64,000 bases of DNA. Source: Mumia quercus (GTDB taxonomy: Bacteria; Actinomycetota; Actinomycetes; Propionibacteriales; Nocardioidaceae). Position numbers and translations under genes: made by a program. A model generated the notes under the pieces. That model ran no database searches. It was not told the DNA's origin and saw only the letters and a list, made by a program, of their open reading frames with translations. The stretch is taken from positions 62,001-126,000 of the forward strand of contig NZ_JANZYO010000001.1 of NCBI RefSeq assembly GCF_025506335.1. The letters are read 5' to 3'. Positions 1-64,000 of the stretch are shown one piece after another. The stretch's first letter is position 1, and each line of letters begins with the position of its first letter.

Positions 1-627
1 GATCGTCGGGTCACCCTCGAGGGTCACCTGCTCGCCCGTCGACGTGATTCGTTGCTGGCCGGTCCGCGCGGTCCTGAGCACCTGGGTGACGAAGCTGTCG
101 GCCGTCGCGAACCTGCGGATCGCCGGCTCCCACGCGTTCGCCGGAGTGTCCTGCTCGAGATCGGGCGCGTACGAGGCGGTGAGCGCGGCCGCGGCGCAGA
201 GGTTCGCGCGGTCGTTCGTACGGACGTCCGTCGGGGCCAGCCCGGTGAGCGCGGCGCCGCGGTCGATCTCGCTCGTGGTCGCGGCCTTCGGAGCCGGATC
301 GCCCTTACCTGCGCCGTCCGGCACCGGGGCGGTGGTCGACTTGAGGTTGAACATGCCGTACCCGCCGTCGTTGCTCGCCTTGCCGCTGTGCCCCTCCCAG
401 CGCGACTGCATGTACGAGACGGAGCGCAGGAGGTCGGCGGGCACGTCGGCGGTGGCGGCCGCGGCGTCGAAGGCGGCGTCGAGGGTGGGCGCTGCGAGGA
501 CGGTGGAGCAGTCGACGTCGGGTCGGGCGAAGGTGGGTGAAGCCGAGACGAGCGAGGCTGGCAGAGCGGTCAGCAGCAAGGCCGACGCTCCTCCAGCCAC
601 GCCGACCCGGACTAAGGGAGTGCGCAT
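1..627 (-). CDS. Secreted peptidoglycan-hydrolase-like protein (C-terminus outside window)
   Basis: The reading frame is open to base 1, so the 3' part of the gene lies outside the window; 209 codons are visible. The ATG is preceded by an AAGGAG ribosome site. A Sec-type signal peptide (about residues 1-30, ending near VSASP) is followed by a lysozyme-like stretch, LLRSVSYMQSRW then GGYGMFNL at about residues 68-97. This resembles the N-terminal domain of actinobacterial secreted N-acetylmuramoyl-alanine amidases. In those proteins I recall Glu in the SYxESRW motif; here it is Gln, so this domain may bind rather than cut. A second catalytic domain may follow outside the window. The family assignment is inference from motif resemblance. 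Confidence 0.6.
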   Translation of the reverse strand, partial: MRTPLVRVGVAGGASALLLTALPASLVSASPTFARPDVDCSTVLAAPTLDAAFDAAAATADVPADLLRSVSYMQSRWEGHSGKASNDGGYGMFNLKSTTAPVPDGAGKGDPAPKAATTSEIDRGAALTGLAPTDVRTNDRANLCAAAALTASYAPDLEQDTPANAWEPAIRRFATADSFVTQVLRTARTGQQRITSTGEQVTLEGDPTI

Positions 628-757
628 GCGGGTGGCTCCTTCCGGCACGTGATCGGTTCACGCGATCTTTGGATGCAAGCGCAAACACAGCGATCTCGCC
701 ACGCGAAGTGTCACCGCGACGACCAAGATCTGTTACGTAAACGCGCAGCGGGCCGGA

Positions 758-1645
758 TCACGCCGCGAGGAGCGCGAGCTCGTCCGGGGTGAGCCGGATC
801 GCCGCGGCGGCGACGTTCTCCTCCAGGTGGACGGGATCGCCGGTCCCGGGGATCGCCAGGACGTGCGGGCCCTGTTCGAGGGTCCATGCGATCCGGACCT
901 GCGCGGAGGAGACGCCGTGCGCCTCGGCGACCTGCAGGACCGCTTCGTCCTCGGTGGAGGCAGACCGTCCTCGCTCGGCCCCGGATCCGGCGACGGCGAA
1001 GAACGGGACGAAGGCGATGCCGTGCTCGCCACAGCGGGCGAGGACGTCGCTGGACTGGCTCGACGCGCCGATGCCGTACCGGTTCTGCACGCTCACCACC
1101 GGGGCGACGGACAGCGCCTCGGCGAGATGCCGTGGGTCGACCGCGGAGAGGCCGATGTGCCGGATCATGCCGGCGTCGCGCAGGTCGGCGAGTGCGCCGA
1201 CGTGCTCGCTGACGGAGGCAATGGTGGGCATCCTCCGGAAGTAGACGAGGTCGAGATGATCACGGCCGAGCTGGCGCAGGTTCTCCTCGACCTGACCGCG
1301 AAGCTCCTCGGGACGGGCGGGCGGCAACCAGGCACCCGACGCGTCCCGTCCGGGCCCGACCTTGGTGGCGATCACGAGGTCGTCGGGGTACGGCGCGAGC
1401 GCGGTGTTCACCAGCTCGTTCGCCGAGCGCAGCGGGGAGAAGTAGAACGCGGCCGTGTCGAGGTGGTTGACGCCGAGCTCGACCGCGCGGCGCAGGACCC
1501 GGATGGACTGGTCTCGGTCGCGCGGCGTCCCGAGGTCGAACGCGGCGCTGCCTGTCAGACGCATCGTGCCGAGGCCGAGACGGTTCACCGTCATGTCGCC
1601 CAGCCGCCAGGTGCCCGCGGCGTCGGCGGAGATCATCGACGTCAT
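758..1645 (-). CDS. Aldo/keto reductase
   Basis: A 295-residue protein of the aldo/keto reductase superfamily, which reduces carbonyls with NAD(P)H in the cytosol. Visible marks are the N-terminal strand RLGLGTMRLTG, the NHLDTAAFY segment carrying the Asp and Tyr of the catalytic tetrad, and the Lys in VIATKVG. The usual catalytic His position (normally near DLxxLH) reads DLVYFR, as in several AKR subfamilies with altered activity. The ATG at 1645 begins the conserved part; an ATG nine bases downstream is an alternative, and neither has a good ribosome site. It is divergent from the acetyltransferase at 1749. The substrate is unknown. Confidence 0.85.
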   Translation of the reverse strand: MTSMISADAAGTWRLGDMTVNRLGLGTMRLTGSAAFDLGTPRDRDQSIRVLRRAVELGVNHLDTAAFYFSPLRSANELVNTALAPYPDDLVIATKVGPGRDASGAWLPPARPEELRGQVEENLRQLGRDHLDLVYFRRMPTIASVSEHVGALADLRDAGMIRHIGLSAVDPRHLAEALSVAPVVSVQNRYGIGASSQSSDVLARCGEHGIAFVPFFAVAGSGAERGRSASTEDEAVLQVAEAHGVSSAQVRIAWTLEQGPHVLAIPGTGDPVHLEENVAAAAIRLTPDELALLAA

Positions 1646-1748
1646 CGAAGGAGTCTCGCAGGTGAGGGTGCCTCTCAGTAGTGGCTCCGCTCGCCGCGGT
1701 GTCGAATCCGGTTGCGGCGGGGCGGGGTCGTCTGGTTGCGTGCGGGGC

Positions 1749-2330
1749 GTGACCCGACCTGACATCGAGTGGCCGCGGCGGACGGAGCGGCTCGAGCTTC
1801 GCCTGCCGACCGACGAGGACATCACCCGTGTCCTCGAGTGGCGCAACCACCCGGACGTGAGGCGGTGGCTGATCCGTACGACGGTCGAGCCCGAGGCCTT
1901 CCGCAGGGCGTGGCTCGACAGCATCGACGACCCGCTCGACCACGCAGCCTTCGTCCACCTCGACGGCGAGGTCATGGGCCTCGTGTCGCTCTCCGTCAGC
2001 GACGGCCTCGGCCAGCACGAGCCGGGGAAGGAGGCGTGGACGGCCTCGGAGGGGATGCTCGGCTACACGTTCGCACCCGGCTACAGCGGCAAGGGGTACG
2101 CGACCGAGACCGCGCGGGCGCTGATCGACCTCGGCTTCGGCGAGCTCGGGCTGCACCGGATCACCGCCGCCTGCTTCGCGGACAACCACGCGTCTTGGCG
2201 GGTGATGGAGAAGCTCGGCATGCGCCGGGAGCAGCACGGCGTCCAGGACTCCTGGCACGCCGAGCTCGGCTGGGTCGACGGCTACACCTACGCGATCCTC
2301 CGCGAGGAGTGGGCGGCCGTGCCGCGCTGA
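1749..2330 (+). CDS. GNAT family N-acetyltransferase (RimJ/RimL-like)
   Basis: A 193-residue GNAT acetyltransferase starting at GTG. It opens with the typical ERLELRLPTDEDITRVLEW segment. The acetyl-CoA pyrophosphate loop is at GYSGKGYATETARAL, and the C-terminal part HRITAACFADNHASWRVMEKLGMRRE is the signature of the RimJ/RimL-type subgroup (Acetyltransf_3). Such enzymes acetylate N-termini or small amines such as antibiotics; the target here cannot be told. The ribosome site is weak. It stands alone between two genes on the opposite strand. Confidence 0.85.
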   Translation: MTRPDIEWPRRTERLELRLPTDEDITRVLEWRNHPDVRRWLIRTTVEPEAFRRAWLDSIDDPLDHAAFVHLDGEVMGLVSLSVSDGLGQHEPGKEAWTASEGMLGYTFAPGYSGKGYATETARALIDLGFGELGLHRITAACFADNHASWRVMEKLGMRREQHGVQDSWHAELGWVDGYTYAILREEWAAVPR

Positions 2331-2336
2331 CCGTCC

Positions 2337-3065
2337 TCAGGCCGCAGCGCGCTCGGCGACGCGCGCGAGCCGGGTGAGTCCGTCGACCGCGCCGTCGATC
2401 ATCGTCGCCGCGAGATGGTCGCGCGCCGCCGGTGCCGCCTCGCGGAGGTACTTCACCTCGCCTTTCGACAGCTCGATCCCGCGCAGGTCGCGGGCCGTGA
2501 GCATCGACGCGAGGAGAGCGAGGTCGTCGAGGTGACGCTCGCGGTGCGGGTCGACGGTGATCGAGTACGCGGCGGACTTGATGACGAGCGCCCCGACGAG
2601 CGTCGGACGGCGGACGGTGCCAGTGACGTCGCCGACGGTCACCTCGACGGCCTCCGAGCGCTTGAGCGCGTAGATCGCACCGGGAGTCGCGAGCCCGGGG
2701 TATCCGCTGGCGCCCACCCCGCGTCCGGGCTGTCCCGTGAAGGCGGGGATGAGGACGTCGATCGTCGCCTGGCCGCGCACCCAGCGGTGCTGCTTGCCGC
2801 TCGCCGTCAGCCCGCGCGGCTCGAACTCGGCGTCGGCGAGCGCGGACGTCACCGTCATGAGGATCTGCGGGTGCCCGCGGACGTCGAGGACGGTGTCGAC
2901 GTCGGGGGTCGACCGGTACGGCTCGACGCCCCGCTCCGCGCAGTGGAGGTGGACCATCTGTCCGCCGACGAGGGTCCACCCCTCGGGGACGTTCTTGGCC
3001 AGGTGGAACAGGCCGAACCAGGACGCCTCCTGCTCGGCGCTCATCACCGGCAGCACGATGCTCAC
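2337..3065 (-). CDS. Nucleotidyltransferase-fold protein, AbiEii-like
   Basis: A 242-residue protein starting at GTG 3065 behind an AGGAGGT ribosome site. The N-terminal half carries the nucleotidyltransferase pattern: GWTLVGGQMVHLH (GG motif) followed about 25 residues later by STPDVDTVLDV with the two spaced acidic residues. This resembles AbiEii/MNT-type nucleotidyltransferases, which serve as toxins or small-molecule/tRNA nucleotidyltransferases. No antitoxin-like partner is adjacent; the AbiEi-like gene in this window is 29 kb away. It may be an orphan member or a housekeeping relative. The fold is fairly likely; the function is unknown. Confidence 0.5.
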   Translation of the reverse strand: MSIVLPVMSAEQEASWFGLFHLAKNVPEGWTLVGGQMVHLHCAERGVEPYRSTPDVDTVLDVRGHPQILMTVTSALADAEFEPRGLTASGKQHRWVRGQATIDVLIPAFTGQPGRGVGASGYPGLATPGAIYALKRSEAVEVTVGDVTGTVRRPTLVGALVIKSAAYSITVDPHRERHLDDLALLASMLTARDLRGIELSKGEVKYLREAAPAARDHLAATMIDGAVDGLTRLARVAERAAA

Positions 3066-3190
3066 CGCGTACCTCCTGGTCTCAGGGCGACGGGCCCGGC
3101 CGGGCGTGGTCGCACGAGCGCTCTCGCGGATCCTAGGTGCTCGGCCGTGCCGGTTCCACCACCGCGCGAGGGAACGTGTCGAGAAGTCTC

Positions 3191-3225
3191 TTGACGCATG
3201 CCCATATAGGAATATGATTGTTCCC
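3191..3225 (+). promoter_or_regulatory. Promoter with overlapping inverted-repeat operator for the ArsR gene
   Basis: A near-consensus promoter: TTGACG (3191-3196), 16-base spacer, TATGAT (3213-3218). Transcription would start at about 3225-3226, exactly at the ATG of the downstream regulator, so the message is probably leaderless. The inverted repeat CATAT-AGGA-ATATG (3203-3216) overlaps the spacer and -10 box, the expected place for autorepression by the ArsR-family product. Confidence 0.65.
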
Positions 3226-3567
3226 ATGGCACGGGCAGCGACGACGTCGGACGTCTTCAACGCGATCGCCGAGCCGCAGCGTCGGGAGATCCTCCTGCTG
3301 CTGCGTTCGGGCGAGCGGCCCGTGACCGAGCTGGCCGAGGAGCTGGGGATGACTCAGCCCGGGGCCTCCAAGCACCTGCGTGTGCTGCGCGAGGTCGGCC
3401 TGGTGCGGGACCGCAGGGCGGGCAAGCAGCGCCTGTACGGCCTCGACGCCCGTGGCCTGCGACCGGTGCACGAGTGGACCGGTGGTTTCGCGGAGTTCTG
3501 GAACGAGAGCTTCGACCGGCTGGACGCGTACGTGCAGGACCTCAAGCAGGCACGACAGGAGGAGTAG
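3226..3567 (+). CDS. ArsR-family winged-helix transcriptional regulator
   Basis: A 113-residue winged helix-turn-helix protein. The body IAEPQRREILLLLRSGERPVTELAEELGMTQPGASKHLRVLREVGLV is the classic ArsR/SmtB recognition region. No metal-binding Cys cluster is visible, and the C-terminus (FAEFWNESFDRLDAYVQ) is typical of the subgroup paired with SRPBCC/AHSA1 proteins. ATG 3226 fits the leaderless promoter; an in-frame ATG at 3214 lies inside the -10 box. It is followed after 3 bases by the SRPBCC gene, which overlaps the DHFR-like gene, so the three form an operon this protein probably represses. Confidence 0.9.
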   Translation: MARAATTSDVFNAIAEPQRREILLLLRSGERPVTELAEELGMTQPGASKHLRVLREVGLVRDRRAGKQRLYGLDARGLRPVHEWTGGFAEFWNESFDRLDAYVQDLKQARQEE

Positions 3568-3570
3568 TCG

Positions 3571-4077
3571 ATGGCATCGGCAGGACGGGAAGCAGGGACG
3601 CAGTCAGAGGTGGCGGACCGGGAGATCGTGATCTCCCGTGTCATCGACGCTCCGCCGGAGCTGGTGTTCGAGGCGTTCACCGAGGTGCGGCACCTCTCGC
3701 AGTGGTGGGGGCCGAACGGCTTCACCACCACCACGCGCTCGCTCGAGTTCCGGGTCGGCGGTGAGTGGGACTTCGTGATGCACGGACCGGACGGGACCGA
3801 CTACTCCGAGTGGATCCGCTGGACCGAGATCGTCCCGGCGCAGCGGATCGCGATGCTCCACGGAGAGTCTCGTGACGACCCGAACGCCTTCGAGTCGGTC
3901 CTGACGTTCGAGCGGGACGGTGCGGCGACCCGGATCGAGATGCGCACCGTGTTCCCGACGCCGGCCATGCGCCAGGAGGCGGTCGAGAAGTACCACGCGG
4001 TCGAGGGTGGTCAGCAGACCCTCGGCAACCTCGCGGCGTACGTCGCGGAGCTGGCTGAGCGGGAAGGGGAGGGCTGA
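3571..4077 (+). CDS. SRPBCC (AHSA1/START-like) domain protein
   Basis: A 168-residue helix-grip protein. The start of the fold reads EIVISRVIDAPPELVFEAFTEVRHLSQWWGPNGF, the hallmark of the AHSA1 branch of SRPBCC proteins, which hold hydrophobic ligands in a deep cavity. The rest (VGGEWDFVMHGPDG, TEIVPAQRIAML, TRIEMRTVFPT) matches the family through to the C-terminal helix. It is the middle gene of an ArsR-SRPBCC-DHFR-like operon; its stop overlaps the next start by one base (TGATG). The ligand is unknown. Confidence 0.88.
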   Translation: MASAGREAGTQSEVADREIVISRVIDAPPELVFEAFTEVRHLSQWWGPNGFTTTTRSLEFRVGGEWDFVMHGPDGTDYSEWIRWTEIVPAQRIAMLHGESRDDPNAFESVLTFERDGAATRIEMRTVFPTPAMRQEAVEKYHAVEGGQQTLGNLAAYVAELAEREGEG

Positions 4078-4703
4078 TGGCTCAGAAGGTGTTCTTCAGC
4101 GTGTCGATGTCGCTGGACGGGTTCATCGCGCCGGAGTCGACCGACGAGCTGATGGGGCGACAGTGGATGGAGCTGCAACGGTGGGTGTTCCCCCAGCGGT
4201 TCTTCCGGGAGAACCTCAAGCTGGGCGGCGGTGGCGAGGAGGGGCGCGACAACGACATCCTGCGAGAGACGTTCGAGCGCACCGGTGCGAGCGTCATGGG
4301 CAAGCGGATGTTCGACGCCGGTGAACAGGCGTGGCCGGAGGAGGCGCCGTTCCACACGCCGGTCTTCGTGGTGACGCACGAGAAGCGTGACCCGTGGGAG
4401 CGGCCGGGTGGCACGACCTTCCACTTCGTCAACGACGGCATCGAGTCCGCGCTCGATCAGGCCCGCCAGGCCGCCGGCGACCGCGACGTCCGCATCGCCG
4501 GCGGAGGCATGACGATCCTCGAGTACCTCAACGCCGGTCTCGTCGACGAGTTCTCGATCGGGCTGTCGCCGGTGCTGTTCGGCTCCGGGGTGCGTCTGTT
4601 CGACGGCGTGGACGCGGCACGCGTGGCGCTGGAGCCGACCGGTTCGGAGTCCTCTCCGCGGGTGACGCACCTGACCTACGCCGTCCGGGAGCGTCGGGCC
4701 TAG
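4077..4703 (+). CDS. Dihydrofolate reductase-family protein (RibD C-terminal fold)
   Basis: A 208-residue reductase-fold protein. It begins KVFFSVSMSLDGFIA and has GASVMGKRMFDAGEQ, the FHFVNDGIESALDQA segment, DVRIAGGGMTILEYLNAGLVDEF and a C-terminal VLFGSGVRLFDG. These are the conserved blocks of RibD_C/DHFR-like NADPH reductases common in actinobacteria; most are not the essential FolA. Translation is coupled to the SRPBCC gene by a TGATG overlap. A second copy of the family lies at 20373-20993. The substrate is unknown. Confidence 0.85.
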   Translation: MAQKVFFSVSMSLDGFIAPESTDELMGRQWMELQRWVFPQRFFRENLKLGGGGEEGRDNDILRETFERTGASVMGKRMFDAGEQAWPEEAPFHTPVFVVTHEKRDPWERPGGTTFHFVNDGIESALDQARQAAGDRDVRIAGGGMTILEYLNAGLVDEFSIGLSPVLFGSGVRLFDGVDAARVALEPTGSESSPRVTHLTYAVRERRA

Positions 4704-4704
4704 C

Positions 4705-5355
4705 TCAGGACGATCCCTGCCGGACCAGCTCGGCGACCCGGGCGCTCTCACGGGAGCCGAGGTGCTCGGCGAGGTCTGCTGCCAGGACCGGCCAGGTGAT
4801 CCGTGCGGGGAGCTCCGGGACGACGTGGAGCACGACGTTGCCGTCGGGGCGGGTGGCGGGCACGAGGAAGTAGTCGTCCACGACCTCCTCGAGCTCGCGC
4901 TCGCGCACGTACGCCTCCGCGACCGGGCTGACGACGAAGCTGTCCTGCGCGCTCACCCCGCTGCGGAGCAGGCGCTCGTCGTCACGCAGGTCGTCGAGGT
5001 CGGCGGCAGCGGCACGGTACTCGACGCGCGCGGCCCGGCTGCTCATCCACGCGCGCAGCAGCGCCGCAGGGTCGGCGGACTCCCGCAGACGCGCGGCGTA
5101 CGCGTGGAGCCGCTTGCGCTCGGTGGCGGCGACGTCCGGCGCGCCGCCGTCGAGGAGGTCGAGCAGCGCCCACGCCATGCGTCCGGACAGCGCGCGTGAC
5201 GGCCGTGCCTGCGCGAGCGGCAGGTGAGCGGGGTCGATCGCCCACTGGTTGCCGACCCGTACGGAGGGCAGCGTCCCGTCCTCGATGCGCTGCAGCACGC
5301 GTCGAGGGGAGATCGCGAGGCGTTCGGCCGCCTCGCGTACGCCGATGAGGGTCAC
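4705..5355 (-). CDS. Helix-turn-helix DNA-binding protein (excisionase/MerR-like N-terminus)
   Basis: A 216-residue protein from GTG 5355. Residues 1-45 (TLIGVREAAERLAISPRRVLQRIEDGTLPSVRVGNQWAI) form an excisionase/AlpA-type winged helix. The rest is helical with no family I recognise (RMAWALLDLLDGG, WMSSRAARVEYRAAAADLDDLRD), then VPELPARITWPVLAADLAEH. A -10-like TATACT lies on the minus strand at 5362-5367, six bases before the GTG, so the message is probably leaderless. It is divergent from the dehalogenase gene, across an intergenic stretch rich in TGTTGG/CCAACA motifs it may bind. It could also be the antitoxin-type half of a fused unit; no toxin signature is seen. Confidence 0.7.
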   Translation of the reverse strand: MTLIGVREAAERLAISPRRVLQRIEDGTLPSVRVGNQWAIDPAHLPLAQARPSRALSGRMAWALLDLLDGGAPDVAATERKRLHAYAARLRESADPAALLRAWMSSRAARVEYRAAAADLDDLRDDERLLRSGVSAQDSFVVSPVAEAYVRERELEEVVDDYFLVPATRPDGNVVLHVVPELPARITWPVLAADLAEHLGSRESARVAELVRQGSS

Positions 5356-5399
5356 GACACAAGTATACGCGACCGCGTAGGGAAGTGTCGGCAAATAGT

Positions 5400-5446
5400 G
5401 TTGCTGGAAGGTTGTTGGTACTGCCAACATTGGGATCACCAACAAT
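5400..5446. promoter_or_regulatory. Cluster of TGTTGG/CCAACA inverted repeats upstream of dehalogenase
   Basis: Between the divergent HTH gene and the dehalogenase gene lie TGTTGC (5400-5405), TGTTGG-N5-CCAACA (5413-5429) and a further CCAACA (5439-5444). TTGTTGGT (5412-5419) also pairs with ACCAACAA (5438-5445) as a longer inverted repeat. Such a cluster just ahead of a start codon is a plausible operator array for the adjacent HTH protein. Confidence 0.5.
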
Positions 5447-5467
5447 GCCGTCCAGACGAGGTCTTCC

Positions 5468-6322
<855 letters not shown>

Positions 6323-6742
6323 TCAGGTCAGCTTGCCGAGCAGTCGGACGAAGGTCTTTCGCTCGGCCGGCGTGAGCGGCGAGAGGACGTCGTCCTGCAC
6401 CTGGTCGAGCACGGACTGGAGCGTGCCGAGCATGGCGACGCCACGCGGTGTGAGGGTCACGAGGTTGCGCCGACGGTCGCGCGGGTCGGGATCACGCGAG
6501 GCGAGGCCGGCGGCGACAAGGTCGTCGAGCCGGGCGACGACGTCGCTGCGGTCGATACCAGTGCTGCGACCCAGGTCGGCCTGGCTGCTCGCGCCGTACT
6601 GGTCGAGCGCCGCCAGGAGCCGGAAATGGTGTCCACGCAGTCCGTGAGCCCTGAACGCGTCGGTGAGCAGGGCGTGAGCGCGCGCGTTGGCGCGGCCGAG
6701 GAGCCACGTCGGTTGGCCGGCGACGCGTTCGAGTGCGGACAC
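6323..6742 (-). CDS. MarR-family transcriptional regulator
   Basis: A 139-residue MarR-type regulator from GTG 6742. The winged helix is at HFRLLAALDQYGASSQADLGRSTGIDRSDVVARLDDLVAAGLASRDPDPRDRRRNLVTLTPRG, including the DxRxR wing typical of the family; the flanking helices form the dimer interface. It ends flush with the dehalogenase gene (convergent) and starts 18 bases after the YjbQ-like gene on the same strand, so it may be co-transcribed with that gene. The effector is unknown. Confidence 0.9.
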   Translation of the reverse strand: MSALERVAGQPTWLLGRANARAHALLTDAFRAHGLRGHHFRLLAALDQYGASSQADLGRSTGIDRSDVVARLDDLVAAGLASRDPDPRDRRRNLVTLTPRGVAMLGTLQSVLDQVQDDVLSPLTPAERKTFVRLLGKLT

Positions 6743-6760
6743 GGCACGATCCTAGGCCGC

Positions 6761-7186
6761 TCACCCTGCCAGGAAGCTGAGACGCACCTCGCGGACTGCG
6801 TTGTCGACGTTGGTGTCCACGAGCGCGATGCTCTGCCAAGTGCCGAGAGCCAGCGAACCCCCGAGCACGGGGACCGTGACCGAGGGCGCGATGAACGCCG
6901 GGAGGACGTGGTCGCGCCCGTGTCCCGGCGTTCCGTGCCGGTGCTGCCAGCGGTCGTCGCGGGGCAGGAGGGCGTCCAGCGCCGTCAGCAGGTCGTCGTC
7001 GGAGCCCGCGCCCGTCTCGATGACCACCACGCCCGCCGTGGCGTGAGGCACGAACACGTTGAGCAGGCCGTCGCCTTCCGCGCGCACGAACTGCGCGCAC
7101 TCGCCGGTCAGGTCGTGGACGACGGCGCTGCTGCCGGTGCGGATCTCGATCGTGTCGCTTCGCGTGCACCGATCGTCGCGCGGCAT
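6761..7186 (-). CDS. yjbQ: YjbQ / UPF0047 family protein
   Basis: A 141-residue member of the YjbQ (UPF0047) family. Conserved blocks are VFVPHATAGVVVIETGAGSDDDL, then WQHRHGTPGHGRDHVLPAFIAPSVTVPV and the signature LALGTWQSIALVDTNVD near the C-terminus. Some members have weak thiamine-phosphate synthase activity; the physiological role is unsettled. The start is the ATG at 7186, giving the usual family length. It lies upstream of the MarR gene on the same strand and is divergent from the DUF4287 gene. Confidence 0.88.
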   Translation of the reverse strand: MPRDDRCTRSDTIEIRTGSSAVVHDLTGECAQFVRAEGDGLLNVFVPHATAGVVVIETGAGSDDDLLTALDALLPRDDRWQHRHGTPGHGRDHVLPAFIAPSVTVPVLGGSLALGTWQSIALVDTNVDNAVREVRLSFLAG

Positions 7187-7283
7187 GGCCTGATGCGCCG
7201 GTCGTGAGGGCTCCCGATGAGTTCTCCACGACCGGTCGGTCGTAGAGGATGGAGGGGGACCGCACCCCGAGAAGGAGAGCACG

Positions 7284-7580
7284 ATGTCGTTCCAGGCGTA
7301 CCTCGACACCCTCGAGAAGAAGACCGGCAAGACCCCTCGCGAGCTCGTCGAGGAAGCCCGAGAGCGCGGGTTCGCCGAGCCCGACGCGAAGGCGGGTCAG
7401 GTCGTGGCATGGCTCAACGAGGAGTACGGGGTGGGGCGCGGTCACGCGATGGCGCTCTGGCACGTGATCCGCAACGGTCCGACGATCAGCTCCAAGCACG
7501 TCGGCACGAAGGGGACGCACAGCGACCCGTCCGACACGCTCTGGCTCAACGGTGCGGCGACGAACCCTGCGTCCGCCTGA
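7284..7580 (+). CDS. DUF4287-type small conserved protein
   Basis: A 98-residue cytosolic protein with a strong GAAGGAGAG ribosome site before ATG 7284. The sequence SFQAYLDTLEKKTGKTPRE, then AWLNEEYGVGRGHAMALWHVI, is the pattern of DUF4287 proteins, a small actinobacterial family of unknown function related to DUF5655-type domains. The last 25 residues are low in hydrophobics and probably disordered. It stands alone, convergent with the ABC transporter genes. Confidence 0.8.
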   Translation: MSFQAYLDTLEKKTGKTPRELVEEARERGFAEPDAKAGQVVAWLNEEYGVGRGHAMALWHVIRNGPTISSKHVGTKGTHSDPSDTLWLNGAATNPASA

Positions 7581-7614
7581 GTGACTCGCGGGTGCGCGCA
7601 CGGTGACTCGCGGG

Positions 7615-8403
7615 TCAGGCGATCGCCTCACGCACCCGCCGGGTCATCGCCGCGAACTCCGCCGACGCACGCAGCTCGACAGGGTCGACGTCCGCAGACG
7701 CCGCGGCGAACGGCGCGGGCTCGTCGAAGACGATCCGCCCCGGACGCGGGCTCATCACGAGCACGCGTGACCCGAGCAGCACGGCCTCGTCAACACCGTG
7801 GGTGATGAAGAGGACGGTCTTGCCCGTCGTCCGCCACAGCGTGAGCAGCTCGGTCTGCAGCCGCTCGCGCGTGAGGGCGTCGAGGGCGCCGAACGGCTCG
7901 TCCATGAGCACGATGTCGGGGTCGTTCGCGAGCACCCGCGCGATCTGGGCGCGCTGCTGCATGCCGCCCGACAGCTCGTACGGCCGCCGGTCGGCGAAGT
8001 CGGTCAGACCCACCATCGCGAGGTACTCCTCGGCGCGTGCCGCACGCTCTGCCTTCGCGGCTCCGCGCAGCCGTGGCCCGAGCGCTACGTTGCCGCGGAC
8101 GTCGAGCCACGGATAGAGCGTCGGCTGCTGGAACACCACCCCGCGCTCGGCGCCCGGGCCGCGTACGGTGCGGTCGCCGACCGTGATCGTCCCCGACGAC
8201 GGACGCATGAATCCCGCGACGAGCCGCAGCAGCGTCGTCTTGCCGCAGCCGGACGGCCCGGCGAGCGTGACCAGCTCGCCGGGCTCGATGGTGAGGTCGA
8301 TCCGGTCGAGCGCGGGCACCGTGTCCCCGCGGGAGCCGAAGACGTGCTCGACTCCCGCCACGCGTACGGCGCCCGCGTGCGTACGGACCGACTCGAGCGT
8401 CAC
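7615..8403 (-). CDS. tauB: Sulfonate/taurine ABC transporter ATP-binding protein
   Basis: A 262-residue ABC ATPase of the SsuB/TauB group. Walker A is GPSGCGKTT, the Q-loop region is VVFQQPTLYPWLDVRGNV (Q and PWLD typical of this group), the signature is LSGGMQQRAQIARVLA, and Walker B is DIVLMDEPFGALDALTR with a downstream switch His in FITHGVDEA. The GTG start overlaps the stop of the binding-protein gene by four bases (GTGA), so it is the last gene of the permease-binding protein-ATPase operon. It should power uptake of sulfonates or a similar anion. Confidence 0.88.
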   Translation of the reverse strand: MTLESVRTHAGAVRVAGVEHVFGSRGDTVPALDRIDLTIEPGELVTLAGPSGCGKTTLLRLVAGFMRPSSGTITVGDRTVRGPGAERGVVFQQPTLYPWLDVRGNVALGPRLRGAAKAERAARAEEYLAMVGLTDFADRRPYELSGGMQQRAQIARVLANDPDIVLMDEPFGALDALTRERLQTELLTLWRTTGKTVLFITHGVDEAVLLGSRVLVMSPRPGRIVFDEPAPFAAASADVDPVELRASAEFAAMTRRVREAIA

Positions 8404-9491
8404 GACGACGAACCCGCATTCGCCGCCGCCTCGGCCGCGCTCGCGTCGACGCCACCGGCGTACGCCGACTCGGGCCCGACGGCCGCGATGCCGTCCTGGG
8501 TGAGGAGGAACTGCGCCGTGGCGAAGAGGTCCTTCTCGAGCTTGCCGCCGAGGTAGTCCGGCCCGGCCTGATCGGCGGCCGACAGGTAGACGAACCCCTC
8601 GAACTGCGCCTTCGCCTCGTCGGTCGTCACGCCCACCTCGACGGCGACGCTCTCGGCGGCCTTGTCGGGGTCGTCGGCGATCTGGGCGACCGCGTAGTCC
8701 TGGGCCTTCGCCCACAGGGCGAGGAAGTCCGCCTCCTTCTCGATGAAGGCGTTGTCGGCGATCGCCACGTCGAACGTCGGCTTGCCCGCCTTCGCGGTGT
8801 CCTCGCTCGTGAGGACCACGGTGCCCTTGTCCTTCTTGAGCTCGCTGAGCGTCGGGTCCCAGACCCACGCCGCGTCGATGTCGCCCCGCGACCACGCCGG
8901 CGCGATCTGCTCGGGCTCGGCGTTGACCAGGCGGTAGTCGGCCGCGTCCTGCCCCGCGTCGGCGATCGCCTGCAGGAGAGAGAAGTGCGCGGTCGACCCG
9001 AACGGTGTCGCGATCGTCTTGCCCTTGAGGCCGACGACGTCGGTAGCGGCGCCGTCGCGGACGACGAGCGACTCGGCCGCGCCGATGACGTCGTGGATCC
9101 AGACGACCGACACCGGGAGCTCGAGCGGGGCGGACAGCGCCTTCGTCGCCGGCGAGGAGCCGACGAGCCCGATGTCGAGGCTCTTGCCGCCGAAGGCCTG
9201 GACGACGTCGCCGCCGGACGCGAAGTTGCTCCACGTGATCGTGGCGTTCGGGGCGCAGCTCTCGAGGATCTTCTGGTCCTTGACGACGACGTCGCCGTTG
9301 GGGATCTTCTGGTAGCCGATGCGCACCTTCGCGGTGATCGACTCGTCCGGCTCCCACGGGCACTGCGAGTCCCCACCGGCGGCCGCGTCGTCGCCGCCCC
9401 CGACGCAGCCGGAGGTGAGGAGCGCCAGGGCGGCGAGTGCGGCGCCGGCGGCCACCTTCGTACGAGTGGGCTTGCGGGGTTCACGCGTCAT
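8400..9491 (-). CDS. tauA: ABC transporter substrate-binding lipoprotein, TauA-like
   Basis: A 363-residue lipoprotein with a signal peptide ending in the lipobox LTSGC (Cys about residue 29). The mature part has the TauA/SsuA/NMT1 pattern: VRIGYQKIPNG, ITWSNFASGGDVVQAFGGKSLDIGLVGSSPATKAL, then IGAAESLVVR and AAWVWDPTLSEL. IGAAESLVV closely resembles the taurine-binding protein, so taurine or a related sulfonate is the likely ligand. It is three bases from the permease and overlaps the ATPase gene. The C-terminus is Ala/Ser rich. Confidence 0.87.
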   Translation of the reverse strand: MTREPRKPTRTKVAAGAALAALALLTSGCVGGGDDAAAGGDSQCPWEPDESITAKVRIGYQKIPNGDVVVKDQKILESCAPNATITWSNFASGGDVVQAFGGKSLDIGLVGSSPATKALSAPLELPVSVVWIHDVIGAAESLVVRDGAATDVVGLKGKTIATPFGSTAHFSLLQAIADAGQDAADYRLVNAEPEQIAPAWSRGDIDAAWVWDPTLSELKKDKGTVVLTSEDTAKAGKPTFDVAIADNAFIEKEADFLALWAKAQDYAVAQIADDPDKAAESVAVEVGVTTDEAKAQFEGFVYLSAADQAGPDYLGGKLEKDLFATAQFLLTQDGIAAVGPESAYAGGVDASAAEAAANAGSSS

Positions 9492-9494
9492 GGG

Positions 9495-10313
9495 TCAGGC
9501 CTTTCCTCGCCACGGGACGAGCGAGCGTTCGATGAGACGGATGAGGGCGTCGAGGGCGATCGCGGTCAGGCCGATGACGAGGATGCAGGCGACCGAGAGC
9601 GCGATCTTGTTCTGCGTGCCGGAGAGGTACGCGAGGCCGCCGATGCCGGGCAGCCCGTTGACGAGCTCGGCGGCGACGACGGTGGTCCAGGCGAAGCCGA
9701 CCGCGACCCGGATGCCGCTGAGGATGTCGGGGAGCGTCGCGGGGAGGACGACGGAGGTGACGACCTGCCGCCGGGACGCCCCGAGCGAGAGCACCGCGTT
9801 GACCTGGTCCTCCCGGACCCCGCGGACCCCGTTGATCGTCGCGAGGGCGATCGGAGGGAACGCTGCGAGGAAGAGGAGCCAGATCTTCGAGGTGTCGTAG
9901 ATGCCGAACCACGCGACCAGGAAGCCCATGTAGGCCAGCGGCGGGATCGACCGCAGGAAGTCGAGGTACGGACCCGCCACCCGCCGTACGGAGGCGACCG
10001 TCCCCATCAGCAGCCCGAGCGGGACGCCGACGAGGATCGCGAGCAGCAGCCCGATGCCGATCCGGCGCAGGCTGACGACGAGGTGCTCCCAGAGGAAGTA
10101 GTTCTCCTCTCCGCGCACCACGCGGTCGACGCCCCCGCCGATCTCGTGGTACGTGTTCGCCCGGACGAACGCGTCCCACACCTCGAGAGGGCTGGGGGCG
10201 AGATACGCCGGGCGGACGAGGTCGGACGCCGCGACGACGGTCCACAGCGCGAGGACACCGGTCGCCGTGACGACGGCCGGGAGCCAGGCAGGGGTGCGAC
10301 GACGTTCGGGCAT
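9495..10313 (-). CDS. tauC: Sulfonate/taurine ABC transporter permease
   Basis: A 272-residue inner-membrane permease of the BPD_transp_1 family with about six membrane helices. The EAA loop, which docks the ATPase, reads LSLGASRRQVVTSVVLPATLPDILSGIRV, and the C-terminal GGLAYLSGTQNKIALSVACILVIGLTAIALD is characteristic of SsuC/TauC. ATG 10313 starts a short charged leader before the first helix. It is the first gene of the operon and is divergent from the flavin monooxygenase gene, with which it shares the 159-base upstream region. Confidence 0.87.
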   Translation of the reverse strand: MPERRRTPAWLPAVVTATGVLALWTVVAASDLVRPAYLAPSPLEVWDAFVRANTYHEIGGGVDRVVRGEENYFLWEHLVVSLRRIGIGLLLAILVGVPLGLLMGTVASVRRVAGPYLDFLRSIPPLAYMGFLVAWFGIYDTSKIWLLFLAAFPPIALATINGVRGVREDQVNAVLSLGASRRQVVTSVVLPATLPDILSGIRVAVGFAWTTVVAAELVNGLPGIGGLAYLSGTQNKIALSVACILVIGLTAIALDALIRLIERSLVPWRGKA

Positions 10314-10384
10314 GAACCGGACCGTACGTCCCTGCGTCCGCCGTGGGGCCGGGTCTCGCCGGGGCCCGCAGAAGTCGTGGCGTT

Positions 10385-10404
10385 TCACCCGCGGTGAGCG
10401 ATAA
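10385..10404. promoter_or_regulatory. Palindrome in shared sulfonate-gene control region
   Basis: TCACC-CGC-GGTGA (10385-10397) is a perfect inverted repeat followed directly by GATAACC, in the space between the importer operon and ssuD. It is a candidate operator/promoter core for both directions; the cognate regulator is not in this window. Confidence 0.4.
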
Positions 10405-10472
10405 CCGTGTCCGTGGGCCGCCGGTGGGAGAGGGTGGCGTGCGTCTGTCCGCCCCACCGCGAAGGGTCCCCC

Positions 10473-11591
10473 ATGAAGCTGCACTGGTTCCTCCCCACCA
10501 CCGGAGACAGCCGCACCCTCGTCGGTGGAGGTCACAGCGTGCCGACCGAGGTCGCGCGTGCGGGCGGCGCCGAGCACACTGCGGGCCGCTACCGCGAGCC
10601 GGACCTCGACTACCTGATCGACGTCGCGCGCACCGCCGAGCGCCTGGGCTTCGAGTCGGTGCTCACGCCCACCGGCACCCCCTGCGAGGACGCCTGGGTG
10701 GTCGCCTCGGCCCTGCTCGCCCACACCACCCGGCTGAAGTTCCTCATCGCCGCGCGTCCCGGACTCGTCAGCCCCACACTGCTCGCGCAGATGGCCTCGA
10801 CCTTCCAGCGCGTGTCGGGAGGGCGGCTCGCCCTCAACGTCGTCGTGGGCGGCGACCAGTCCGAGCAGGAGCGCTTCGGCGACCGGGTCGCCAAGGACGA
10901 CCGGTACGCCCGAGCGGACGAGTTCCTCTCGATCTTCCGCGGGGCGTTCGCCGACTCGGGGTACGACTTCTCGGGCGACTTCTACGACGTCGTCGACGCC
11001 CGGACCCGTACGGCGGCGCCGGTCCCGCCGATCTACCTCGGCGGGTCGTCGGCCGCAGCGGGCCCGGTCACCGCGCGGCAGGTCGACGTCTACCTCACGT
11101 GGGGGGAGCCGCCGGCACAGGTCGCCGAGAAGATCGCCTGGATCCGCAAGCTGGCCGAGGAGGAGGGCCGCGAGGTCCGCTTCGGCATCCGGCTGCACAC
11201 GCTCAGTCGCGACCGCAGCGAGGAGGCGTGGGCGGTCGCCGACCGGCTCCTCGCCGACCTCGACCCGGCCGACGTCGCGAAGGCGCAGGAGGCGCTCGCC
11301 TCCAGCGAGTCCGAGGGGCAGCGGCGGATGCGTGAGCTGCACGGCGGGGTCGCCCCGAGCGACGCGCGTGCCCTCGAGGTCTACCCGGGTCTGTGGGCGG
11401 GCGTCGGCCTCGTCCGTTCGGGAGCCGGCACCGCGCTCGTCGGCAGCCACGTGGAGGTCGCCGACCTGATCGGGGAGTACGCAGAGCTCGGAATCGAGGA
11501 GTTCGTCCTGTCGGGCTACCCGCACATCGAGGAGGCGTACTGGTTCGCCGAGGGGGTCGTACCGATCCTCCGGCAGCGCGGCCAGCTCTGA
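10473..11591 (+). CDS. ssuD: LLM-class FMNH2-dependent alkanesulfonate monooxygenase
   Basis: A 372-residue luciferase-like monooxygenase. SsuD marks include MKLHWFLPTTGDSR, the FESVLTPTGTPCEDAW segment, LKFLIAARPGLVSPTLLAQMASTFQRVSGGRLALNVVVGGD and the C-terminal ELGIEEFVLSGYPHIEEAYWFAEGVVP. SsuD cleaves alkanesulfonates to aldehyde and sulfite using FMNH2 from a partner reductase. Divergence from a TauABC-type importer supports a sulfur-scavenging role. No flavin reductase gene is adjacent. AAGGG precedes the ATG. Confidence 0.93.
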   Translation: MKLHWFLPTTGDSRTLVGGGHSVPTEVARAGGAEHTAGRYREPDLDYLIDVARTAERLGFESVLTPTGTPCEDAWVVASALLAHTTRLKFLIAARPGLVSPTLLAQMASTFQRVSGGRLALNVVVGGDQSEQERFGDRVAKDDRYARADEFLSIFRGAFADSGYDFSGDFYDVVDARTRTAAPVPPIYLGGSSAAAGPVTARQVDVYLTWGEPPAQVAEKIAWIRKLAEEEGREVRFGIRLHTLSRDRSEEAWAVADRLLADLDPADVAKAQEALASSESEGQRRMRELHGGVAPSDARALEVYPGLWAGVGLVRSGAGTALVGSHVEVADLIGEYAELGIEEFVLSGYPHIEEAYWFAEGVVPILRQRGQL

Positions 11592-11595
11592 CCCT

Positions 11596-11601
11596 TACGA
11601 T
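11596..11601 (+). promoter_or_regulatory. Candidate -10 box for leaderless amino acid ABC operon
   Basis: TACGAT lies just after the ssuD stop and 7 bases before the ATG at 11609. With no Shine-Dalgarno sequence at that ATG, a leaderless transcript starting at the ATG is likely. No good -35 box is visible. Confidence 0.35.
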
Positions 11602-11608
11602 TCGTGCC

Positions 11609-12484
11609 ATGAGCCCCGTACGTCGTCCCGCCCGTCTCGCCGCGCTCGCGGCCGTCTCCGCCCTCACCCTCGCTGTCGGCTGTGCCCCCGCGGACGAGGG
11701 TGACGAGCCCAGCGGCTCGGACGCGACCGCCTCCTGCAAGAAGGCGGACCTGCCGCTCAAGACGGCGGGCAAGCTCACGATCGGCACCGACTCGCCGGCG
11801 TACGAGCCGTGGTTCGTCGACGACGACCCGAGCAACGGCAAGGGCTTCGAGAGCGCCGTCGCGTACGCGATCGCCGACCAGCTCGGCTTCTCCGAGGACG
11901 AGGTCGTCTGGGAGACCGTGCCGTTCAACACGAGCTACCAGCCGGGCGAGAAGACGTTCGACTTCGACATCAACCAGATCTCGATCACCGAGGAGCGCGC
12001 CAAGGCGGTCACGTTCTCCGAGCCGTACTACAAGGCGGCGCAGGCGATCGTCGCGCTCGAGTCGAGCCCGTACGCGAAGGCCACGAGCTTCGCCGACCTG
12101 AAGGACGCCCAGTTCGGCGCCCAGGTCGGGACGACGTCGCTGACCGCCATCGACCAGATCGGCCCCGCGAAGAAGCCCCGCGTGTACGACGACACCAACC
12201 AGGCCACCAAGGCCCTCGAGGTCGGGCAGATCGACGTGCTCGTGATGGACCTGCCGTCGGCGTTCTACACGACCGCCGCGGTGCTCTCCAAGCCCGGCAC
12301 GATCGTCGGACAGTTCCAGCCCGACACCGGTCAGAGCGAGGAGTTCGGCCTGCTGCTGCAGAAGGGCAGCGAGCTGGTGACCTGCCTCGACGAGGCGATC
12401 GGTGAGCTCCGTGAGGACGGCACCCTCGCCGACCTCGAGAAGGAGTGGCTGTCGGAGACGACGGGCGTGCCCGAGCTGTCGTGA
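11609..12484 (+). CDS. Polar amino acid ABC transporter substrate-binding lipoprotein
   Basis: A 291-residue family-3 solute-binding protein (SBP_bac_3). The signal peptide ends at the lipobox LAVGC (Cys about residue 26). Core motifs are KLTIGTDSPAYEPWFVDD, GKGFESAVAYAIADQLG, FDFDINQISITEERAKAVTFSEPYY, and a late TNQATKALEVGQIDVLVMDLPSA. These are the hallmarks of glutamine/polar amino acid binders. It is the first of three overlapping genes (binding protein, permease, ATPase). The exact amino acid is not deducible. Confidence 0.9.
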   Translation: MSPVRRPARLAALAAVSALTLAVGCAPADEGDEPSGSDATASCKKADLPLKTAGKLTIGTDSPAYEPWFVDDDPSNGKGFESAVAYAIADQLGFSEDEVVWETVPFNTSYQPGEKTFDFDINQISITEERAKAVTFSEPYYKAAQAIVALESSPYAKATSFADLKDAQFGAQVGTTSLTAIDQIGPAKKPRVYDDTNQATKALEVGQIDVLVMDLPSAFYTTAAVLSKPGTIVGQFQPDTGQSEEFGLLLQKGSELVTCLDEAIGELREDGTLADLEKEWLSETTGVPELS

Positions 12485-13329
12485 GCACCTCCTGGGAGGT
12501 GAGCGAGCGCCAGCTCGAGCGGCTGGCGTTCCGGCGACGGCAGGACCGGCGCAGGATGACGATCGCCCTCGTGTCGACGGCCGTGGTGCTCGTCGGCGTC
12601 GGGCTCCTCGTCACCTCCGCGCCGGGGTGGGACCGGGTCCGCGAGACGTACTTCGACTGGGAGGACGCCAAGGCGGCCTTCCCGGAGATCGCGAAGGCGT
12701 TCTGGGTCAACATCAAGGCGTTCCTCGTCGCCGAGGTGCTGATCCTGGCGCTCGCGATGCTCGTGGCCGTCGTCCGTGTCGTGCCGTCTGCCTGGATGGC
12801 GCCGCTGAAGGTCGTCGCGACGGTCTACACCGACGTCTTCCGCGGGACGCCGACGCTGCTGATCGTGCTGCTCGTCGGCTTCGGCGTCCCGACCCTCGGA
12901 CTCCAGGGCACGCCGACCGACCCGTTCTGGCTCGGCGTCATCGCGCTCACGCTCAGCTACGGCGCGTACGTGGCCGAGGTGCTGCGTGCCGGCATCCTCT
13001 CGGTCCACCCGAGCCAGTGGGCGAGCGGGCGCGCGCTCGGCCTTTCGTACGGCAAGACGCTGCGCTACGTCGTGCTCCCGCAGGCGGTGCGCCGTGTGAC
13101 GCCGCCGCTGCTCAACGACTTTGTCTCGCTGCAGAAGGACACGGCGCTCCTGTCGGCCATCGGCGTCTTCGAGGCGCTGCGACAGGCGCAGGTCTACTCC
13201 GCGCGCGACTTCATCTTCACGCCGATGGTGGTCGCGGCGGTGTTCTTCATCGTGGCGACGATCCCGCTCGCGCGGTTCACCGACTGGCTGTCGCTGCGCG
13301 CGGCCCGACGACAGAGCGGAGCAGCATGA
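12481..13329 (+). CDS. Polar amino acid ABC transporter permease
   Basis: A 282-residue HisMQ-type permease. An unusually charged N-terminal tail (SERQLERLAFRRRQDRRR) precedes the first helix. The conserved core is VYTDVFRGTPTLLIVLL and ALTLSYGAYVAEVLRAGILSVHPSQWASGRALGLSYGKTLRYVVLPQAVRRVTPPLLNDFVSLQKDTALLS, the EAA-loop region of amino acid permeases. GTG 12481 overlaps the previous stop (GTGA), and its own stop overlaps the ATPase start (ATGA). It likely works as a homodimer. Confidence 0.92.
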   Translation: MSTSWEVSERQLERLAFRRRQDRRRMTIALVSTAVVLVGVGLLVTSAPGWDRVRETYFDWEDAKAAFPEIAKAFWVNIKAFLVAEVLILALAMLVAVVRVVPSAWMAPLKVVATVYTDVFRGTPTLLIVLLVGFGVPTLGLQGTPTDPFWLGVIALTLSYGAYVAEVLRAGILSVHPSQWASGRALGLSYGKTLRYVVLPQAVRRVTPPLLNDFVSLQKDTALLSAIGVFEALRQAQVYSARDFIFTPMVVAAVFFIVATIPLARFTDWLSLRAARRQSGAA

Positions 13330-14060
13330 GCGCGTTGCTCGACGCGCGGGCGGTCCGCAAGACGTACGGGGCCCACGACGTGCTCAAGGGCGTCGACCTG
13401 AGCGTGGCGCCCCACCAGGTCGTCTGCCTGATCGGTGCATCCGGGTCGGGGAAGTCGACGCTGCTGCGCTGCCTCAACCTGCTGGAGGTCGTCGACGACG
13501 GCGAGATCTGGTTCGACGGACGCGAGATCACCGATCCGCGGGTCGACGTCGACGACGTACGTCGTGACATCGGCATCGTCTTCCAGGCGTTCAACCTGTT
13601 CCCTCACATGTCCGTGCTCGACAACGTCACGCTCGGTCCGCGCAAGACCCGTGGCGTCCGGCGCCGCGACGCCGAGGAGCGGGCGTCTGCCCTGCTCACG
13701 CGGTTCGGCCTCGCCGACCAGGTGCGCAAGCACCCCGACGCGCTGTCCGGGGGGCAGCAGCAGCGGGTCGCGCTCGTCCGCGCGCTCGCGATGGAGCCGA
13801 AGGTCCTGCTCCTGGACGAGATCACCTCCGCGCTCGACCCGCAGCTCGTGGGCGAGGTGCTGGAGGCCGTCCGCGATCTCAAGGACGCCGGGATGACGAT
13901 CGTCATGGCCACGCACGAGATGCAGTTCGCCCGCGAGATCGCCGACGAGGTGCTGTTCCTCGACGACGGCGTGGTGCGCGAGCGCGGCGCGGCCGAGCAG
14001 CTGTTCAGCGCCCCGCGCGACCCCCGTACGCGCGAGTTCCTGGGTCGGCACCTGGGCTGA
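13326..14060 (+). CDS. Polar amino acid ABC transporter ATP-binding protein
   Basis: A 244-residue ABC ATPase of the GlnQ/HisP group. Walker A is IGASGSGKSTLLRCLNLLE, the Q-loop is IGIVFQAFNLFPHMSVLDNV (FNLFPH is typical of amino acid importers), the signature is LSGGQQQRVALVRALAMEPK, Walker B is VLLLDEITSALDPQLVGEVL and the switch His is in MATHEM. It is translationally coupled to the permease by an ATGA overlap and ends the operon before a strong hairpin at 14066-14097. Confidence 0.95.
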   Translation: MSALLDARAVRKTYGAHDVLKGVDLSVAPHQVVCLIGASGSGKSTLLRCLNLLEVVDDGEIWFDGREITDPRVDVDDVRRDIGIVFQAFNLFPHMSVLDNVTLGPRKTRGVRRRDAEERASALLTRFGLADQVRKHPDALSGGQQQRVALVRALAMEPKVLLLDEITSALDPQLVGEVLEAVRDLKDAGMTIVMATHEMQFAREIADEVLFLDDGVVRERGAAEQLFSAPRDPRTREFLGRHLG

Positions 14061-14065
14061 GGTCC

Positions 14066-14097
14066 GTGTGCGGCGACTCCCCGATGCCGCCGCACAC
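14066..14097. terminator. Bidirectional hairpin terminator
   Basis: GTGTGCGGCG (14066-14075) pairs perfectly with CGCCGCACAC (14088-14097) around a 12-base loop. It sits between the convergent ABC ATPase and collagen-like genes. It lacks a clear T-tract, as is common in GC-rich actinobacteria. A related hairpin lies beyond the second collagen-like gene at 18311-18345. Confidence 0.6.
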
Positions 14098-14108
14098 GAA
14101 CCGTCTTG

Positions 14109-14822
14109 TCAGCCGACGCGGACCGCGCTGACCGACACATCGGCGGTGTAGTTGCCGCTGCCCTTCTCGCTCGTGTCCTTGTTGTAGCCGAACACGAGCA
14201 CCCTGACCTCGGTCTCCTCGGGCACCACGACAACCCGGGTCGAGGACGCCGTCTGCTCGAGGTTGCCCTCCGCCGGGAACTCGCCGGTGAACGCGGTCCC
14301 GTAGTCCTCTCCCCACGTGGACCCGTCGACACCGCGAATGGCGAGCTGGAGGACCGGGGAGGAGGGCTTCCGGTCGTTGATGCGGTCGAACTTCGCGTGA
14401 CCGTTGACGAGGTAGGTCCCCGGCTTGAGCGTCATGGCGCCGACCTCGGTGGCCCGCTCGGCGAAGGACCCGCCGATCTTGGCGATCTCCACCTCGTCGA
14501 GGACCTGGCCCGCGAGACCGCCCTTGACGTCACTGGCGGGATCGCCCTTCTCGCCCTTCTCGCCCTTCGGGCCCGCAGGCCCGGTCTTGCCGGTAGCGCC
14601 CTGCTTGCCGGACTTCTCCAGCTGGCGCTTCACTGCAGGTGAGAGGTCCCGCTTCTTGACCTCGCCGTCCTTGATGTGCCCCGACCGCACGGCCTTCGAC
14701 CGGATGTCCTTGGGGCCGATCTTGTCGGCGGCGACGGCGCCACCGGTGGACAGTGCTCCGATCGCGAGGACGGAGGCGGCGACGATGGCGAGAGACTTGC
14801 GGTGCTTCTTCAGCTTCGACAT
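14109..14822 (-). CDS. Secreted collagen-like triple-helix protein, copy 1
   Basis: A 237-residue exported protein. After a Lys-rich start and signal peptide (to about AVAADKIG) comes a block DIRSKAVRSGHIKDGEVKKRDLSPAVKRQL seen in many actinobacterial surface proteins. A short collagen-like run of Gly-X-Y triplets follows (about residues 81-101: GKQGATGKTGPAGPKGEKGEKG), then a beta-rich C-terminal domain of about 130 residues. The ribosome site is AGGAAGGA before ATG 14822. Copy 2 at 18358-19083 matches over its whole length. Function is unknown; C1q/TNF-like oligomerisation of the C-terminal domain is possible. Confidence 0.75.
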   Translation of the reverse strand: MSKLKKHRKSLAIVAASVLAIGALSTGGAVAADKIGPKDIRSKAVRSGHIKDGEVKKRDLSPAVKRQLEKSGKQGATGKTGPAGPKGEKGEKGDPASDVKGGLAGQVLDEVEIAKIGGSFAERATEVGAMTLKPGTYLVNGHAKFDRINDRKPSSPVLQLAIRGVDGSTWGEDYGTAFTGEFPAEGNLEQTASSTRVVVVPEETEVRVLVFGYNKDTSEKGSGNYTADVSVSAVRVG

Positions 14823-14845
14823 GGATTCCTTCCTGCTTTCGTGAG

Positions 14846-14866
14846 CCGAGGGCCTCGTGCCCTCGG
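14846..14866 (-). promoter_or_regulatory. 5'-leader hairpin of collagen-like gene 1
   Basis: On the minus strand CCGAGGGC and GCCCTCGG form a perfect 8-bp stem with a 5-base loop, 23 bases before the start codon. The same stem with a 6-base loop precedes collagen-like gene 2 (19101-19122), inside otherwise diverging leader sequence. Conservation in both copies suggests an RNA element affecting stability or translation. Confidence 0.5.
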
Positions 14867-14917
14867 ACGTCGGCGGCACGGTCGCGTCGAAGACGACAGC
14901 GCCAGGGATGGGGTCCC

Positions 14918-14933
14918 GATAAGGGCCCTTATC
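14918..14933. promoter_or_regulatory. Perfect 16-bp palindrome, candidate operator
   Basis: GATAAGGGCCCTTATC is a perfect palindrome in the 146-base gap between collagen-like gene 1 and the divergent methylase-like gene, 36 bases before the latter's ATG. A -10-like TAGCCT lies at 14951-14956. The HTH domain encoded immediately downstream is a natural candidate to bind it. Confidence 0.5.
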
Positions 14934-14968
14934 AGCGTACGGGCGGCCCCTAGCCTTAAGGTCGGTCC

Positions 14969-17020
14969 ATGACCTCGCCCACTCCCGAGCTGCTCCTCGC
15001 GTCGAGCGACGTCGCGCTCCTGGCCGGCGTGCGCAGGCCGGTGGTCTCGATGTGGCGCTCTCGCACGGCGGGCAGTGACCGCCCGTTCCCCGCGCCGCGC
15101 CAGATCAGCGGCCGGACAGAGATGTTCGACGCGTACGAGGTGGCCGACTGGCTCGTCGAGACCGGCCACGGCAAGAATCCGTCTGCGCGTGACGACGTGC
15201 CGGCGTTCGCGACCTTCGCGGGTGCCTCGCACCGCGACGACCCCGTCGTGTTCGCAGCGGTGACGGCGGCGCTGTGCCTGGTGGCTGTCTCGGGCCAGGA
15301 GCTCGCGGGCATGCCGGCCGAGGGGGTGCTCGACCTTGCTGAGGAGTACGACCCGGACGATCAGATGGTGTCCTCAGAGCTCGAGGCCGTGGGTGACCGC
15401 CTGCCCGCCGTGCTCCGTTTCGCGAGCCTGCTCGCCGCCAGCACGACGAGTCCGGCTGCGGCGTTCGAGCGACTGATGCGAGACCCGTTCCGGACACCGC
15501 TCGACGCGCGCAAGCCGGTGGTGCTGCACGCGTCCGTCGGTCGGCTGGTGGCGCGGACCGCGGTCGGTCTCGCCTCCCGCAGCGACGGGAGCGCCACGTA
15601 CGCCGATCCCTTCGCGGCTGCGAGCGACCTGTTGATGGCGGTGCTGGCAGAGCACCGTGACCGCGGGAGCATCGAGGTGCTGACGCCGAGCGGCGATCAC
15701 GGTGCGGTGCGTCTGCTGCGTCGTCGACTCCGTGTCCACGGCGTCCGCCCGAACAAGATCGTCGTCGACGGGGAGGGCAGGTTCTCCGTCCCTCCCGGCG
15801 CCACGCATGTCGTCCACCTGCCGCACCCGGGACAGCCGTCGATGTCGGCGGAGGAGATCCTGACCTCGCTCGATCGCGTGGTCCTCCCGATGGACGGCGC
15901 GCAGCGTGCGGTGGTCGTCGCGCCGGCGTCGGCGTTGAGTGACGGCATCGGTGGCCCGGCGGAGCGCCGACGAGCGGAGCTGTTGCGTTCGGGGCGGGTC
16001 CGCGCCGTCGTGCGGCTTCCCAGAGGGCTGGTCCCCGCACGGTCGAGGCAGGCGCTCGCGGTGTGGGTCGTCGGCGGCGAGCATCGCGGTTCGTCGGCCG
16101 CCGACCGGGTGACGATGGTCGGAGATCTGGCGGACACCGACCTGTCCGACACGGTGGTCGACGATCTCGCCGCGGACCTCGTCGCCAGCGCGGGCCCGCC
16201 GCGGCGGAGGCGCTCGTACGCGTACGTGCACCTCCGCCCGGTCCTGATGCGCACCCTGGTCGCGGCGCGCTCCAGTCTCGTCGAGGTGGCATCCGCGACG
16301 CCGTACCTGCCCGTCGCCGCCACGACGGTGCAGGCGAGGATCGAGCGCGCGTACGCGGCGCTCCAGCCCCTCCCGGTGCCTGCGGTGCCGTCGCTGCGAA
16401 GCGCCTCGCGCGGGACGTCGTTGCGGTCGGTCACCGTCGGCGAGATGCTCCGGCGCCGGGCGCTCCGTCTGGTGCCGGGGACGCGGTACGCGGAGGAGCA
16501 CCTCACCGCGACGAGCGGTCTGCGGGTTCTCGGCGTCGACGAGCTCCTCGGCACGGCCGAGGTGGGCGTCCGGCGGATCGGGTCGCTCGTCCTCGCCGAG
16601 CACTACCCGTCGGGGCGCACGACCGAGCCCGGCGACGTGGTCTTCTGCACGAGCTCGCGGCCGGCAGCGTTCGTGGACCACGATGGCGACTCGGTCATTG
16701 CTTCTCCCGCGCGCGTGCTCCGGATCGCGGCGAACTCTGACGGGCTCCGTGCGGAGGTCGTCGCCGCTGACGTCAACGCACAGCCACCGGGCGCGCGGAC
16801 GTGGCGGCAGTGGGTGCTTCGTCGGGTCGCGGAGGCCGACGGACCGGCGTTGACGAGCACGCTCGCGGCGGTGCGCGAGGCGCGCGTGGCCGCTCTCGAG
16901 CGGGTCGCTGCCCTGGACGCGATCACCGAGCTGCTGCTCGAGGGCGTCACCAGCGGCTCCCTCTCCCTGGACGTCCCCGTCACCGAGGCGACCCCCTCCG
17001 ACTCAACGCCAGCGCGCTGA
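14969..17020 (+). CDS. HTH + degenerate N6-methylase (HsdM-like) + HsdS-like target-recognition fusion
   Basis: A 683-residue protein in three parts. (1) Residues about 8-65 (SSDVALLAGVRRPVVSMW, then FPAPRQISGRTEMFDAYEVADWL) form a small winged HTH. (2) Residues about 90-420 follow the N6_Mtase/HsdM plan, including AVVVAPASALSDGIGG and RAVVRLPRGLVPARSRQALAVWVV. However, the SAM motif I position reads YADPFAAASDLL (about 211-222) with the glycines lost, and the catalytic NPPF/Y motif is replaced by HLPHPGQP (about 283-290). (3) Residues about 460-670 resemble a type I specificity subunit (TEPGDVVFCTS, DGDSVIASPARVLRI, then a long C-terminal helix). I infer a DNA-recognising protein without methylation. 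It is convergent with, and overlaps by 18 bases, a Fic gene. Confidence 0.65.
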   Translation: MTSPTPELLLASSDVALLAGVRRPVVSMWRSRTAGSDRPFPAPRQISGRTEMFDAYEVADWLVETGHGKNPSARDDVPAFATFAGASHRDDPVVFAAVTAALCLVAVSGQELAGMPAEGVLDLAEEYDPDDQMVSSELEAVGDRLPAVLRFASLLAASTTSPAAAFERLMRDPFRTPLDARKPVVLHASVGRLVARTAVGLASRSDGSATYADPFAAASDLLMAVLAEHRDRGSIEVLTPSGDHGAVRLLRRRLRVHGVRPNKIVVDGEGRFSVPPGATHVVHLPHPGQPSMSAEEILTSLDRVVLPMDGAQRAVVVAPASALSDGIGGPAERRRAELLRSGRVRAVVRLPRGLVPARSRQALAVWVVGGEHRGSSAADRVTMVGDLADTDLSDTVVDDLAADLVASAGPPRRRRSYAYVHLRPVLMRTLVAARSSLVEVASATPYLPVAATTVQARIERAYAALQPLPVPAVPSLRSASRGTSLRSVTVGEMLRRRALRLVPGTRYAEEHLTATSGLRVLGVDELLGTAEVGVRRIGSLVLAEHYPSGRTTEPGDVVFCTSSRPAAFVDHDGDSVIASPARVLRIAANSDGLRAEVVAADVNAQPPGARTWRQWVLRRVAEADGPALTSTLAAVREARVAALERVAALDAITELLLEGVTSGSLSLDVPVTEATPSDSTPAR

Positions 17021-18241
17021 GGGTCGCGAGCGGGCGCCGATCCGATCCTCGAGGTCGGCGACCTCGTCCATGACGTCCGCGGCGACCCAGATCCGAGAGC
17101 GCGCGCGGCCGGTGACCTCCTGCAGGATGCCTGCGTCCTGAAGCACCTCGATCGCGTCGTAGGCGCGTGCTCGCGAGGCGCCTGTGACCGCCTCGACGGT
17201 CGCGATGTCCACGATGGGGTGCTCGGGGAGCTCGACCACCAGTCGCTGAGCAGCCGATCCTCGCCGCGCCACGATCCGCTCACCCCACTGCGCGGGCAGC
17301 GCCGCCAACCGCTGCGCAGACACCTCCGCCTCCGCCGTCGCCGTCACGGCAGCACCCGCGACGTACCGGACGAGCGACTCCACGTCGCCCGCTCGGTAGT
17401 CGGCCAGCTTCTGGAAGTACGTGTCCACGTCGGCGAGCATCACCGCGGCGAGGGGGACGACCGTGCGGCGGGTCGTCCCGCGCCGCCTGAAGAGGGCGCT
17501 GACGAGACCCCTGCCGATGCGGCCGTTGCCGTCGTTGAACGGATGGATCGCCTCGAACTGGCCGTGCGTGATCGCGGCGAGGGCCACAGGCGTGAGGTCG
17601 TCGCGGTTGGCGAACGCGACGAGGTCGGCCATCAGGTCGGGGACGAGGTCCGGAGACGGGGGTACGTGCGCGGCGTTGCGGGGAGTGAAGTCGCTGCCGC
17701 CGATCCAGTTCTGCTGCGTCCGGTAGCTGCCCGCCGACTGGCGTTCGAGGAGATCATCAGCAAGCAGTGCGGCGTGCGCCTCGAGGATCGCCCGCTCGGA
17801 CAGCGGCGTGCCGCCGTCGCACGACTCGGTGAGCTGGCGCAGCGCTCGTGTCGCGGCGAGAGTGCTCGTCGCGCTCGCGGATGATTCCTCACCCAGGCTG
17901 GCGCGCGCCAGGTCGTCGAGATCGGCGTACACGCGCTCGATGCGCGACGAGGCCAACGACTCCGTGCGTGTGAGGAACTCTGCGAGCGCGGTGAGGTAGC
18001 GACCTGGCCCGGCGTCGAGGGCCACGATCCCCTGACCCGCTGCCTCGCACAGGGCGAGCGTGTCCGGCGAGAGCGGAGGCGTCCGGTCGCCGATCCGCGC
18101 CGGGATCTCCACCTCGACGTGATCGAGCATGCGGTCTGCGCGGCTGGGTCGGCGGCCGTCGATGCTGTGCAGATCGGGATTGGTCCGCCACCGTCGCCGG
18201 TCGCGAGACGTCGGCGGCCACGGCTGATCCGGTATCACCAT
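17003..18241 (-). CDS. Fic-domain protein with C-terminal winged helix
   Basis: A 412-residue Fic-family protein. The active motif HPFNDGNGRIGR begins at about His233 and is canonical, so nucleotidyl transfer (usually AMPylation) should be possible. The N-terminal helix TRTESLASSRIER (about 91-103) matches the class II autoinhibitory (S/T)xxxE motif with Glu102, although the usual following Gly/Asn is Arg. The flap region SYRTQQNWIGGSDFTPRNAAHVPP is typical of Fic proteins. Residues about 335-400 form a winged HTH (IVDIATVEAVTGASRARAYDAIEVLQDAGIL). Its 3' end overlaps the methylase-like gene. The target is unknown; toxin, defence effector or autoregulated modifier are options. Confidence 0.88.
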   Translation of the reverse strand: MVIPDQPWPPTSRDRRRWRTNPDLHSIDGRRPSRADRMLDHVEVEIPARIGDRTPPLSPDTLALCEAAGQGIVALDAGPGRYLTALAEFLTRTESLASSRIERVYADLDDLARASLGEESSASATSTLAATRALRQLTESCDGGTPLSERAILEAHAALLADDLLERQSAGSYRTQQNWIGGSDFTPRNAAHVPPSPDLVPDLMADLVAFANRDDLTPVALAAITHGQFEAIHPFNDGNGRIGRGLVSALFRRRGTTRRTVVPLAAVMLADVDTYFQKLADYRAGDVESLVRYVAGAAVTATAEAEVSAQRLAALPAQWGERIVARRGSAAQRLVVELPEHPIVDIATVEAVTGASRARAYDAIEVLQDAGILQEVTGRARSRIWVAADVMDEVADLEDRIGARSRPSARWR

Positions 18242-18276
18242 CGGCCCATAGTCTCACATCTTGCAGTAAGTGATAC
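18232..18276. promoter_or_regulatory. Widely spaced inverted repeat over the Fic gene start
   Basis: GTATCAC (18232-18238) and GTGATAC (18270-18276) are perfect inverted heptamers with centres 38 bp apart. The first lies within the Fic gene's first codons and the second upstream. Their position suits autorepression by the protein's C-terminal winged helix. Confidence 0.4.
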
Positions 18277-18310
18277 TAACGGCGAACGCTGATCTCAGTT
18301 ACGGGACACC

Positions 18311-18345
18311 GGTGTGCGGCGGCGCAGGTGATGCCGCCGCACACC
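18311..18345. terminator. Hairpin terminator after collagen-like gene 2
   Basis: GGTGTGCGGCGGC (18311-18323) pairs perfectly with GCCGCCGCACACC (18333-18345) around a 9-base loop, just beyond the stop of collagen-like gene 2. It resembles the hairpin beyond copy 1, suggesting the terminator was duplicated with the gene. Confidence 0.65.
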
Positions 18346-18357
18346 CCTCGGTGGTCG

Positions 18358-19083
18358 TCAGCCGACGCGCACGGCGCTGACCGAGACGTCGGCGGTGTAG
18401 TTGCCGCTGCCCTTGGCGCTCGTGTCGGCGTTGTAGCCGAACGTGAGCACGTCGACCTCGGTCTCCTCTGTGACGGTGACGATCTTCGTCGACGACGCCG
18501 TCTGCTCGATGTTGCCCGTGGCCGGGTACTCACCGGTGAAGGCGGTTCCGTAGTCGGCCCCCCACGCGGAACCGTCGACCCCGCGGACCGCGAGCTGGAG
18601 GACAGGGGTCGACGCCTGGGTGTCGTCGACGCGGTCGAAGTGTGCGTACGCGTTGACGAGGTACGTCCCCGGTGGAAGGGTCATCGACCCCACCTCGGTC
18701 GCCCGGTCGGCGAAGCGGCCGCCGATGTGGGCGATGGTCACCGTGCCGGTGACCTCGCCCTCAAGCCCGCCGTTGACGTCGCTGGCGGGGTCGCCAGGCT
18801 CACCCTTCGCTCCCCTCGGTCCCGCCGGCCCGACCGGCCCCCTCGGCCCGGTCTTGCCCGGCTTGCCGGCCTGGTCGAGGAGCCGCTGGACGCCCGGTGC
18901 GAGATCGCGCTTCTTCACCTCGCCGTCCTTGATGTGCTGGGAACGGACGGCGTTGGGCCGGATGTCCCTCGCGCCGATGGTGTCGGCGGCGACCGCCCCG
19001 CCGGTGGAGAGCGCACCGATGGCCAGGACGGAGGCGGCGACGATCGCGACGGTCCTGCCGCGCGGCGTCTTCAGCTTCGACAT
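18358..19083 (-). CDS. Secreted collagen-like triple-helix protein, copy 2
   Basis: A 241-residue paralogue of the protein at 14109-14822, aligning from end to end. It shares the signal peptide (VAIVAASVLAIGALSTGGAVAAD), the DIRPNAVRSQHIKDGEVKKRDL block and the C-terminal domain ending SGNYTADVSVSAVRVG. The Gly-X-Y stretch is about residues 79-101 (KPGKTGPRGPVGPAGPRGAKG). Copy-specific changes cluster in the triplet run and just after it. The leader hairpin and terminator are also shared. Tandem duplication with later insertion of the methylase-like/Fic pair, or duplication around that pair, would explain the layout. Function is unknown. Confidence 0.75.
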   Translation of the reverse strand: MSKLKTPRGRTVAIVAASVLAIGALSTGGAVAADTIGARDIRPNAVRSQHIKDGEVKKRDLAPGVQRLLDQAGKPGKTGPRGPVGPAGPRGAKGEPGDPASDVNGGLEGEVTGTVTIAHIGGRFADRATEVGSMTLPPGTYLVNAYAHFDRVDDTQASTPVLQLAVRGVDGSAWGADYGTAFTGEYPATGNIEQTASSTKIVTVTEETEVDVLTFGYNADTSAKGSGNYTADVSVSAVRVG

Positions 19084-19100
19084 GTGGTTCCTTTCGTGAG

Positions 19101-19122
19101 CCGAGGGCTCTGGTGCCCTCGG
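19101..19122 (-). promoter_or_regulatory. 5'-leader hairpin of collagen-like gene 2
   Basis: CCGAGGGC (19101-19108) and GCCCTCGG (19115-19122) form an 8-bp stem with a 6-base loop, 17 bases before the start codon on the minus strand. It is the counterpart of the hairpin at 14846-14866. Confidence 0.5.
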
Positions 19123-19390
19123 ACGTGCGAACGGGGAGCGCACAGAGATGCGGCCGGAGCGACGTCGCTCATGTGAACCTCCCGAGATCTGCGACCTCGC
19201 GGCGAGCAGCCGAGCGAGGGCCAAGTGCTTCGGGGGATGTGAGGGAGTATGTCAGTATTTGGGGAAATTGTCGCGACTCGCCTTCGAGATGCACTCCTCG
19301 TTGAGATACGTAGCGTGGGGACGGTCTGTTCGGCGTGGGGAAGTCGACGCACCGCGTCGATGCGCCGGGCGGGACCTGGGGGAAGAACAC
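19123..19390. other. Intergenic region between divergent collagen-like gene 2 and M15-like peptidase gene
   Basis: No gene is seen. The middle part (about 19238-19275) is less GC-rich than its surroundings and may hold promoters, but no clear -35/-10 pair stands out. TCGACGC-ACC-GCGTCGA (19344-19360) is a perfect 7-bp hairpin in the presumed 5' leader of the peptidase gene. Confidence 0.4.
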
Positions 19391-20368
19391 ATGTCTCGTA
19401 CGCGCCTCGGGCGTACGGCGACGCTGCTGATGGCGCCGCCCGTCCTCGCACTCGCACTGGTCGCACCGGCCACCTCTGCCTCGGCGAAAGCGCCGCCCAC
19501 ACCGTCCGGACTGCCGGCTGCGGTGGAGGCGCCGGCGCCCTACGTCGGTCCGAACAGCTGCGCCAAACCGCACAAGGGCACCGCACGGCTGGGAGCCCTG
19601 CTCGTCGCGACCTGGCCGGTGACCAGCTGGTCGGCCCAGCGCGACTGCACGACCGCGACCAGCGAGCACCACGACGGCCGCGCGGTCGACTGGATGACGA
19701 ACGCACGCACGAAGAACGGCAAGAAGCGCGGAGACGACCTCGCTCGGTGGCTGCTCGCCACGGACAAGCGCGGCAACGCCTTCGCCAACGCCCGCCGGCT
19801 CGGCGTCATGTACATCATCTGGAACAACCGCATCTGGTCCAGCTATCGGGCGAGCAGCGGCTGGCGGGTCTACAACGGCTGCACGGCCAAGAACCGGGCC
19901 GGCACCGCGTACGACACGACCTGCCACCGCAACCACGTCCACCTGTCGTTGTCGTGGGCGGGCGCGCGCGGCTACACCTCGTACTGGGACCGGACGGTCG
20001 CCGGTGTCAACTACGGCCCGTGCCGGCCGAGGGACCTCAACTGGGCGGGCGGCTACACCAAGCGGCGCGCGACGCCGTGCCCGTACTACCCGCGGGTCTC
20101 CGCCCCGGCGGGGTCGTCGAGCCTGCACCGCACGCTCGTCGCCTACTCAGGGCTGCGGATCTCCAAGGGCACTCGTGGACCCGCCGTGAGCGCCGTCCAG
20201 CGGGCGCTGAAGCTCCCGGTCAGCGGCGTCTGGGACGCACGGTCGCGGGCCGCGATGCGGTCGTACAAGGGCGCCCGTCGACTCGGCTCCAGCTCGGTCG
20301 TGGGCAAGCGCGTGTGGCGCAGCCTGCTCGTGCAGACCTCACCGAGCGCGCGCGTCCCGCGCACGTGA
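19391..20368 (+). CDS. Secreted M15-like zinc peptidase with peptidoglycan-binding domain
   Basis: A 325-residue exported protein from ATG 19391, with GGGGGAA ahead of it. After the signal peptide (to about ATSASA) comes a zinc-peptidase-like domain. SEHHDGRAVDWM (about residues 95-106) matches the SxHxxGxAxD motif of D,D-carboxypeptidase/endolysin M15 enzymes, and CHRNHVHLSLS supplies the HxH. The tail GLRISKGTRGPAVSAVQRALKLPVSGVWD (about 258-286) is a PG_binding_1 repeat. It probably trims or cuts peptidoglycan cross-links outside the cell. It is followed after 4 bases by the DHFR-like gene, probably by chance packing. Confidence 0.8.
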   Translation: MSRTRLGRTATLLMAPPVLALALVAPATSASAKAPPTPSGLPAAVEAPAPYVGPNSCAKPHKGTARLGALLVATWPVTSWSAQRDCTTATSEHHDGRAVDWMTNARTKNGKKRGDDLARWLLATDKRGNAFANARRLGVMYIIWNNRIWSSYRASSGWRVYNGCTAKNRAGTAYDTTCHRNHVHLSLSWAGARGYTSYWDRTVAGVNYGPCRPRDLNWAGGYTKRRATPCPYYPRVSAPAGSSSLHRTLVAYSGLRISKGTRGPAVSAVQRALKLPVSGVWDARSRAAMRSYKGARRLGSSSVVGKRVWRSLLVQTSPSARVPRT

Positions 20369-20372
20369 CGTC

Positions 20373-20993
20373 ATGCCGAAGCTGCGCGCGTTCAACATCG
20401 GGATGTCCCTCGACGGCTTCGTCGCAGGGGTCGACCAGAGCCTCGAAGAGCCGCTCGGCGTGGGCGGCGAGGAGCTCCACACGTGGATGTTCGACGACCC
20501 GAAGGGTGTGGACGCAGACTTCGTGGCACGCCGTACGCAGGGTGTCGGAGCGACGGTGATGGGCCGCAACATGTTCGGTCCGATCCGAGGCGAGTGGCCG
20601 GACGACCGGTGGAAGGGGTGGTGGGGCGACGACCCGCCGTACCACCACCCCGTCTTCGTCCTCACCCACCACGCTCGCGACCCGGTCGAGATGCAGGGCG
20701 GCACGACGTGGAACTTCGTGACCGACGGCATCGAGTCGGCGCTCGCCCAGGCGTACGAGGCTGCGGACGGGCGCGACGTCGCGCTGGGCGGCGGCGCGTC
20801 GACGCTTCGTCAGTTCCTCGAGGCGGGCCTCCTCGACGACCTCCACGTGGCGGTCGCCCCGGTGGTGCTCGGGGGCGGGGAGCGGCTCTTCACGGGGCCG
20901 CTGCCCGCCGGCTACGGGGTGATCGAGCACGTCCCGTCCGACGCGGTCACGCACGTGCGGATCGGGAAGGTCAGCGCTTCGGCTTCTTCTTGA
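20373..20993 (+). CDS. Dihydrofolate reductase-family protein (RibD C-terminal fold), second copy
   Basis: A 206-residue RibD_C/DHFR-like reductase. Family blocks are LRAFNIGMSLDGFVAG, GVGATVMGRNMFGP, VFVLTHHARDPVEMQGGTTWNFVTDGIESALAQA, DVALGGGASTLRQFLEAGLLDDLHVAVAPVVLGGGERLF. It is similar in plan but not close in sequence to the gene at 4077-4703. Its last 23 bases overlap the convergent heparinase-like gene. The substrate is unknown. Confidence 0.85.
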   Translation: MPKLRAFNIGMSLDGFVAGVDQSLEEPLGVGGEELHTWMFDDPKGVDADFVARRTQGVGATVMGRNMFGPIRGEWPDDRWKGWWGDDPPYHHPVFVLTHHARDPVEMQGGTTWNFVTDGIESALAQAYEAADGRDVALGGGASTLRQFLEAGLLDDLHVAVAPVVLGGGERLFTGPLPAGYGVIEHVPSDAVTHVRIGKVSASASS

Positions 20994-23160
20994 CCTTGAC
21001 CGTGACGGTGGGCGAGGTGACGGTGCGCCAGCCCTTGCTGCCCTTCTTGGCACGGACGACCACGCGGTAGCGCTTCGTGCCCTTGCTGGTCATCTTGACC
21101 TTGGTCGAGACGCGGCCGTTGGCCTTCGTGCGCAGCGTGCGGACCTTGCGCCACTTGCCCTTTCGGCGCTCCTGCAGCACGACCTTGGCCCGCTTGGCAG
21201 GAAGTCCGAGCGAGGTGACGCGCGTGGAGAAGCGGACCTTCTGACCGACCTTCGCCTTCGCCTTGGAGCGCGCGAACGAGACCTTCGCGGCGAGCCGTGC
21301 GAACTCGTTGACCGAGGTGGTGACGGTCTGGACGCGGCCGTTGACCGTGACGCGGAGTGCCTTGTGGCCACGCACGGTCGTGCGTGCGACGCCCGGGGTG
21401 CCGCTGCTCGTCAGCACCGTGACGACGCGGGTGGTCTTGCCGGTGGCGACCGACAGCGGCACCCGGACGACCGACCCTCGGGTCGACTTGCCGTAGACCT
21501 GGCCGAGGATCCCGGCGGTCGTCGTCGCGCCGGAGACCCGGGGGACGCCCGAGGTGAGCATGCGGGCGTTGCGGGTCACGCCGGTGACGTCGGGGCTCGA
21601 CAGCGCCACGTGGCGGCCCGACGTCCGCGCGGTCACCCCGCTGGGAAGCACCCACTGCTGCTGGACGGTGCCCGACTGCTTGGTAGAGCGGACGAGGTCC
21701 TCGACGACGACGGCGTCGATCGCCCGCAGGTAGTAGAGGCAGCGGGCCAGCTCGAAGCCGCTGGACGCCAGGTAGCCCGCGTCGTAGACGCACGTACGGT
21801 CGATGCCGCCGGCAGAGCTCGCCGCCTTGACGCTCCCGTACACCGAGCGGTTGGGGGTGCCGGGCGCGACCAGCGCGCTGTGCGCGTTCCGCCTCACGAC
21901 CGCAGACCGCAGGCCCGACCCGTCGTACGCGTACGGGCCGGGGTCGGCGACCCAGTCGACGCCGTCGGCGTACCAGGTCATCGCCGTCGTGTCGGCGTGG
22001 CGGTGCGACGGGAGCGCGTAGCGGTCGGCGGTCCGCAGCGAGTAGAAGGTCGAGGAGGTGTCGGTGCCCGCGACCCAGCCCGAGCGCCCGAACGCGTAGC
22101 CGCCGGCGTACCTCTTGTAGAGCGCGGACGGCTTGGCCCCCGACGCTCCGGAGGTCCGGACCCACTCCGCCTCGGAGGTGGCGCTGAAGACGCCCGCCGG
22201 GATCCGCTGCAGGTGCGTGTCACCGATCGTCTCGAGGTTGCGGTCGGGTCGGCTCGCATGCGCGTAGAACGACCCGCGCGCCTGGAGCATCGACGCGATC
22301 TTGGCGGCCGACGACGTCGCCCCGTACCGGGTGAAGACCTGGTGGGCGCGGTGCATGATCGTGCCGAGGTAGAGGCCGTACCCGGGGGCGCCCTCGAGGT
22401 CCGACCCGTCGGCGTGGGCGAGCCGGCGGGCGACGTTGACCGTCTGGTCGCGCAGCGTGGTGCGCTGCGCGGAGGTGCCCGCCTGGCGCGCGCCCGCGTA
22501 CGCCGTCAGCTTGAGGTTCAGCGTGGTGTTGTTGCCGGACGTGCCGTACGCGAGCGCCTTCTTGAGCTCGACGCGCAGCTGCTTGGCGGCCCAGTCTCGG
22601 TGCGCGGGCGCGGTGGCCAGCCGGTTCATGCAGACGAAGGTCCCGATGCGGAAGCCGAGGTACTGGGGGTGGTTCTGCCAGTACGTGCGCTTGCTGACGG
22701 GGTGGTCGCGGACCCAGTCGACCATGAGGTCGACGAAGCGCCGCTCCATCGCCTGACCCTCCGCGTCCCCGAGCGCGAGGCCCGTCTTGAGCAGCGGCAG
22801 CGCCCAGTGCAGCGAGTGCATGTAGCGGTCGCCAGCGGTGTCGAGGCCGGCCTGGGGCTTCCAGGAGGGGTTGGCCGCGAGCGTCATCGTGCCGTACTGG
22901 TTCATGTCGACCGTGCCGCCCATGATGGCGCGCGCCCGGCCGACGTCGGCGCGGGTCAACGACCCGAGGGTGTGCATGTTCTCGCAGATCACGTCGTAAC
23001 CCGCGGCGGCGAGAGACGCGTCGTCGGCCTGCGCGGCCGGGGCGTAGGTGGTCTGCACGGCGGCGACGCCCGTCAGCGCCAGCGCCGTCGCGGTTGCGGC
23101 TCCGGTCAGGCGGCGGAGCACGGACGTAGGGCGGCGGCGAGTGCGGCGGGGGAACGACAT
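20971..23160 (-). CDS. Secreted heparinase II/III-family polysaccharide lyase
   Basis: A 729-residue exported protein with an Arg-rich signal peptide (to about YAPAAQA). An alpha-helical N-terminal half (WVRDHPVSKRTYWQNHPQYLGFR and a long alpha/alpha toroid) leads to a heparinase II/III-like beta domain. Its signature is YAGGYAFGRSGW, then SHRHADTTAMTWYADGVDWVADPGPYAYDG and RNAHSALVAPG. The H-x-HAD and Tyr residues are the usual catalytic/metal positions of lyases that cut uronate-containing polysaccharides. The last about 90 residues form a Lys-rich Ig-like/wall-binding domain (LGLPAKRAKVVLQERRKGKW). The substrate is not deducible. Confidence 0.75.
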   Translation of the reverse strand: MSFPRRTRRRPTSVLRRLTGAATATALALTGVAAVQTTYAPAAQADDASLAAAGYDVICENMHTLGSLTRADVGRARAIMGGTVDMNQYGTMTLAANPSWKPQAGLDTAGDRYMHSLHWALPLLKTGLALGDAEGQAMERRFVDLMVDWVRDHPVSKRTYWQNHPQYLGFRIGTFVCMNRLATAPAHRDWAAKQLRVELKKALAYGTSGNNTTLNLKLTAYAGARQAGTSAQRTTLRDQTVNVARRLAHADGSDLEGAPGYGLYLGTIMHRAHQVFTRYGATSSAAKIASMLQARGSFYAHASRPDRNLETIGDTHLQRIPAGVFSATSEAEWVRTSGASGAKPSALYKRYAGGYAFGRSGWVAGTDTSSTFYSLRTADRYALPSHRHADTTAMTWYADGVDWVADPGPYAYDGSGLRSAVVRRNAHSALVAPGTPNRSVYGSVKAASSAGGIDRTCVYDAGYLASSGFELARCLYYLRAIDAVVVEDLVRSTKQSGTVQQQWVLPSGVTARTSGRHVALSSPDVTGVTRNARMLTSGVPRVSGATTTAGILGQVYGKSTRGSVVRVPLSVATGKTTRVVTVLTSSGTPGVARTTVRGHKALRVTVNGRVQTVTTSVNEFARLAAKVSFARSKAKAKVGQKVRFSTRVTSLGLPAKRAKVVLQERRKGKWRKVRTLRTKANGRVSTKVKMTSKGTKRYRVVVRAKKGSKGWRTVTSPTVTVKVKKKPKR

Positions 23161-23266
23161 AGGTGACCTATCGTGTCAGACGCCCTGGTCAGGGCGACAT
23201 GGGTGAAATCGAGTCGTGATGTCCTCCGACGCCGAGCGTCCTGCCCGCCGAACGCCCACGACCACG

Positions 23267-23272
23267 TACATT
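23267..23272 (+). promoter_or_regulatory. Candidate -10 box for leaderless PucR-type regulator
   Basis: TACATT lies 6 bases before the ATG at 23279, which has no ribosome site. This spacing points to a leaderless transcript. Confidence 0.35.
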
Positions 23273-23278
23273 TCCCGC

Positions 23279-24457
23279 ATGGACCTCCGTGACGACGACC
23301 TCACGTCGCTCGCGAACTCGCTCGCGGAGCTCGTCGGCGCCCCGATCACGATCGAGGATCCCGACTCGAGCGTCCTCGCGTACTCGCAGAGCGTCGGCGC
23401 CGAGCGCTCACAGGCCGTCGACGACGCACGGATCACGACGATCCTCGGTCGGCAGGTGCCTCCGCACTACCGCGCGCTGCTCGACGACGCGGGCGTCTTC
23501 ACGGAGGTCGCGCGAAGTCGCGACGTCGTCACCGTCGACCTCCCGGGCTCGGGGATGACCCGACGGGCGATCGTCGCGGTCCGCGACGACGCGGGCACCT
23601 TGCTCGGGTCGGTGTGGGCGGCCGTGCCCGAGGGCATCACCGACGAGCAGCGCCAGGCCATGCTCGGTCTCGCGCCGGTCGTCGCGGACCGGCTGCTGCG
23701 GATCCGTGAGCGCGCCGACTCGACGCGCCAGCGCACGGTCGAGGTCGTCGAGACGCTGCTGAGCGGGGGCGACGCGGCCGTCCGCGCGGCGCAGGCACAG
23801 GGTCTGCGCACCCCCTGCACGGTCCTCGTCCTCGCGTCGGACCGTGCGCACCAGGCCGTGCCGGGGGCGCGGGCCGGTGCGTTCGTCCTCCACCTGGCGG
23901 CGGTCGCGCCCAGTGCTGCCGCGGCACAGGTCGACGACGTCGTCTACGCGGTCGTCTCCGGATCGGAGGTCGCGGCCGCGCGGGTCGCGCGCGACTTCCT
24001 CGCCCGTACGCGCGGCCCGCTCGTGGTCGGCGTCGGACGTCCGGTCGACACCGCGGCCGCCATCGACCTCTCGGCGCGCGACGCCGACTCGGTCGTACGG
24101 GTGCTGCGCCGCCGTGGTCGTACGGAGGTGGTCGAGACCGTACGCGGTGTGCTCGCCGACGTGGTGGCGCTGCGCAGCGCGGACGCCTGGGAGGGCTACG
24201 AGGAGTTCAGCCCGTTGACGGCGCTGGTGGAGTTCGACGAGAAGCACGGTGCCGAGCTGTTGCCGACGGCCCGCGCGTACCTCGCGCACGGCGGCGACGT
24301 GGGCGCGGCCGCCGCCACGCTGCACGTCCACCCCAACACGTTGCGCAACCGGCTGCGTCGTGCCTCGCAGGCGGTCGGGGTGGACCTCGACGACCCCGAC
24401 ACGAGGCTCCTTCTCGCCCTCCACCTCAAGGTCACCGACGTCGCCGGCCACGGGTAG
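23279..24457 (+). CDS. PucR-family transcriptional regulator
   Basis: A 392-residue regulator. The N-terminal half (SLAELVGAPITIEDPDSSVLAYS) looks GAF-like and probably senses a ligand. The C-terminal 60 residues, ARAYLAHGGDVGAAAATLHVHPNTLRNRLRRASQAVGVDLDDPDTRLLLALHLKV, form the PucR C-terminal HTH (HTH_30). Such proteins control purine or amino acid catabolism. ATG 23279 fits the -10 box; a longer reading from upstream has no ribosome site. It is 95 bases upstream of dadA, with strong palindromes in the gap, so dadA is the likely target. Confidence 0.88.
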   Translation: MDLRDDDLTSLANSLAELVGAPITIEDPDSSVLAYSQSVGAERSQAVDDARITTILGRQVPPHYRALLDDAGVFTEVARSRDVVTVDLPGSGMTRRAIVAVRDDAGTLLGSVWAAVPEGITDEQRQAMLGLAPVVADRLLRIRERADSTRQRTVEVVETLLSGGDAAVRAAQAQGLRTPCTVLVLASDRAHQAVPGARAGAFVLHLAAVAPSAAAAQVDDVVYAVVSGSEVAAARVARDFLARTRGPLVVGVGRPVDTAAAIDLSARDADSVVRVLRRRGRTEVVETVRGVLADVVALRSADAWEGYEEFSPLTALVEFDEKHGAELLPTARAYLAHGGDVGAAAATLHVHPNTLRNRLRRASQAVGVDLDDPDTRLLLALHLKVTDVAGHG

Positions 24458-24466
24458 CCCGAGCGG

Positions 24467-24490
24467 CCCGCTGTGCGATTGCACAGCGGG
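24467..24490. promoter_or_regulatory. 24-bp palindrome between pucR-like gene and dadA (site 1)
   Basis: CCCGCTGTGC-GATT-GCACAGCGGG is perfect over 10-bp arms, starting 10 bases after the regulator's stop. It could terminate the regulator's message, but the repeated TGTGC/GCACA core in site 2 favours an operator. Confidence 0.55.
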
Positions 24491-24511
24491 CGCGGCGAGA
24501 TCGTGGCCGAA

Positions 24512-24530
24512 CGCACACTCCGCTGTGCGG
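24512..24530. promoter_or_regulatory. Second TGTGCG palindrome before dadA (site 2)
   Basis: CGCACA (24512-24517) and TGTGCG (24524-24529) form a perfect inverted repeat with a 6-base centre; CCGCTGTGCGG also repeats the arm of site 1. The site ends 23 bases before the dadA ATG. Confidence 0.5.
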
Positions 24531-24552
24531 CCCCACGGCCCACCATGACGGC

Positions 24553-25845
24553 ATGAGCACGAGCACCGGCGCGTCGCGCGCCTCGAAGAGCCCTGAGCAC
24601 GTCGTCGTCGCCGGCGCCGGGATGGTCGGACTCTCGACCGCCTGGTACCTCCAGGAGCGCGGCGTGCGCGTGACGATCGTCGACCGCACGGGCGTGGCCG
24701 CCGGTGCGTCCTGGGGCAACGCGGGGTGGATCTCCCCCGCGCTGACCCTGCCGCTGCCCGAGCCCGCCGTCCTCTCGTACGGGGTCCGGGCGATGATGAG
24801 CCCGTCCTCGCCCGTGTACGTGCCGCTGGCGGCCGACCGTCGCCTGCTGCAGTTCCTCGTCGGCTTCGCCCGGCACTGCACCCCGGCCCGCTGGCGGGCG
24901 GCGATGGCGATCTTCGCCGAGCTCAACCGCGACGCCCTCTCGGCGTACGACGTCCTGGGCACCGGCGGTACGGCCGGGCACGAGGTGCGCGAGCCGATCC
25001 GCGACGCCGACCCGTTCCTCGCCGGCTTCGCCTCGGTCGAGGACCGCAAGGTGCTCGTCGACGAGCTGGCCCACGTCGTCTCCTCGGGTGGCGAGGTGGA
25101 CTACGAGCTCCTCACCGGCGACGAGATCCGGTCCCTGGAGCCGACGCTCGGCGCCGGTGTCCGGGCCGGCGTGCGGATGCTCGGCCAGCGCTTCATCAAC
25201 CCGCCCGCCTACGTCGCCTCGCTCGCGGAGTCCGTCGTGCGCCGCGGTGCGGAGCTGGTCTCGGGCTTCGACGTGGTCGACGTGAACGACTTCGGGGCGA
25301 ACGGCGTCGAGGTCGTCTCGGCGACCGGTGAGCGCCTGCGCGCCGATGCCGTCGTCCTGGCCACCGGCACCTGGCTCGGCGAGCTCGCCCGCTCGTACGG
25401 CGTGAAGCGCGTGGTGCAGGCGGGTCGCGGCTACAGCTTCACCGTCGTCCCCGAGCAGATGCCGAAGAACCCGATCTACTTCCCCGTCCAGCGGGTGGCC
25501 TGCACGCCGTTGGGTGACCGGCTGCGCGTCGCGGGCATGATGGAGTTCCGTCGTCCCGACGCCCCGCTCGACCCGCGCCGGATCAACGCGATCGTCGAGG
25601 CGGCCCGTCCGATGTTCACCGGCGTCGACTGGACGGCTCGTCAGGAGGAGTGGGTCGGCTCGCGTCCGTGCACGGCCGACGGCCTGCCGCTGGTCGGCGC
25701 CACGCGCTCGCCGCGGGTGCACGTCGCGGGTGGCCACGGCATGTGGGGCATCGCGCTCGGCCCGCTGACCGGCCGGATGGTCGCCGACGGGCTCACCGGG
25801 CACGCGCTGCCGACGTACGCCCGGCACCTCGACCCGCTGCGCTGA
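24553..25845 (+). CDS. dadA: D-amino acid dehydrogenase, FAD-dependent (DadA-like)
   Basis: A 430-residue FAD-dependent oxidoreductase of the DAO/DadA family. The dinucleotide-binding motif HVVVAGAGMVGLSTAWYLQERGVRVTIVDR is at residues about 16-45, followed by GASWGNAGWISP, which is typical of DadA. Later blocks are VVLATGTWLGELARS, GRGYSF and the C-terminal FAD contact VAGGHGMWGIALGPLTGRMVAD. DadA strips ammonia from D-amino acids and passes electrons to the respiratory chain. The PucR-type gene upstream is its likely regulator. No alanine racemase gene is nearby. Confidence 0.88.
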   Translation: MSTSTGASRASKSPEHVVVAGAGMVGLSTAWYLQERGVRVTIVDRTGVAAGASWGNAGWISPALTLPLPEPAVLSYGVRAMMSPSSPVYVPLAADRRLLQFLVGFARHCTPARWRAAMAIFAELNRDALSAYDVLGTGGTAGHEVREPIRDADPFLAGFASVEDRKVLVDELAHVVSSGGEVDYELLTGDEIRSLEPTLGAGVRAGVRMLGQRFINPPAYVASLAESVVRRGAELVSGFDVVDVNDFGANGVEVVSATGERLRADAVVLATGTWLGELARSYGVKRVVQAGRGYSFTVVPEQMPKNPIYFPVQRVACTPLGDRLRVAGMMEFRRPDAPLDPRRINAIVEAARPMFTGVDWTARQEEWVGSRPCTADGLPLVGATRSPRVHVAGGHGMWGIALGPLTGRMVADGLTGHALPTYARHLDPLR

Positions 25846-25867
25846 CACGCGGGATAGCCTGGCGGCC

Positions 25868-26545
25868 ATGCTGATCGCCGAAGACCTCGTCCTCCTCGTC
25901 ACCGACGACGAGACGGGCAAGAGGTCGGTGACCGGCACCGGGTACGACGCGGCCCTCGGTGGCGCCCTGCTGATGGAGCTGGCGCTGCGCGAACGGGTCG
26001 ACGTCGAGGGCGAGGGACGGCGGACGCGCGTCTTCGTACGCGACGGCTCCCCGACCGGCGAGCCCTTGCTGGACGACGCGCTCGCCCGCCTGAGCGCGGG
26101 CGGGCCCGTGCCGCCCAAGAAGGCCGTCACGGAGCTGGCCAAGAAGGCCTCGGAGCGCGTCCACGACAGTCTTGCCGCGCGCGGGATCCTCCGTCGCGAG
26201 GAAGGGCGCGTCCTGGGGATCTTCCCGGTGACACGCTGGCCGGCGGAGCACTCGGCGCACGAGGCGGGGCTGCGGGCGCAGCTCCACGGCGTGCTCGTCC
26301 TGGGCGTGCAGCCGACCCCCGAGATCGCCGCGACGGTGTCTCTCCTCCGTGCGGCGAACCTGCTCTCGGCCGTCGTCGACCGAGCCGACCGCAAGGTCGC
26401 CAAGCAACGGGCGAAGGAGATCGAGTCCCTCGACTGGGCGAGCGACGGGGTCCGCCGGGTGGTGGAGGCCGCCGACGCCGCGGTGCTCGCCGCCGTCATG
26501 GCCGCGACCGCTGCCACGACGGCCTCCACGACAGTCAGCTCCTGA
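25868..26545 (+). CDS. GOLPH3/VPS74 (GPP34) family protein
   Basis: A 225-residue protein with the GPP34 pattern. LIAEDLVLLVTDDETGKRSV at the N-terminus is followed by ALGGALLMELALRERVDV, PTGEPLLDDALARL and a C-terminal LLRAANLLSAVVDRADRKVAKQRAKEIE. Eukaryotic relatives bind phosphoinositides and Golgi glycosyltransferases. The actinobacterial versions, mostly unstudied, are often numerous per genome. It starts 22 bases after dadA and may be in the same transcript, though no functional link is obvious. Confidence 0.85.
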   Translation: MLIAEDLVLLVTDDETGKRSVTGTGYDAALGGALLMELALRERVDVEGEGRRTRVFVRDGSPTGEPLLDDALARLSAGGPVPPKKAVTELAKKASERVHDSLAARGILRREEGRVLGIFPVTRWPAEHSAHEAGLRAQLHGVLVLGVQPTPEIAATVSLLRAANLLSAVVDRADRKVAKQRAKEIESLDWASDGVRRVVEAADAAVLAAVMAATAATTASTTVSS

Positions 26546-26672
26546 GCCGGCCGGCGGCGGGACGTTTCGATCGCTGAGCGGAGTCGGTATGCTCGGCGCG
26601 GGCACAGGCCGTGGTCACCGTCGACCGCGCACGCGTGAGGAGCGCGGACGGCTGAACGGAGGATTCTGACCA

Positions 26673-27311
26673 ATGGCGTTTCTGCTGCGAATCGAGCTTC
26701 CTGACGTGCCGGGGTCCCTCGGCGCCGTCGCGACGGCACTCGGTGAAGCGGGCGCAGACATCCACGCGATCGAGATCGTCGAGCACCGCTCGGACGGCAA
26801 GGCCGTCGACGACGTGCTGCTCGAGCTCCCGGTGACGACGATGCCCGACCAGCTGATCACCGCGTGCCACCGTCTCGACGGTGTCCGGGTGCAGTGGATC
26901 TCGCGCTACAACGCAGGCGCCAACCTCTCGATGGACCTCGAGGCCGTCGAGGCCTTCACGGCCGAGCCGGCGCGCGCGCTGGAGAGTCTGGTCGACCGCA
27001 TCCCCGAGACGTTCCGTGCCGACTGGGCGCTCCTCCTGGCGCGCGGCGGTGTCGGCGCCCGGGTGCTGCACGCGACGGCGACCGCGCCGGAGTTCGTCCC
27101 CGACGTCGAGAAGTGGTTCGCGCTCGACCACGCGCAGCGCCTGAGCCCGCTGGCCGAGTGGGGCTCGATGGTCCTCGCGGGGGCTCCCGTCCCCAAGCGC
27201 GACGCGGTCGTCGTCTTCGGACGCCACGGCGGCCCGCCCGTCCTCGACTCCGAGCTCGCCCGTCTCGGGCACATCGTCGCGCTCGCCGCCTCGGTCGGCG
27301 CGACCGCCTGA
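26673..27311 (+). CDS. ACT-domain amino acid-binding protein
   Basis: A 212-residue cytosolic protein. Residues 1-80 form an ACT domain (FLLRIELPDVPGSLGAVATALGEAGADIHAIEIVEH), which usually senses amino acids. The remaining 130 residues (ETFRADWALLLARGGVGARVLHATATAPEF, then GHIVALAASVG) resemble no enzyme domain I know. The ATG follows GGAGG by about 9 bases. It stands alone, convergent with the SDR gene. It may regulate another enzyme or act as a sensor. Confidence 0.8.
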   Translation: MAFLLRIELPDVPGSLGAVATALGEAGADIHAIEIVEHRSDGKAVDDVLLELPVTTMPDQLITACHRLDGVRVQWISRYNAGANLSMDLEAVEAFTAEPARALESLVDRIPETFRADWALLLARGGVGARVLHATATAPEFVPDVEKWFALDHAQRLSPLAEWGSMVLAGAPVPKRDAVVVFGRHGGPPVLDSELARLGHIVALAASVGATA

Positions 27312-27347
27312 CCGTCCCCCGTACTGTCGGCGGTCGGCCGGTCGACG

Positions 27348-28226
27348 CTACTTCCGGTCGGTGACCGGGACGTGGCTCGAGTGGTTGCGGCCGAGCGCCG
27401 CGACCTCCGCCTCCATCGTCGGGATCGTCTGCTTCACCATCCGCTTGGCGATCGGCTCGACGAGCGCGGACGACAGGAGCGGCTTGGTGATGTTGGCGAC
27501 CACGACGCCGCGCGGGACGTACACGCGGCGCTTCTTCTTGGCGATGCCGTCGCAGATCGCCGTCACGCAGTCCTCGAGCGTGGTCGTGCCGTTGGCAGGC
27601 CACGGGAGCTTGCCGCGGATCGCCTTGAAGCTCGGGAGGTCGGCCTCGGTGCCGCGCACGATGTCGGTGTCGATCCACGACGGGTGGCAGACCCCGACCT
27701 TGACCCCGTGGACCCACATCTCCTGCCGGGTGGCGAGGGCGAGGGCCTCCACACCGGCCTTGCTCGCGTTGTAGGGGGCGAGGCCGGCGAGCGGGGTGAA
27801 CGCGGCGAGCGACGAGACGACCAGGAGGTAGCCCTTGGTCTCGATGACGTGCGGGATCGCTGCGTGCAGGGTCCGGAAGACGCCGTTGAGGTTCACGTCG
27901 ACGACCCGCTCGAAGGCCTCGGGGTCGACCTGGCGGACGGTGCCGTACGAGGCGATGCCGGCGTTGGCGAGCACGTCGTCGAGGCGTCCGAAGTGGGTGG
28001 CGGCCGCGTCGATCGCGCTGGTCACGGCGGCCGTGTCGCGGACGTCGGCCTCCCACCAGGCCGCCGCAGGACCGAGCTCTTTCGCCAGGGACTCGAGCTC
28101 GTCGGGCTCGAGCCCGATCAGGGCGACGCGCCCGCCGCGGCGGACGTACTCGCGGGCAACACCTGCGCCGATGCCGCGCGCGGCGCCGGTGACGACAGCA
28201 ACCCTGCCGTGGAACGTGGAGGTCAT
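27348..28226 (-). CDS. Short-chain dehydrogenase/reductase
   Basis: A 292-residue classical SDR. The cofactor motif TGAARGIG is at about residues 12-19, NAG is at about 90, and the catalytic Ser sits in LLVVSSLAAF, with Tyr and Lys in YNASK (about 152-156). The C-terminal extension (KKKRRVYVPRGVVVANITKPLLSSALVEPIAKRMVKQTIP) recalls SDRs found in mycobacterial lipid metabolism. The start has no ribosome site but a TATCTT box six bases upstream, inside a palindromic operator. The substrate is unknown; a lipid or steroid is possible. Confidence 0.88.
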   Translation of the reverse strand: MTSTFHGRVAVVTGAARGIGAGVAREYVRRGGRVALIGLEPDELESLAKELGPAAAWWEADVRDTAAVTSAIDAAATHFGRLDDVLANAGIASYGTVRQVDPEAFERVVDVNLNGVFRTLHAAIPHVIETKGYLLVVSSLAAFTPLAGLAPYNASKAGVEALALATRQEMWVHGVKVGVCHPSWIDTDIVRGTEADLPSFKAIRGKLPWPANGTTTLEDCVTAICDGIAKKKRRVYVPRGVVVANITKPLLSSALVEPIAKRMVKQTIPTMEAEVAALGRNHSSHVPVTDRK

Positions 28227-28232
28227 GCAGGG

Positions 28233-28249
28233 AAGATACCGTCGGTATC
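28233..28249 (-). promoter_or_regulatory. TetR-type palindrome over the SDR promoter
   Basis: GATACCG-T-CGGTATC (28235-28249) is a perfect 15-bp palindrome. On the minus strand it overlaps a -10-like TATCTT (28238 down to 28233) that ends 6 bases before the SDR ATG. A protein bound here would block the promoter. The TACCG/CGGTA arms are typical of TetR-family operators; no TetR gene is in the window. Confidence 0.5.
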
Positions 28250-28288
28250 CGGAATGTGCCACCCTCGATGTCGCATCGCGGATGTCGC

Positions 28289-29674
28289 CTAGAGGGCGCG
28301 GAGGATGTCCTCGACCCGCTCCTTCGCGTCACCGAAGAGCATCTGGCTGTTCTCGCGGAAGAACAGCGGGTTCTGGACACCCGCGTACCCGGCCGCCATC
28401 GAGCGCTTGAACACGATGACGTTCTCGGCCTCCCAGACCCGCAGCACCGGCATGCCGGCCAGCGGGCTCGACGGATCCTCGGCTGCCGCGGGGTTCACCG
28501 TGTCGTTGGCGCCGATGACGAGGACCACCGAGGTGTCGGCGAAGTCGTCGTTGATCTCGTCCATCTCCAGGACGATGTCGTACGGGACCTTCGCCTCGGC
28601 CAGGAGGACGTTCATGTGGCCCGGCAGGCGGCCGGCGACCGGGTGGACGCCGAAGCGGACCTCGACCCCGCGCTCGCGCAGCTTGCGGACGAGGTCGGCC
28701 ACCGGGTACTGCGCCTGGGCGACCGCCATGCCGTACCCGGGGGTGATGACCACCGAGCGGGCGTGTGTCAGCAGGTCGGCGGCGTCGGACGCAGTGATCT
28801 CGCGGTGCTCGCCGTAGTCGGTGGTGTCGCTGCTCGACGCCTCGATGCCGAACCCACCGGCGATGACCGAGAGGAACGACCGGTTCATCGCCTGGCACAT
28901 GATGTACGACAGGTAGGCGCCCGAGGAGCCGACGAGAGCACCTGTGACGATCAGCAGGTCGTTGTTGAGCAGGAAGCCCGACGCGGCCGCCGCCCATCCC
29001 GAGTAGCTGTTGAGCATCGACACGACCACGGGCATGTCGCCGCCGCCGATCGAGGCCACGAGATGCCAGCCGAGGGCGAGGGCGAGCACCGTGACCACGA
29101 TCAGCAGGACGAGACTCGGGGAGACGACGAACCAGATCGTCAGGGCCACGAAGGCGACGAGCGCCCCGATGTTGATCGCGTTCTTGCCCGGCAGCATCAG
29201 CGGCGCCGAGCGCATCCGGGCCGACAGCTTGAGGTTGGCGACGATCGAGCCGGTGAAGGTCACCGCGCCGATGAAGATGCCGATGAAGATCTCGGCGTGG
29301 TGGATGTCGGCCAGCGAACCGGACAGGTGGTTCGGGGCGAGATAGCCGTTCCAGCCCACCAGCACGGCGGCGAGGCCCACGAACGAGTGGAGCAGGGCGA
29401 TGAGCTCCGGCATCTGCGTCATCGCGACGATCCGGGCACGCCAGAGGCCGATCGCGGCGCCGATCAGCACGGCGGCGAGCAGGAGCGCGATCGCGGTGAC
29501 GTCCGCGACGTCGGCGACGAGGACGAACGTCGCGACCAACGCGATCGCCATGCCGGAGATGCCGTACCAGACGCCGTTGCGCGAGGTCTCGTGCTTGGAC
29601 AGGCCGGCGAGGGACAGGATGAACAGCAGGGAGGCGACGATGTACGCCGCGGTGGCAGCACTCTGTGCAGTCAT
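28289..29674 (-). CDS. pntB: NAD(P) transhydrogenase subunit beta
   Basis: A 461-residue proton-translocating transhydrogenase beta subunit. About eight membrane helices occupy residues 1-260, with the family motif [21 protein letters not shown] seen here as [21 protein letters not shown]. The soluble NADP-binding domain III follows: [54 protein letters not shown] and [14 protein letters not shown]. It moves hydride between NADH and NADP while protons cross the membrane, supplying NADPH. The gene starts 7 bases after pntA. Confidence 0.96.
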
Positions 29675-29681
29675 GGCGGCG

Positions 29682-31229
29682 TCAGTCCTTCGAGAACATG
29701 CTGAGCATGCGACGGGTCACGGCGAACCCGCCGAAGACGTTGATGGAGGCCAGGAGGATCGCGACGAACGACAGCACCCTGATGGTGGTGGCGTTCTCCG
29801 TGCCGTCGCCGACGGCGATCTGGAGCATCGCGCCGACGACGATGATGCCGCTGATCGCGTTGGTCACCGACATCAGCGGCGTGTGCAGGGCGTGGTGGAC
29901 CTTGCCGATCACGTAGTAGCCGATGACCACCGCGAGGGTGAGCACCGTGAAGTGCTCGGGCAGCGGAGCGGGCGCGAACGCGTTGACGAGGAACAGCGCG
30001 AGGATGCCGGCACCGATGAGACCCCACTTCACCGCCGGGCTTGTCGGAGCCTTCTCCGCTGGTGCGACGGGGGTCGGGGCGGCAGCCGCGGCCGCCGGGG
30101 CGGCGGACACGGAGACGGGCGGCGGAGGCCAGGTCTTCTCGCCGTCGCGGACGACGGTGACGCCGCGCTGGACGACGTCGTCGAAGTCGAGGACCAGCTG
30201 GCCGTCCTTGCCCGGCGTCAGCAGCTTGAGCAGGTTGACGATGTTGGTACCGAACAGCTGCGACGCCTGGGTGGGGAGGCGGCCGGCGAGGTCGGTGTAG
30301 CCGAGGATCGTCACGCCGTTGTCGGTGACGACCTTCTCGCCTGCGACGGACCCGGCAACGTTGCCGCCCTGGGCCGCCGCCATGTCGACGATGACGCTGC
30401 CCGGCTTCATGCGGGCGACGTCCTCCTCGGTGATCAGCCGCGGCGCCGCGCGCCCCGGGATCAGCGCGGTCGTGATGACGATGTCGACGTCGGCGGCCTG
30501 CTCGGAGTAGATCTCCGCGGCGCGCCGGTCGTACGCCTCGCTGGTCGCCCGTGCGTAGCCGTCGGTCGAGACCTCCTGCTCGACGTCGACCTTGAGGTAC
30601 TCGCCGCCGATCGACTTCACCTGGTCGGCCACCTCGGGCCGGGGGTCGGTCGCGCGGACGATCGCGCCGAGGCTGCTCGCTGCGCCGATCGCGGCCAGGC
30701 CGGCAACGCCGGCGCCCGCGACAAGCACCTTGGCGGGCGGGACCTTGCCGGCCGCGGTGACCTGACCGGTGAAGAACCGCCCGAACTCGTGCGCGGCCTC
30801 GACCACTGCCCGGTAGCCGGCGATGTTGGCCATCGACGACAGGACGTCCATCGACTGGGCGCGCGAGATCCGCGGCACGGCGTCCATCGCCAGCACGGTC
30901 AGCCGGCGCTGCGCGAGCTCGTCGACGAGTGCCTCGTTCAGCGCGGGTGCCAGGAGGCTCACAAGGGTCGCGTCGTCGGCGAGCAGCGCGATCTCGTCCG
31001 AGGTCGGCGCGTTGATCTTCAGCACCAGGTCGGCCCGCCAGGCCTCGTCGCGCGGCGCCGTCGAAGCGCCCGCCTCCACGTACGCCTCGTCGGAAAAGCT
31101 GGACGCCTCGCCTGCGCCGGACTCGACCACGACGTCGTACCCCAGCTTGATCAGCTGGGTGACGGTCGCCGGTGTGGCGGCGACGCGGGTCTCACCCGGC
31201 GCGGTCTCCCTGACCACGCCGATCTTCAT
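29682..31229 (-). CDS. pntA: NAD(P) transhydrogenase subunit alpha (fused alpha1-alpha2)
   Basis: A 515-residue subunit combining the NAD-binding domain I and the membrane part that some bacteria encode separately. [23 protein letters not shown] starts the AlaDh/PNT N-terminal domain. [33 protein letters not shown] is the NAD site, and [16 protein letters not shown] is conserved. A Pro/Ala-rich linker (about 375-405) leads to about four membrane helices with [19 protein letters not shown]. The ATG has no ribosome site but a -10-like TAACGT (31242 down to 31237) 7 bases upstream, so it is probably leaderless. Confidence 0.95.
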
Positions 31230-31334
31230 TGGGCAGACGTTAGCCTCAGCGGCCGCCGGACGACCAGTGGGTGAGATGCGCGTCTCGTACGGTGGACATC
31301 GCCCCTCGGCTCGGGTATGACCCCCGTCACTTTC

Positions 31335-31385
31335 CGTTGGCCCACCGCGGCGTGCGCGCCCCACCGGAAGATTGCGGTGGGGGTC
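31335..31385. repeat. Intergenic GGTGGGG hairpin element, copy A
   Basis: CCCCACC (31359-31365) and GGTGGGG (31376-31382) form a hairpin just beyond the stop of the AbiEi-like gene. Its reverse complement, including GGTGGGGCGCGCACGC and the following GGTGGG-CCAACG, closely matches part of the element at 32455-32527 on the other side of that gene. It may act as a terminator. Confidence 0.5.
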
Positions 31386-31403
31386 GACGGCTCCGGTGGG
31401 GTG

Positions 31404-32375
31404 TCAGCCGAACAGGCGCCGCGACTGCTCCATCTGCGCGCGGACGCGGTCCGCGACCCGGCGGTCCAGCGCGAAGACGTCGCTCCAGATCAGACGAGAC
31501 ATGCCGAAGCGCTGCCCGCACATCTTCTCCTCGCGGCGCTTCTCCGACACGACGACTCTCGAGGCGTCGTCGCCCTGCTTGTACGGGCGGAGGTACTTCC
31601 GGAGCCCGTCGAACTCGCCGAGGTGCCGCCACTGCGGCCAGGCGTAGTCCGAGCGGCCGAGGAACCTGCCGTCCTCGTCGAAGACGTCGTACTGGAGCTC
31701 CGGCTCCGGCAGGTCGAACACGTGGAACATCCATCGCCCCAGCGACTCGCCGGGCGACTCCGACCTGCCGTCGGCGAACGTGAGAGCCGCGGCCGCGCGC
31801 GGGCTTCCCCGCCACCCGCGATGACGCACCTGGGCGCGCTCGAGCTGCTCGCGATCGACGAGCTCGCGGTGGAGGACCGCGTCCATCAGCACGACGCCGC
31901 TGCGCACGTGTGCGAGCGACGCCGACTCCCAGACCGCCCGCGGGAGCGTGGACACCGGTCGGCCTGCGACCTCGGCGATCTCGTCATCGGCCAGCGAGCC
32001 CTCGTGGAAACGGACGCCGGCGACCGTACGCCCGGTTCGGCCGTCGAGTCGTGTCACGTGCACGACCGAGAGGTCCACCGCGACGAGCGGCAGGCCCCGT
32101 ACGGCGATCGCCGAGTGGTGGGTGAGCGCGGTGCCCGGCCCGAGCTTGTCCGCGACCGCGAGGCAGCAGACCGCGTACCGCTCCGTCGCGTCGAGCGCCT
32201 CGTGCATCCGGCTCAGCGCCCACGCGCCGTACCGCACCTTCGTGAGCGCTCCCTGCCGACGGGCAGCCGCGAGCGGCGTCGGGCCGTACCCGTACGCTCG
32301 CGCGTCGGCCGTCGTGAAGTAGCCGCCGCGCCGTTCGGCGAGCGCTCTGATCGCCGGGTCGTGCTCGATCTCCAT
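31404..32375 (-). CDS. AbiEi antitoxin-like / DUF559-type protein
   Basis: A 323-residue protein. The N-terminal helix-turn-helix RRGGYFTTADARAYGYGPTPLAAARRQGALTKVRYGAWAL matches the AbiEi-type (type IV antitoxin) N-terminal domain. The middle part (ALTHHSAIAVRGLPL, VRFHEGSLADDEI) is the usual continuation. The C-terminal half (SPGESLGRWMFHVFDLPEPELQYDVFDEDGRFLGRSDYAWPQWRHLGEFDG) resembles the Vsr/DUF559 endonuclease-like fold, with SPxES, D and E/D positions kept. No AbiEii toxin gene is adjacent. Such orphan genes are numerous in actinobacteria; their role is unknown. Hairpin elements flank it on both sides. Confidence 0.75.
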   Translation of the reverse strand: MEIEHDPAIRALAERRGGYFTTADARAYGYGPTPLAAARRQGALTKVRYGAWALSRMHEALDATERYAVCCLAVADKLGPGTALTHHSAIAVRGLPLVAVDLSVVHVTRLDGRTGRTVAGVRFHEGSLADDEIAEVAGRPVSTLPRAVWESASLAHVRSGVVLMDAVLHRELVDREQLERAQVRHRGWRGSPRAAAALTFADGRSESPGESLGRWMFHVFDLPEPELQYDVFDEDGRFLGRSDYAWPQWRHLGEFDGLRKYLRPYKQGDDASRVVVSEKRREEKMCGQRFGMSRLIWSDVFALDRRVADRVRAQMEQSRRLFG

Positions 32376-32454
32376 CCCGGAAGCCTGGCGGGACGCCACC
32401 GGTCCGCGCATCCACGGCGCGTCGCAGCTGTGGACAACCGGCGATTCCGTCGGC

Positions 32455-32527
32455 GTACCCCCACGAAGCGTGCGCGCCCCACCTCAACGTTCAGGTGGGG
32501 CATGCAGGCTTCGGTGGGCCCAACGAA
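32455..32527. repeat. Intergenic GGTGGGG hairpin element, copy B
   Basis: CCCCACCT (32477-32484) and AGGTGGGG (32493-32500) are the core of a longer imperfect hairpin (arms about 32457-32484 and 32493-32520) lying just beyond the upp stop. The right arm matches the inverted copy A element at 31335-31385. It could terminate upp and is part of a small dispersed repeat. Confidence 0.5.
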
Positions 32528-32531
32528 GCGG

Positions 32532-33170
32532 TCAGACGACGCCGTAGAGGCGGTCGCCCGCGTCACCGAGGCCAGGGACGATGTAGCCGTGCTCGTTGAG
32601 CCGCTCGTCCACCGCGGCGACCACGAGCGAGACCGGCACGGCGATGTCGGCGAGGTCGGCCTCGACGCGCGCGATGCCCTCCGGGGCGGCGAGGAGACAG
32701 ACCGCCGTGATGGCCGTGCATCCACGCTGCACCAGGAACTCGATCGCGGCCGACAGCGTCCCGCCCGTCGCGAGCATCGGGTCGAGCACGTACGCCTGGC
32801 GGCCGGTGAGGTCGTCCGGCAGTCGCTCGGCGTACGTGGCGGGCTCGAGCGTCTCCTCGTTGCGGATCATCCCGAGGAACCCGACCTCCGCCGTGGGCAG
32901 GAGGTGCTGCAGGCCCTCGAGCATGCCGAGACCGGCGCGCAGGATGGGGACGATGAGCGGCTTCGGCGGCGCCAGGCGGACACCCTTCGCGGCGGCGACG
33001 GGGGTCTGGACCGTGACGTCCTCGACGCGCACGTCACGCGTGGCCTCGTACGCGAGCAGCGTGACGAGCTCGTCGGTGAGGCGCCGGAAGGTCGGGGAGT
33101 CGGTCTCGGCGTCCCGCAGGGTGGTGAGCTTGTGGTCCACCAGCGGGTGGTCGACGACGTGGATGTCCAT
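32532..33170 (-). CDS. upp: Uracil phosphoribosyltransferase
   Basis: A 212-residue enzyme that converts uracil and PRPP to UMP in pyrimidine salvage. Conserved blocks are [73 protein letters not shown] and the PRPP loop [16 protein letters not shown], ending [19 protein letters not shown]. The length is that of the family. It stands alone, followed by a hairpin. Confidence 0.97.
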
Positions 33171-33280
33171 GACCGGAACCCTACCGAGCGACGAACGGGG
33201 TGCGTCTCCCCAACACTGGGCTGCCTTCCTCTGCCATCCTCGGGTGTACGTGTTGTGCTGCGTCGAAGGAGGTGTGGGTC

Positions 33281-33748
33281 GTGGCGGAGGACCAGGTGGA
33301 CGTCGCGGTGCTCGCCTACCGCGAGGAAGGCCTCTGGCAGGTGTCTCGCCTGCCTGCCGACGTGACCGCGAGCGTCGAGGATCTCGAGCGTGCGCTGCGG
33401 CCGTTCCCGTCGGAGTGCGGCGTGATCGGCATGGTCGCCGTGGACGAGGACTTCTTCGTGCTCGCGCGCGTGACCGGACCGCGGACCCAGCTCCTCCTCT
33501 CCGACGTCACGGCGGTCGACGAGTGGCCGCTCGCCAGCTCGGTCGCCGATGCGCTCGACCTGCCCGACCCGGAGGAGGACGACGAGCCGCAGCCGGCAGG
33601 CGACATGGAGATCCTGAGCGATCTCGGTGTGACCGCGATCGACCTCGCGGTGCTGCTCGACGACCCGGACGCCTACCCCGACGAGGTCCTCGGCGACATC
33701 GCCGAGCGGCTGGGCTTCGGCGAGGCCTACGAAGCGCTGCTCGACTGA
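33281..33748 (+). CDS. tRNA adenosine deaminase-associated protein
   Basis: A 155-residue conserved actinobacterial protein from GTG 33281, behind a strong GAAGGAGGTG ribosome site. It starts [22 protein letters not shown], has an acidic middle ([13 protein letters not shown]) and ends [29 protein letters not shown]. Actinobacteria keep this gene immediately ahead of tadA, as here with a one-base gap. I recall it being named for that neighbour; its biochemical role is not established. Confidence 0.85.
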
Positions 33749-33749
33749 C

Positions 33750-34217
33750 GTGGACTCCCCGCTCGCGTACGACGAGGGCCTGATGGGCCGTGCCCTCACG
33801 CTCGCCTCCCGCGCCGTCGAGACCGGCGACGTGCCGGTCGGTGCCGTGGTGGTCGACGCCGACGGCACGGTGATCGGCGAGGGCTGGAACGCCCGTGAGC
33901 GAGACGGCGACCCGACCGCCCATGCCGAGGTGATCGCGCTGCGTGCGGCGGCAGCGGCCCGCGGGGAGGAGTGGCGGCTCGACGGCTGCACGCTGGTCGT
34001 GACCCTGGAGCCGTGCACGATGTGCGCCGGTGCGCTCGTGCTCGCTCGGGTCTCGCGGCTGGTCTTCGGCGCGTACGACGAGAAGGCGGGCGCGGTCGGT
34101 TCGCTCTGGGACGTGGTGCGGGACCGTCGGCTGAACCACCGTCCGGAGGTACGTGGAGGCGTGCGGGCGGAGGAGGCCGCGGCCCAGCTGCTGGCCTTCT
34201 TCGCCGACCATCGATGA
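33750..34217 (+). CDS. tadA: tRNA-specific adenosine deaminase
   Basis: A 155-residue zinc deaminase that converts A34 to inosine in tRNA-Arg(ACG). The zinc site is complete: HAEVIAL (His and the proton-shuttling Glu) and TLEPCTMCAGALVLARVSRLVFGAYDEKAGAVGSL (PCxxC and the downstream TadA block). ALTLASRAVETGDVPVGAVVVDADG starts the fold. The GTG at 33750 follows the preceding stop by one base, so the two genes are co-translated. Confidence 0.95.
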   Translation: MDSPLAYDEGLMGRALTLASRAVETGDVPVGAVVVDADGTVIGEGWNARERDGDPTAHAEVIALRAAAAARGEEWRLDGCTLVVTLEPCTMCAGALVLARVSRLVFGAYDEKAGAVGSLWDVVRDRRLNHRPEVRGGVRAEEAAAQLLAFFADHR

Positions 34218-34268
34218 GGCGACGACCCGGTGCGGGAGGACTGGGGTCGGTCCGGTAATCTCTTCTGC

Positions 34269-34353
34269 GGTGGCGTGTCCGAGCGGCCGAAGGTGCAACA
34301 CTCGAAATGTTGTGTAGGGAAACCTACCGTGGGTTCAAATCCCACCGCCACCG
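34269..34353 (+). tRNA. tRNA-Ser(CGA)
   Basis: An 85-base class II tRNA. The acceptor stem GGTGGCG pairs with CGCCACC (34346-34352), G is the discriminator, and the anticodon loop CTCGAAA gives CGA. The long variable arm is TAGG-GAAA-CCTA and the T arm is GTGGG-TTCAAAT-CCCAC. CCA is not encoded. It reads UCG codons. Confidence 0.95.
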
Positions 34354-34358
34354 CCGTA

Positions 34359-34390
34359 CGAACCCCGCCCGGGATCCCGGGCGGGGTTCG
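34359..34390. terminator. Perfect 32-bp palindromic terminator after tRNA-Ser
   Basis: Arms of 16 bases (34359-34374 and 34375-34390) pair perfectly around a central GGATCC, directly after the tRNA and followed by GTGCTTTCGGTGCTTTCG. It lies between the tRNA and the convergent HAD gene and should stop transcription from both sides. Confidence 0.75.
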
Positions 34391-34422
34391 GTGCTTTCGG
34401 TGCTTTCGGGGCGCTCTCGGCC

Positions 34423-35076
34423 TCAGCGCAGGTCGGCGACCAGCGCGGGCGTGACCTCGCCGACCTGCTCGACGACCACGTCGGCGAGCGCGAGCGCGTC
34501 GGGGTCGGGCGGGAAGGCGCGGTTCGGCACCGCGACGACGGCCATCCCGGCAGCGTGTGCGGCGCGCAGTCCGCTGGAGGAGTCCTCGACGGCGACGCAC
34601 GCGTCCGCCGCCACTCCCAGCTGTCGGGCGGCCTCGAGGTAGACGTCCGGGTCGGGTTTGCCTCGGTCGACCTCCTCGCTCGACACGACCACATCGAAGT
34701 GGTCGGCGATGCCGGCGAGCTCGAGGACGAGCTCGATCAGCCTCCGGTTCGACGAGGAGGCGACCGCGAGCCGGTACGAGGCGGCGAGGGCGGTGACCGC
34801 GTCGACGGCGCCGGGGAGCAGCGGGAGGTCGTCGCGGTAGCCGTCCGCCATCGCGTCGACGACCTCGCGGCCGATCTGCTCGGGCGTGCCGGGGACGCCG
34901 AGCTCCTCGTGGAGGTACCGCTCCCACTCCGGTGCACTCATGCCCTGCATCGCGCGCGTCGCCTCGTCGGGGAACGGCCGGCCGGCCGCGGCGACGAGCT
35001 CGCGGCGTACGGCGTCCCACCGTTCCTCGGAGTCGATCAGCACGCCGTCCATGTCGAACACGACGGATTCAGTCAT
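34423..35076 (-). CDS. HAD-superfamily phosphatase (beta-phosphoglucomutase-like)
   Basis: A 217-residue HAD hydrolase. Motif I is VVFDMDGVLIDSE (two Asp), motif II Ser is in LAVASSSNRR, motif III Lys is in DRGKPDPDVYLEAARQLGV and motif IV is VAVEDSSSGLRAAHAAGM. The alpha-helical cap after motif I places it in the CbbY/PGMB subgroup, which includes sugar-phosphate phosphatases and beta-phosphoglucomutase. The substrate is unknown. It is convergent with the tRNA gene. Confidence 0.9.
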   Translation of the reverse strand: MTESVVFDMDGVLIDSEERWDAVRRELVAAAGRPFPDEATRAMQGMSAPEWERYLHEELGVPGTPEQIGREVVDAMADGYRDDLPLLPGAVDAVTALAASYRLAVASSSNRRLIELVLELAGIADHFDVVVSSEEVDRGKPDPDVYLEAARQLGVAADACVAVEDSSSGLRAAHAAGMAVVAVPNRAFPPDPDALALADVVVEQVGEVTPALVADLR

Positions 35077-35221
35077 GCCGGGAGCCTAGCGACGCGGGAA
35101 CCGGCGAATTTGTGACACAGAGTTGCGCATGGGTTTACGTCCGCCTCTCTCGGGGCACCCACGCGGCCAAGCACCCGCGAGAACGGTGCCCCCGGCACGG
35201 CGTACCCACCCAGGAGCCACC

Positions 35222-36169
35222 ATGACCGACCCTCGCCCTCTCGCCGACCTCGACCCCGCCCGCCCTCCACTCGTCACCGGCCGACGGGCGTTCCTCGTCC
35301 GTGCCGGCGTCCTCGGCCTCGCCGTGGCGCTCCCGCCGGCGCTGGCCGGGCCTCCCTCGGCGGGCGCCGCGGCGCCGACCGCGACCGCCGACGTCATCGA
35401 GGACCTCATGAGGTGGTTGCGGCCGCAGCTGCAGCGCCTGGCGTTCGACACGTTCAGCGGAGTCGCGGCCTTCTGCCTCCCCGGACCCGACCTCTACTCG
35501 CTGCGCCAGCTCGAGGTGCGCGCCGAGGCGGGTGGCGTCGCGACGAAGACGCCCCAGTTCCTCATGGACACGATCGACGGCTATCTGCCGCTCCCGGACG
35601 CGATCGTCGTCCCCCTCATGACCGAGGGCACGCGCGAGCTCGGCTCGCTGCCGACGCCGCTGCCGCTGTCGCTGCGGCGGGTCGGGCTGTCGCGGGCGCA
35701 GCGCGTCGACGAGGCGCTCACGCTCGTGCTCGAGAACGACGAGCACCTCCCGGCCTCCATCGTCATCGCGCTGCTGCTCAACGTCACCGCGAGCGTGCTC
35801 GTGCCGGCATCGCTGTTCCGGATCGGCTTCGACTCGCCCTTCGCGCGCCTGCGCTACACCGAGAAGGCACGCGTGTTCGCCGACCTCGAAGGGCCTGAGC
35901 CCTCGGTGGTGGCCGCGCTGCGACCGCTCGTGGGCGACTTCCTCGCCGACGAGCTGCGTTCCCTGATCCGCTTCCTCTCGATGGCGATGCTGGCGCTGCC
36001 CTCGGACGGGATGTACAGCGAGCAGTCGACGTTCGACCGCGCCACGCGTCAGCTCGTCCGCCGCCCGATCGGGTGGGACCAGACGCGCTACCTGCCCGGG
36101 CGTACGCGGCCGCCGGACGGACATCCGGAGCTGCTCGGCTACTACCAGGGCCGGACGGAGGTGGCGTGA
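35222..36169 (+). CDS. Tat-exported small subunit of a GMC-type dehydrogenase (putative)
   Basis: A 315-residue protein with a twin-arginine signal (GRRAFLVRAGVLGLAVALPPAL, about residues 20-42) behind CAGGAG. The mature part is mostly helical with hydrophobic segments (IVIALLLNVTASVLVPASLF) and no recognised catalytic motif. Its stop overlaps the start of the GMC flavoprotein gene (TGATG). Tat-exported small proteins encoded ahead of GMC dehydrogenases, such as gluconate 2-dehydrogenase subunit 3, carry the large subunit across the membrane. I infer the same here; homology to that family is not shown. Confidence 0.6.
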   Translation: MTDPRPLADLDPARPPLVTGRRAFLVRAGVLGLAVALPPALAGPPSAGAAAPTATADVIEDLMRWLRPQLQRLAFDTFSGVAAFCLPGPDLYSLRQLEVRAEAGGVATKTPQFLMDTIDGYLPLPDAIVVPLMTEGTRELGSLPTPLPLSLRRVGLSRAQRVDEALTLVLENDEHLPASIVIALLLNVTASVLVPASLFRIGFDSPFARLRYTEKARVFADLEGPEPSVVAALRPLVGDFLADELRSLIRFLSMAMLALPSDGMYSEQSTFDRATRQLVRRPIGWDQTRYLPGRTRPPDGHPELLGYYQGRTEVA

Positions 36170-37933
36170 TGCGTGACGTCATCGTCGTCGGCGCCGGTGG
36201 CGGCGGCCCCGTCGTCGCCGCCGAGCTGGCCGGTCGTGGTCTCGACGTGCTGCTGCTCGAGGCCGGGGCCGCCCACGACAACCCGGAGCAGGAGTGGACC
36301 CATTTCGAGAACGACGCCTTCAACCCGAAGGACGGCTACTTCCGGGTCGGCCCTCGGGACCGGTCGCGCCCGGCCTGGATCCGCGACCAGCCGCAGAACT
36401 CCTACATCTGGAACGTGACCGGCGTCGGGGGCACGACGCTGCACTACTACGGCAACAGCCCGCGGGCTTACCAGGGCGCGTTCGCGGGGTACGACGGCGC
36501 GGACCGCGGTGCGTACGACACCGCGCACGCGTTCCCGTTCGGCTACGACGAGCTCGTGCCGTACTACGAGTGGGTCGAGGCGACGCTGCCGGTCCAGACC
36601 GCGCCCATGGGCCGAAAGGAGCGGGTGTTCTTCGACGGCTGCGAGGCGCTCGGGCTGCCGGTGCAGACGACCAAGGACACCCACGGCGTCGCCTTCCGGC
36701 CGCAGGAGAACGCGATCCTCCAGCCTCACGGCACGGCGGGCCGGACCTCGGACTCGTCCTTGCTGCACTACCCGCAGGCGCAGGGATGCACGTTCTGCGG
36801 CTTCTGCGCGCAGGGCTGCCGCTCACCGCTCGACGCGCCGCGCAACCTCGTCGCCAAGCGCTCGACCGACAACAGCTACGTGCCGATGGCCGTGACCGCG
36901 AGCGCGTGGTCCTCGGGCGGTCGCGACGCGACGCTGGTGACCGACGCGTTCGTCACGCAGGTCCACACCGAGGTGCGTGACGGGGAGCGCGTGGCGACCG
37001 GCGTGACGTACCGGACCAACGACGACAAGGACACCGTCCCGCGAGGACGCCCGGGTCGTGGTGCTGGCCGGAGGCTGTGTGGAGACGCCGAGGCTGTGGC
37101 TGTCCTCGGAGCTGCCCAACCCCAACGACTGGGTCGGCCGCGGGCTGACCGACCACGCGCTGGACTGGATCGTCGGCACGTTCGACAAGGACACCGGGGC
37201 CTCGCGGGGCCCGGCGTCGGCGGCCCGCGCGGAGTTCCCCGGTTACGGGTGCATCGAGCAGGGCGGGCTCCCGCCAGCGCTCCAGGCCTTCAGCATGAGC
37301 TTCAGCGGCAGCGGGATCAGATGCCAGTACGACCTCGGCCGCGGGAAGCGGGGGGCGTGGGACGGCAGCTCGGGGCGGCTCGCCGGTTCGGAGCTCAAGG
37401 AGGTGATGGGCCGCGGCATCGACCGGCTGCTCAGCCTGCTCGTCATCACCGCCGACGACGTCGAGGCCCGCAACCGCGTCCGCCTCCCTCCGCTCTACCC
37501 GCGAGACGAGCACGGGGCCCCGGCCCGCGTGGAGCTCGACGGGTCGCGGCGCTCCCCGGCGACGGTCCGACGGCGCGACTACCTGGCGAACCGTGCGGCC
37601 GAGATCCTGCGTGCGGCAGGGGCGAAGAAGGTCTACCGCATCGACTGGGCGCCGCTGATCCTCCACACGCAGTCGTCGATGCGGATGGGGGCCGACCCTG
37701 CGACCTCCGTGCTGGACGAGCGGTGCGAGGCGCGGGGGGTCAAGCGGCTGTTCGTCGCGGACAACTCAGCGCTGGCGAACTCCCTCGGCGGGCCCAACCC
37801 GACGCTGACGACCCAGGCGCTGGCGACACGCACCGCGGAGACGATCTTCTCCACCTACTTCGGCGGGGACCCGTGGGTACGGACGGAGGCGCCCGTCCCT
37901 TCGACCGACCCGCGGATCAGCGCGGCGCTGTGA
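36169..37933 (+). pseudogene. GMC-family FAD dehydrogenase interrupted by a one-base frameshift
   Basis: Residues 1 to about 290 are a GMC oxidoreductase: DVIVVGAGGGGPVVAAELAGRGLDVLLLEAG (FAD site), NVTGVGGTTLHYYGNSPR and a Cys-rich GCTFCGFCAQGC. At CCC 37038-37040 the frame is lost. Removing one C gives V-R-E-D-A-R-V-V-V-L-A-G-G-C and continues in the +1 frame to the stop at 37933 with the rest of the family (VVLAGGCVETPRLWLSS, then SSMRMGADPATSVLDERCEARGVKRLFVADNSALANSLGGPNPTLTTQALATRTAE). The repaired protein would be about 587 residues. As read, translation would run on in the wrong frame to 37992. Either a sequencing error or a real recent mutation. Confidence 0.85.
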
Positions 37934-37954
37934 GCGGGTCGGGCGCCGGCGGCG

Positions 37955-38902
37955 TCAGCCCTCGGCGCGACCCTGTCGCCAGTAGCCCATGAACGCGACC
38001 GAGCGGCGGTCGAGCCCGCGCTCGCTCACGAGGAACCGGCGCAGCGTCTTGATCGTCGACGCCTCGCCGGCCAGCCACGCGTACAGATCGCCCTGCGGTG
38101 GCAGCGGGAGCCCGACGTCGTCCAGAGGGACCTCCCAGAGGATCTCGCTGTCGACGTCGACGTCCTCGAGCGCACGGGTCGAGGGGGCGACCGTCTCGAC
38201 CCGGGTACGCACGCCGGCGAGCAGGTCGTCGGCGGCGCGGCGGACCGCCGGGACGAGGTGCGCACCGTGCTCGCCGCCCTCGCGGGCGACCCACGTGAGC
38301 GCCATCCCGCGGGGCCGGGTGAGCTCGGTGAAGTCCTCGGCGTACGGCACCTCGACGACGACGTGCCCGCTGGTCGAGGCCGGCAGGTCCTCGAGGATCC
38401 GGCTGATCGCGGGCAGTGCGGTCTCGTCGCCGACGAGCAGGAGCGGGTGCCCGGGGTCGGGGACGGCGAACTCGATCGCGCCGTGCGGACCCGGGTGGAG
38501 CGCGTTCGGGCCCATCAGCGCTCCGCGCGTGCCCGGCCGGCAGGTCGCCGCGTACCGGCCGGCAGGTCCGGTGGGGCCGTGGAGGACGACGTCGACGTCG
38601 ACCTCGCGAAGCTCCGGGCGGACGTAGCGGATCGTGTACGTACGGATGGGGTTGCGGTGCTCGTCGGGGAGGCTGCGCCACTGGTCGTACCAGTCGAGCC
38701 CGCTCGGGACGTGGTCGTACCCGCCGGTCGCGTCGGGCAGGACGAGCTTGATGCGCTGGTCGAAGCCGTTGTCGGCGATCTGGTCGAGGTCGTCACCGCG
38801 GAACGTGAGACGGACGAACGAGCGGGAGAGCACCTGCGTACGCGCGACCTCGACGTCGAAGAAGCGCCAGGCGGCGACGGCGGTGTCGGTCGTGGTGCTC
38901 AC
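37955..38902 (-). CDS. Siderophore-interacting protein (FAD-dependent ferric-siderophore reductase)
   Basis: A 315-residue SIP/ViuB-family flavoprotein. The FAD-binding barrel includes FVRLTFRGDDLDQI and RTYTIRYVRPELREVDVDVVLHGPTGPAGRYAATCRPG. The NAD(P)H-binding half has LLVGDETALPAISRILEDLP, and the C-terminal YAWLAGEASTIKTLRRFLVSERGLDRRSVAFMGYWRQGRAE is the strongest signature. It reduces ferric siderophores in the cytosol to release iron. GTG 38902 has a GAGGAGAA ribosome site. The DtxR-type iron box 27 bases upstream implies repression when iron is plentiful. Confidence 0.95.
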   Translation of the reverse strand: MSTTTDTAVAAWRFFDVEVARTQVLSRSFVRLTFRGDDLDQIADNGFDQRIKLVLPDATGGYDHVPSGLDWYDQWRSLPDEHRNPIRTYTIRYVRPELREVDVDVVLHGPTGPAGRYAATCRPGTRGALMGPNALHPGPHGAIEFAVPDPGHPLLLVGDETALPAISRILEDLPASTSGHVVVEVPYAEDFTELTRPRGMALTWVAREGGEHGAHLVPAVRRAADDLLAGVRTRVETVAPSTRALEDVDVDSEILWEVPLDDVGLPLPPQGDLYAWLAGEASTIKTLRRFLVSERGLDRRSVAFMGYWRQGRAEG

Positions 38903-38928
38903 GGATTCTCCTCGTTCGGAAGCGCATC

Positions 38929-38947
38929 TCAGGTAAGGCTAACCAAA
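38929..38947 (-). promoter_or_regulatory. DtxR/IdeR iron box
   Basis: TCAGGTAAGGCTAACCAAA (its complement reads TTTGGTTAGCCTTACCTGA) closely matches the 19-bp DtxR/IdeR consensus TTAGGTTAGGCTAACCTAA. It is placed just upstream of the siderophore-interacting protein gene. Confidence 0.85.
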
Positions 38948-39035
38948 GCCGGCCAGATGGTCCAGCAGTTGCCGAGCGGACCTAGTGAACTCCCATTAAC
39001 CTTCGGGCAGCGGACCCTGCGACGAAGGAGCCCCG

Positions 39036-40277
39036 ATGTCGACTCCACGCCAGCTCATCACCGTCCCAGCCCTCGCGCTCGTCCTGAGCGCCGGGCTCCT
39101 CACCACCACCGGCGGTCCCGCTGCCGGTGACGAAGCCCCCACCTCCGCCGAGACCGCGACGGTCACTACCGTCCAACGTCAGGTGGCCCAACGACTGACC
39201 GCCCTTCTCACCCCCCGAGGCGCGAAGCCCGCCGACGGCGTCCCCGTCGGCCTCGACGCCGGGATCATCGGAGTCATCGGCAGCGCCGCCGACGGCTACG
39301 AGGTCGTCGTCACCCGTGAGACCGACCCGGCCGCGCTGATCGCGCGGGTGACGTCGGGTCTTCCCCCCTCGGCACGTGCCAACCTCACGGTCACGAAGTC
39401 CGAGCGCAGCGCGGACGAGCTGCGGACGGCCTGGCGACAGGTCATGGCGCAGGAGTGGGCCGACGACGCCGCTCAGCGCAGCAGCTTCAGCATGGACCTC
39501 GATCCCGAGCTCGAGTCGGTGGTCGTCGACGTCGAGGGGGCGGCACCTGCCGCAGGTCGTCTCGACGTCGCGCGGGCACCGGTCGAGGGCGTCAAGCCAG
39601 GCGCCGTCGTCGTCCGCTACAGCGGCGAGAGCGCCCGGGCCTCGCGCAACTCCGACACCTCGCCGCACTGGGGCGGTGCCCGCATCACGGCCGGCTCGAC
39701 CGGGTGCACCTCCGGGTTCACGGTGAAGAGCAAGTCGTCGAGCACGCGCTACTCCGTCACCGCGGGACACTGTGGTCCCAACGGCACGTCGTGGTACTCC
39801 GGCTCGTACTTCTTCGGGAACACCGCCGGGCGCACCAGCTACCCCGAGTACGACCAGGCGCGCCTGGCCGGCTCGACGTACACGAACTCGATCTACACCG
39901 ACGGCCTCGACAACTTCACCACCCGCGTGGTCACCGGCGCCAACGACGGCGACGTGGGTGACTCGGTGTGCCTGTCGGGCCAGGTGACGAAGTCGGTGTG
40001 CGGGGTCGAGATCAAGAGCCTCTCCGCGACGTACTGCGACGACCCGGACATCCCGGCGACCTGCACGACGTACCTCATGCGAGGCCGACGCAGCGACGAC
40101 CGGGTGATCGTCCGCAGGGGCGACAGCGGCGGCCCTGTCTACCAGCGCAACTCCACGCTCCCGCGTGCCTCCATCCGAGGCATGATCATCGCCTACGACA
40201 TGGGCGGCATCCGGGTGTACGCCGAGCGCTACAACTCGATCTCCAACCACCTCGGAGTGGTGGCGATCACCAGCTGA
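39036..40277 (+). CDS. Secreted chymotrypsin-like serine protease (S1, streptogrisin-like)
   Basis: A 413-residue preproprotein with GAAGGAG ahead of ATG 39036. A signal peptide is followed by a pro-region of about 170 residues (DGYEVVVTRETDPAALIARVTSGLPPSARANLTV) and a protease domain. The triad is visible as His in SVTAGHCG, Asp in YPEYDQARL and Ser in RRGDSGGPVY. Cys pairs (GCTSGF with GHCG, VCLSG with VCG, YCDD with TCTTY) suggest three disulfides, as in streptogrisins. It is probably an extracellular scavenging protease. It ends at a shared bidirectional hairpin. Confidence 0.9.
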   Translation: MSTPRQLITVPALALVLSAGLLTTTGGPAAGDEAPTSAETATVTTVQRQVAQRLTALLTPRGAKPADGVPVGLDAGIIGVIGSAADGYEVVVTRETDPAALIARVTSGLPPSARANLTVTKSERSADELRTAWRQVMAQEWADDAAQRSSFSMDLDPELESVVVDVEGAAPAAGRLDVARAPVEGVKPGAVVVRYSGESARASRNSDTSPHWGGARITAGSTGCTSGFTVKSKSSSTRYSVTAGHCGPNGTSWYSGSYFFGNTAGRTSYPEYDQARLAGSTYTNSIYTDGLDNFTTRVVTGANDGDVGDSVCLSGQVTKSVCGVEIKSLSATYCDDPDIPATCTTYLMRGRRSDDRVIVRRGDSGGPVYQRNSTLPRASIRGMIIAYDMGGIRVYAERYNSISNHLGVVAITS

Positions 40278-40285
40278 GCACGCGG

Positions 40286-40326
40286 GCCCGTGTCCTGGCG
40301 ACCGTACGCGTCGTCAGGACACGGGC
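40286..40326. terminator. Bidirectional hairpin terminator
   Basis: GCCCGTGTCCTG (40286-40297) pairs perfectly with CAGGACACGGGC (40315-40326) around a 17-base loop. It lies between the protease gene and the convergent LytR_C gene and covers the latter's last codons. Confidence 0.7.
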
Positions 40327-40844
40327 TCCGTCAGGTCCGGGACGCAGATCGTGACGCGGTTCTTGGCCTTCATCGACTCGATCGTCTTCTTCTTGAGGCC
40401 CTCGAACTTCTTGCCGATGAGGATCTCGACGTTGGCGTCGTCGCCGGGCACGCCCTTCGTGTACTGCACCTTGCCCTTGAACTGAGCGCCGACCAGGCGG
40501 GCGTCGACGCGGTTGGGCTCGCGGGCGACCACGCGGACGTTGCCGATCCGGGTGTCCTCGGGAGCGTTGGTGATCGTCCCGGGCAAGAAGCCTCGGGTCT
40601 GCAGGTTGATCATGGTGCGGTTGGCCAGGCCCGAGCGCTCGCTCGCGTTGAGGACGTTCACCCGCACCTGGTTGGTGGACAGCTGCTCGCCTCGGTCGAG
40701 CGTGCGGTTGCGGCAGGTGTCGGCAGCGACCTCCGGCAGGCTCGGCGGCTTGGCGAAGAGCAGGCGGACGCCCGTGTAGGTGCCGCCGACGAAGACGGCG
40801 ACGAGCACCGCCATCGTGAGGAACGTACGCAACCCCCGGGTCAT
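40314..40844 (-). CDS. LytR C-terminal domain protein, membrane-anchored
   Basis: A 176-residue protein with one N-terminal membrane helix (TFLTMAVLVAVFVGGTYTGVRLLF) and an exported LytR_C domain, VRVNVLNASERSGLANRTMINLQTRGFLPGTITNAP, through VEILIGKKFEGL. LytR_C domains often follow LytR-CpsA-Psr enzymes that attach polymers to peptidoglycan; here the catalytic domain is absent. ATG 40844 was chosen; the GTG at 40850 is an alternative that would overlap the upstream stop (GTGA). It is coupled to the small gene upstream. Confidence 0.8.
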   Translation of the reverse strand: MTRGLRTFLTMAVLVAVFVGGTYTGVRLLFAKPPSLPEVAADTCRNRTLDRGEQLSTNQVRVNVLNASERSGLANRTMINLQTRGFLPGTITNAPEDTRIGNVRVVAREPNRVDARLVGAQFKGKVQYTKGVPGDDANVEILIGKKFEGLKKKTIESMKAKNRVTICVPDLTEPVS

Positions 40845-40846
40845 GG

Positions 40847-41143
40847 TCACCTGTCCATCGTGTAGATGCGGGCGTGCATCACCTGGCGCTGCTGGAGGGC
40901 TGCGCGCAGCGCGCGGTGCAGACCGTCCTCCAGGTAGAGCCCGCCCTGCCAGCCGACGACGTGCGGGAAGAGGTCGCCGAAGAACGTGGAGTCCTCGTCG
41001 AGGAGGCTGGCCAGGTCGAGCTGGCGCTTGATGGTGATGAGCGTGTCGAGCCGGACCTGCTGCGGCGGCAGCTTCGCCCACTGGCTCTGGGTCAGGCCGT
41101 GCTCAGGGTACGGCTTGCCCTCGCCCACTCCTCGGAAGATCAC
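40847..41143 (-). CDS. Small conserved actinobacterial protein (VapB-like annotation)
   Basis: A 98-residue protein: IFRGVGEGKPYPEHGL, then VRLDTLITIKRQLDLASLLDEDSTFFGDLFPHVVGWQGGLYLEDGLHRALRAALQQRQVMHARI. I recall this family from many actinobacteria, often labelled VapB-type antitoxin. The YLEDGLHRALRAALQ segment also recalls a ParB-like substrate-binding turn. No toxin gene is adjacent; instead a LytR_C gene overlaps its end, and that pairing itself seems conserved. The antitoxin role is therefore doubtful. Confidence 0.7.
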   Translation of the reverse strand: MIFRGVGEGKPYPEHGLTQSQWAKLPPQQVRLDTLITIKRQLDLASLLDEDSTFFGDLFPHVVGWQGGLYLEDGLHRALRAALQQRQVMHARIYTMDR

Positions 41144-41256
41144 CCCTGCAGTCTAGTCAGGCCGACCTCGGCTCTCGCCGCCGCTCAGGGCACGTCGTCG
41201 CGCCGCGTACGACGACGGCCCGGACCGCGTCGTGCGGGCCGGGCCGTCGTGGCTGG

Positions 41257-41341
41257 CGGAGGATAGGGGATTCGAACCCCTGAGGGCGTTAACCCAACAC
41301 GCTTTCCAAGCGTGCGCACTAGGCCACTATGCGAATCCTCC
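41257..41341 (-). tRNA. tRNA-Ser(GGA)
   Basis: A class II tRNA read on the minus strand. Acceptor GGAGGAT (41341 down to 41335) pairs with ATCCTCC; the anticodon loop TTGGAAA gives GGA; there is a long variable arm and T arm AGGGG-TTCGAAT-CCCCT. The CCA tail appears encoded at 41256-41254. It reads UCC/UCU codons. Confidence 0.95.
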
Positions 41342-41436
41342 GCGAGCAGGGTACCCGTTCGCGCCTGGCGGCCGTGAATCGGGCCGGGGTCGAGCCCCGT
41401 GCCCGAGGACGTTGACCGTTGTCGGTAGGATGACGG

Positions 41437-41528
41437 CAGTCCCTCGCGCGGCGGTATCTCGCCCAACTCCCCCAGGGCCGGAAGGCAGCAAGGGTAAGTG
41501 AGCTCTATCGGGTGCGCGAGGGACCTTT
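41437..41528 (+). ncRNA. ffs: Signal recognition particle RNA, small bacterial type
   Basis: The conserved SRP domain IV sequence CAGGGCCGGAAGGCAGCA lies at 41473-41490. The ends pair: GTCCCTCGCGC (from 41439) with GCGCGAGGGAC (to about 41524), followed by a T-tract, which gives the roughly 90-base 4.5S-like RNA. A -10-like TAGGAT (41426-41431) lies 7 bases upstream. The RNA scaffolds Ffh for membrane-protein targeting. It precedes dnaX, as in many actinobacteria. Confidence 0.93.
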
Positions 41529-41570
41529 TCATGTCTGCACCCTCCCGGACCCCCGCGGGTCCATGCTGGG

Positions 41571-42164
41571 GTGATGTTCCTCGAAGAGCCGCCCCAGACC
41601 GACGCCGTCACCGCGATGTACGCCGGGGACCGAGACGCCGGCGGGTACGTGGACAACCTCACACGCCTGTGGGCCTGGCGCCCTGACGTGAACGACGCGT
41701 TCACCGCGGCGCGGGCGGCGGTCGCCAGCGACAGCGCGCTGACCGACGACGACCGGGCCGTCCTCGTCGTGGCGGCTGCGGCGGCCCGCGGCGACTCCTA
41801 CTGCTCGCTCGCGTGGGGGCGCCGGCTCGCCGGTCTCGCCGACCCGGCGACGGCCGCCTCGGTGATCGAGGGGCGGTGGGAGGTCCTCGAGCCGCGTGCG
41901 GCCGCGCTCGCGGCGTGGGCCGACGCGGTCGTCCGTGACCCGAACGCCACGTCGCCCGACGACGTCGCGCGACTGCGCTCCGTCGGCCTGGACGACCGTG
42001 CCGTGCTCGAGGCCACGGTGTTCGTCGCGCTCCGGCTCGCGTTCTCGACGGTGAACGATGCGCTGGGCGCGCGGCCCGACCGGCAGCTGGTCGAGACGTC
42101 GCCGCCCGAGGTGGTCGACGCGGTCACGTACGGGCGGCCGCCCGCGGACGAGCGTTCGGTGTGA
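41571..42164 (+). CDS. AhpD/carboxymuconolactone decarboxylase-like protein
   Basis: A 197-residue all-helical protein starting at GTG 41571 (ATG 41574 is equally possible). AVLVVAAAAARGDSYCSLAWGRRLAGL matches the position of the AhpD/CMD active motif, but the usual ExxxC..C pair is reduced to one Cys, so classic AhpD disulfide chemistry is unlikely. The C-terminal part (LDDRAVLEATVFVALRLAFSTVNDALGA) follows the peroxidase-related family. It lies between ffs and dnaX. Confidence 0.7.
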   Translation: MMFLEEPPQTDAVTAMYAGDRDAGGYVDNLTRLWAWRPDVNDAFTAARAAVASDSALTDDDRAVLVVAAAAARGDSYCSLAWGRRLAGLADPATAASVIEGRWEVLEPRAAALAAWADAVVRDPNATSPDDVARLRSVGLDDRAVLEATVFVALRLAFSTVNDALGARPDRQLVETSPPEVVDAVTYGRPPADERSV

Positions 42165-42352
42165 ACCGACGACTCCTGCCTGTGGGCGAAACTGTGGATG
42201 AACTCCCCATCTCTGTGGATGGCGTAGCGGTGCCTGTGTACGACCCTCTGGATAGCCGAAAAAGTCCCCGGATGCCCTTGCACGCCGGGCAAACAGCACG
42301 GTAGGACAGTGCAAGTGCGCCTCGGGCGCCGTGCGAGAAAGCAAACCCCCGG
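42165..42352. other. Upstream region of dnaX with DnaA-box-like motifs
   Basis: No gene is seen. TGTGGAT occurs at 42193-42199 (in TGTGGATGA) and 42214-42220 (in TGTGGATGG), 21 bp apart, each close to the actinobacterial DnaA box. There is no AT-rich unwinding region, so this is not an origin; DnaA control of dnaX is conceivable. Confidence 0.3.
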
Positions 42353-42384
42353 AAGGCCCCGCGACGCTGATGTCGTGGGGCCTT
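42353..42384 (+). terminator. Hairpin ahead of dnaX
   Basis: AAGGCCCCGCGAC (42353-42365) pairs with GTCGTGGGGCCTT (42372-42384), with one G-T pair and a 6-base loop. It ends 54 bases before the dnaX start. It may end read-through from upstream or attenuate dnaX. Confidence 0.5.
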
Positions 42385-42438
42385 GCGCATCAACGGCGGC
42401 CTCCGCCGACCGTCATGAGCGATCGTTAGGGTTGAGGC

Positions 42439-44403
42439 GTGGACGAACCCATGGCGTTGTACAGGCGCTACCGCCCAGAGACGTTTGCCGAGGTGATCGG
42501 CCAGTCGCACGTGACCGAGCCGCTGCGGCACGCGCTGGCCAACAACCGCGTCAACCACGCCTACCTCTTCTCAGGACCTCGTGGGTGCGGCAAGACGACG
42601 AGCGCGCGCATCCTCGCGCGCGCCCTCAACTGCGAGCGCGCGCCGGTGGCCGACCCGTGCGGCGAGTGCCAGAGCTGCCGCGACCTCGCGCGCGGCGGGC
42701 CGGGCAGCATCGACGTCATCGAGATCGACGCCGCGAGCCACGGCGGTGTCGACGACGCGCGCGACCTGCGCGAGCGGGCGTTCTTCGCGCCGGTCAACAG
42801 CCGCTACAAGGTCTACATCATCGACGAGGCCCACATGGTCTCGAGCCAGGGCTTCAACGCGCTCCTCAAACTCGTCGAGGAGCCACCCCCGCACCTGAAG
42901 TTCATCTTCGCGACGACCGAGCCCGAGAAGGTCATCGGCACGATCCGGTCACGGACCCACCACTACCCGTTCCGGCTCGTCCCGCCGAAGGTCCTCACGT
43001 CGTACCTCGAAGAGCTCGGCCGGACGGAGGGGGTGCCGCTCGAGCCCACGGCGCTGCCGCTCGTCGTCCGTGCAGGCGGCGGCTCGGTCCGTGACACCCT
43101 CAGCGTGCTCGACCAGCTCATCAGCGGTGCCGGCGACGACGGGGTCACGTACGACCTCGCCGCCGCGCTGCTCGGCTACACGCCCGACTCGCTGCTCGAC
43201 GAGGTGGTGGACGCGTTCGCCGCGGGCGACGGGGGCGCGGTGTTCGCCGCCATCGACAAGGTCGTCGAGACCGGGCAGGACCCGCGCCGGTTCGCCGAGG
43301 ACCTGCTCCAGCGCCTGCGCGACCTGGTGATCGTCGCGAACGTGCCCGACGCGATCTCCATCGGGCTCATCGACATCCCCGGCGACCGTGCGGAGCGCAT
43401 CGAGAACCAGGCCGCGCGCTTCGGTCGCGCCGACCTGACGCGCGCCGCCGACGTGGTGAGCGCCGGCCTGACCGAGCTCCGGGGGGCCACGGCGCCACGG
43501 CTGCTCCTCGAGCTCATCTGCGCGCGCATCCTTCTGCCCGGCGCCGACGCGACTCCCGACGGCCTCCAGGCGCGGCTCGACCGGATCGAGCGACGGCTCG
43601 CGATGGTCGGCGAGTCCACTCCGCAGGCAGCACCTGCTCCGGTGGCCGCGCCTGCTCCGGCCGCTGCGCCTGCTCCGGTGGCCGCGCCTGCTCCTGTAGC
43701 GGCGACCCCGCCCGCGCCTGTTCCCGCGCCAGAGCCGGCGCCTGCCGCCGCCGCGCCTGCCGAGGCGCCCCAGCAGCCGCCCGCAGCACCTGGCGCCGTC
43801 GGTGTGGCCGACGTCCGCCGGCTGTGGCCGCAGATCCTCGACAAGGTCCGCGCGCTGCGGCGCTTCACGTGGGTCATGCTCAGCCAGAACGCCCAGGTCC
43901 ACTCGCTGGAGGGCAGCACCGTCACGATCGGGCTGGTCAACGCCGGCGCCCGCGACTCGTTCGCGCGCAGCGGCTCCGACGGCATCCTCGCCAACGCGCT
44001 CGCGGACGTCCTTGGAGGGACGTGGCGGGTCGAGGCGATCGTCGATCCCTCGGCCGCCGGCGGCAGCGCCGCGCCCGCCCCGGCGCCGCCCACCCGTGCG
44101 CCGGAGCCGGCCGCCCCGGCAGACGCCGCCCCAGCGCCGGCTCCCCGTCCGGTGCCCGAGGCGCCGCCCGCGTCGGCAGCGCCACCCTCCGACGCTCCCG
44201 CGCGACCGGAGCGTGCCAGCGCCGACGCGATCGCCGCCGCTCGCGCCCAGCTGCGCGAGGACGTCGCACGACCTGAGGCGTACGACCCGGACCGGCACGC
44301 CCGCGCGGACGACCCGGCGATGGACAACGACGGTCTGAGCCACGAGGAGCTGCTGAGCCGGACCCTCGGTGCGCAGGTCATCAGCGAGATCCCGCACGAC
44401 TGA
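42439..44403 (+). CDS. dnaX: DNA polymerase III subunit gamma/tau
   Basis: A 654-residue clamp-loader ATPase. LYRRYRPETFAEVIGQSHVTEPLRHAL is the family N-terminus. Walker A is GPRGCGKTTSARILARALNC; the zinc module has CGECQSC; Walker B/sensor regions are VYIIDEAHMVSSQGFNALLKLVEEPP and FIFATTEPEKV. A Pro/Ala-rich linker (about 395-450) and a C-terminal DnaE-binding region (VRRLWPQILDKVRALRRFTWVMLSQNAQV) follow, then a second Pro/Ala-rich stretch. GTG 42439 adds four residues before the ATG at 42451; either may be used. ybaB and recR, usual neighbours, are 14 kb away. Confidence 0.95.
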   Translation: MDEPMALYRRYRPETFAEVIGQSHVTEPLRHALANNRVNHAYLFSGPRGCGKTTSARILARALNCERAPVADPCGECQSCRDLARGGPGSIDVIEIDAASHGGVDDARDLRERAFFAPVNSRYKVYIIDEAHMVSSQGFNALLKLVEEPPPHLKFIFATTEPEKVIGTIRSRTHHYPFRLVPPKVLTSYLEELGRTEGVPLEPTALPLVVRAGGGSVRDTLSVLDQLISGAGDDGVTYDLAAALLGYTPDSLLDEVVDAFAAGDGGAVFAAIDKVVETGQDPRRFAEDLLQRLRDLVIVANVPDAISIGLIDIPGDRAERIENQAARFGRADLTRAADVVSAGLTELRGATAPRLLLELICARILLPGADATPDGLQARLDRIERRLAMVGESTPQAAPAPVAAPAPAAAPAPVAAPAPVAATPPAPVPAPEPAPAAAAPAEAPQQPPAAPGAVGVADVRRLWPQILDKVRALRRFTWVMLSQNAQVHSLEGSTVTIGLVNAGARDSFARSGSDGILANALADVLGGTWRVEAIVDPSAAGGSAAPAPAPPTRAPEPAAPADAAPAPAPRPVPEAPPASAAPPSDAPARPERASADAIAAARAQLREDVARPEAYDPDRHARADDPAMDNDGLSHEELLSRTLGAQVISEIPHD

Positions 44404-44473
44404 GCAAGACACGCTCTCGTCGCCCGACGTTTGTCGTCTCGCCGCCTCGGTGTCGGAAAACCGCCAACTCCTC

Positions 44474-44499
44474 TAGGTTCGATGTGCAGGAAGCACATC
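44474..44499 (+). promoter_or_regulatory. Promoter -10 box and 5'-end hairpin of secreted propeller-like gene
   Basis: TAGGTT (44474-44479) is followed at once by GATGTGC-AGGAA-GCACATC (44481-44499), a perfect 7-bp hairpin that would sit at the very 5' end of the message, ahead of the GAGAGGA ribosome site. Confidence 0.4.
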
Positions 44500-44514
44500 C
44501 GACGAGAGGAACCC

Positions 44515-45720
44515 ATGCGCCACCCGCTCGTACGATCAGGGGCCGCCCTCGTGGCCGCCACCGCTCTGCTCCTCCCCACCACGTCCGCCGTCGCCGAGCC
44601 GGCGGGCGAGCGTACCCCCACCTCCGCGCAGCAACGCGCGGACAAGCCCTCGAGACCACCTGCCCTTCCTCGCCACATCGACGGCGGCGCCTGGCCGACG
44701 AGCCATGTCCAGGGCGCCGCGATCGACGAGCGCGAGGGCGTCGTCTACTGGTCGTTCACGCAGATGCTCGTCAAGACCGACCTCGACGGCAACGTCCTCG
44801 GCACGGTGACCGGGCTCACCGGCCACCTCGGTGACCTCGACTTCAACGAGAAGGACGGCCGCGTCTACGGCTCGCTGGAGTACAAGGCCGAGGAGGCCTT
44901 CTACATCGCGATCTTCGACGGCGACAAGGTCGACCGGGTCGGCATGGACGCCGAGACCGACGGCGTGATGACGACCGTCTACCTCCCGGAGGTCGTGGAG
45001 GACTTCACCGCCGACATGGACGGTGACGGGACGTTCGACGGAGACACCGCCAACACGGCCGACCACCGCTACGGCAGCAGCGGCATCGACGGCGTCGCGT
45101 TCGGCCCCGCCGCCGACCAGGGCAAGGGCAAGGCGAAGGGCAAGCAGGTGCTGCGCGTCGCGTACGGCATCTACGCCCACAAGGACCGCATCGACAACGA
45201 CAACCAGGTGCTGCTGGAGTACGACGTCTCGGGCTGGCGCCGGTACGAGCGGCCGCTCGCCCAGGACGCCCCGCACCGCAGCGGCCCGCGCGAGGTGCGC
45301 AACAAGTACTTCGTCTTCACGGGCAACACCACGTACGGCGTCCAGAACCTCGAGTACGACGAGGCGTCGGGCAACTGGTTCCTCGCCGTCTACGAGGGGA
45401 CCAAGCCCAGCTATCCGAACTACTCGCTGTTCGTCGTCGACGGCGACCGTCCGCCGTACGAGGCCGTGGTGCGCGGCCAGGCCGAGCCCGAGCTCGGCGA
45501 CCACCTGACGCTGCTGCCGGAGGGCCAGTACGACCCGGCGTCCTCGACGTTCGGGTGGACCTTCGACGCGTCGTACGGGCTGGTGTCTGTCGGCAACGGC
45601 TACTTCTACGGCGCCTCGGGTGGCCCCGTCACCGAGGACGGCGTGAGGAAGCAGACCGGCGCGCTCGACCTCTACCGGTGGACGGGCGAGACCCCGACTC
45701 CGTTCGAGAGGGTCGGCTGA
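44515..45720 (+). CDS. Secreted beta-propeller-like protein of unknown function
   Basis: A 401-residue exported protein with a signal peptide (to about SAVAEP). The mature part has repeated blade-like segments, each a short strand ending in Asp/Gly: HVQGAAIDEREGVVYWSFTQMLVKTDLDGNVLGTVTGLTGHLGDLDFNEKDGRVYGSLEY, later GVQNLEYDEASGNWFLAVYEG and HLTLLPEGQYD. An acidic DMDGDGTFDGDTAN run (about 170-185) looks like a calcium site. A lysine-rich loop GKGKAKGKQ follows. The fold is inferred from the repeat pattern; I do not recognise the family. Confidence 0.65.
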   Translation: MRHPLVRSGAALVAATALLLPTTSAVAEPAGERTPTSAQQRADKPSRPPALPRHIDGGAWPTSHVQGAAIDEREGVVYWSFTQMLVKTDLDGNVLGTVTGLTGHLGDLDFNEKDGRVYGSLEYKAEEAFYIAIFDGDKVDRVGMDAETDGVMTTVYLPEVVEDFTADMDGDGTFDGDTANTADHRYGSSGIDGVAFGPAADQGKGKAKGKQVLRVAYGIYAHKDRIDNDNQVLLEYDVSGWRRYERPLAQDAPHRSGPREVRNKYFVFTGNTTYGVQNLEYDEASGNWFLAVYEGTKPSYPNYSLFVVDGDRPPYEAVVRGQAEPELGDHLTLLPEGQYDPASSTFGWTFDASYGLVSVGNGYFYGASGGPVTEDGVRKQTGALDLYRWTGETPTPFERVG

Positions 45721-45809
45721 CTCCGAAGACCGTGACGGCTCGCCCGTGCGCCTCCCCGTACGCTTTCGGCGTGGGAGGCCGCGGGCGAGCGGCCGCGAGA
45801 GGAGCACCG

Positions 45810-46817
45810 ATGACCAGCTGGCAGCCGGACGTGCTGGGCGTGGGGTACGAGCAGCACCGCATCGACCTCGGCGAAGACCCCGACGGCGAGGGCCGTATCG
45901 ACGCCACCCTCGTACGCCGGGTGCCGCAGCCCGGCGAGGTTGCCACCGGAGCGGTCCTGTACGTCCACGGCTTCAGCGACTACTTCTTCCAGACCGCGCT
46001 GGCCGACTTCTTCGCCGCGCGCGGCCTCGCCTTCTACGCGCTCGACCTGCGCAAGTGCGGTCGTTCCCTGCATCCGGGGCATACCGCGCACTTCGTCTCC
46101 GACCTCGCCTCGTACGACGTCGAGCTCGAGCAGGCGCTGGCGATCGTCCGCGCGGAGCAGGGCGGCGACGTCGTCCTCGCGGCGCACTCGACCGGCGGCC
46201 TGATCCTCCCGCTGTGGCTCGACCGACGTCGCCGCGCCGGCAAGCGTGAGGAAGACGTCGCGGGACTGGTGCTCAACAGCCCGTGGTTCGACCTCCAGGG
46301 CGCGCCGTACCTCCGCACGGTCGGCACCGAGGTCGTCAAGCTCGTCGGTCGCGTGAAGCCCACGACCGTGATCAAGCTGCCGCCGGGAGACGCGTACGGG
46401 TCGAGCCTGGCTGCGTCGCACTTCGGGGAGTGGGAGTTCAACACGGCGTGGAAGCCGGTCACCGGCTTCCCGGTGACCTTCGGCTGGCTGCGGGCGATCC
46501 GGCTCGGGCACGCGCGGCTCCACCGCGGGCTCGACGTCGGGGTGCCGTCGCTGGTGCTGCGCTCGTCGCGCAGCCACTTCACGTCGAGGTACTCCGAGGC
46601 CGTCGACGCCGCCGATGCCGTCCTCGACGTGCGGCAGATCGCACGCTGGGCGGGCTGCCTGGGTGGGGACACCCACGTCGTGCCGATCGAGGGGGCGCGG
46701 CACGACGTCTTCCTGTCGACCGAGGGACCGCGCAAGCGGGCGTACGAGGTCGTCGACGCGTGGCTGCGTCACGAGACGCACCTCGTCTCGGCTCCCCTGG
46801 AGACCCCCGCGCGATGA
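45810..46817 (+). CDS. Alpha/beta hydrolase (serine aminopeptidase S33 / lysophospholipase-like)
   Basis: A 335-residue cytosolic hydrolase behind AGAGGAGCACCG. AVLYVHGFSDYFFQTALADFFAARGLAFYALDLRKCGRS is the Hydrolase_4 oxyanion and strand region, and the nucleophile elbow is VLAAHSTGGLILPLWL (Ser). The acid and base lie near the C-terminus (PIEGARHDVFLS supplies His). Monoacylglycerol lipase-like enzymes share this layout. Its stop overlaps the start of the folate fusion gene (ATGA), so the two are co-translated, which is an odd pairing. The substrate is unknown. Confidence 0.85.
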   Translation: MTSWQPDVLGVGYEQHRIDLGEDPDGEGRIDATLVRRVPQPGEVATGAVLYVHGFSDYFFQTALADFFAARGLAFYALDLRKCGRSLHPGHTAHFVSDLASYDVELEQALAIVRAEQGGDVVLAAHSTGGLILPLWLDRRRRAGKREEDVAGLVLNSPWFDLQGAPYLRTVGTEVVKLVGRVKPTTVIKLPPGDAYGSSLAASHFGEWEFNTAWKPVTGFPVTFGWLRAIRLGHARLHRGLDVGVPSLVLRSSRSHFTSRYSEAVDAADAVLDVRQIARWAGCLGGDTHVVPIEGARHDVFLSTEGPRKRAYEVVDAWLRHETHLVSAPLETPAR

Positions 46818-49519
46818 CGGCACCCGCCGTCCGCCGGCGGGTCGGAGAGGTCGCGACCGGCACGCTGCTGCGTCGCCTGCGCGACCGGGAACGCCTGGTG
46901 GCGCTGGTCGGGTCGTGGGACGACGGGCACGACCTCGTCGCATACGACCCGGACAGCGTGCTCGGCGACGGCGAGGACCCGTTCGCGCTCGGGACCGGGC
47001 CGGACACCGACGGCGCCGCCGGCGGGACCGCGGCGGGCACCTGGGTCGGCTGGTGGGGCTACCCGCTCGGCGCCCGGCTCGAGGACATCGGCACGGCGCC
47101 GCCACGGCCGTACCCGCTACCCGCTGCCGACCTGGCACGCTACGACACCGTGCTGCGCCGCGGTGTCGACGGCGTGTGGTGGTTCGAGTCGGTGGCGGCG
47201 CCGGCGGAGGTCGAGCGACGTTGGCTCGAGCTCCGGGAGCTGCTCGACGGCGCAGACCCGCTCCCGGCCCCGTACGCGCTGGAGCCGTTCGTGGCCGTCC
47301 CCGGCCTCGAGGCCCACCGCGAGGCGGTGCGTCGCGCGATCGCGCACATCCACGCGGGCGACCTGTTCCAGGCCAACGTCTGCCTGCGGCTGGAGTCGCG
47401 GCTGAGCGGGGACCCGCTCGAGATGTTCGTCGCCGGCGTCGAGGCGCTGGGCCCGGCGTACGCGGCCTTCGTCGCCGGCCGTACGGGGACGGTCGTGAGC
47501 CTGTCGCCCGAGCTGTACGTGCGGCGGACCGGCGACCGGGTGGTGTCGTCGCCGATCAAGGGCACGGCTCCGGCCGACTCCGATCCCGCGGCGCTCGCGG
47601 CCTCGGTCAAGAATCGGGCCGAGAACGTGATGATCGTCGACCTGGTCCGCAACGACCTGGGCCGCGTGGCCCGTACCGGCACGGTCGAGGTCACCGCGAC
47701 CGCCGCTCCGCGGGCGCACACGGGTGTCTGGCACCTGGTCTCGGACGTCGAGGCGCGGCTCCTGCCGGGTGCCTCGGACGCCGACGTCCTGCGGGCGTCG
47801 TTCCCGCCCGGCTCGGTGACCGGTGCGCCGAAAGTGCGGGCGATGCAGGTGATCAACGCGCTCGAGGCCACGGGGCGCGAGGTCTACACGGGTGCGATCG
47901 GGTACGCGGGGCCGCGCGGGCTCGAGGCGAACGTCGCGATCCGGACCTTCGAGCTGCGTGGCGACCGGGTGTGGCTCGGGGTCGGCGGTGGCGTCGTCGC
48001 GGACTCCGACCCCGAGGACGAGCTGCGCGAGTGCTTCACCAAAGCGGCCCCGCTCCTGCGCGCCGTCGGCGGCGTCGTCGCAAACCCGCTGGTTGGTCGA
48101 GTAGCGGCGAGCCCTCTGGTTGGTCGAGTAGCGGCGAGCCCCCAGGTTGGTCGAGTAGCGGCGAGCCCCCAAGGGCGAGACGCGTATCGAGACCACACCC
48201 CCGCAACCCCGGATCCCGCGGCGGGGATCTTCGACACGCTCCTCGTCCGCGACGGTGACCCCGTCGACCTCGACGGGCACGTGACGCGGTTCGCCGGTGC
48301 CGCACGCACCACGTACGGCATCGCCCTCGACCCCGACGCGCTGGCCGTACGCGTGGCCGAGACCGCAGCCCCGCTCGCCGGCGCGCACCGCCTGCGTCTC
48401 ACGCTCGACCCCCGTACGGGCGCCGTCGACGTGACCGCCACGCCGGCCGGCGCCGTACCGTCCGACCCGTGGGTCCTGCGGCCCGTCGTCGTCCCCGGCG
48501 GTCTCGGCGACGCGAAGTGGTGCGACCGCACCGTCCTCGACGCGCTGCCGGGGGCGCCGTGGACCGCCACGCGCGACCCGCTGCTCGTCGACACCGACGG
48601 CAGCGTGCTCGAGACCGGGCGGGGCAACGTGTTCGCGGTGTTCGACGACGGTGTCCACACTCCGGCGCTCGACGGCCGGATCCTGCCCGGCGTGACGCGT
48701 GACGTGGTGCTCGGGCTGCTGCGCGAGCGCGCGGTCCCGGTGTACGAGCGTCGGATCGCCCTCGACGAGCTGGCCTGCGCGACCGAGCTCTTCGTGACCA
48801 ACGCGATCGGTCGCGTCCGCGCCGTCACCGAGGTCGAGGGGATCACGTGCCGCGCCCCCGGCCGTACGACGGCATGGCTGCGCGACCTCGACGCCTCGGC
48901 GCGACCGGTCACGACGAGCTCCGTGCCTCGCCCAAGGGCAGGCGCGCGGGTGCTGCTCATCGACAACTACGACTCGTTCGTGCACAACCTCGCGCAGTAC
49001 GTCCGCGAGCTCGGCGCGCAGGCCACCGTGGTCCGCAACGACGCCCTCGACGTCGAGGCGCTCGTGCGGAGGCGGCGCGCCGGCGACCTCACCCATCTCG
49101 TCATCTCGCCCGGGCCCGGAGCACCGTCCGACGCCGGCGTCAGCGTCGATGCCGTCAGAGCGCTCGGGGCGACCACGCCGGTGCTCGGGGTGTGCCTCGG
49201 GCACCAGGCGATCGGCGAGGCGTACGGGGCGCGGGTCGTACGGGCGCCGCGGCCGGTCCACGGGTCGCCTTCGCTGGTCCACCACGACGGCCGCGGCGTC
49301 TACACAGGGCTCGACGGCCCGCTGGTGGCGGCGCGCTACCACTCGCTCGTCGTCGAGGACCTGCCCGAGGCGCTGGAGCCGACCGCGTGGAACGCCGAGG
49401 GCGTCCTCATGGGGGTCCGTCACCGCGAGCACCCGGTCGAGGGCGTGCAGATCCACCCGGAGTCGATCCTCACGCCGCGCGGCCACGACCTCCTGGCGAA
49501 CTTCCTGTCCCCAAGGTGA
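46814..49519 (+). CDS. Three-domain p-aminobenzoate synthesis fusion: PabB-PabC-PabA
   Basis: A 901-residue protein that would convert chorismate to p-aminobenzoate for folate in one chain. Residues about 1-420 are PabB: FQANVCLRLESRL, SPIKGT with Lys249 (the PabB nucleophile, unlike TrpE), VIMIVDLVRNDLGR-type block and PGSVTGAPKVRAM. Residues about 465-690 are a PLP-fold 4-amino-4-deoxychorismate lyase (GIFDTLLVRDGDPVDLDGHVTRF, Lys in GDAKWCDR, ETGRGNVFAVFDDG, TNAIGRVRAV). Residues about 705-901 are the glutamine amidotransferase PabA (LLIDNYDSFVHNLAQYVRELG, Cys794 in VCLGHQAIG, HPES). Linker residues 426-452 are three copies of a 9-residue repeat from an inserted DNA repeat. Confidence 0.92.
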   Translation: MTAPAVRRRVGEVATGTLLRRLRDRERLVALVGSWDDGHDLVAYDPDSVLGDGEDPFALGTGPDTDGAAGGTAAGTWVGWWGYPLGARLEDIGTAPPRPYPLPAADLARYDTVLRRGVDGVWWFESVAAPAEVERRWLELRELLDGADPLPAPYALEPFVAVPGLEAHREAVRRAIAHIHAGDLFQANVCLRLESRLSGDPLEMFVAGVEALGPAYAAFVAGRTGTVVSLSPELYVRRTGDRVVSSPIKGTAPADSDPAALAASVKNRAENVMIVDLVRNDLGRVARTGTVEVTATAAPRAHTGVWHLVSDVEARLLPGASDADVLRASFPPGSVTGAPKVRAMQVINALEATGREVYTGAIGYAGPRGLEANVAIRTFELRGDRVWLGVGGGVVADSDPEDELRECFTKAAPLLRAVGGVVANPLVGRVAASPLVGRVAASPQVGRVAASPQGRDAYRDHTPATPDPAAGIFDTLLVRDGDPVDLDGHVTRFAGAARTTYGIALDPDALAVRVAETAAPLAGAHRLRLTLDPRTGAVDVTATPAGAVPSDPWVLRPVVVPGGLGDAKWCDRTVLDALPGAPWTATRDPLLVDTDGSVLETGRGNVFAVFDDGVHTPALDGRILPGVTRDVVLGLLRERAVPVYERRIALDELACATELFVTNAIGRVRAVTEVEGITCRAPGRTTAWLRDLDASARPVTTSSVPRPRAGARVLLIDNYDSFVHNLAQYVRELGAQATVVRNDALDVEALVRRRRAGDLTHLVISPGPGAPSDAGVSVDAVRALGATTPVLGVCLGHQAIGEAYGARVVRAPRPVHGSPSLVHHDGRGVYTGLDGPLVAARYHSLVVEDLPEALEPTAWNAEGVLMGVRHREHPVEGVQIHPESILTPRGHDLLANFLSPR
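48089..48196. repeat. Palindromic intergenic-type repeat inserted in-frame within the pab fusion
   Basis: Three tandem 27-base units (48089-48115, 48116-48142, 48143-48169), each containing GGTTGGTCGAGTAGCGGCGA, are followed by GCGTATCGAGACCA (48182-48195). TGGTC...GACCA ends and the TCGAGTAGC/TATCGAGA cores match the REP-like element I recall as abundant between genes in Nocardioides-type genomes. Here it encodes the linker between the PabB and PabC domains. Confidence 0.75.
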
Positions 49520-49525
49520 TGCGCG

Positions 49526-49600
49526 CCCGACCCCGATTTGGGCAGTTGGCCACGCAATCCGACGCCGGTTCCGTGGCCAACTGCCCAAATCGGGGTCGGG
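49526..49600. repeat. Perfect 28-bp inverted repeat (long hairpin)
   Basis: Arms 49526-49553 and 49573-49600 are perfectly complementary over 28 bases, with a 19-base loop. It follows the pab stop by six bases and lies before the convergent VTT protein gene, so it will terminate transcription. Its length far exceeds a normal terminator and it carries ATTTGGGCAGTTGGCCAC with no T-tract. Confidence 0.85.
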
Positions 49601-49614
49601 TCGCGACGCGGCCG

Positions 49615-50109
49615 CTACAGTCGCGACCGTGACCGGCGCCGGCCTACGGCGATCGCCGCCACCACGGCGACGACCGTCACGACCGCGAGCGTGAGGCCCC
49701 AGCCGGTGGTCAGCCCGGCGCCGACGGCGGCGTAGAACGCCGACATCCCGATCGTCGTCCACACCAGCGCCCAGGCCATGCATCCGGGGATCATCGCGGC
49801 CAGGTAGAGCGGGAACGGCATCCGCACGATGCCGGCGCCGGCGTTGATCACCGTCTGCGCCCCGACGGTGAGGAAGGAGACCGGCACCGCGAGCGCACCC
49901 CAGCGGCGGACGACGTCGGCACCGCGCTGGGCGGAGTCACCGTCCAGCCAGCCGTGCGCGCGGGCGCCCCAGCCGCCCTCCGGGTGGGTGCGGGTCAGCA
50001 CCTGGACGGTGGCGACGCGCGCGATCCAGTACGTCGCCTGCGCCCGGAGGAAGACGACGACGAAGAAGAACAGCCAGACCGTGACGGCTGGTCCCTCGGG
50101 TCGTTCCAC
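49615..50109 (-). CDS. VTT/DedA-like small membrane protein
   Basis: A 164-residue integral membrane protein with about four helices. RRWGALAVPVSFLTVGAQTVINAGAGIVRMPFPLYLAAMIPGCMAWALVWTTIGM carries the SNARE-associated/VTT domain pattern found in DedA proteins (proline and Gly-rich re-entrant segment). DedA relatives are linked to lipid flipping and membrane potential. The C-terminus is Arg-rich. It lies downstream of the four-gene membrane operon on the same strand, after a 43-base gap. Confidence 0.75.
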   Translation of the reverse strand: MERPEGPAVTVWLFFFVVVFLRAQATYWIARVATVQVLTRTHPEGGWGARAHGWLDGDSAQRGADVVRRWGALAVPVSFLTVGAQTVINAGAGIVRMPFPLYLAAMIPGCMAWALVWTTIGMSAFYAAVGAGLTTGWGLTLAVVTVVAVVAAIAVGRRRSRSRL

Positions 50110-50152
50110 GCCCCCAGCCTAGGAACCCCCGACCGCCGCCGGAAGAGCGCCC

Positions 50153-51505
50153 TCAGCCCGCGAAAAGCAAGAACAACCCGAGGAACGTGTACCCGACCAT
50201 CACCAGCATCAGCGCGAGCTGTCCGGTGAGGTGGTGCGCGCGCGGCAGGAGCCGGATGCACCGGTCGTGCGCTGCGATCACGCCGAGGACGTGGCCGGTC
50301 AGGACGAGCCCGACCTTGAGCACGCCGAGCAGGTGCGGGTGCTCGGACAGCCAGTACGACACCTCGAGGCTGCCCACCCCGAGGACGTCCCAGCCGCGGT
50401 CGAGCGGATCGGCGAGCGCGATGGCGGTGCGCTGGCCCTTCTCGACGAGGTACGTGAGGTAGTGCGCGCCGACGTAGCCGACGACGATCGGCACCAGCGA
50501 GTGGGCGAGCTCGCCCGGCATCGCGCGCCGCTGGACGCCGGTGAGCCCTCCGGTCGCGCGCGCGGCCAGCACGAACACCAGCGCGACCAGACCGATCATC
50601 GCGAGCAGCCCGAGCGTCCGGTACGCGACGCCGAGCGCGGGCGTACCGGCGTACCAGGACTGGACCTCCGTCAGCCACCACGAGGTGCCGGTGGTGGAGT
50701 CGAACGCAGTCGAGCCCAGGAGAACCGCGACGACGGCCACGATCCCGGCGTCGACGGGGAGGCCGGCGAGGTTCGAGAGCGGGTTGCGCAGCACGACCCG
50801 GCGGTCCTCGGGTGAGCGCCGCCCGAACGGCGAGAGCGCGGCCACGAACGCCGCGTACACGTCGAACGGGTCCGCCCGCTCGAACCACCGGCGGCCGAAG
50901 AGCAGGGCACCGACCACCCCGTACGCGAGGTAGCCGACGAGCCACACCCGGACCGTCGGCAGCGCACCCGGGTCTGGCGAGGCGAGCTCGGTCCAGACGA
51001 ACGCGAGCAGCCCCAGCGCGGCCGGCCAGTAGCCGAGGCGCGCGGGGTAGGTCCACACCCCGACAGCGGGGTCGCGGCGGAGGACCGCGCACGCGGCGCG
51101 GTGCAACGCGCGGGCGGGCGAGAGGGACGCCCAGACGTGGCCGCACAGCAGCGACAGCGGGACGATGCCGACCCACAGCAGGACGTAGAACGCGCCGGGG
51201 GCCCCGTTCGTGGGACCGGGCTCACCGCCGAACGCCGCGAGCGCGACCCACGCCGTGAACCCGACGCCGACCACGCCGAGGACCGCATGAGCCGCGCCGC
51301 TGTCGATCGTGCGGGCGACCCACGCCGGGAGTGCGACTCCCGGTGTGCTCGGGTCGAGCCGGGGGCGCCGCCACGCGAGCGCCAGCACGGCGAACGAGAC
51401 CGAGAGCGCCCATGCCGCGCCGACCATCGCGTACTCCAGGGGTACGGGGAGGTCGGTGGAGCCGCCGACGCCGTGGGCGAGGACGACGTCGTCGCGCAGG
51501 GTCAT
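50153..51505 (-). CDS. Polytopic membrane protein, last gene of four-gene membrane operon
   Basis: A 450-residue protein with about ten to eleven membrane helices. Conserved-looking features include PLSLLCGHVWASLSPARALHR, GRRWFERADPFDVYAAFVAALSPFGRR, the His-containing ELAHSLVPIVVGYVGAHYLTYLVEKGQR and a C-terminal GHVLGVIAAHDRCIRLLPRAHHLTGQL. I recall similar proteins being labelled fenitrothion hydrolase, but no hydrolase motif is visible and that label is doubtful. Buried His/Asp pairs would suit metal or electron handling. Its ATG overlaps the lipoprotein stop (ATGA). Confidence 0.7.
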   Translation of the reverse strand: MTLRDDVVLAHGVGGSTDLPVPLEYAMVGAAWALSVSFAVLALAWRRPRLDPSTPGVALPAWVARTIDSGAAHAVLGVVGVGFTAWVALAAFGGEPGPTNGAPGAFYVLLWVGIVPLSLLCGHVWASLSPARALHRAACAVLRRDPAVGVWTYPARLGYWPAALGLLAFVWTELASPDPGALPTVRVWLVGYLAYGVVGALLFGRRWFERADPFDVYAAFVAALSPFGRRSPEDRRVVLRNPLSNLAGLPVDAGIVAVVAVLLGSTAFDSTTGTSWWLTEVQSWYAGTPALGVAYRTLGLLAMIGLVALVFVLAARATGGLTGVQRRAMPGELAHSLVPIVVGYVGAHYLTYLVEKGQRTAIALADPLDRGWDVLGVGSLEVSYWLSEHPHLLGVLKVGLVLTGHVLGVIAAHDRCIRLLPRAHHLTGQLALMLVMVGYTFLGLFLLFAG

Positions 51506-51945
51506 GGCCGGACGTCGATCGTGGCGATCGTCCCCCCGACCTCGTGCGACTCCAGCGAGACGCTCCCCGGGACGTCGACCTCGAACGTGAACGACTGCGT
51601 GCCCGCCTCGACCTCGAAGGTCTCCTCGGGCTCGGCGTGCAGGTGGAGCTCGTCCTCGGTGTCGGAGGTGACGTCCACCGTGATCGTCTCGCCGACCTTC
51701 GCCTCGTGCGCCTCGCCGAGCGGGCGCACCTGGCCCTTGGCGATGCTGACGACGATGACGAGCCCTTCGGCGTCGATCGTGGGCGTGGCGGAGGGCGGCG
51801 GGGTGTCGGCGGTCGTCGACGGCGCAGGGGTGGAAGGCTCCACCTCGGCAGCGTTCGTGACGTCGGTGGCCGGGTCCTGCGCACAGCCGGTGAGCGCGAG
51901 CAACCCGATGATGGCGAGGGCGGCGAGCGTACGGGGCGGGGTCAT
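51502..51945 (-). CDS. Cupredoxin-like lipoprotein
   Basis: A 147-residue lipoprotein. The signal ends at LALTGC (Cys about residue 21), then a Pro/Thr/Ser tether of about 35 residues. The C-terminal 90 residues, GLVIVVSIAKGQVRPLGEAHEAKVGETITVDVTSDTEDELHLHAEPEETFEVEAGTQSFTFEVDVPGSVSLESHEVGGTIATIDV, follow the cupredoxin strand order. HLHAEP and SLESHE are the usual metal-side positions, though no Cys/Met ligand set is complete. It is coupled on both sides by ATGA overlaps. It is possibly a copper-handling or assembly factor. Confidence 0.65.
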   Translation of the reverse strand: MTPPRTLAALAIIGLLALTGCAQDPATDVTNAAEVEPSTPAPSTTADTPPPSATPTIDAEGLVIVVSIAKGQVRPLGEAHEAKVGETITVDVTSDTEDELHLHAEPEETFEVEAGTQSFTFEVDVPGSVSLESHEVGGTIATIDVRP

Positions 51946-52157
51946 CGGTCGTCCTCCTGGACGGTCGGATCGGTGGTGGCGTCGCGGACCCCGCTCTCGT
52001 CGGCGGTCTGCTCGGCGAGCTCGCGTGCCTCGGCCATCCTGTCGCGCTTGGCGATCACGAGGACCACCACCGTGATCGCGATCGCCGGGACGAACGCCGG
52101 GATCGTGAGCAGCAACGGGTGGTGCGCGAGGAGCACCAGGTCAGGAGACATCGTCAC
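51942..52157 (-). CDS. Small single-helix membrane protein
   Basis: A 71-residue protein with one strongly hydrophobic segment (LLAHHPLLLTIPAFVPAIAITVVVLVIAKRD) and an acidic cytosolic tail (MAEARELAEQTADESGVRDATTD). The GTG start overlaps the stop of the large membrane gene (GTGA), and its stop overlaps the lipoprotein start (ATGA). It is probably a structural subunit of a membrane complex with its neighbours. I do not recognise the family. Confidence 0.7.
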   Translation of the reverse strand: MTMSPDLVLLAHHPLLLTIPAFVPAIAITVVVLVIAKRDRMAEARELAEQTADESGVRDATTDPTVQEDDR

Positions 52158-54004
52158 ACGAGGGCCGGCGGCCGGTCACCGGCGCGCCGGTCTGCCGGTG
52201 TGCTGCGCGGCGTGGCGCGGGCGACGCGGGCCACGCCCCACGCCAGCGCCCAGATCAGCAGCAGCGAGCAGATCGCCACGACGGTGCAGCCGGCGTTCCA
52301 CAGCCACGTGGGATGGTCGGCGTTCTTCTCGCGCTGGAGGATCGAGGTCTCCGGCACGAAGTCGCGGGTGAACGTCGCCGGCGCGGCCAGCTCGTCGGCG
52401 CCGATCGCCGGGTCGGCAGGCATCCAGATCGGGACGGCCGCGAGGATCCGGTCGTCCGCGACCCGGATCAACGTCTTCCAGCTGCCGTGGACCGGGATCG
52501 GTCGCGTCGTCTCCCAGACCCCTGGTGACGTCTCGCGCAGCCGGTCGACGACCACTCCCTCGCCTCCGCCCTGCCACGCGGTGATCTGGACCCAGGTCGG
52601 GTCGTCGCTGGGCAGGTCGGCAGGGTCGAAGGTGACGCGAGCCTCGACCGTACGGGTGGCGGGGTCGGCGTCGACGTCGGTGAGGACGACCGTGGCGCTG
52701 GCGTCGGGGACGGTCGCGTACAGGCCGTTGCCGAGCGACACGGAGACGGCGACGACGCCCGCCACGACGACCGTGCGGCACACCGCCTTGCCGGGGATCT
52801 CGCCGGTCGTGAGCGCCGTCCCGAACAGCGCGCCGGCCATGCCGGCGAGGACGCCGACGGGCACCGACATCAGGAGACCCTCGCCCCACATGTCGGGCGT
52901 CCAGGGGAGGACGAACGCCGCCTGCACCCAGAGGCCCTCGAGGGCGAGCCCGACGGTCGAGAGCCCGAGGCCCGCCACGGCCCCGTACAGGAGAGGACGT
53001 CGGGCGAGCGGTCGGACCAGCGCCAGCAGCTCGACGACGACCGCGGTGCCGAGGTAGATCGGGAAGACGTTGTACGCCTCGCCCAGGACCGGGCCGACGA
53101 TGACCGCGGTGCCGATCCGTACGGCGAGGTAGAACAGCACGGCGAGGACCGCTCCCCATGCCCCGAGCACGCGCCGTGCGGCGACCAGGGCGAGGCCGGC
53201 TGCGGCCGCGATCATCATCGGGTGCAAGGGCTGCCGGAACTGCTGGATGCCGAAGTCGTACTCGACCTGGAAGACCGACAGCCCGACGAGGAGACCGCCG
53301 AACGCGGCGGTGTAGGAGATCCGTACCCGCAGCTCGCGCAGCGGCGCCCTCGTCTTGCCCTGGGCGAGGTCGCCCTCGCGCAGGAGCGTGAGGATGCCGA
53401 CGAGCGACAGCCCCGCGCCGCCGATGAGCATGAGGTGGGTGGGCCCCCACAGCGTGACGTCCTGGCCGAAGATGCGGTGCCAGACGTCGTCGAGCGGGAA
53501 GCCGATGAGCGCGTACAGGCCGGAGCCGGCGACCAGCAGGCCGCCGACCGGCGCGTGCCAGGTGCGGGTGATCTTCACCGCCGCCGGACCGGGGACCTCC
53601 CCGCGGGGCAGCACCATCGCCGTCGCGCCGGCGATGAAGGTGAGGAAGAGACCGACCAGGATGAAGTAGTGCGCGGGGTTGGCGAGCGGCCCCTCGTCCC
53701 GCCCGACGCCGGCGTGCAGGCTGACGTCCCAGATGAACCCGAGGAACGCGGTGAGCAGCGCGACCGCGAGCATCCCGCCGGGGACCGCCACCCATCCGGG
53801 GCGTCCGAGGCGCTGCTCGGCGTGGTCGCTGAGGCGCTGAAGCCATGCGATGCGTCCGGTGCGGTGCGCCCAGGCGACCCACAGGAGTGCGGCGAAGACG
53901 ACTGCGGACGCGACCGACATGCCGACGACCTGGTCGAGCGCGGCGCCACCGGCCGGCCGCTCCTCGACGGCGAGCGGGAGGGCGTACGAAGGGTGGGCGG
54001 CCAT
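52154..54004 (-). CDS. Large polytopic membrane protein with an extracytoplasmic Ig-like domain
   Basis: A 616-residue protein with about twelve to fourteen membrane helices: an N-terminal set (SVASAVVFAALLWVAWAHRTG), a central set and one C-terminal helix (WNAGCTVVAICSLLLIWALAWGVARVA). Conserved-looking loops include FLGFIWDVSLHAGVGRDEGPLANPAHYFI and PLDDVWHRIFGQDVTLWGPTHLMLIGGAG, with several membrane-edge His residues. About 110 residues before the last helix form a beta-rich domain (VEARVTFDPADLPSDDPTWVQITAWQGG). ATG 54004 was chosen; a start at 54040 would lie within the operator. It is the first gene of four coupled genes. Function is unknown. Confidence 0.75.
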   Translation of the reverse strand: MAAHPSYALPLAVEERPAGGAALDQVVGMSVASAVVFAALLWVAWAHRTGRIAWLQRLSDHAEQRLGRPGWVAVPGGMLAVALLTAFLGFIWDVSLHAGVGRDEGPLANPAHYFILVGLFLTFIAGATAMVLPRGEVPGPAAVKITRTWHAPVGGLLVAGSGLYALIGFPLDDVWHRIFGQDVTLWGPTHLMLIGGAGLSLVGILTLLREGDLAQGKTRAPLRELRVRISYTAAFGGLLVGLSVFQVEYDFGIQQFRQPLHPMMIAAAAGLALVAARRVLGAWGAVLAVLFYLAVRIGTAVIVGPVLGEAYNVFPIYLGTAVVVELLALVRPLARRPLLYGAVAGLGLSTVGLALEGLWVQAAFVLPWTPDMWGEGLLMSVPVGVLAGMAGALFGTALTTGEIPGKAVCRTVVVAGVVAVSVSLGNGLYATVPDASATVVLTDVDADPATRTVEARVTFDPADLPSDDPTWVQITAWQGGGEGVVVDRLRETSPGVWETTRPIPVHGSWKTLIRVADDRILAAVPIWMPADPAIGADELAAPATFTRDFVPETSILQREKNADHPTWLWNAGCTVVAICSLLLIWALAWGVARVARATPRSTPADRRAGDRPPALV

Positions 54005-54013
54005 GCGTCGGAG

Positions 54014-54039
54014 TGTGACATCGGCAATGTCACATGTCA
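54014..54039. promoter_or_regulatory. Operator-like inverted repeat before the membrane operon
   Basis: TGTGACAT (54014-54021) and ATGTCACA (54027-54034) are perfect 8-bp arms around CGGCA; a further ATGTCA follows at 54034-54039. It lies 10 bases upstream of the operon's first ATG, overlapping the likely promoter. Confidence 0.6.
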
Positions 54040-54067
54040 ACGGTCACGTACCTGAGCGAGGGCGGAG

Positions 54068-54133
54068 GTCTCTCGGGAGCGACTGGGAAGTCTCTCGCGG
54101 GCGACACCAGGGTCTCTCGCGGCGCCCTAGCAT
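54068..54133 (+). promoter_or_regulatory. Three 22-bp-spaced direct repeats and -10 box before the histidine kinase gene
   Basis: GTCTCTCG occurs at 54068-54075, 54090-54097 and 54112-54119, exactly 22 bp apart (two helical turns), each followed by a GC-rich similar stretch. A -10-like TAGCAT (54128-54133) sits 6 bases before the GTG start. The arrangement suits cooperative binding of the response regulator encoded downstream. Confidence 0.6.
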
Positions 54134-54139
54134 CGTCGT

Positions 54140-55306
54140 GTGGGGAAGACGAAGGTGAGCCCGCGCCAGACCGACGTGCTGCTGTGCGTCGGTGTGACGT
54201 TCGTGCTCGCCGTCGTCGTGACCTCGCAGGAAGGCCACGCCGGACACGTCAACCCGCTGGCGTACCTGTGGGCCGTCGGGCTCGGCCTGCTCATGCTGAT
54301 CCGGCGCAGCCACCCGGTCCTCGTGCTCGTGCTGACGACGCTCGGCTTCTTCAGCTACTACATGGCGGGCTTCCCGGCGATCGGGGTCGCGGTGCCCATC
54401 GCCGCCGCACTCTACTCGGCCGCGGAGATGGGCCACCTGCGTGCCGCGATCGTCACAGGCAGCCTCACGCTGGGCCTGTCCACCGCGTACCGGGTGGCGG
54501 TCGGGCAGAGCGTCTCGCTCGTCGTCGGGTACGAGCTGGTGACGCACGCGGCCCTGATCGCGGCGGCGATCGCCCTGGGCCACAGCGTCCGCGTCGGGCG
54601 GCGCCTGCGGCGACGGACCGAGCAGGTCTCGCGGCTCCTCGCCCGCCAGGGCGAGCAGGACCAGCTGGCCGAGCTGCGTGAGGAACGGATGCGGCTCGCC
54701 CGCGAGCTGCACGACTCCATCGGGCACTCGCTGTCGGTCGCCTCCCTCTACTCCGACGTCGCGCGCGAGGCACCCAGCGGCGAGCAGCGCGACGACGCCC
54801 TCGACCTCGTACGGTCGTCCATCACCGACGCCTCCGCCAGCCTGCGGCGTACGGTCGCGGTGCTGCGTGGAAGCGGGAGCTTCGACAGCGACGCCGGCCT
54901 CGAGCAGGTGGACCGCCTCGGGGTGGCGCCGACGGCGGCCGGGTACGACGTCGACGTGCAGGTCAGCCCGGTCGACGTCGCGCCGGAGGTCGGTGCCGCC
55001 GCGTTCCGGCTGGTGCAGGAGGCGATCACGAACACCTTGCGGCACTCGGACGGACGCAGGATCACCGTCCGCATCGGGCCCGGCGCGGCGGGTGAGCTGC
55101 GCGTCCGCGTCGCCGACGACGGGACGACGGCGGTGCCGCCGCAGATCCGTGCTGGCCACGGCCTGAGCGGGATGCGCGAGCGTGTCACCGACCTCGGCGG
55201 GACCCTCGAGGTCGACGCGGGACCCGGCGGCTGGGTCGTGGAGGCGGCGATCCCGAGCGCGCCCGCGGCGAGCGGGCGCACGACGACGACCGGGAGCGCC
55301 ACGTGA
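54140..55306 (+). CDS. NarL-group sensor histidine kinase
   Basis: A 388-residue membrane kinase. Four to five helices occupy residues about 10-145 (DVLLCVGVTFVLAVVVTSQ, GLGLLMLIRRSHPVLVLVLTTLGFFSYY). A coiled segment (QVSRLLARQGEQDQLAELREE) leads to the HisKA_3 box RLARELHDSIGHSLSVASLYSDV with phospho-acceptor His191, and a HATPase domain (EAITNTLRHSDGRRITVRI, GHGLSGMRERVTDLGGTLEV). GTG 54140 fits a leaderless start; GTG 54155 is an alternative. It overlaps the response regulator start. The short extracellular loops suggest sensing within the membrane, for example envelope stress. Confidence 0.93.
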   Translation: MGKTKVSPRQTDVLLCVGVTFVLAVVVTSQEGHAGHVNPLAYLWAVGLGLLMLIRRSHPVLVLVLTTLGFFSYYMAGFPAIGVAVPIAAALYSAAEMGHLRAAIVTGSLTLGLSTAYRVAVGQSVSLVVGYELVTHAALIAAAIALGHSVRVGRRLRRRTEQVSRLLARQGEQDQLAELREERMRLARELHDSIGHSLSVASLYSDVAREAPSGEQRDDALDLVRSSITDASASLRRTVAVLRGSGSFDSDAGLEQVDRLGVAPTAAGYDVDVQVSPVDVAPEVGAAAFRLVQEAITNTLRHSDGRRITVRIGPGAAGELRVRVADDGTTAVPPQIRAGHGLSGMRERVTDLGGTLEVDAGPGGWVVEAAIPSAPAASGRTTTTGSAT

Positions 55307-55953
55307 TCCGGCTGGTGCTCGTGGACGACCAGGTCCTCCTGCGGCACGGGCTGCGCGCGATCATGCAGAACACCGACGACATCACCGTCGCCGGCGAGGC
55401 GAGCGACGGCCGCGAGGCCGTGCGGGTCGCGCGCGAGCTGCGTCCGGACGTCGTCCTCATGGACCTCCAGATGCCGGTGATGACGGGCGCCGAGGCGATC
55501 CGGGCGATGCGTGCCGACCCGCTCCTGGCCCAGACGCCCGTGCTGGTCCTCACGACGTTCGACGACGAGGACGACGTCGTCGAGGCCCTCGCCGCCGGCG
55601 CCAACGGCTACCTGCTCAAGGACATCGACGCCGACGAGCTCCGGCGGGCGGTCCGCAACGCCGCGGCCGGGCGCGCGCAGATCGCCCCGGGCGTGCTGCG
55701 CCAGCTGATGGACCGGGTCGCGCGGCTCCCGACCCGGCGCACCCGCGAGGAGAAGCTCGCCGGACTCACCGAGCGCGAGGTCGAGGTCCTCACCCAGGTC
55801 GGGCTCGGGCTGACGAACGAGGAGATCGGCAAGGCGCTGTTCCTCAGCCCGGAGACCGCACGCACGTACGTCAGCCGGCTCCTCACCAAGCTCGAGGCTC
55901 GCGACCGCGCGCACCTGGTCGTCCTCGCCCACCGGGCCGGTCTGGTGGACTGA
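55303..55953 (+). CDS. NarL/LuxR-type response regulator
   Basis: A 216-residue response regulator. The receiver domain has the acidic pair DD (8-9), phospho-acceptor Asp54 in DVVLMDLQMP, Thr in VLVLTTFDD and Lys in YLLKDI. The LuxR-type HTH is at about 150-205 (LTEREVEVLTQVGLGLTNEEIGKALFLSPETARTYVSRLLTKLEARDRAHLV). GTG 55303 overlaps the kinase stop (GTGA). It likely binds the GTCTCTCG repeats upstream of the operon and controls the MMPL gene 133 bases downstream. Confidence 0.95.
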   Translation: MIRLVLVDDQVLLRHGLRAIMQNTDDITVAGEASDGREAVRVARELRPDVVLMDLQMPVMTGAEAIRAMRADPLLAQTPVLVLTTFDDEDDVVEALAAGANGYLLKDIDADELRRAVRNAAAGRAQIAPGVLRQLMDRVARLPTRRTREEKLAGLTEREVEVLTQVGLGLTNEEIGKALFLSPETARTYVSRLLTKLEARDRAHLVVLAHRAGLVD

Positions 55954-56085
55954 CCCCGGCACGACCCCCAGCCCCGTACGCCCAGAGGCGACGCGGCTGC
56001 CGCTCCTGAGGGACTGTCCCGCTCCTTCGCCGTTCCTAGCGTGGTCTGGCGACGACCTGTCGTACGGAGCAGAGGAAGTGGACTC

Positions 56086-58230
56086 ATGGAGTGGATGGCA
56101 CGCGTCTGCCAGAGGGCGCGGTGGTTCGTGGTGGCCGGATGGGTGCTCGTCGTGGTGGCGCTGTCGGGGCTGTCCGGGACGTCCGGCGGAGAGACGAGCG
56201 ACGACTACGAGCTCCCCGGGTCGCCGAGCGACCGCGCCGTGCAGATCCTGAGCGCCGGCGGGTTCTCGTCCGACGCCGGGACGCAGGCGCAGCTCGTGCT
56301 GCAGCGCGACGCGGGCCTCGACGACCCCGCCGTGCGTACGCAGGTGGCGTCGATGGTCGACGACGTCGAGCAGCTCGTCCCGGACGCGAAGGTGGTCAGC
56401 CCGTTCTCCGAGGAGGGAGCCGCGCAGGTCTCCGCGGACAGGACGATCGGGTTCGTGGCAGTCGGCCTCGCGACCCAGGACGTCGAGGAGACGGCGCAGC
56501 TGCGCGAGGACCTGGAGGAGCTGCAGGCCTCGTACGCCTCCGACGACCTGACCGTGGAGGTCGGCGGCCTGTCGGCCGAGGAGGAGGCCGAGGGCGGCGC
56601 GCCGGCCGAGATGATCGGCCTGCTGGCGGCGATGGTGATCCTGCTGTTCGCCTTCGGATCGGTGTTCGCGATGGTCCTGCCGATCATCGTCGGGGTCGTC
56701 GGCGCGGCCAGCGGGGTCGCCCTGGTGGCCCTCGGCGCGCGCGTCGTGGACATGCCCAGCTTCGCGGCACCGGTCGCGGCGATGATCGCGATCGGGGTCG
56801 GCATCGACTACGCGCTGCTCGTCGTCACCCGCTACCGCGAGGCGCTCGCCGACGGCGCACCGCCGCGTCAGGCGGTGACGCTCGCCCAGACGACGGCCGG
56901 TCGGTCGGTGCTGTTCGCCGGCGTGACGGTGGTCATCGCGTCCCTCGGGCTCGTCCTGATGGACCTCAAGGTCATCACGGGTGTGGCGCTCGGCATCGCG
57001 GGCTCCGTGCTCGTCACCATGCTCGCCGCCGTCACCCTGCTGCCGGCGATGCTGACGATCACAGGGCGACGGATCGACCGTCTGTCCGTCCACCGGCGCC
57101 GGACCACCTCCGACGGTGGGAACCTCGCCCGCCGGTGGAGCGGCGTGGTGCAGCGGCGGCCGTGGCCCGCCGCGCTGGCCGCCATCGGGGTCCTCCTTCT
57201 CCTCACGCTGCCGGTCCTGGACATGCGGCTCGGGTTCTCCGACGCCGGCACCCGCCCGACGAGCGACACCGGCCGGCGGGCGTACGACCTCGTCGCCGAG
57301 GGCTTCGGTCCGGGCGTGAACGGTCCGCTCGTCGTCGCGACCTCCCTCGGCGACGGCGCCGGTCCGGAGGACGTCGAGAAGCTGGCCGAGGCGCTGGCGG
57401 CGGCGCCCGGTGTCGCGGCGACGACCCCGCCGGCGTTCTCCGACTCCGGCGACGTCGCGGTGCTCCAGGTGATCCCGACGACCGGTCCGCGCGACGAGGC
57501 GACCACCGACCTCGTGCACACGCTGCGCGACGACGTCGTGCCGTCGGCGGCCGGAGACGGGGTCGAGGTCGCGATCGGCGGTGCCACGGCGGCCGCGGTC
57601 GACTTCGCCGACTACACCGCAGAGCGGCTCCCGGTCTTCCTCACCGTCGTCCTCGGTGCTGCCCTCGTGCTGCTCGTGGTGGTCTTCCGGGGAGTGGCGG
57701 TCGCGGTGAAGGCGGTGCTCGTCAACCTCCTCTCGCTCGGCGCCGCGTTCGGTGCGGTGGTCGCGGTGTTCCAGTGGGGATGGGGCGTCGACCTCCTCGA
57801 CCTCGGGGGGAGCGCGCCGATCGAGGCGTGGGTGCCGATGATGCTGATCGCGATCGTGTTCGGGCTCTCGATGGACTACGAGGTGTTCCTGCTGTCGCGG
57901 GTGCGCGAGGAGTACGACCGTACGGGCGACAACGCGACCGCCGTCGCCGAAGGGCTCGCTCGTACGGCCCGGGTCATCTCGGCGGCGGCCGCGATCATGG
58001 TGTGCGTCTTCGGCAGCTTCGTGCTCGGGGCGAGCCGTGAGCTTCAGCTGTTCGGGTTCGGTCTGGCGTTCGCGATCTTCATCGACGCGACGCTGGTGCG
58101 CCTCGTCCTCGTCCCCGCGGTGATGGAGCTGCTCGGCGAGCGCAACTGGTGGCTGCCGCGGTGGCTGGACCGGGCGCTCCCGCACCTGACGATCGAGTCG
58201 TCGCGCGGCCCCCGGGGAGTCGGGCGATGA
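56086..58230 (+). CDS. MMPL/RND-family membrane transporter
   Basis: A 714-residue transporter with the MMPL layout: two repeats, each with one helix, an extracytoplasmic domain, then five helices (about twelve in all). Marks are FVVAGWVLVVVALSGLSG, VGIDYALLVVTRYREALADGAPPRQAVTLAQTTAGRSVLFAGVTVVIASLGL with the GxDYxLF-like sequence, and in the second repeat IVFGLSMDYEVFLLSRVREEYDRTGDNATAVAEGLARTARVISAAAAIMV. The SMDYE Asp-Tyr pair carries the proton. Such proteins export lipids or drugs. The adjacent two-component system probably controls it. Its stop overlaps the next gene (ATGA). Confidence 0.94.
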   Translation: MEWMARVCQRARWFVVAGWVLVVVALSGLSGTSGGETSDDYELPGSPSDRAVQILSAGGFSSDAGTQAQLVLQRDAGLDDPAVRTQVASMVDDVEQLVPDAKVVSPFSEEGAAQVSADRTIGFVAVGLATQDVEETAQLREDLEELQASYASDDLTVEVGGLSAEEEAEGGAPAEMIGLLAAMVILLFAFGSVFAMVLPIIVGVVGAASGVALVALGARVVDMPSFAAPVAAMIAIGVGIDYALLVVTRYREALADGAPPRQAVTLAQTTAGRSVLFAGVTVVIASLGLVLMDLKVITGVALGIAGSVLVTMLAAVTLLPAMLTITGRRIDRLSVHRRRTTSDGGNLARRWSGVVQRRPWPAALAAIGVLLLLTLPVLDMRLGFSDAGTRPTSDTGRRAYDLVAEGFGPGVNGPLVVATSLGDGAGPEDVEKLAEALAAAPGVAATTPPAFSDSGDVAVLQVIPTTGPRDEATTDLVHTLRDDVVPSAAGDGVEVAIGGATAAAVDFADYTAERLPVFLTVVLGAALVLLVVVFRGVAVAVKAVLVNLLSLGAAFGAVVAVFQWGWGVDLLDLGGSAPIEAWVPMMLIAIVFGLSMDYEVFLLSRVREEYDRTGDNATAVAEGLARTARVISAAAAIMVCVFGSFVLGASRELQLFGFGLAFAIFIDATLVRLVLVPAVMELLGERNWWLPRWLDRALPHLTIESSRGPRGVGR

Positions 58231-58694
58231 CCGCGCCCTCGCAGGACGTCCGGCGTCCGCTGCTCGGCTTGCCGGTGTGGGGGCTGCTCCTCCTGGCCGC
58301 GCTGGCGCTGCCCCGTGCCGTGGTGCACGACCTCGGCGTCGACGTCGGTCCGGTGGTCAACGCGGTGCTCGCGCTCGCCCCGCCGGCGGTGTGGGTGCTC
58401 GTCGCGCTCCGGGCGCGCGTCCCGTCGCCGGTCACGACGCTCGTCGTGGTCGGCGCGCTGTACGGGATCGGTCTCGGTGTCGAGCACAACCTCCTGTGGG
58501 ACGAGGTGTTCGAGGAGAGCCCGCGCCTCGGTGGGTCGTTCGAAGGCGACCTCTCGCCGGGGGCCGAGGAGACGGTGATGCGCGTGGTGACGTTCGCGAG
58601 CAGCGTCTTCACCGGCGCTCTGGTGGGGCTCGTCGCCGGGCTGGTGGCGACCCTCCTCCGTCGCGTCGGCGGGTCCGACGGTGCCCGCCGGTAG
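58227..58694 (+). CDS. Small membrane protein coupled to the MMPL transporter
   Basis: A 155-residue protein with about four membrane helices (LLGLPVWGLLLLAALALPRAV, VGPVVNAVLALAPPAVWVLVAL, TTLVVVGALYGIGLGVEHNLLW, VVTFASSVFTGALVGLVAGLVATLLRRV) and one loop (FEESPRLGGSFEGDLSPGAEE). Its ATG overlaps the MMPL stop (ATGA), so it is probably made with, and may assist, the transporter. I do not recognise the family. Confidence 0.75.
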   Translation: MTAPSQDVRRPLLGLPVWGLLLLAALALPRAVVHDLGVDVGPVVNAVLALAPPAVWVLVALRARVPSPVTTLVVVGALYGIGLGVEHNLLWDEVFEESPRLGGSFEGDLSPGAEETVMRVVTFASSVFTGALVGLVAGLVATLLRRVGGSDGARR

Positions 58695-58753
58695 GCTGAA
58701 GGGGCACATCCGGCGGCGGTGCCGTCGGTCGTACGACACGTGAGGACGTCCCG

Positions 58754-59143
58754 GTGTTCGGTGATGATTTCGGTGGGCTCGGTCAGCCAGGCGGCGGCAT
58801 GCCCGACATGTCCCAGCTGCTCGAGCAGGCCCAGAAGATGCAGGAGCAGCTGCTCGCCGCCAAGGAGGAGCTGAGCCGCGCCCGCGTCACCGGCCAGGCG
58901 GCGAGCGGTCTGGTGCAGGCCACGGTGACCGGCACCGGTGAGCTGGTCTCGGTCGAGATCAAGCCCGAAGCCGTCGATCCGGACGACGCCGAGCTCCTCG
59001 GTGACATGGTCGTCGCGGCGGTCCGCGACGCCACCGACCAGGCCGAGCAGCTCGCCGCCGAGAAGATGGGCCCGTTCGCGGGCGGGTTCGGTGGCGGTGA
59101 CGCCCTCGGCGGTGGCGGCGCGGCCGGCGCGCTCGGGTTCTGA
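58754..59143 (+). CDS. ybaB: YbaB/EbfC nucleoid-associated protein
   Basis: A 129-residue protein from GTG 58754. The core [86 protein letters not shown] is the YbaB fold (DNA-binding homodimer of tweezer shape). Glycine-rich tails at both ends ([12 protein letters not shown] and [17 protein letters not shown]) are usual in actinobacteria. It is followed after 4 bases by recR. The normal upstream neighbour dnaX is 14 kb away. Confidence 0.95.
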
Positions 59144-59147
59144 CGGC

Positions 59148-59744
59148 ATGTACGAAGGGGTCGTCCAAGACCTGATCGACGAGCTCGGCCGCCTGCCGGG
59201 CATCGGTCCGAAGAGCGCCCAGCGCATCGCGTTCTACCTGCTCGACGCCGACCCGGTCGACGTACGCCGGTTCGCGGAGGTGCTGACCGAGGTCAAGGAC
59301 AAGGTGCGCTTCTGCGCGACCTGCGGCAACGTCGCCGAGTCGGAGACGTGCCGCATCTGCGCAGACCCGCGCCGTGACCCGTCGGTCCTGTGCGTCGTCG
59401 AGGAGTCCAAGGACGTCGTCGCGATCGAGCGGACGCGTGAGTTCCGCGGGCGCTACCACGTCCTCGGCGGGGCGATCTCGCCGATCGACGGCCGTGGTCC
59501 GGACGACCTGCGCATCAAGGAGCTCATGCAGCGCCTCTCGGACGGTGCGATCACGGAGATCATCCTCGCCACCGACCCCAACCTCGAGGGCGAGGCGACC
59601 GCGACCTACCTGACGCGCCTGCTCAAGCCGCTGGGGTTGCGCGTGACGCGCCTGGCCAGTGGACTACCCGTAGGCGGTGACCTCGAGTACGCCGACGAGG
59701 TCACGCTCGGGCGCGCCTTCGAGGGGCGTCGCTCGGTCGACTGA
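59148..59744 (+). CDS. recR: Recombination mediator protein RecR
   Basis: A 198-residue RecR of standard length. The helix-hairpin-helix is [20 protein letters not shown], the C4 zinc finger is [23 protein letters not shown], and the Toprim domain runs from [43 protein letters not shown] to [21 protein letters not shown], with the Walker-B-like C-terminal segment [29 protein letters not shown]. It loads RecA at gaps with RecO. The ATG is 4 bases after ybaB. Confidence 0.97.
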
Positions 59745-59757
59745 CGACGGGGGCAGG

Positions 59758-60327
59758 GTGAGCGAGACGACGGATGACGAGCTGGCGGCGGTGGGCAACG
59801 CCTTCGCCGAGGACGTCGAGGCTGTGCTCGACGGGTTGCGCTCGCTCGACGGGATCACCGATCCGGAGGAGGTCGTCGCCGGGCTGCTGGTCGAGCTGAG
59901 CCGCGCCCTCACCGTGGGTGCCCGGATGGCGGCGATGCCGCGCCTGGTCCCGCCCGACCGCTACGAGCCCGACACCGGTCCCGACATCGATCTCGACGAC
60001 GTACGCGTCCGGCTCGCGTCTGTGCTCGACGGCTTCGACACCTACGTCGAGGTCTTCGATCCGTACGACGACCCGGCCTCACCTGCGGCGTACCGGATCT
60101 CCGACGACGTCATCTCGCTCGCGGCCGCGCTGGCCCACGGCATGCAGCACGCCCGCGCCGGTCGCCCGATCGAGGCCCTGTGGTGGTGGCAGTTCTCGTT
60201 CTTGTCCTCGTGGGGCGGCGAGACGACTTCCGCCCTGCGCGCCCTGCAGTCGGTGATCTCCCGCGACCGCATCGTCGGCGCCACCCCTGCGATGTCGCCC
60301 GAGGACCCACCCCTCGACCCTCTCTGA
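59758..60327 (+). CDS. DUF5063-type conserved actinobacterial protein
   Basis: A 189-residue helical protein from GTG 59758, behind GGGGGCAGG. Conserved-looking blocks are LLVELSRALTVGARMAAMPRLVPPDRYEPDTGPDIDLDDVRVRLASVLDGFDTYVEVFDPYDD and AAALAHGMQHARAGRPIEALWWWQFSFLSSWGGETTSALRALQSVI. The WWWQFSFLSSWG segment is distinctive of DUF5063, which in actinobacteria commonly follows recR, as here with a 13-base gap. Function is unknown; a role near recombination or replication is guessed from context only. Confidence 0.85.
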   Translation: MSETTDDELAAVGNAFAEDVEAVLDGLRSLDGITDPEEVVAGLLVELSRALTVGARMAAMPRLVPPDRYEPDTGPDIDLDDVRVRLASVLDGFDTYVEVFDPYDDPASPAAYRISDDVISLAAALAHGMQHARAGRPIEALWWWQFSFLSSWGGETTSALRALQSVISRDRIVGATPAMSPEDPPLDPL

Positions 60328-60341
60328 CCCCGTCCGGTCGC

Positions 60342-60415
60342 TGGGGTACCCGAGCGAACGTGCACCGGCCCCACCGTGCACGCTCGGGGCGGTGTCGGTT
60401 CGCTCGGGTACCCCA
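60342..60415. repeat. Perfect 18-bp inverted repeat between DUF5063 and prolyl oligopeptidase genes
   Basis: TGGGGTACCCGAGCGAAC (60342-60359) and GTTCGCTCGGGTACCCCA (60398-60415) are perfectly complementary, with a 38-base centre that contains two GTGCAC palindromes. It is probably the terminator of the recR operon; its length resembles the element at 49526-49600. Confidence 0.8.
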
Positions 60416-60440
60416 ACCGGCGGGCGCCTAGGCTCGTCGC

Positions 60441-62510
60441 ATGACGCAGACCGACCCGTACGTGTGGCTCGAGGACATCGACGGCGACCAGGCGCTCGAC
60501 TGGGTCCGCGCCCGCAACGCTGAGACCGCGAGCGCGCTGGAGGAGAGCGAGGAGTTCCGCGCGACCGAGAAGCAGATCCTCGAGGTGCTCGACTCCGACG
60601 CCAAGATCCCGCCGATCGCCAAGGCGGGCGACTGGTACTACAACTTCTGGCGCGACGCCCAGCACGTACGAGGCGTCTGGCGCCGCACCACCCTCGCGTC
60701 CTACCGCACCGACGCACCGGAGTGGGACGTCCTCCTCGACCTCGACGCACTGGCCGACGCCGAGGACGAGAACTGGGTCTGGCACGGCGCCGCCGTCCTG
60801 CGCACCGGCCCGCTCGCGTTCACCCGTGCGCTGGTCTCGCTCTCGCGCGGCGGATCGGACGCCGACGTGACGCGCGAGTTCGACCTCGAGAGGCGCGAGT
60901 GGGTCGCCGACGGGTTCGTACGGCCCGAGGCCAAGGGTGACGTGAGCTGGATCGACGAGGACACGGTGTTCGTCGAGACCGACACGGGCCCTGGGTCGAT
61001 GACCGAGTCCGGCTACCCGCGCATCGCCCGACGGTGGCGGCGCGGCGAGCCGCTCGCCGAGTCGGAGATCGTCTTCGAGGGCGCCCACGAGGATCTGTCG
61101 ATCGGCGCCTTCCACGACCGGACCCCCGGGTACGAGCGCGACTGGGTTGTCCGCGCGACCTCGTTCTACACCTCCGAGCGCTACCTGCTCACCGAGGGCG
61201 ACGGCGACACCGACGGCGTCACCCTCACCAAGCTCGACGTCCCCGACTCCTCCGAGACCAGCGTCAAGCGCGACCAGATGCTGGTCGAGCTGCGCGAGGA
61301 CTGGGAGGTGGGCGGCGCGTCGTACGCGGCGGGGTCGCTGCTCGCGATCGGTTTCGCGGCGTTCCTCGACGGCGCCCGCGACTTCACGGTGCTGTACGAG
61401 CCGACGCCGACGAGCGCGCTCGCCGGGTACACGTTCACCGCCAACCGCCTCGTGCTCGAGGTGATGACCGACGTCCGCAGCCGGCTCGAGATCCTCACAC
61501 CCCCGGCCGAGCCTGGCGGGGAGTGGGACCGGGTCGCCGCCCGCCACGTGCCCGAGCTCGGCACGCTCCAGGTGGCGCCCGTCGACGCCGACGAGGACGA
61601 CGCGGTCTGGCTCTACACGACCGACTACCTCACCCCGACCACGTTGTCGCTGCTCGACCTCGGCCCGCGTGGCGTCAACGCAAAGCCGGTCCCGCTCAAG
61701 TCGATGCCGTCGTTCTTCGACCCCGAGGGCCTCGTCGTCGAGCAGCACTTCGCGACGTCGTCCGACGGCACCCGCGTGCCGTACTTCGTCGTACGCCCCG
61801 AGGACCTCGCGTTTGACGGCACGGCACCGACGCTGCTCTACGGGTACGGAGGATTCGAGATCTCCCTGACCCCCGCGTACTCGGGCGGCCTCGGCCGGGC
61901 CTGGCTCGCGCACGGCGGCGTGTACGTCGTGGCGAACATCCGCGGCGGCGGCGAGTACGGCCCCACGTGGCACCAGGCGGCGCTGCGCGACCGGCGGCAC
62001 CGGGCGTACGAGGACTTCGCCGCGGTGGCGCGCGACCTCGTCGATCGCAAGATCACCTCGCCGGAGCACCTCGGGGCGATGGGCGGCTCCAACGGCGGGC
62101 TGCTCACGGGCAACATGCTCACGCAGTACCCCGAGCTCTTCGGCGCGATCGTCATCCAGGTTCCGCTGCTCGACATGCAGCGCTACCACCTGCTGCTCGC
62201 CGGAGCTTCGTGGATCGCCGAGTACGGGGACCCGGACTCCGGCGACTGGGAGTTCCTGGCGACGTTCTCGCCGTACCACCTGTTCGACGCCGACCGTGCG
62301 TACCCGCCGGTGCTCTTCACGACCTCGACGCGCGACGACCGGGTGCATCCCGGCCACGCCCGCAAGATGGCCGCGAAGATGCTCGACGCGGGCAAGGACG
62401 TCACGTACTACGAGAACATCGAGGGTGGCCACGGCGGCGCCGCCAACAACGCCCAGGCGGCCCACATGTCGGCGCTCGCGTACCGGTTCCTCTGGAGCCG
62501 CCTCGCCTAG
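60441..62510 (+). CDS. Prolyl oligopeptidase-family serine peptidase
   Basis: A 689-residue S9A-type peptidase. YVWLEDIDGDQALDWVRARNAETASAL is the family N-terminus, and a seven-bladed propeller of about 330 residues follows. The catalytic domain has LLYGYGGFEISLTPAYS, NIRGGGEYGPTWHQAALRDRRHRAYEDFAAVARDLVDRKITSPEHLGAMGGSNGGLLTGNMLTQYPELFGAIV (Ser in GGSNGG), Asp in TSTRDDRVHPGHARKM and His in ENIEGGHGGAANNAQ. It cuts short peptides, probably after proline. No signal peptide is seen, so it is cytosolic. Confidence 0.95.
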   Translation: MTQTDPYVWLEDIDGDQALDWVRARNAETASALEESEEFRATEKQILEVLDSDAKIPPIAKAGDWYYNFWRDAQHVRGVWRRTTLASYRTDAPEWDVLLDLDALADAEDENWVWHGAAVLRTGPLAFTRALVSLSRGGSDADVTREFDLERREWVADGFVRPEAKGDVSWIDEDTVFVETDTGPGSMTESGYPRIARRWRRGEPLAESEIVFEGAHEDLSIGAFHDRTPGYERDWVVRATSFYTSERYLLTEGDGDTDGVTLTKLDVPDSSETSVKRDQMLVELREDWEVGGASYAAGSLLAIGFAAFLDGARDFTVLYEPTPTSALAGYTFTANRLVLEVMTDVRSRLEILTPPAEPGGEWDRVAARHVPELGTLQVAPVDADEDDAVWLYTTDYLTPTTLSLLDLGPRGVNAKPVPLKSMPSFFDPEGLVVEQHFATSSDGTRVPYFVVRPEDLAFDGTAPTLLYGYGGFEISLTPAYSGGLGRAWLAHGGVYVVANIRGGGEYGPTWHQAALRDRRHRAYEDFAAVARDLVDRKITSPEHLGAMGGSNGGLLTGNMLTQYPELFGAIVIQVPLLDMQRYHLLLAGASWIAEYGDPDSGDWEFLATFSPYHLFDADRAYPPVLFTTSTRDDRVHPGHARKMAAKMLDAGKDVTYYENIEGGHGGAANNAQAAHMSALAYRFLWSRLA

Positions 62511-62522
62511 CCGCCCGCTGCG

Positions 62523-63470
62523 TCAGAGCGGCGCGTCGAGACGTGCGAGGTGGTCGGGGCTGAGCCTCAGCCGTACGCCGTCCAACGCGGAGTCGAGCTG
62601 GTCCCGCTTGCTGCCACCGAGCATCGGACGGATGCCGTGGGCCACCAGCCAGGCCAGCACGACCTGCCCCTTCTGCACACCGAGCTCGCCGGCGACCTTC
62701 GTGAGGACGTCGAGGCGCGCCGAGCTGCCGGGGTGCTCGAAGATCTCGGGGATGGTCTTGTCCGGGTTGTCGTACGCCCCCTCGAGCAGCGGCGTGTAGG
62801 CCCACACCTCCAGGCCGTGGGTGGTGGCGTAGTCGGACAGCTCGTCGTCGAGGACGCCGAACGCGTGCATCCCGTTGGGGCGCGTCCCTGGGCGGGGACG
62901 GAGGAAGGTGGCGCTCTGCTGGAGTGCGTCGAGGGGCAGGGCGCCGGTGCTCCGCGCGTGCGCTCGTGCACGCTCGACGCGCCACGCGGGGTGGTTGGAC
63001 GCTCCGACCCGTGCGACCGAGCCGTCGGCGGTGAGCTCGGCGAGGGCGTCGACCGTCTCCTCGATGGGGACCGTGCGGTCCTCCTTGTGCAGCCAGAGCA
63101 TGTCGACACGGTCGACGCCGAGGCGTCGCAGGCTCCCTTCGAACGCCTCGCGGACCGCCCGCCGCGACAGTCCTTCGTGCTGCGACGGGGGCGCGTCGGG
63201 CCAGCGTGGCTCCGCGCCGACCTTGGTCGCGATCTTGACCCGGTCCCGGACACCGGGTCTGGCGGCGAGCCATCTCCCGAGGACCGACTCGCTGTCGCCG
63301 CCGTGCCCTGAGCGGCTCGCCCAGTACGCGTAGCAGTCGGCGGTGTCGAGCCAGACGCCGCCGCGCTCGACGAATCGGTCGAGCAGGGCGTACGAGGTGT
63401 CCTCGTCGATCCGGGTCCCGAACATCATCGTGCCGAGAACGAGGGGTGAGGTGGTGGTGTCGTGGGTCAT
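62523..63470 (-). CDS. Aldo/keto reductase, MerR-controlled
   Basis: A 315-residue aldo/keto reductase with the full tetrad: Asp and Tyr in GGVWLDTADCYAYW, Lys in KIATKVGAEPRW and His in VDMLWLHKED. SVARVGASNHPAWRVERA and LDALQQSATFLRP continue the barrel; GVQKGQVVLAWLVAHGIRPMLGGSKRDQLDSAL binds the nucleotide. ATG 63470 lies 6 bases from a -10-like CACGGT (minus strand, 63482 down to 63477), so it is probably leaderless; a start at 63485 would lie in the operator. It is divergent from a MerR regulator that should activate it. Confidence 0.9.
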   Translation of the reverse strand: MTHDTTTSPLVLGTMMFGTRIDEDTSYALLDRFVERGGVWLDTADCYAYWASRSGHGGDSESVLGRWLAARPGVRDRVKIATKVGAEPRWPDAPPSQHEGLSRRAVREAFEGSLRRLGVDRVDMLWLHKEDRTVPIEETVDALAELTADGSVARVGASNHPAWRVERARAHARSTGALPLDALQQSATFLRPRPGTRPNGMHAFGVLDDELSDYATTHGLEVWAYTPLLEGAYDNPDKTIPEIFEHPGSSARLDVLTKVAGELGVQKGQVVLAWLVAHGIRPMLGGSKRDQLDSALDGVRLRLSPDHLARLDAPL

Positions 63471-63484
63471 GCGACCACCGTGCA

Positions 63485-63507
63485 ACCTGGAGTTCGCTCC
63501 AGGTCAA
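63485..63507. promoter_or_regulatory. MerR-type operator between aldo/keto reductase and MerR genes
   Basis: ACCTGGAG-TTCG-CTCCAGGT (63485-63504) is a perfect inverted repeat. On the minus strand TTGACC (63507 down to 63502) and CACGGT (63482 down to 63477) are 19 bp apart with the palindrome between, the stretched-spacer layout of MerR-activated promoters. A -10-like TAGGGT (63512-63517) serves the MerR gene. Confidence 0.7.
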
Positions 63508-63523
63508 GCCCTAGGGTGCGGTC

Positions 63524-63913
63524 ATGTCCACGACCTACACCCCGGCGGAGGCGGCGGAACGTTCCGGCTTCTCGCTCGACACCCTGCGCTACTACGAGCG
63601 TGAGGGCATCCTCCCGCCTGTCGCGCGCTCGGCGGGCGGGCAGCGGACCTACACCGACGTGGATCTCGCGCGGTTGGGGTTCTTGCGCTGCCTGCGCGAC
63701 ACCGGCATGCCGATCGCGCTCTTGAGACGGTACGGGGAGCTGTCGGTCGACGACTCCACCCTTGCCGAGCGCGTGGCCCTGCTCGAAGACCACGCGACGG
63801 CGGTCAGGCAGGAGATCGACGAGCTGCGCCAGAGGGAACGCCAGCTTGCGGAGAAGATCGCCTGGTACCGCGCCGAGCTCGTACGCTCCGCCGCGCGCCA
63901 GCCGCCCTCCTGA
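63524..63913 (+). CDS. MerR-family transcriptional regulator
   Basis: A 129-residue MerR regulator. The DNA-binding part is YTPAEAAERSGFSLDTLRYYEREGILPPVARSAGGQRTYTDVDLARLGFLRCLRDTGMPIALLRRY, followed by a long dimerisation helix (VALLEDHATAVRQEIDELRQRERQLAEKIAWYRAEL). No effector-binding Cys or extra domain is present, unlike SoxR. With the divergent aldo/keto reductase gene and the palindrome between them it forms a classic self-contained unit, perhaps responding to reactive carbonyls. Confidence 0.95.
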   Translation: MSTTYTPAEAAERSGFSLDTLRYYEREGILPPVARSAGGQRTYTDVDLARLGFLRCLRDTGMPIALLRRYGELSVDDSTLAERVALLEDHATAVRQEIDELRQRERQLAEKIAWYRAELVRSAARQPPS

Positions 63914-63948
63914 CTGACAATCGCCGGGAGGGCGGACCGGGGGGTGCG

Positions 63949-64000
63949 ATGGCGCAGCAGCAGCCGGACACGGCGGCAGAGAGCGACAACCTCTCGTCGG
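63949..64000 (+). CDS. Start of a further gene, cut by window end
   Basis: An ATG at 63949 opens a frame of 17 codons (MAQQQPDTAAESDNLSS) that is still open at the window end. The GGAGG at 63927-63931 is rather far away for a ribosome site. Too little is visible to name a product, and the start is uncertain. Confidence 0.3.
   Translation, partial: MAQQQPDTAAESDNLSS

Follow-up and report, generated by a model that had tools for sequence, protein, structure and literature searches.

Methane and ammonia monooxygenases are hard to express, and there has been a long debate on which of their copper centres performs the chemistry. The CuB cupredoxin is carried by PmoB. Among actinobacteria, the hydrocarbon/butane monooxygenase operon hmoCABD of Mycolicibacterium chubuense NBB4 and its relatives encodes a particulate copper membrane monooxygenase (CuMMO), in which HmoC has the signatures of the CuC and CuD copper sites. 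In such CuMMO operons of actinobacteria, pmoB is followed by the gene for HmoD. The extended pMMO/AMO operon is given as pmoCAB-pmoD-copC-copD in the available part of PMC6189053, where downstream of the oxygenase genes come those for a small copper protein of the membrane, a periplasmic protein that binds copper and a membrane protein with several helices. In PmoC, the ligands of CuC are D156/H160/H173 and those of CuD N227/H231/H245 (available part of PMC12576850). Very divergent CuMMO lineages are described from Angelarchaeales and Syntropharchaeia, and in Angelarchaeales A, B, C and X are each encoded by a gene of their own, arranged as C-A-X-B (available parts of PMC9038741 and PMC12533140).

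We analysed a window of 64,000 nucleotides of Mumia quercus (the whole stretch examined; contig NZ_JANZYO010000001.1, positions 62,001 to 126,000), in which four genes, here called g1 to g4, follow each other as listed by window position:

52154..54004, minus strand: g1, 616-aa single-chain CuMMO-like membrane protein (PmoC-like part, PmoA-like part, beta domain, last helix)
52154..52157, minus strand: g1/g2 stop-start overlap GTGA
51942..52157, minus strand: g2, 71-aa single-helix protein, HmoD-like by an alignment of 22 and a profile match; start GTG
51942..51945, minus strand: g2/g3 stop-start overlap ATGA
51502..51945, minus strand: g3, 147-aa lipoprotein with lipobox LTGC
51502..51505, minus strand: g3/g4 stop-start overlap ATGA
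50153..51505, minus strand: g4, multi-helix protein of 450 aa that pairs with g3, present beside CuMMO operons too

Judged from sequence and predicted models, this conserved cluster of soil actinobacteria looks like an apparently unrecognised single-chain relative of the methane- and ammonia-oxidising copper enzymes, together with helpers. As in hmoCABD, a small HmoD-type helix adjoins the enzyme gene and the g3-g4 pair is nearby; however, on the hmoCABD plasmids PmoA, PmoB and PmoC are separate, whereas g1 is one chain with no CuB seen. The separate subunits of Angelarchaeales likewise contrast with the single chain of g1, which resembles those archaeal lineages in its strong divergence, as far as the parts of these sources go. 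In G008, a relative with a CuMMO, PmoC and PmoA are even in one open frame.

All four frames and the three 4-base overlaps were found where the original prediction had placed them, and related genera show such coupling as well. Counted over the loci in which both genes can be delimited, out of 80, the overlap is present for g1/g2 in 40 of the 42 loci where g2 follows g1 (g2 is upstream of g1 in 12 more), for g2/g3 in 32 of 40 (11 more have g2 upstream) and for g3/g4 in 60 of 63. The length of g1 is 616 aa from ATG and 628 from an upstream TTG, and g2 has an in-frame ATG two codons downstream of the GTG, the use of which would abolish its overlap. Stop/start overlaps do not demonstrate that the proteins are made in fixed proportion, as had been claimed; g1-g4 may plausibly form one envelope complex. 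In these 80 loci, which represent the nearer of at least 569 relatives, g4 was found in 76, g3 in 74 and g2 in 51. Scattered homologues, which the original prediction had named as evidence against itself, are seen among more distant relatives, where g1 is often separate from g3-g4, whereas the operon is conserved in the nearer ones; around the g1 of 14 divergent loci, none of g2, g3 and g4 was detected. None of the four proteins reaches any family cut-off in Pfam or NCBIfam, and PF02461, PF04744 and PF04896, the recognised CuMMO A, B and C subunits, have no match in them. The relation to copper membrane monooxygenases had gone unrecognised in the original prediction.

The evidence for this relation is centred on g1, whose parts are as follows:

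53339..54004, minus strand: residues 1-222, PmoC-like domain (AlphaFold pLDDT 86.9; VIA-align, Foldseek and sequence profiles)
53669..53728, minus strand: CuC-like site D93-x3-H97-x4-R102-D103-x6-P110-x-H112, invariant in 84 sequences
53435..53491, minus strand: CuD-like site D172-x3-H176-x2-F179-x2-D182-x5-P188-x-H190, invariant in 84 sequences
52715..53359, minus strand: residues 216-430, PmoA-like helices, by structure only (VIA-align to 6cxh_B)
52346..52711, minus strand: residues 432-553, beta domain in which no His is invariant, extracytoplasmic by inference (DSSP of the model, conservation)
52214..52309, minus strand: residues 566-597, last transmembrane helix in the predicted model

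Both PmoC copper sites lie in the N-terminal third of g1, in the same order as in PmoC, and D93/H97/R102/D103/H112 and D172/H176/D182/H190 are invariant among 84 aligned relatives, hand-picked from the loci collected by then (the partial L012 was excluded from an earlier conservation count; another alignment, A8, with nine plasmid-derived rows and one other omitted, was used for no result). These ligand sets agree with aligned PmoC and with the PmoC ligands in the available part of PMC12576850. More specifically, g1 follows the CuC pattern D-x3-H-x12-H, but with H-x14-H, a two-residue insertion, while the short forms L199-L201 have exactly H-x12-H; at the CuD-like site the spacing is identical to N-x3-H-x13-H, with Asp (D172) in place of Asn. 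Of 8142 open frames, 108 contain the two signatures at a distance of 60-95 residues (104 g1-type and 4 HmoC), in a search that included many loci collected for holding g1 and used a pattern composed after inspection of the alignment; the pattern was found in 0 of 5 shuffled sets. On eight PmoC/AmoC sequences the same pattern detected both sites in four, all actinobacterial, CuC only in three and neither in one. The presence of both signatures in g1 bears out the earlier hint at copper.

Consistent with this, hhalign of diverse profiles placed g1 and PmoC/AmoC in register over 113 columns (score 43.1, P 2e-5), with none of 400 decoys as good (best 34.2). This local alignment stops at H176 and so includes the whole first site but just two of the second site's three ligands; H190 is in register only in a weaker alignment with a narrow PmoC set, and narrow PmoC profiles reached P 0.0075-0.07 only. 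For residues 1-222, nine PmoC/AmoC entries are among the 50 rows listed by VIA-align, the best being 7s4h_C (Z 10.0, 176 aligned; Foldseek prob 0.99, TM 0.55/0.52), and soluble helix bundles match as well as PmoC (8tn1_A, Z 10.2). A PDB sequence search with g1 gave no match, and Foldseek, run with the g1 model and with residues 1-222, gave none at E <= 0.001. By profile and predicted fold the domain is PmoC-like, and its homology to PmoC is well supported by the sequence and model comparisons.

The full g1 model (pLDDT 90.0) was compared with 996 re-aligned PDB chains, and the top two were PmoA, 3rfr_B (Z 13.2) and 6cxh_B (Z 12.9), ahead of a next row at Z 6.7; helical models may attain Z 13-14 through arrangement alone. 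The chain 6cxh_B covers model residues 216..601 with 180/241 aligned at rmsd 3.9 (VIA-align). In the predicted model this part of g1 is PmoA-like in fold, while profiles of PmoA and PmoB found no sequence match in the middle and end of g1. Conservation in the 84 sequences gave no CuB histidine brace anywhere in g1, and the beta domain has neither an invariant His nor a PmoB match; an H-x-H and an E-x-H are found in g3.

The accessory genes point in the same direction. Searched against 1767 frames, the g2 profile had its best match in the open frame after pmoB in G008 (E 5.3e-5), with HmoD of NBB4 second (0.037), HmoD of ZPP fourth (0.052) and HmoD of strain PH-06 at E 3.9 only; hhalign of g2 and HmoD aligned 22 columns (P 8e-5). 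By its predicted single helix, N-terminal His motif and sequence similarity, g2 is of the HmoD type. A PmoD/AmoD assignment was rejected, as PmoD has two conserved Cys in a periplasmic domain and g2 has none, with none conserved in the 22 aligned sequences. In g3, an alignment of 30 shows an invariant H-x-H, a PG and a near-invariant E-x-H, and copper is its presumed ligand on this pattern. Its earlier description as cupredoxin-like is a reading of the sequence pattern; searches of Pfam and NCBIfam (nothing near the cut-offs) and of PDB sequences returned no match that would support the fold. On all four actinobacterial CuMMO plasmids found, g3-g4 and the CuMMO genes are no more than about 10 kb apart, and in G008 the distance is about 4 kb; six of ten plasmid neighbourhoods of g4 viewed are without CuMMO. 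The arrangement of g1-g4 resembles pmoCAB-pmoD-copC-copD as far as the available part of that source describes it, but the cysteines of PmoD are missing from g2, the lipoprotein g3 has a different ligand pattern and g4 has no CopD match. CopD (PF05425) was rejected as a name for g4 (no Pfam match, hhalign prob 0.2), as was fenitrothion hydrolase, for which a literature search listed one unrelated paper. A CopD gene is present elsewhere in the Mumia genome.

Just upstream of g1 lies a putative regulatory element:

54014..54034, no strand assigned: palindromic operator-like site TGTGACA-N7-TGTCACA

The genome has one exact copy and two sites with one mismatch, both in a beta-oxidation cluster. 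This cluster includes a MerR gene, and a relative of that gene is divergent from g1 in another genome (G016); no copper genes were seen at these other two sites. Because the shared site links the g1 operon to the beta-oxidation cluster, it hints, at the level of sequence, at lipid or hydrocarbon substrates.

We consider it probable that g1-g4 encode a copper-dependent membrane oxygenase related to CuMMO, with copper-handling helpers, where copper, catalysis, substrate, regulator and complex are the parts that we infer. In such a system g1 would be a deep-branching CuMMO relative that unites the C-like subunit, the A-like subunit and a beta domain in one chain and retains CuC and CuD, the metal sites that PmoC has within the membrane, on the extracytoplasmic side; g2 would be its small HmoD-type helix, and g3 and g4 would supply copper or electrons, as a pair that accompanies true CuMMO operons too. 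Together they would most probably bind copper and hydroxylate a membrane-soluble lipid or hydrocarbon with O2, and the product would feed beta-oxidation under a MerR-type regulator. The complete proposal, an unrecognised CuMMO branch with C and A fused, no CuB, CuC and CuD kept, acting as a single-chain lipid/hydrocarbon oxygenase that feeds beta-oxidation in about one tenth of sampled Actinomycetota genomes, is more tentative, at somewhat under an even chance. A rather unlikely alternative is that g1 shares the ancestry of PmoC/PmoA and is no oxygenase, g1-g4 being an envelope complex for the uptake, storage or sensing of copper or another metal. The missing CuB site would suit such a complex, and so would the occurrence of g4 without g1 in 19 of 58 relatives (at least one, G008, has CuMMO), with g3 ahead of g4 in 15 of the 20 loci that have g4 at a distance from g1; in one plasmid the pair is close to CopC and a metal-sensitive regulator, making a general metal role possible. 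However, R102/D103, conserved beside both full ligand sets, the HmoD-type subunit and the operator-like site shared with beta-oxidation genes fit an enzyme better, and no copper gene was seen at the other two sites.

The same evidence bears on two remoter readings. The coupled genes and the conserved H-x-H and E-x-H of the lipoprotein would agree with the electron handling suggested by the original prediction, with g1 and g4 as the anchors of a redox lipoprotein, g3, in an envelope complex that transfers electrons and is fed by a cupredoxin; this is improbable, as Pfam and NCBIfam report no heme, flavin or Fe-S family in g1-g4 and g1 bears PmoC-type sites. The likeness to PmoC might also be convergent, g1 being a generic multi-helix membrane protein, unrelated to CuMMO, whose two D-x3-H...H sites hold metal or heme. 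Low sequence identity, non-significant narrow profiles and the middling Z that helical bundles give with many proteins favour such convergence, but we regard it as very improbable given the in-register diverse profiles that no decoy equalled, PmoA as top structural match for the other half of g1 and the accessory genes in common with CuMMO operons.

Members of the g1 family were found in 43 of 396 sampled Actinomycetota genomes, compared with 3 of 396 for recognised CuMMO; because the family is the commoner, mycobacteria, rhodococci and their relatives may share a widespread capacity for oxidation that has escaped annotation. No published account of a single-chain CuMMO-like operon was found among the literature matches listed. 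If the preferred reading of an oxygenase is true, a single-chain relative with CuC and CuD and no CuB seen, in culturable soil actinobacteria, would make the copper-centre question testable, and a natural enzyme of this kind would show which copper sites the chemistry needs. Profiles of AmoC and AMO had no match in the Mumia genome, and the AMO control likewise matched nowhere; viral contigs scanned with a single PmoC sequence and phages searched for AmoC gave no match, and a viral fold library gave no convincing row among its families. A split C-only gene in G284 was rejected, as the contig ends there.

Among 714 flanking frames of the 80 loci, recurring families are confined to subsets of loci. 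If frames over g3 are set aside, the largest of these families spans 15 loci and is mixed, with enoyl-CoA hydratase frames among its members (L114 is Pfam ECH_1), mostly from Mycolicibacterium, with Gordonia L149 at about 35% identity; such neighbours fit the link to beta-oxidation, and we give them no weight since such genes are common. The divergent two-component system, MMPL gene and VTT gene beside the operon recur in two of the 80 loci, L071 and L072, both from Mumia.

The four frames of the original prediction are present as described, on the minus strand, together with the three overlaps of 4 bases that join them: g1 (616 residues, 52154-54004), g2 (a 71-residue single-helix protein), g3 (a 147-residue lipoprotein) and g4 (a 450-residue multi-helix protein). 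The same overlaps recur in related loci where both genes could be delimited, in 40 of the 42 with g2 downstream of g1 for g1/g2, 32 of 40 for g2/g3 and 60 of 63 for g3/g4, so they are not due to chance. In 12/54 loci, g2 precedes g1 rather than following it. None of the four proteins reaches a Pfam or NCBIfam cut-off.

Among 84 relatives, g1 carries two sets of invariant residues, W92-D93-x3-H97-x3-G101-R102-D103-x-G-P-x3-P110-x-H112 at a first site and D172-D173-x-W175-H176-R-x-F179-G-x-D182-V-T-x-W-G-P188-T-H190 at a second. According to the accessible part of PMC12576850, the CuC ligands of pMMO are PmoC Asp156, His160 and His173, with Arg165 among the nearby residues, and the CuD ligands are Asn227, His231 and His245. 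Since the invariant residues of g1 align with these ligands and with the aligned actinobacterial PmoC (D-x3-H-x4-R-D-x4-P-x-H and N-x3-H-x2-F-x2-E-x5-P-x-H), its two sites match CuC and CuD. The first agrees except for a 2-residue insertion in g1, and the second agrees without gaps, with the PmoC Asn replaced by Asp. In one family of short g1 relatives, with open frames of 343-378 codons and lacking the beta domain (L199:4735-5856, L200:1-1029 and L201:4786-5919), the spacing of the first site is exactly that of PmoC; these are possible intermediate forms. The positive-inside rule would place the g1 metal sites and beta domain outside the cytoplasm.

The homology of the N-terminal part of g1 to PmoC is well supported. 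Profile-profile comparison of 26 diverse g1 N-domains with 8 diverse PmoC/AmoC gave a probability of 77%, P 2e-5 and a score of 43.1, against 15.7 for the reversed profile, 22.2 for PmoA, 15.9 for PmoB and 13.6 for g4; none of 400 block-shuffled decoys reached 43.1 (best 34.2). Narrow sets gave weak results (P 0.0095, 0.0075 and 0.03-0.07 in separate comparisons). The local alignment with P 2e-5 spans the whole first site and the second only as far as H176, while the weaker one (P 0.0095) extends to H190, in register. A two-site pattern (sites 60-95 residues apart), written after the alignment was seen, matched 108 of 8142 open frames in the sequences collected, namely 104 of the g1 type and 4 HmoC, and nothing in five shuffled sets; it picks up both sites in only 4/8 PmoC/AmoC.

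The AlphaFold model of full-length g1 has a mean pLDDT of 90.0 and a pTM of 0.90. Foldseek returned no match for it at E <= 0.001. When VIA-align re-aligned 996 chains, PmoA took the two highest ranks: 3rfr_B (Z 13.2, rmsd 6.3, 186 of 242) and 6cxh_B (Z 12.9, rmsd 3.9, 180 of 241, model residues 216 to 601). Chain 6cxh_B is an A subunit and 3rfr_J is PmoA, a sequence shared by three chains, of which 3rfr_B is presumably one. Helical models may reach Z ~13 through arrangement alone, and therefore the weight rests on the gap to the next entry, at Z 6.7; the PmoA-like part of g1 is a prediction from structure. Residues 1-222 folded alone (pLDDT 86.9) found nine PmoC/AmoC entries among 50 listed by VIA-align, the best being 7s4h_C (Z 10.0, rmsd 4.6, 176 aligned, model 22 to 222 on chain 89 to 278; by Foldseek, probability 0.99, TM 0.55/0.52, E 0.11). 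This PmoC-like fold is not decisive alone because a designed bundle of helices scores Z 10.2. A viral fold library gave no convincing match. The beta domain (432-553) matched generic beta sandwiches, has no invariant histidine among the 84 relatives, and profile comparison found no relation to PmoB.

As g1 does not reach the A, B or C profiles and CuB was not seen, we file it as CuMMO-like (CuMMO, copper membrane monooxygenase) and not as a proven CuMMO, and its function is one that we infer. C and A seem to have become fused in a recognised CuMMO too, because in G008, a genome of the same family as that of the window, PmoC (45-289) and PmoA (294-534) of an ordinary CuMMO form a single 551-codon open frame:
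L323:9604-11256, fused PmoC-PmoA frame, followed by pmoB and then an HmoD-type gene
The order of g1-g4 (oxygenase-like protein, small helix, putative copper-binding exported protein, multi-helix protein) is reminiscent of the extended operon pmoCAB-pmoD-copC-copD, as far as the accessible text of PMC6189053 describes it. Open-access literature on fused or divergent CuMMO-like proteins and on actinobacterial CuMMO held no description of the g1 family among the matches listed, which is not proof that none exists; nor do the accessible parts of PMC6215863, PMC9038741, PMC12533140, PMC6189053 and PMC10030591 describe it.

At least 569 g1 relatives occur in one genome collection; the best 80, in which the closest are Mumia genomes, were kept for locus counts. 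Of these, 76 were found to have g4, 74 g3 and 51 g2; among the four that lack g4, L105, L141 and L142 stop shortly past g1, and L137 does not. In a phylum sample, g1 occurs in 43/396 genomes and 28/237 genera, compared with 3/396 genomes for the AmoC family. The cluster breaks up in more distant relatives: among seven lone or displaced g1 (L174-L180) only L178 has g4 inside the stretch, g4 lies ~1 kb (L183) and 3.4 kb (L184) from g1, and g2, g3 and g4 were not detected at 14 divergent g1 loci (L199-L212). The lone plasmid record carrying g1 annotates the gene as a hypothetical protein. On a Mycolicibacterium vanbaalenii JOB5 plasmid, g1 is ~8 kb from a g3-g4 pair (L061; NZ_CP126903.1 232034-233710). 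A frame family that includes enoyl-CoA hydratases recurs near the operon in 15/80 loci, mostly Mycolicibacterium (e.g., L114:11584-12450).

When the g2 profile was searched against 1767 frames from CuMMO-bearing or neighbouring loci, the top match was the frame that immediately follows pmoB in G008 (E 5.3e-5); HmoD, the small protein encoded after pmoB in actinobacteria, came second (M. chubuense NBB4, 0.037), fourth (Rhodococcus ZPP, 0.052) and at 3.9 (strain PH-06). At L175, one of the loci with a lone or displaced g1, the end of g1 overlaps by four bases a small downstream frame that encodes a single helix; this frame goes undetected by the g2 profile and shares 46% over 39 residues with the G008 protein. 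In g3 (30 sequences, two of them fragments), S94, D95, H101, H103, G127 and E132 are invariant and H134 almost so. All four CuMMO-bearing actinobacterial plasmids found carry a g3-g4 pair no more than about 10 kb from the CuMMO genes, and in G008 the distance is ~4 kb; the pair is absent from the regions covered on three further CuMMO contigs (L320-L322), two of them < 7 kb. The other 6 of the 10 g4 plasmid neighbourhoods viewed (54 records matched) showed no CuMMO. At g4 loci lying apart from g1, a g3 ahead of g4 was detected in 15/20. Across 58 relatives, 21 carry both g1 and g4, one g1 only (G030, 81% complete), 19 g4 only and 17 neither (Fisher p 4e-4, kinship not corrected for). CopD was considered for g4, and profile comparison gave no match. 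A haloarchaeon and an alphaproteobacterium encode distant g4 relatives, which sit there among unrelated genes (L059, L060).

An operator-like palindrome precedes g1, and related sites occur on another contig:
54014-54034, palindrome TGTGACA-N7-TGTCACA, nine bases upstream of the g1 start codon
L319:3625-3645 and 8194-8214, near-operator sites in a beta-oxidation cluster
In the window's own genome the exact palindrome occurs only before g1, and the only one-mismatch versions are these two sites, 4.6 kb apart. Their cluster encodes enoyl-CoA hydratase/3-hydroxyacyl-CoA dehydrogenase, thiolase, acyl-CoA dehydrogenase, CoA-transferase, two alpha/beta hydrolases and a MerR regulator; it is a guess that the palindrome is a target of this regulator. 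All five genus members with g1 have the palindrome before it with at most one mismatch, and G004, without g1, has one other site only. Versions with at least 11 of the 14 fixed bases, a level reached by 0.3% of background windows, precede g1 in 14/79 loci (twelve named Aeromicrobium or Actinomycetes, two Mumia). The 65 loci that fall below 11 are mostly mycobacterial, rhodococcal and nocardial. In G016, a MerR gene divergent from g1 is related to that of the beta-oxidation cluster (28% over 230), and no such palindrome was found at g1. Because the palindrome is common to g1 and the beta-oxidation cluster, it gives a hint of a lipid or hydrocarbon substrate, and the cluster and the g1 operon form a candidate lipid regulon.

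Elsewhere in the window, a long open frame (46283-49519) has a translation that we take to resemble fused parts of para-aminobenzoate synthase and that contains a linker made up of VGRVAASP repeats.
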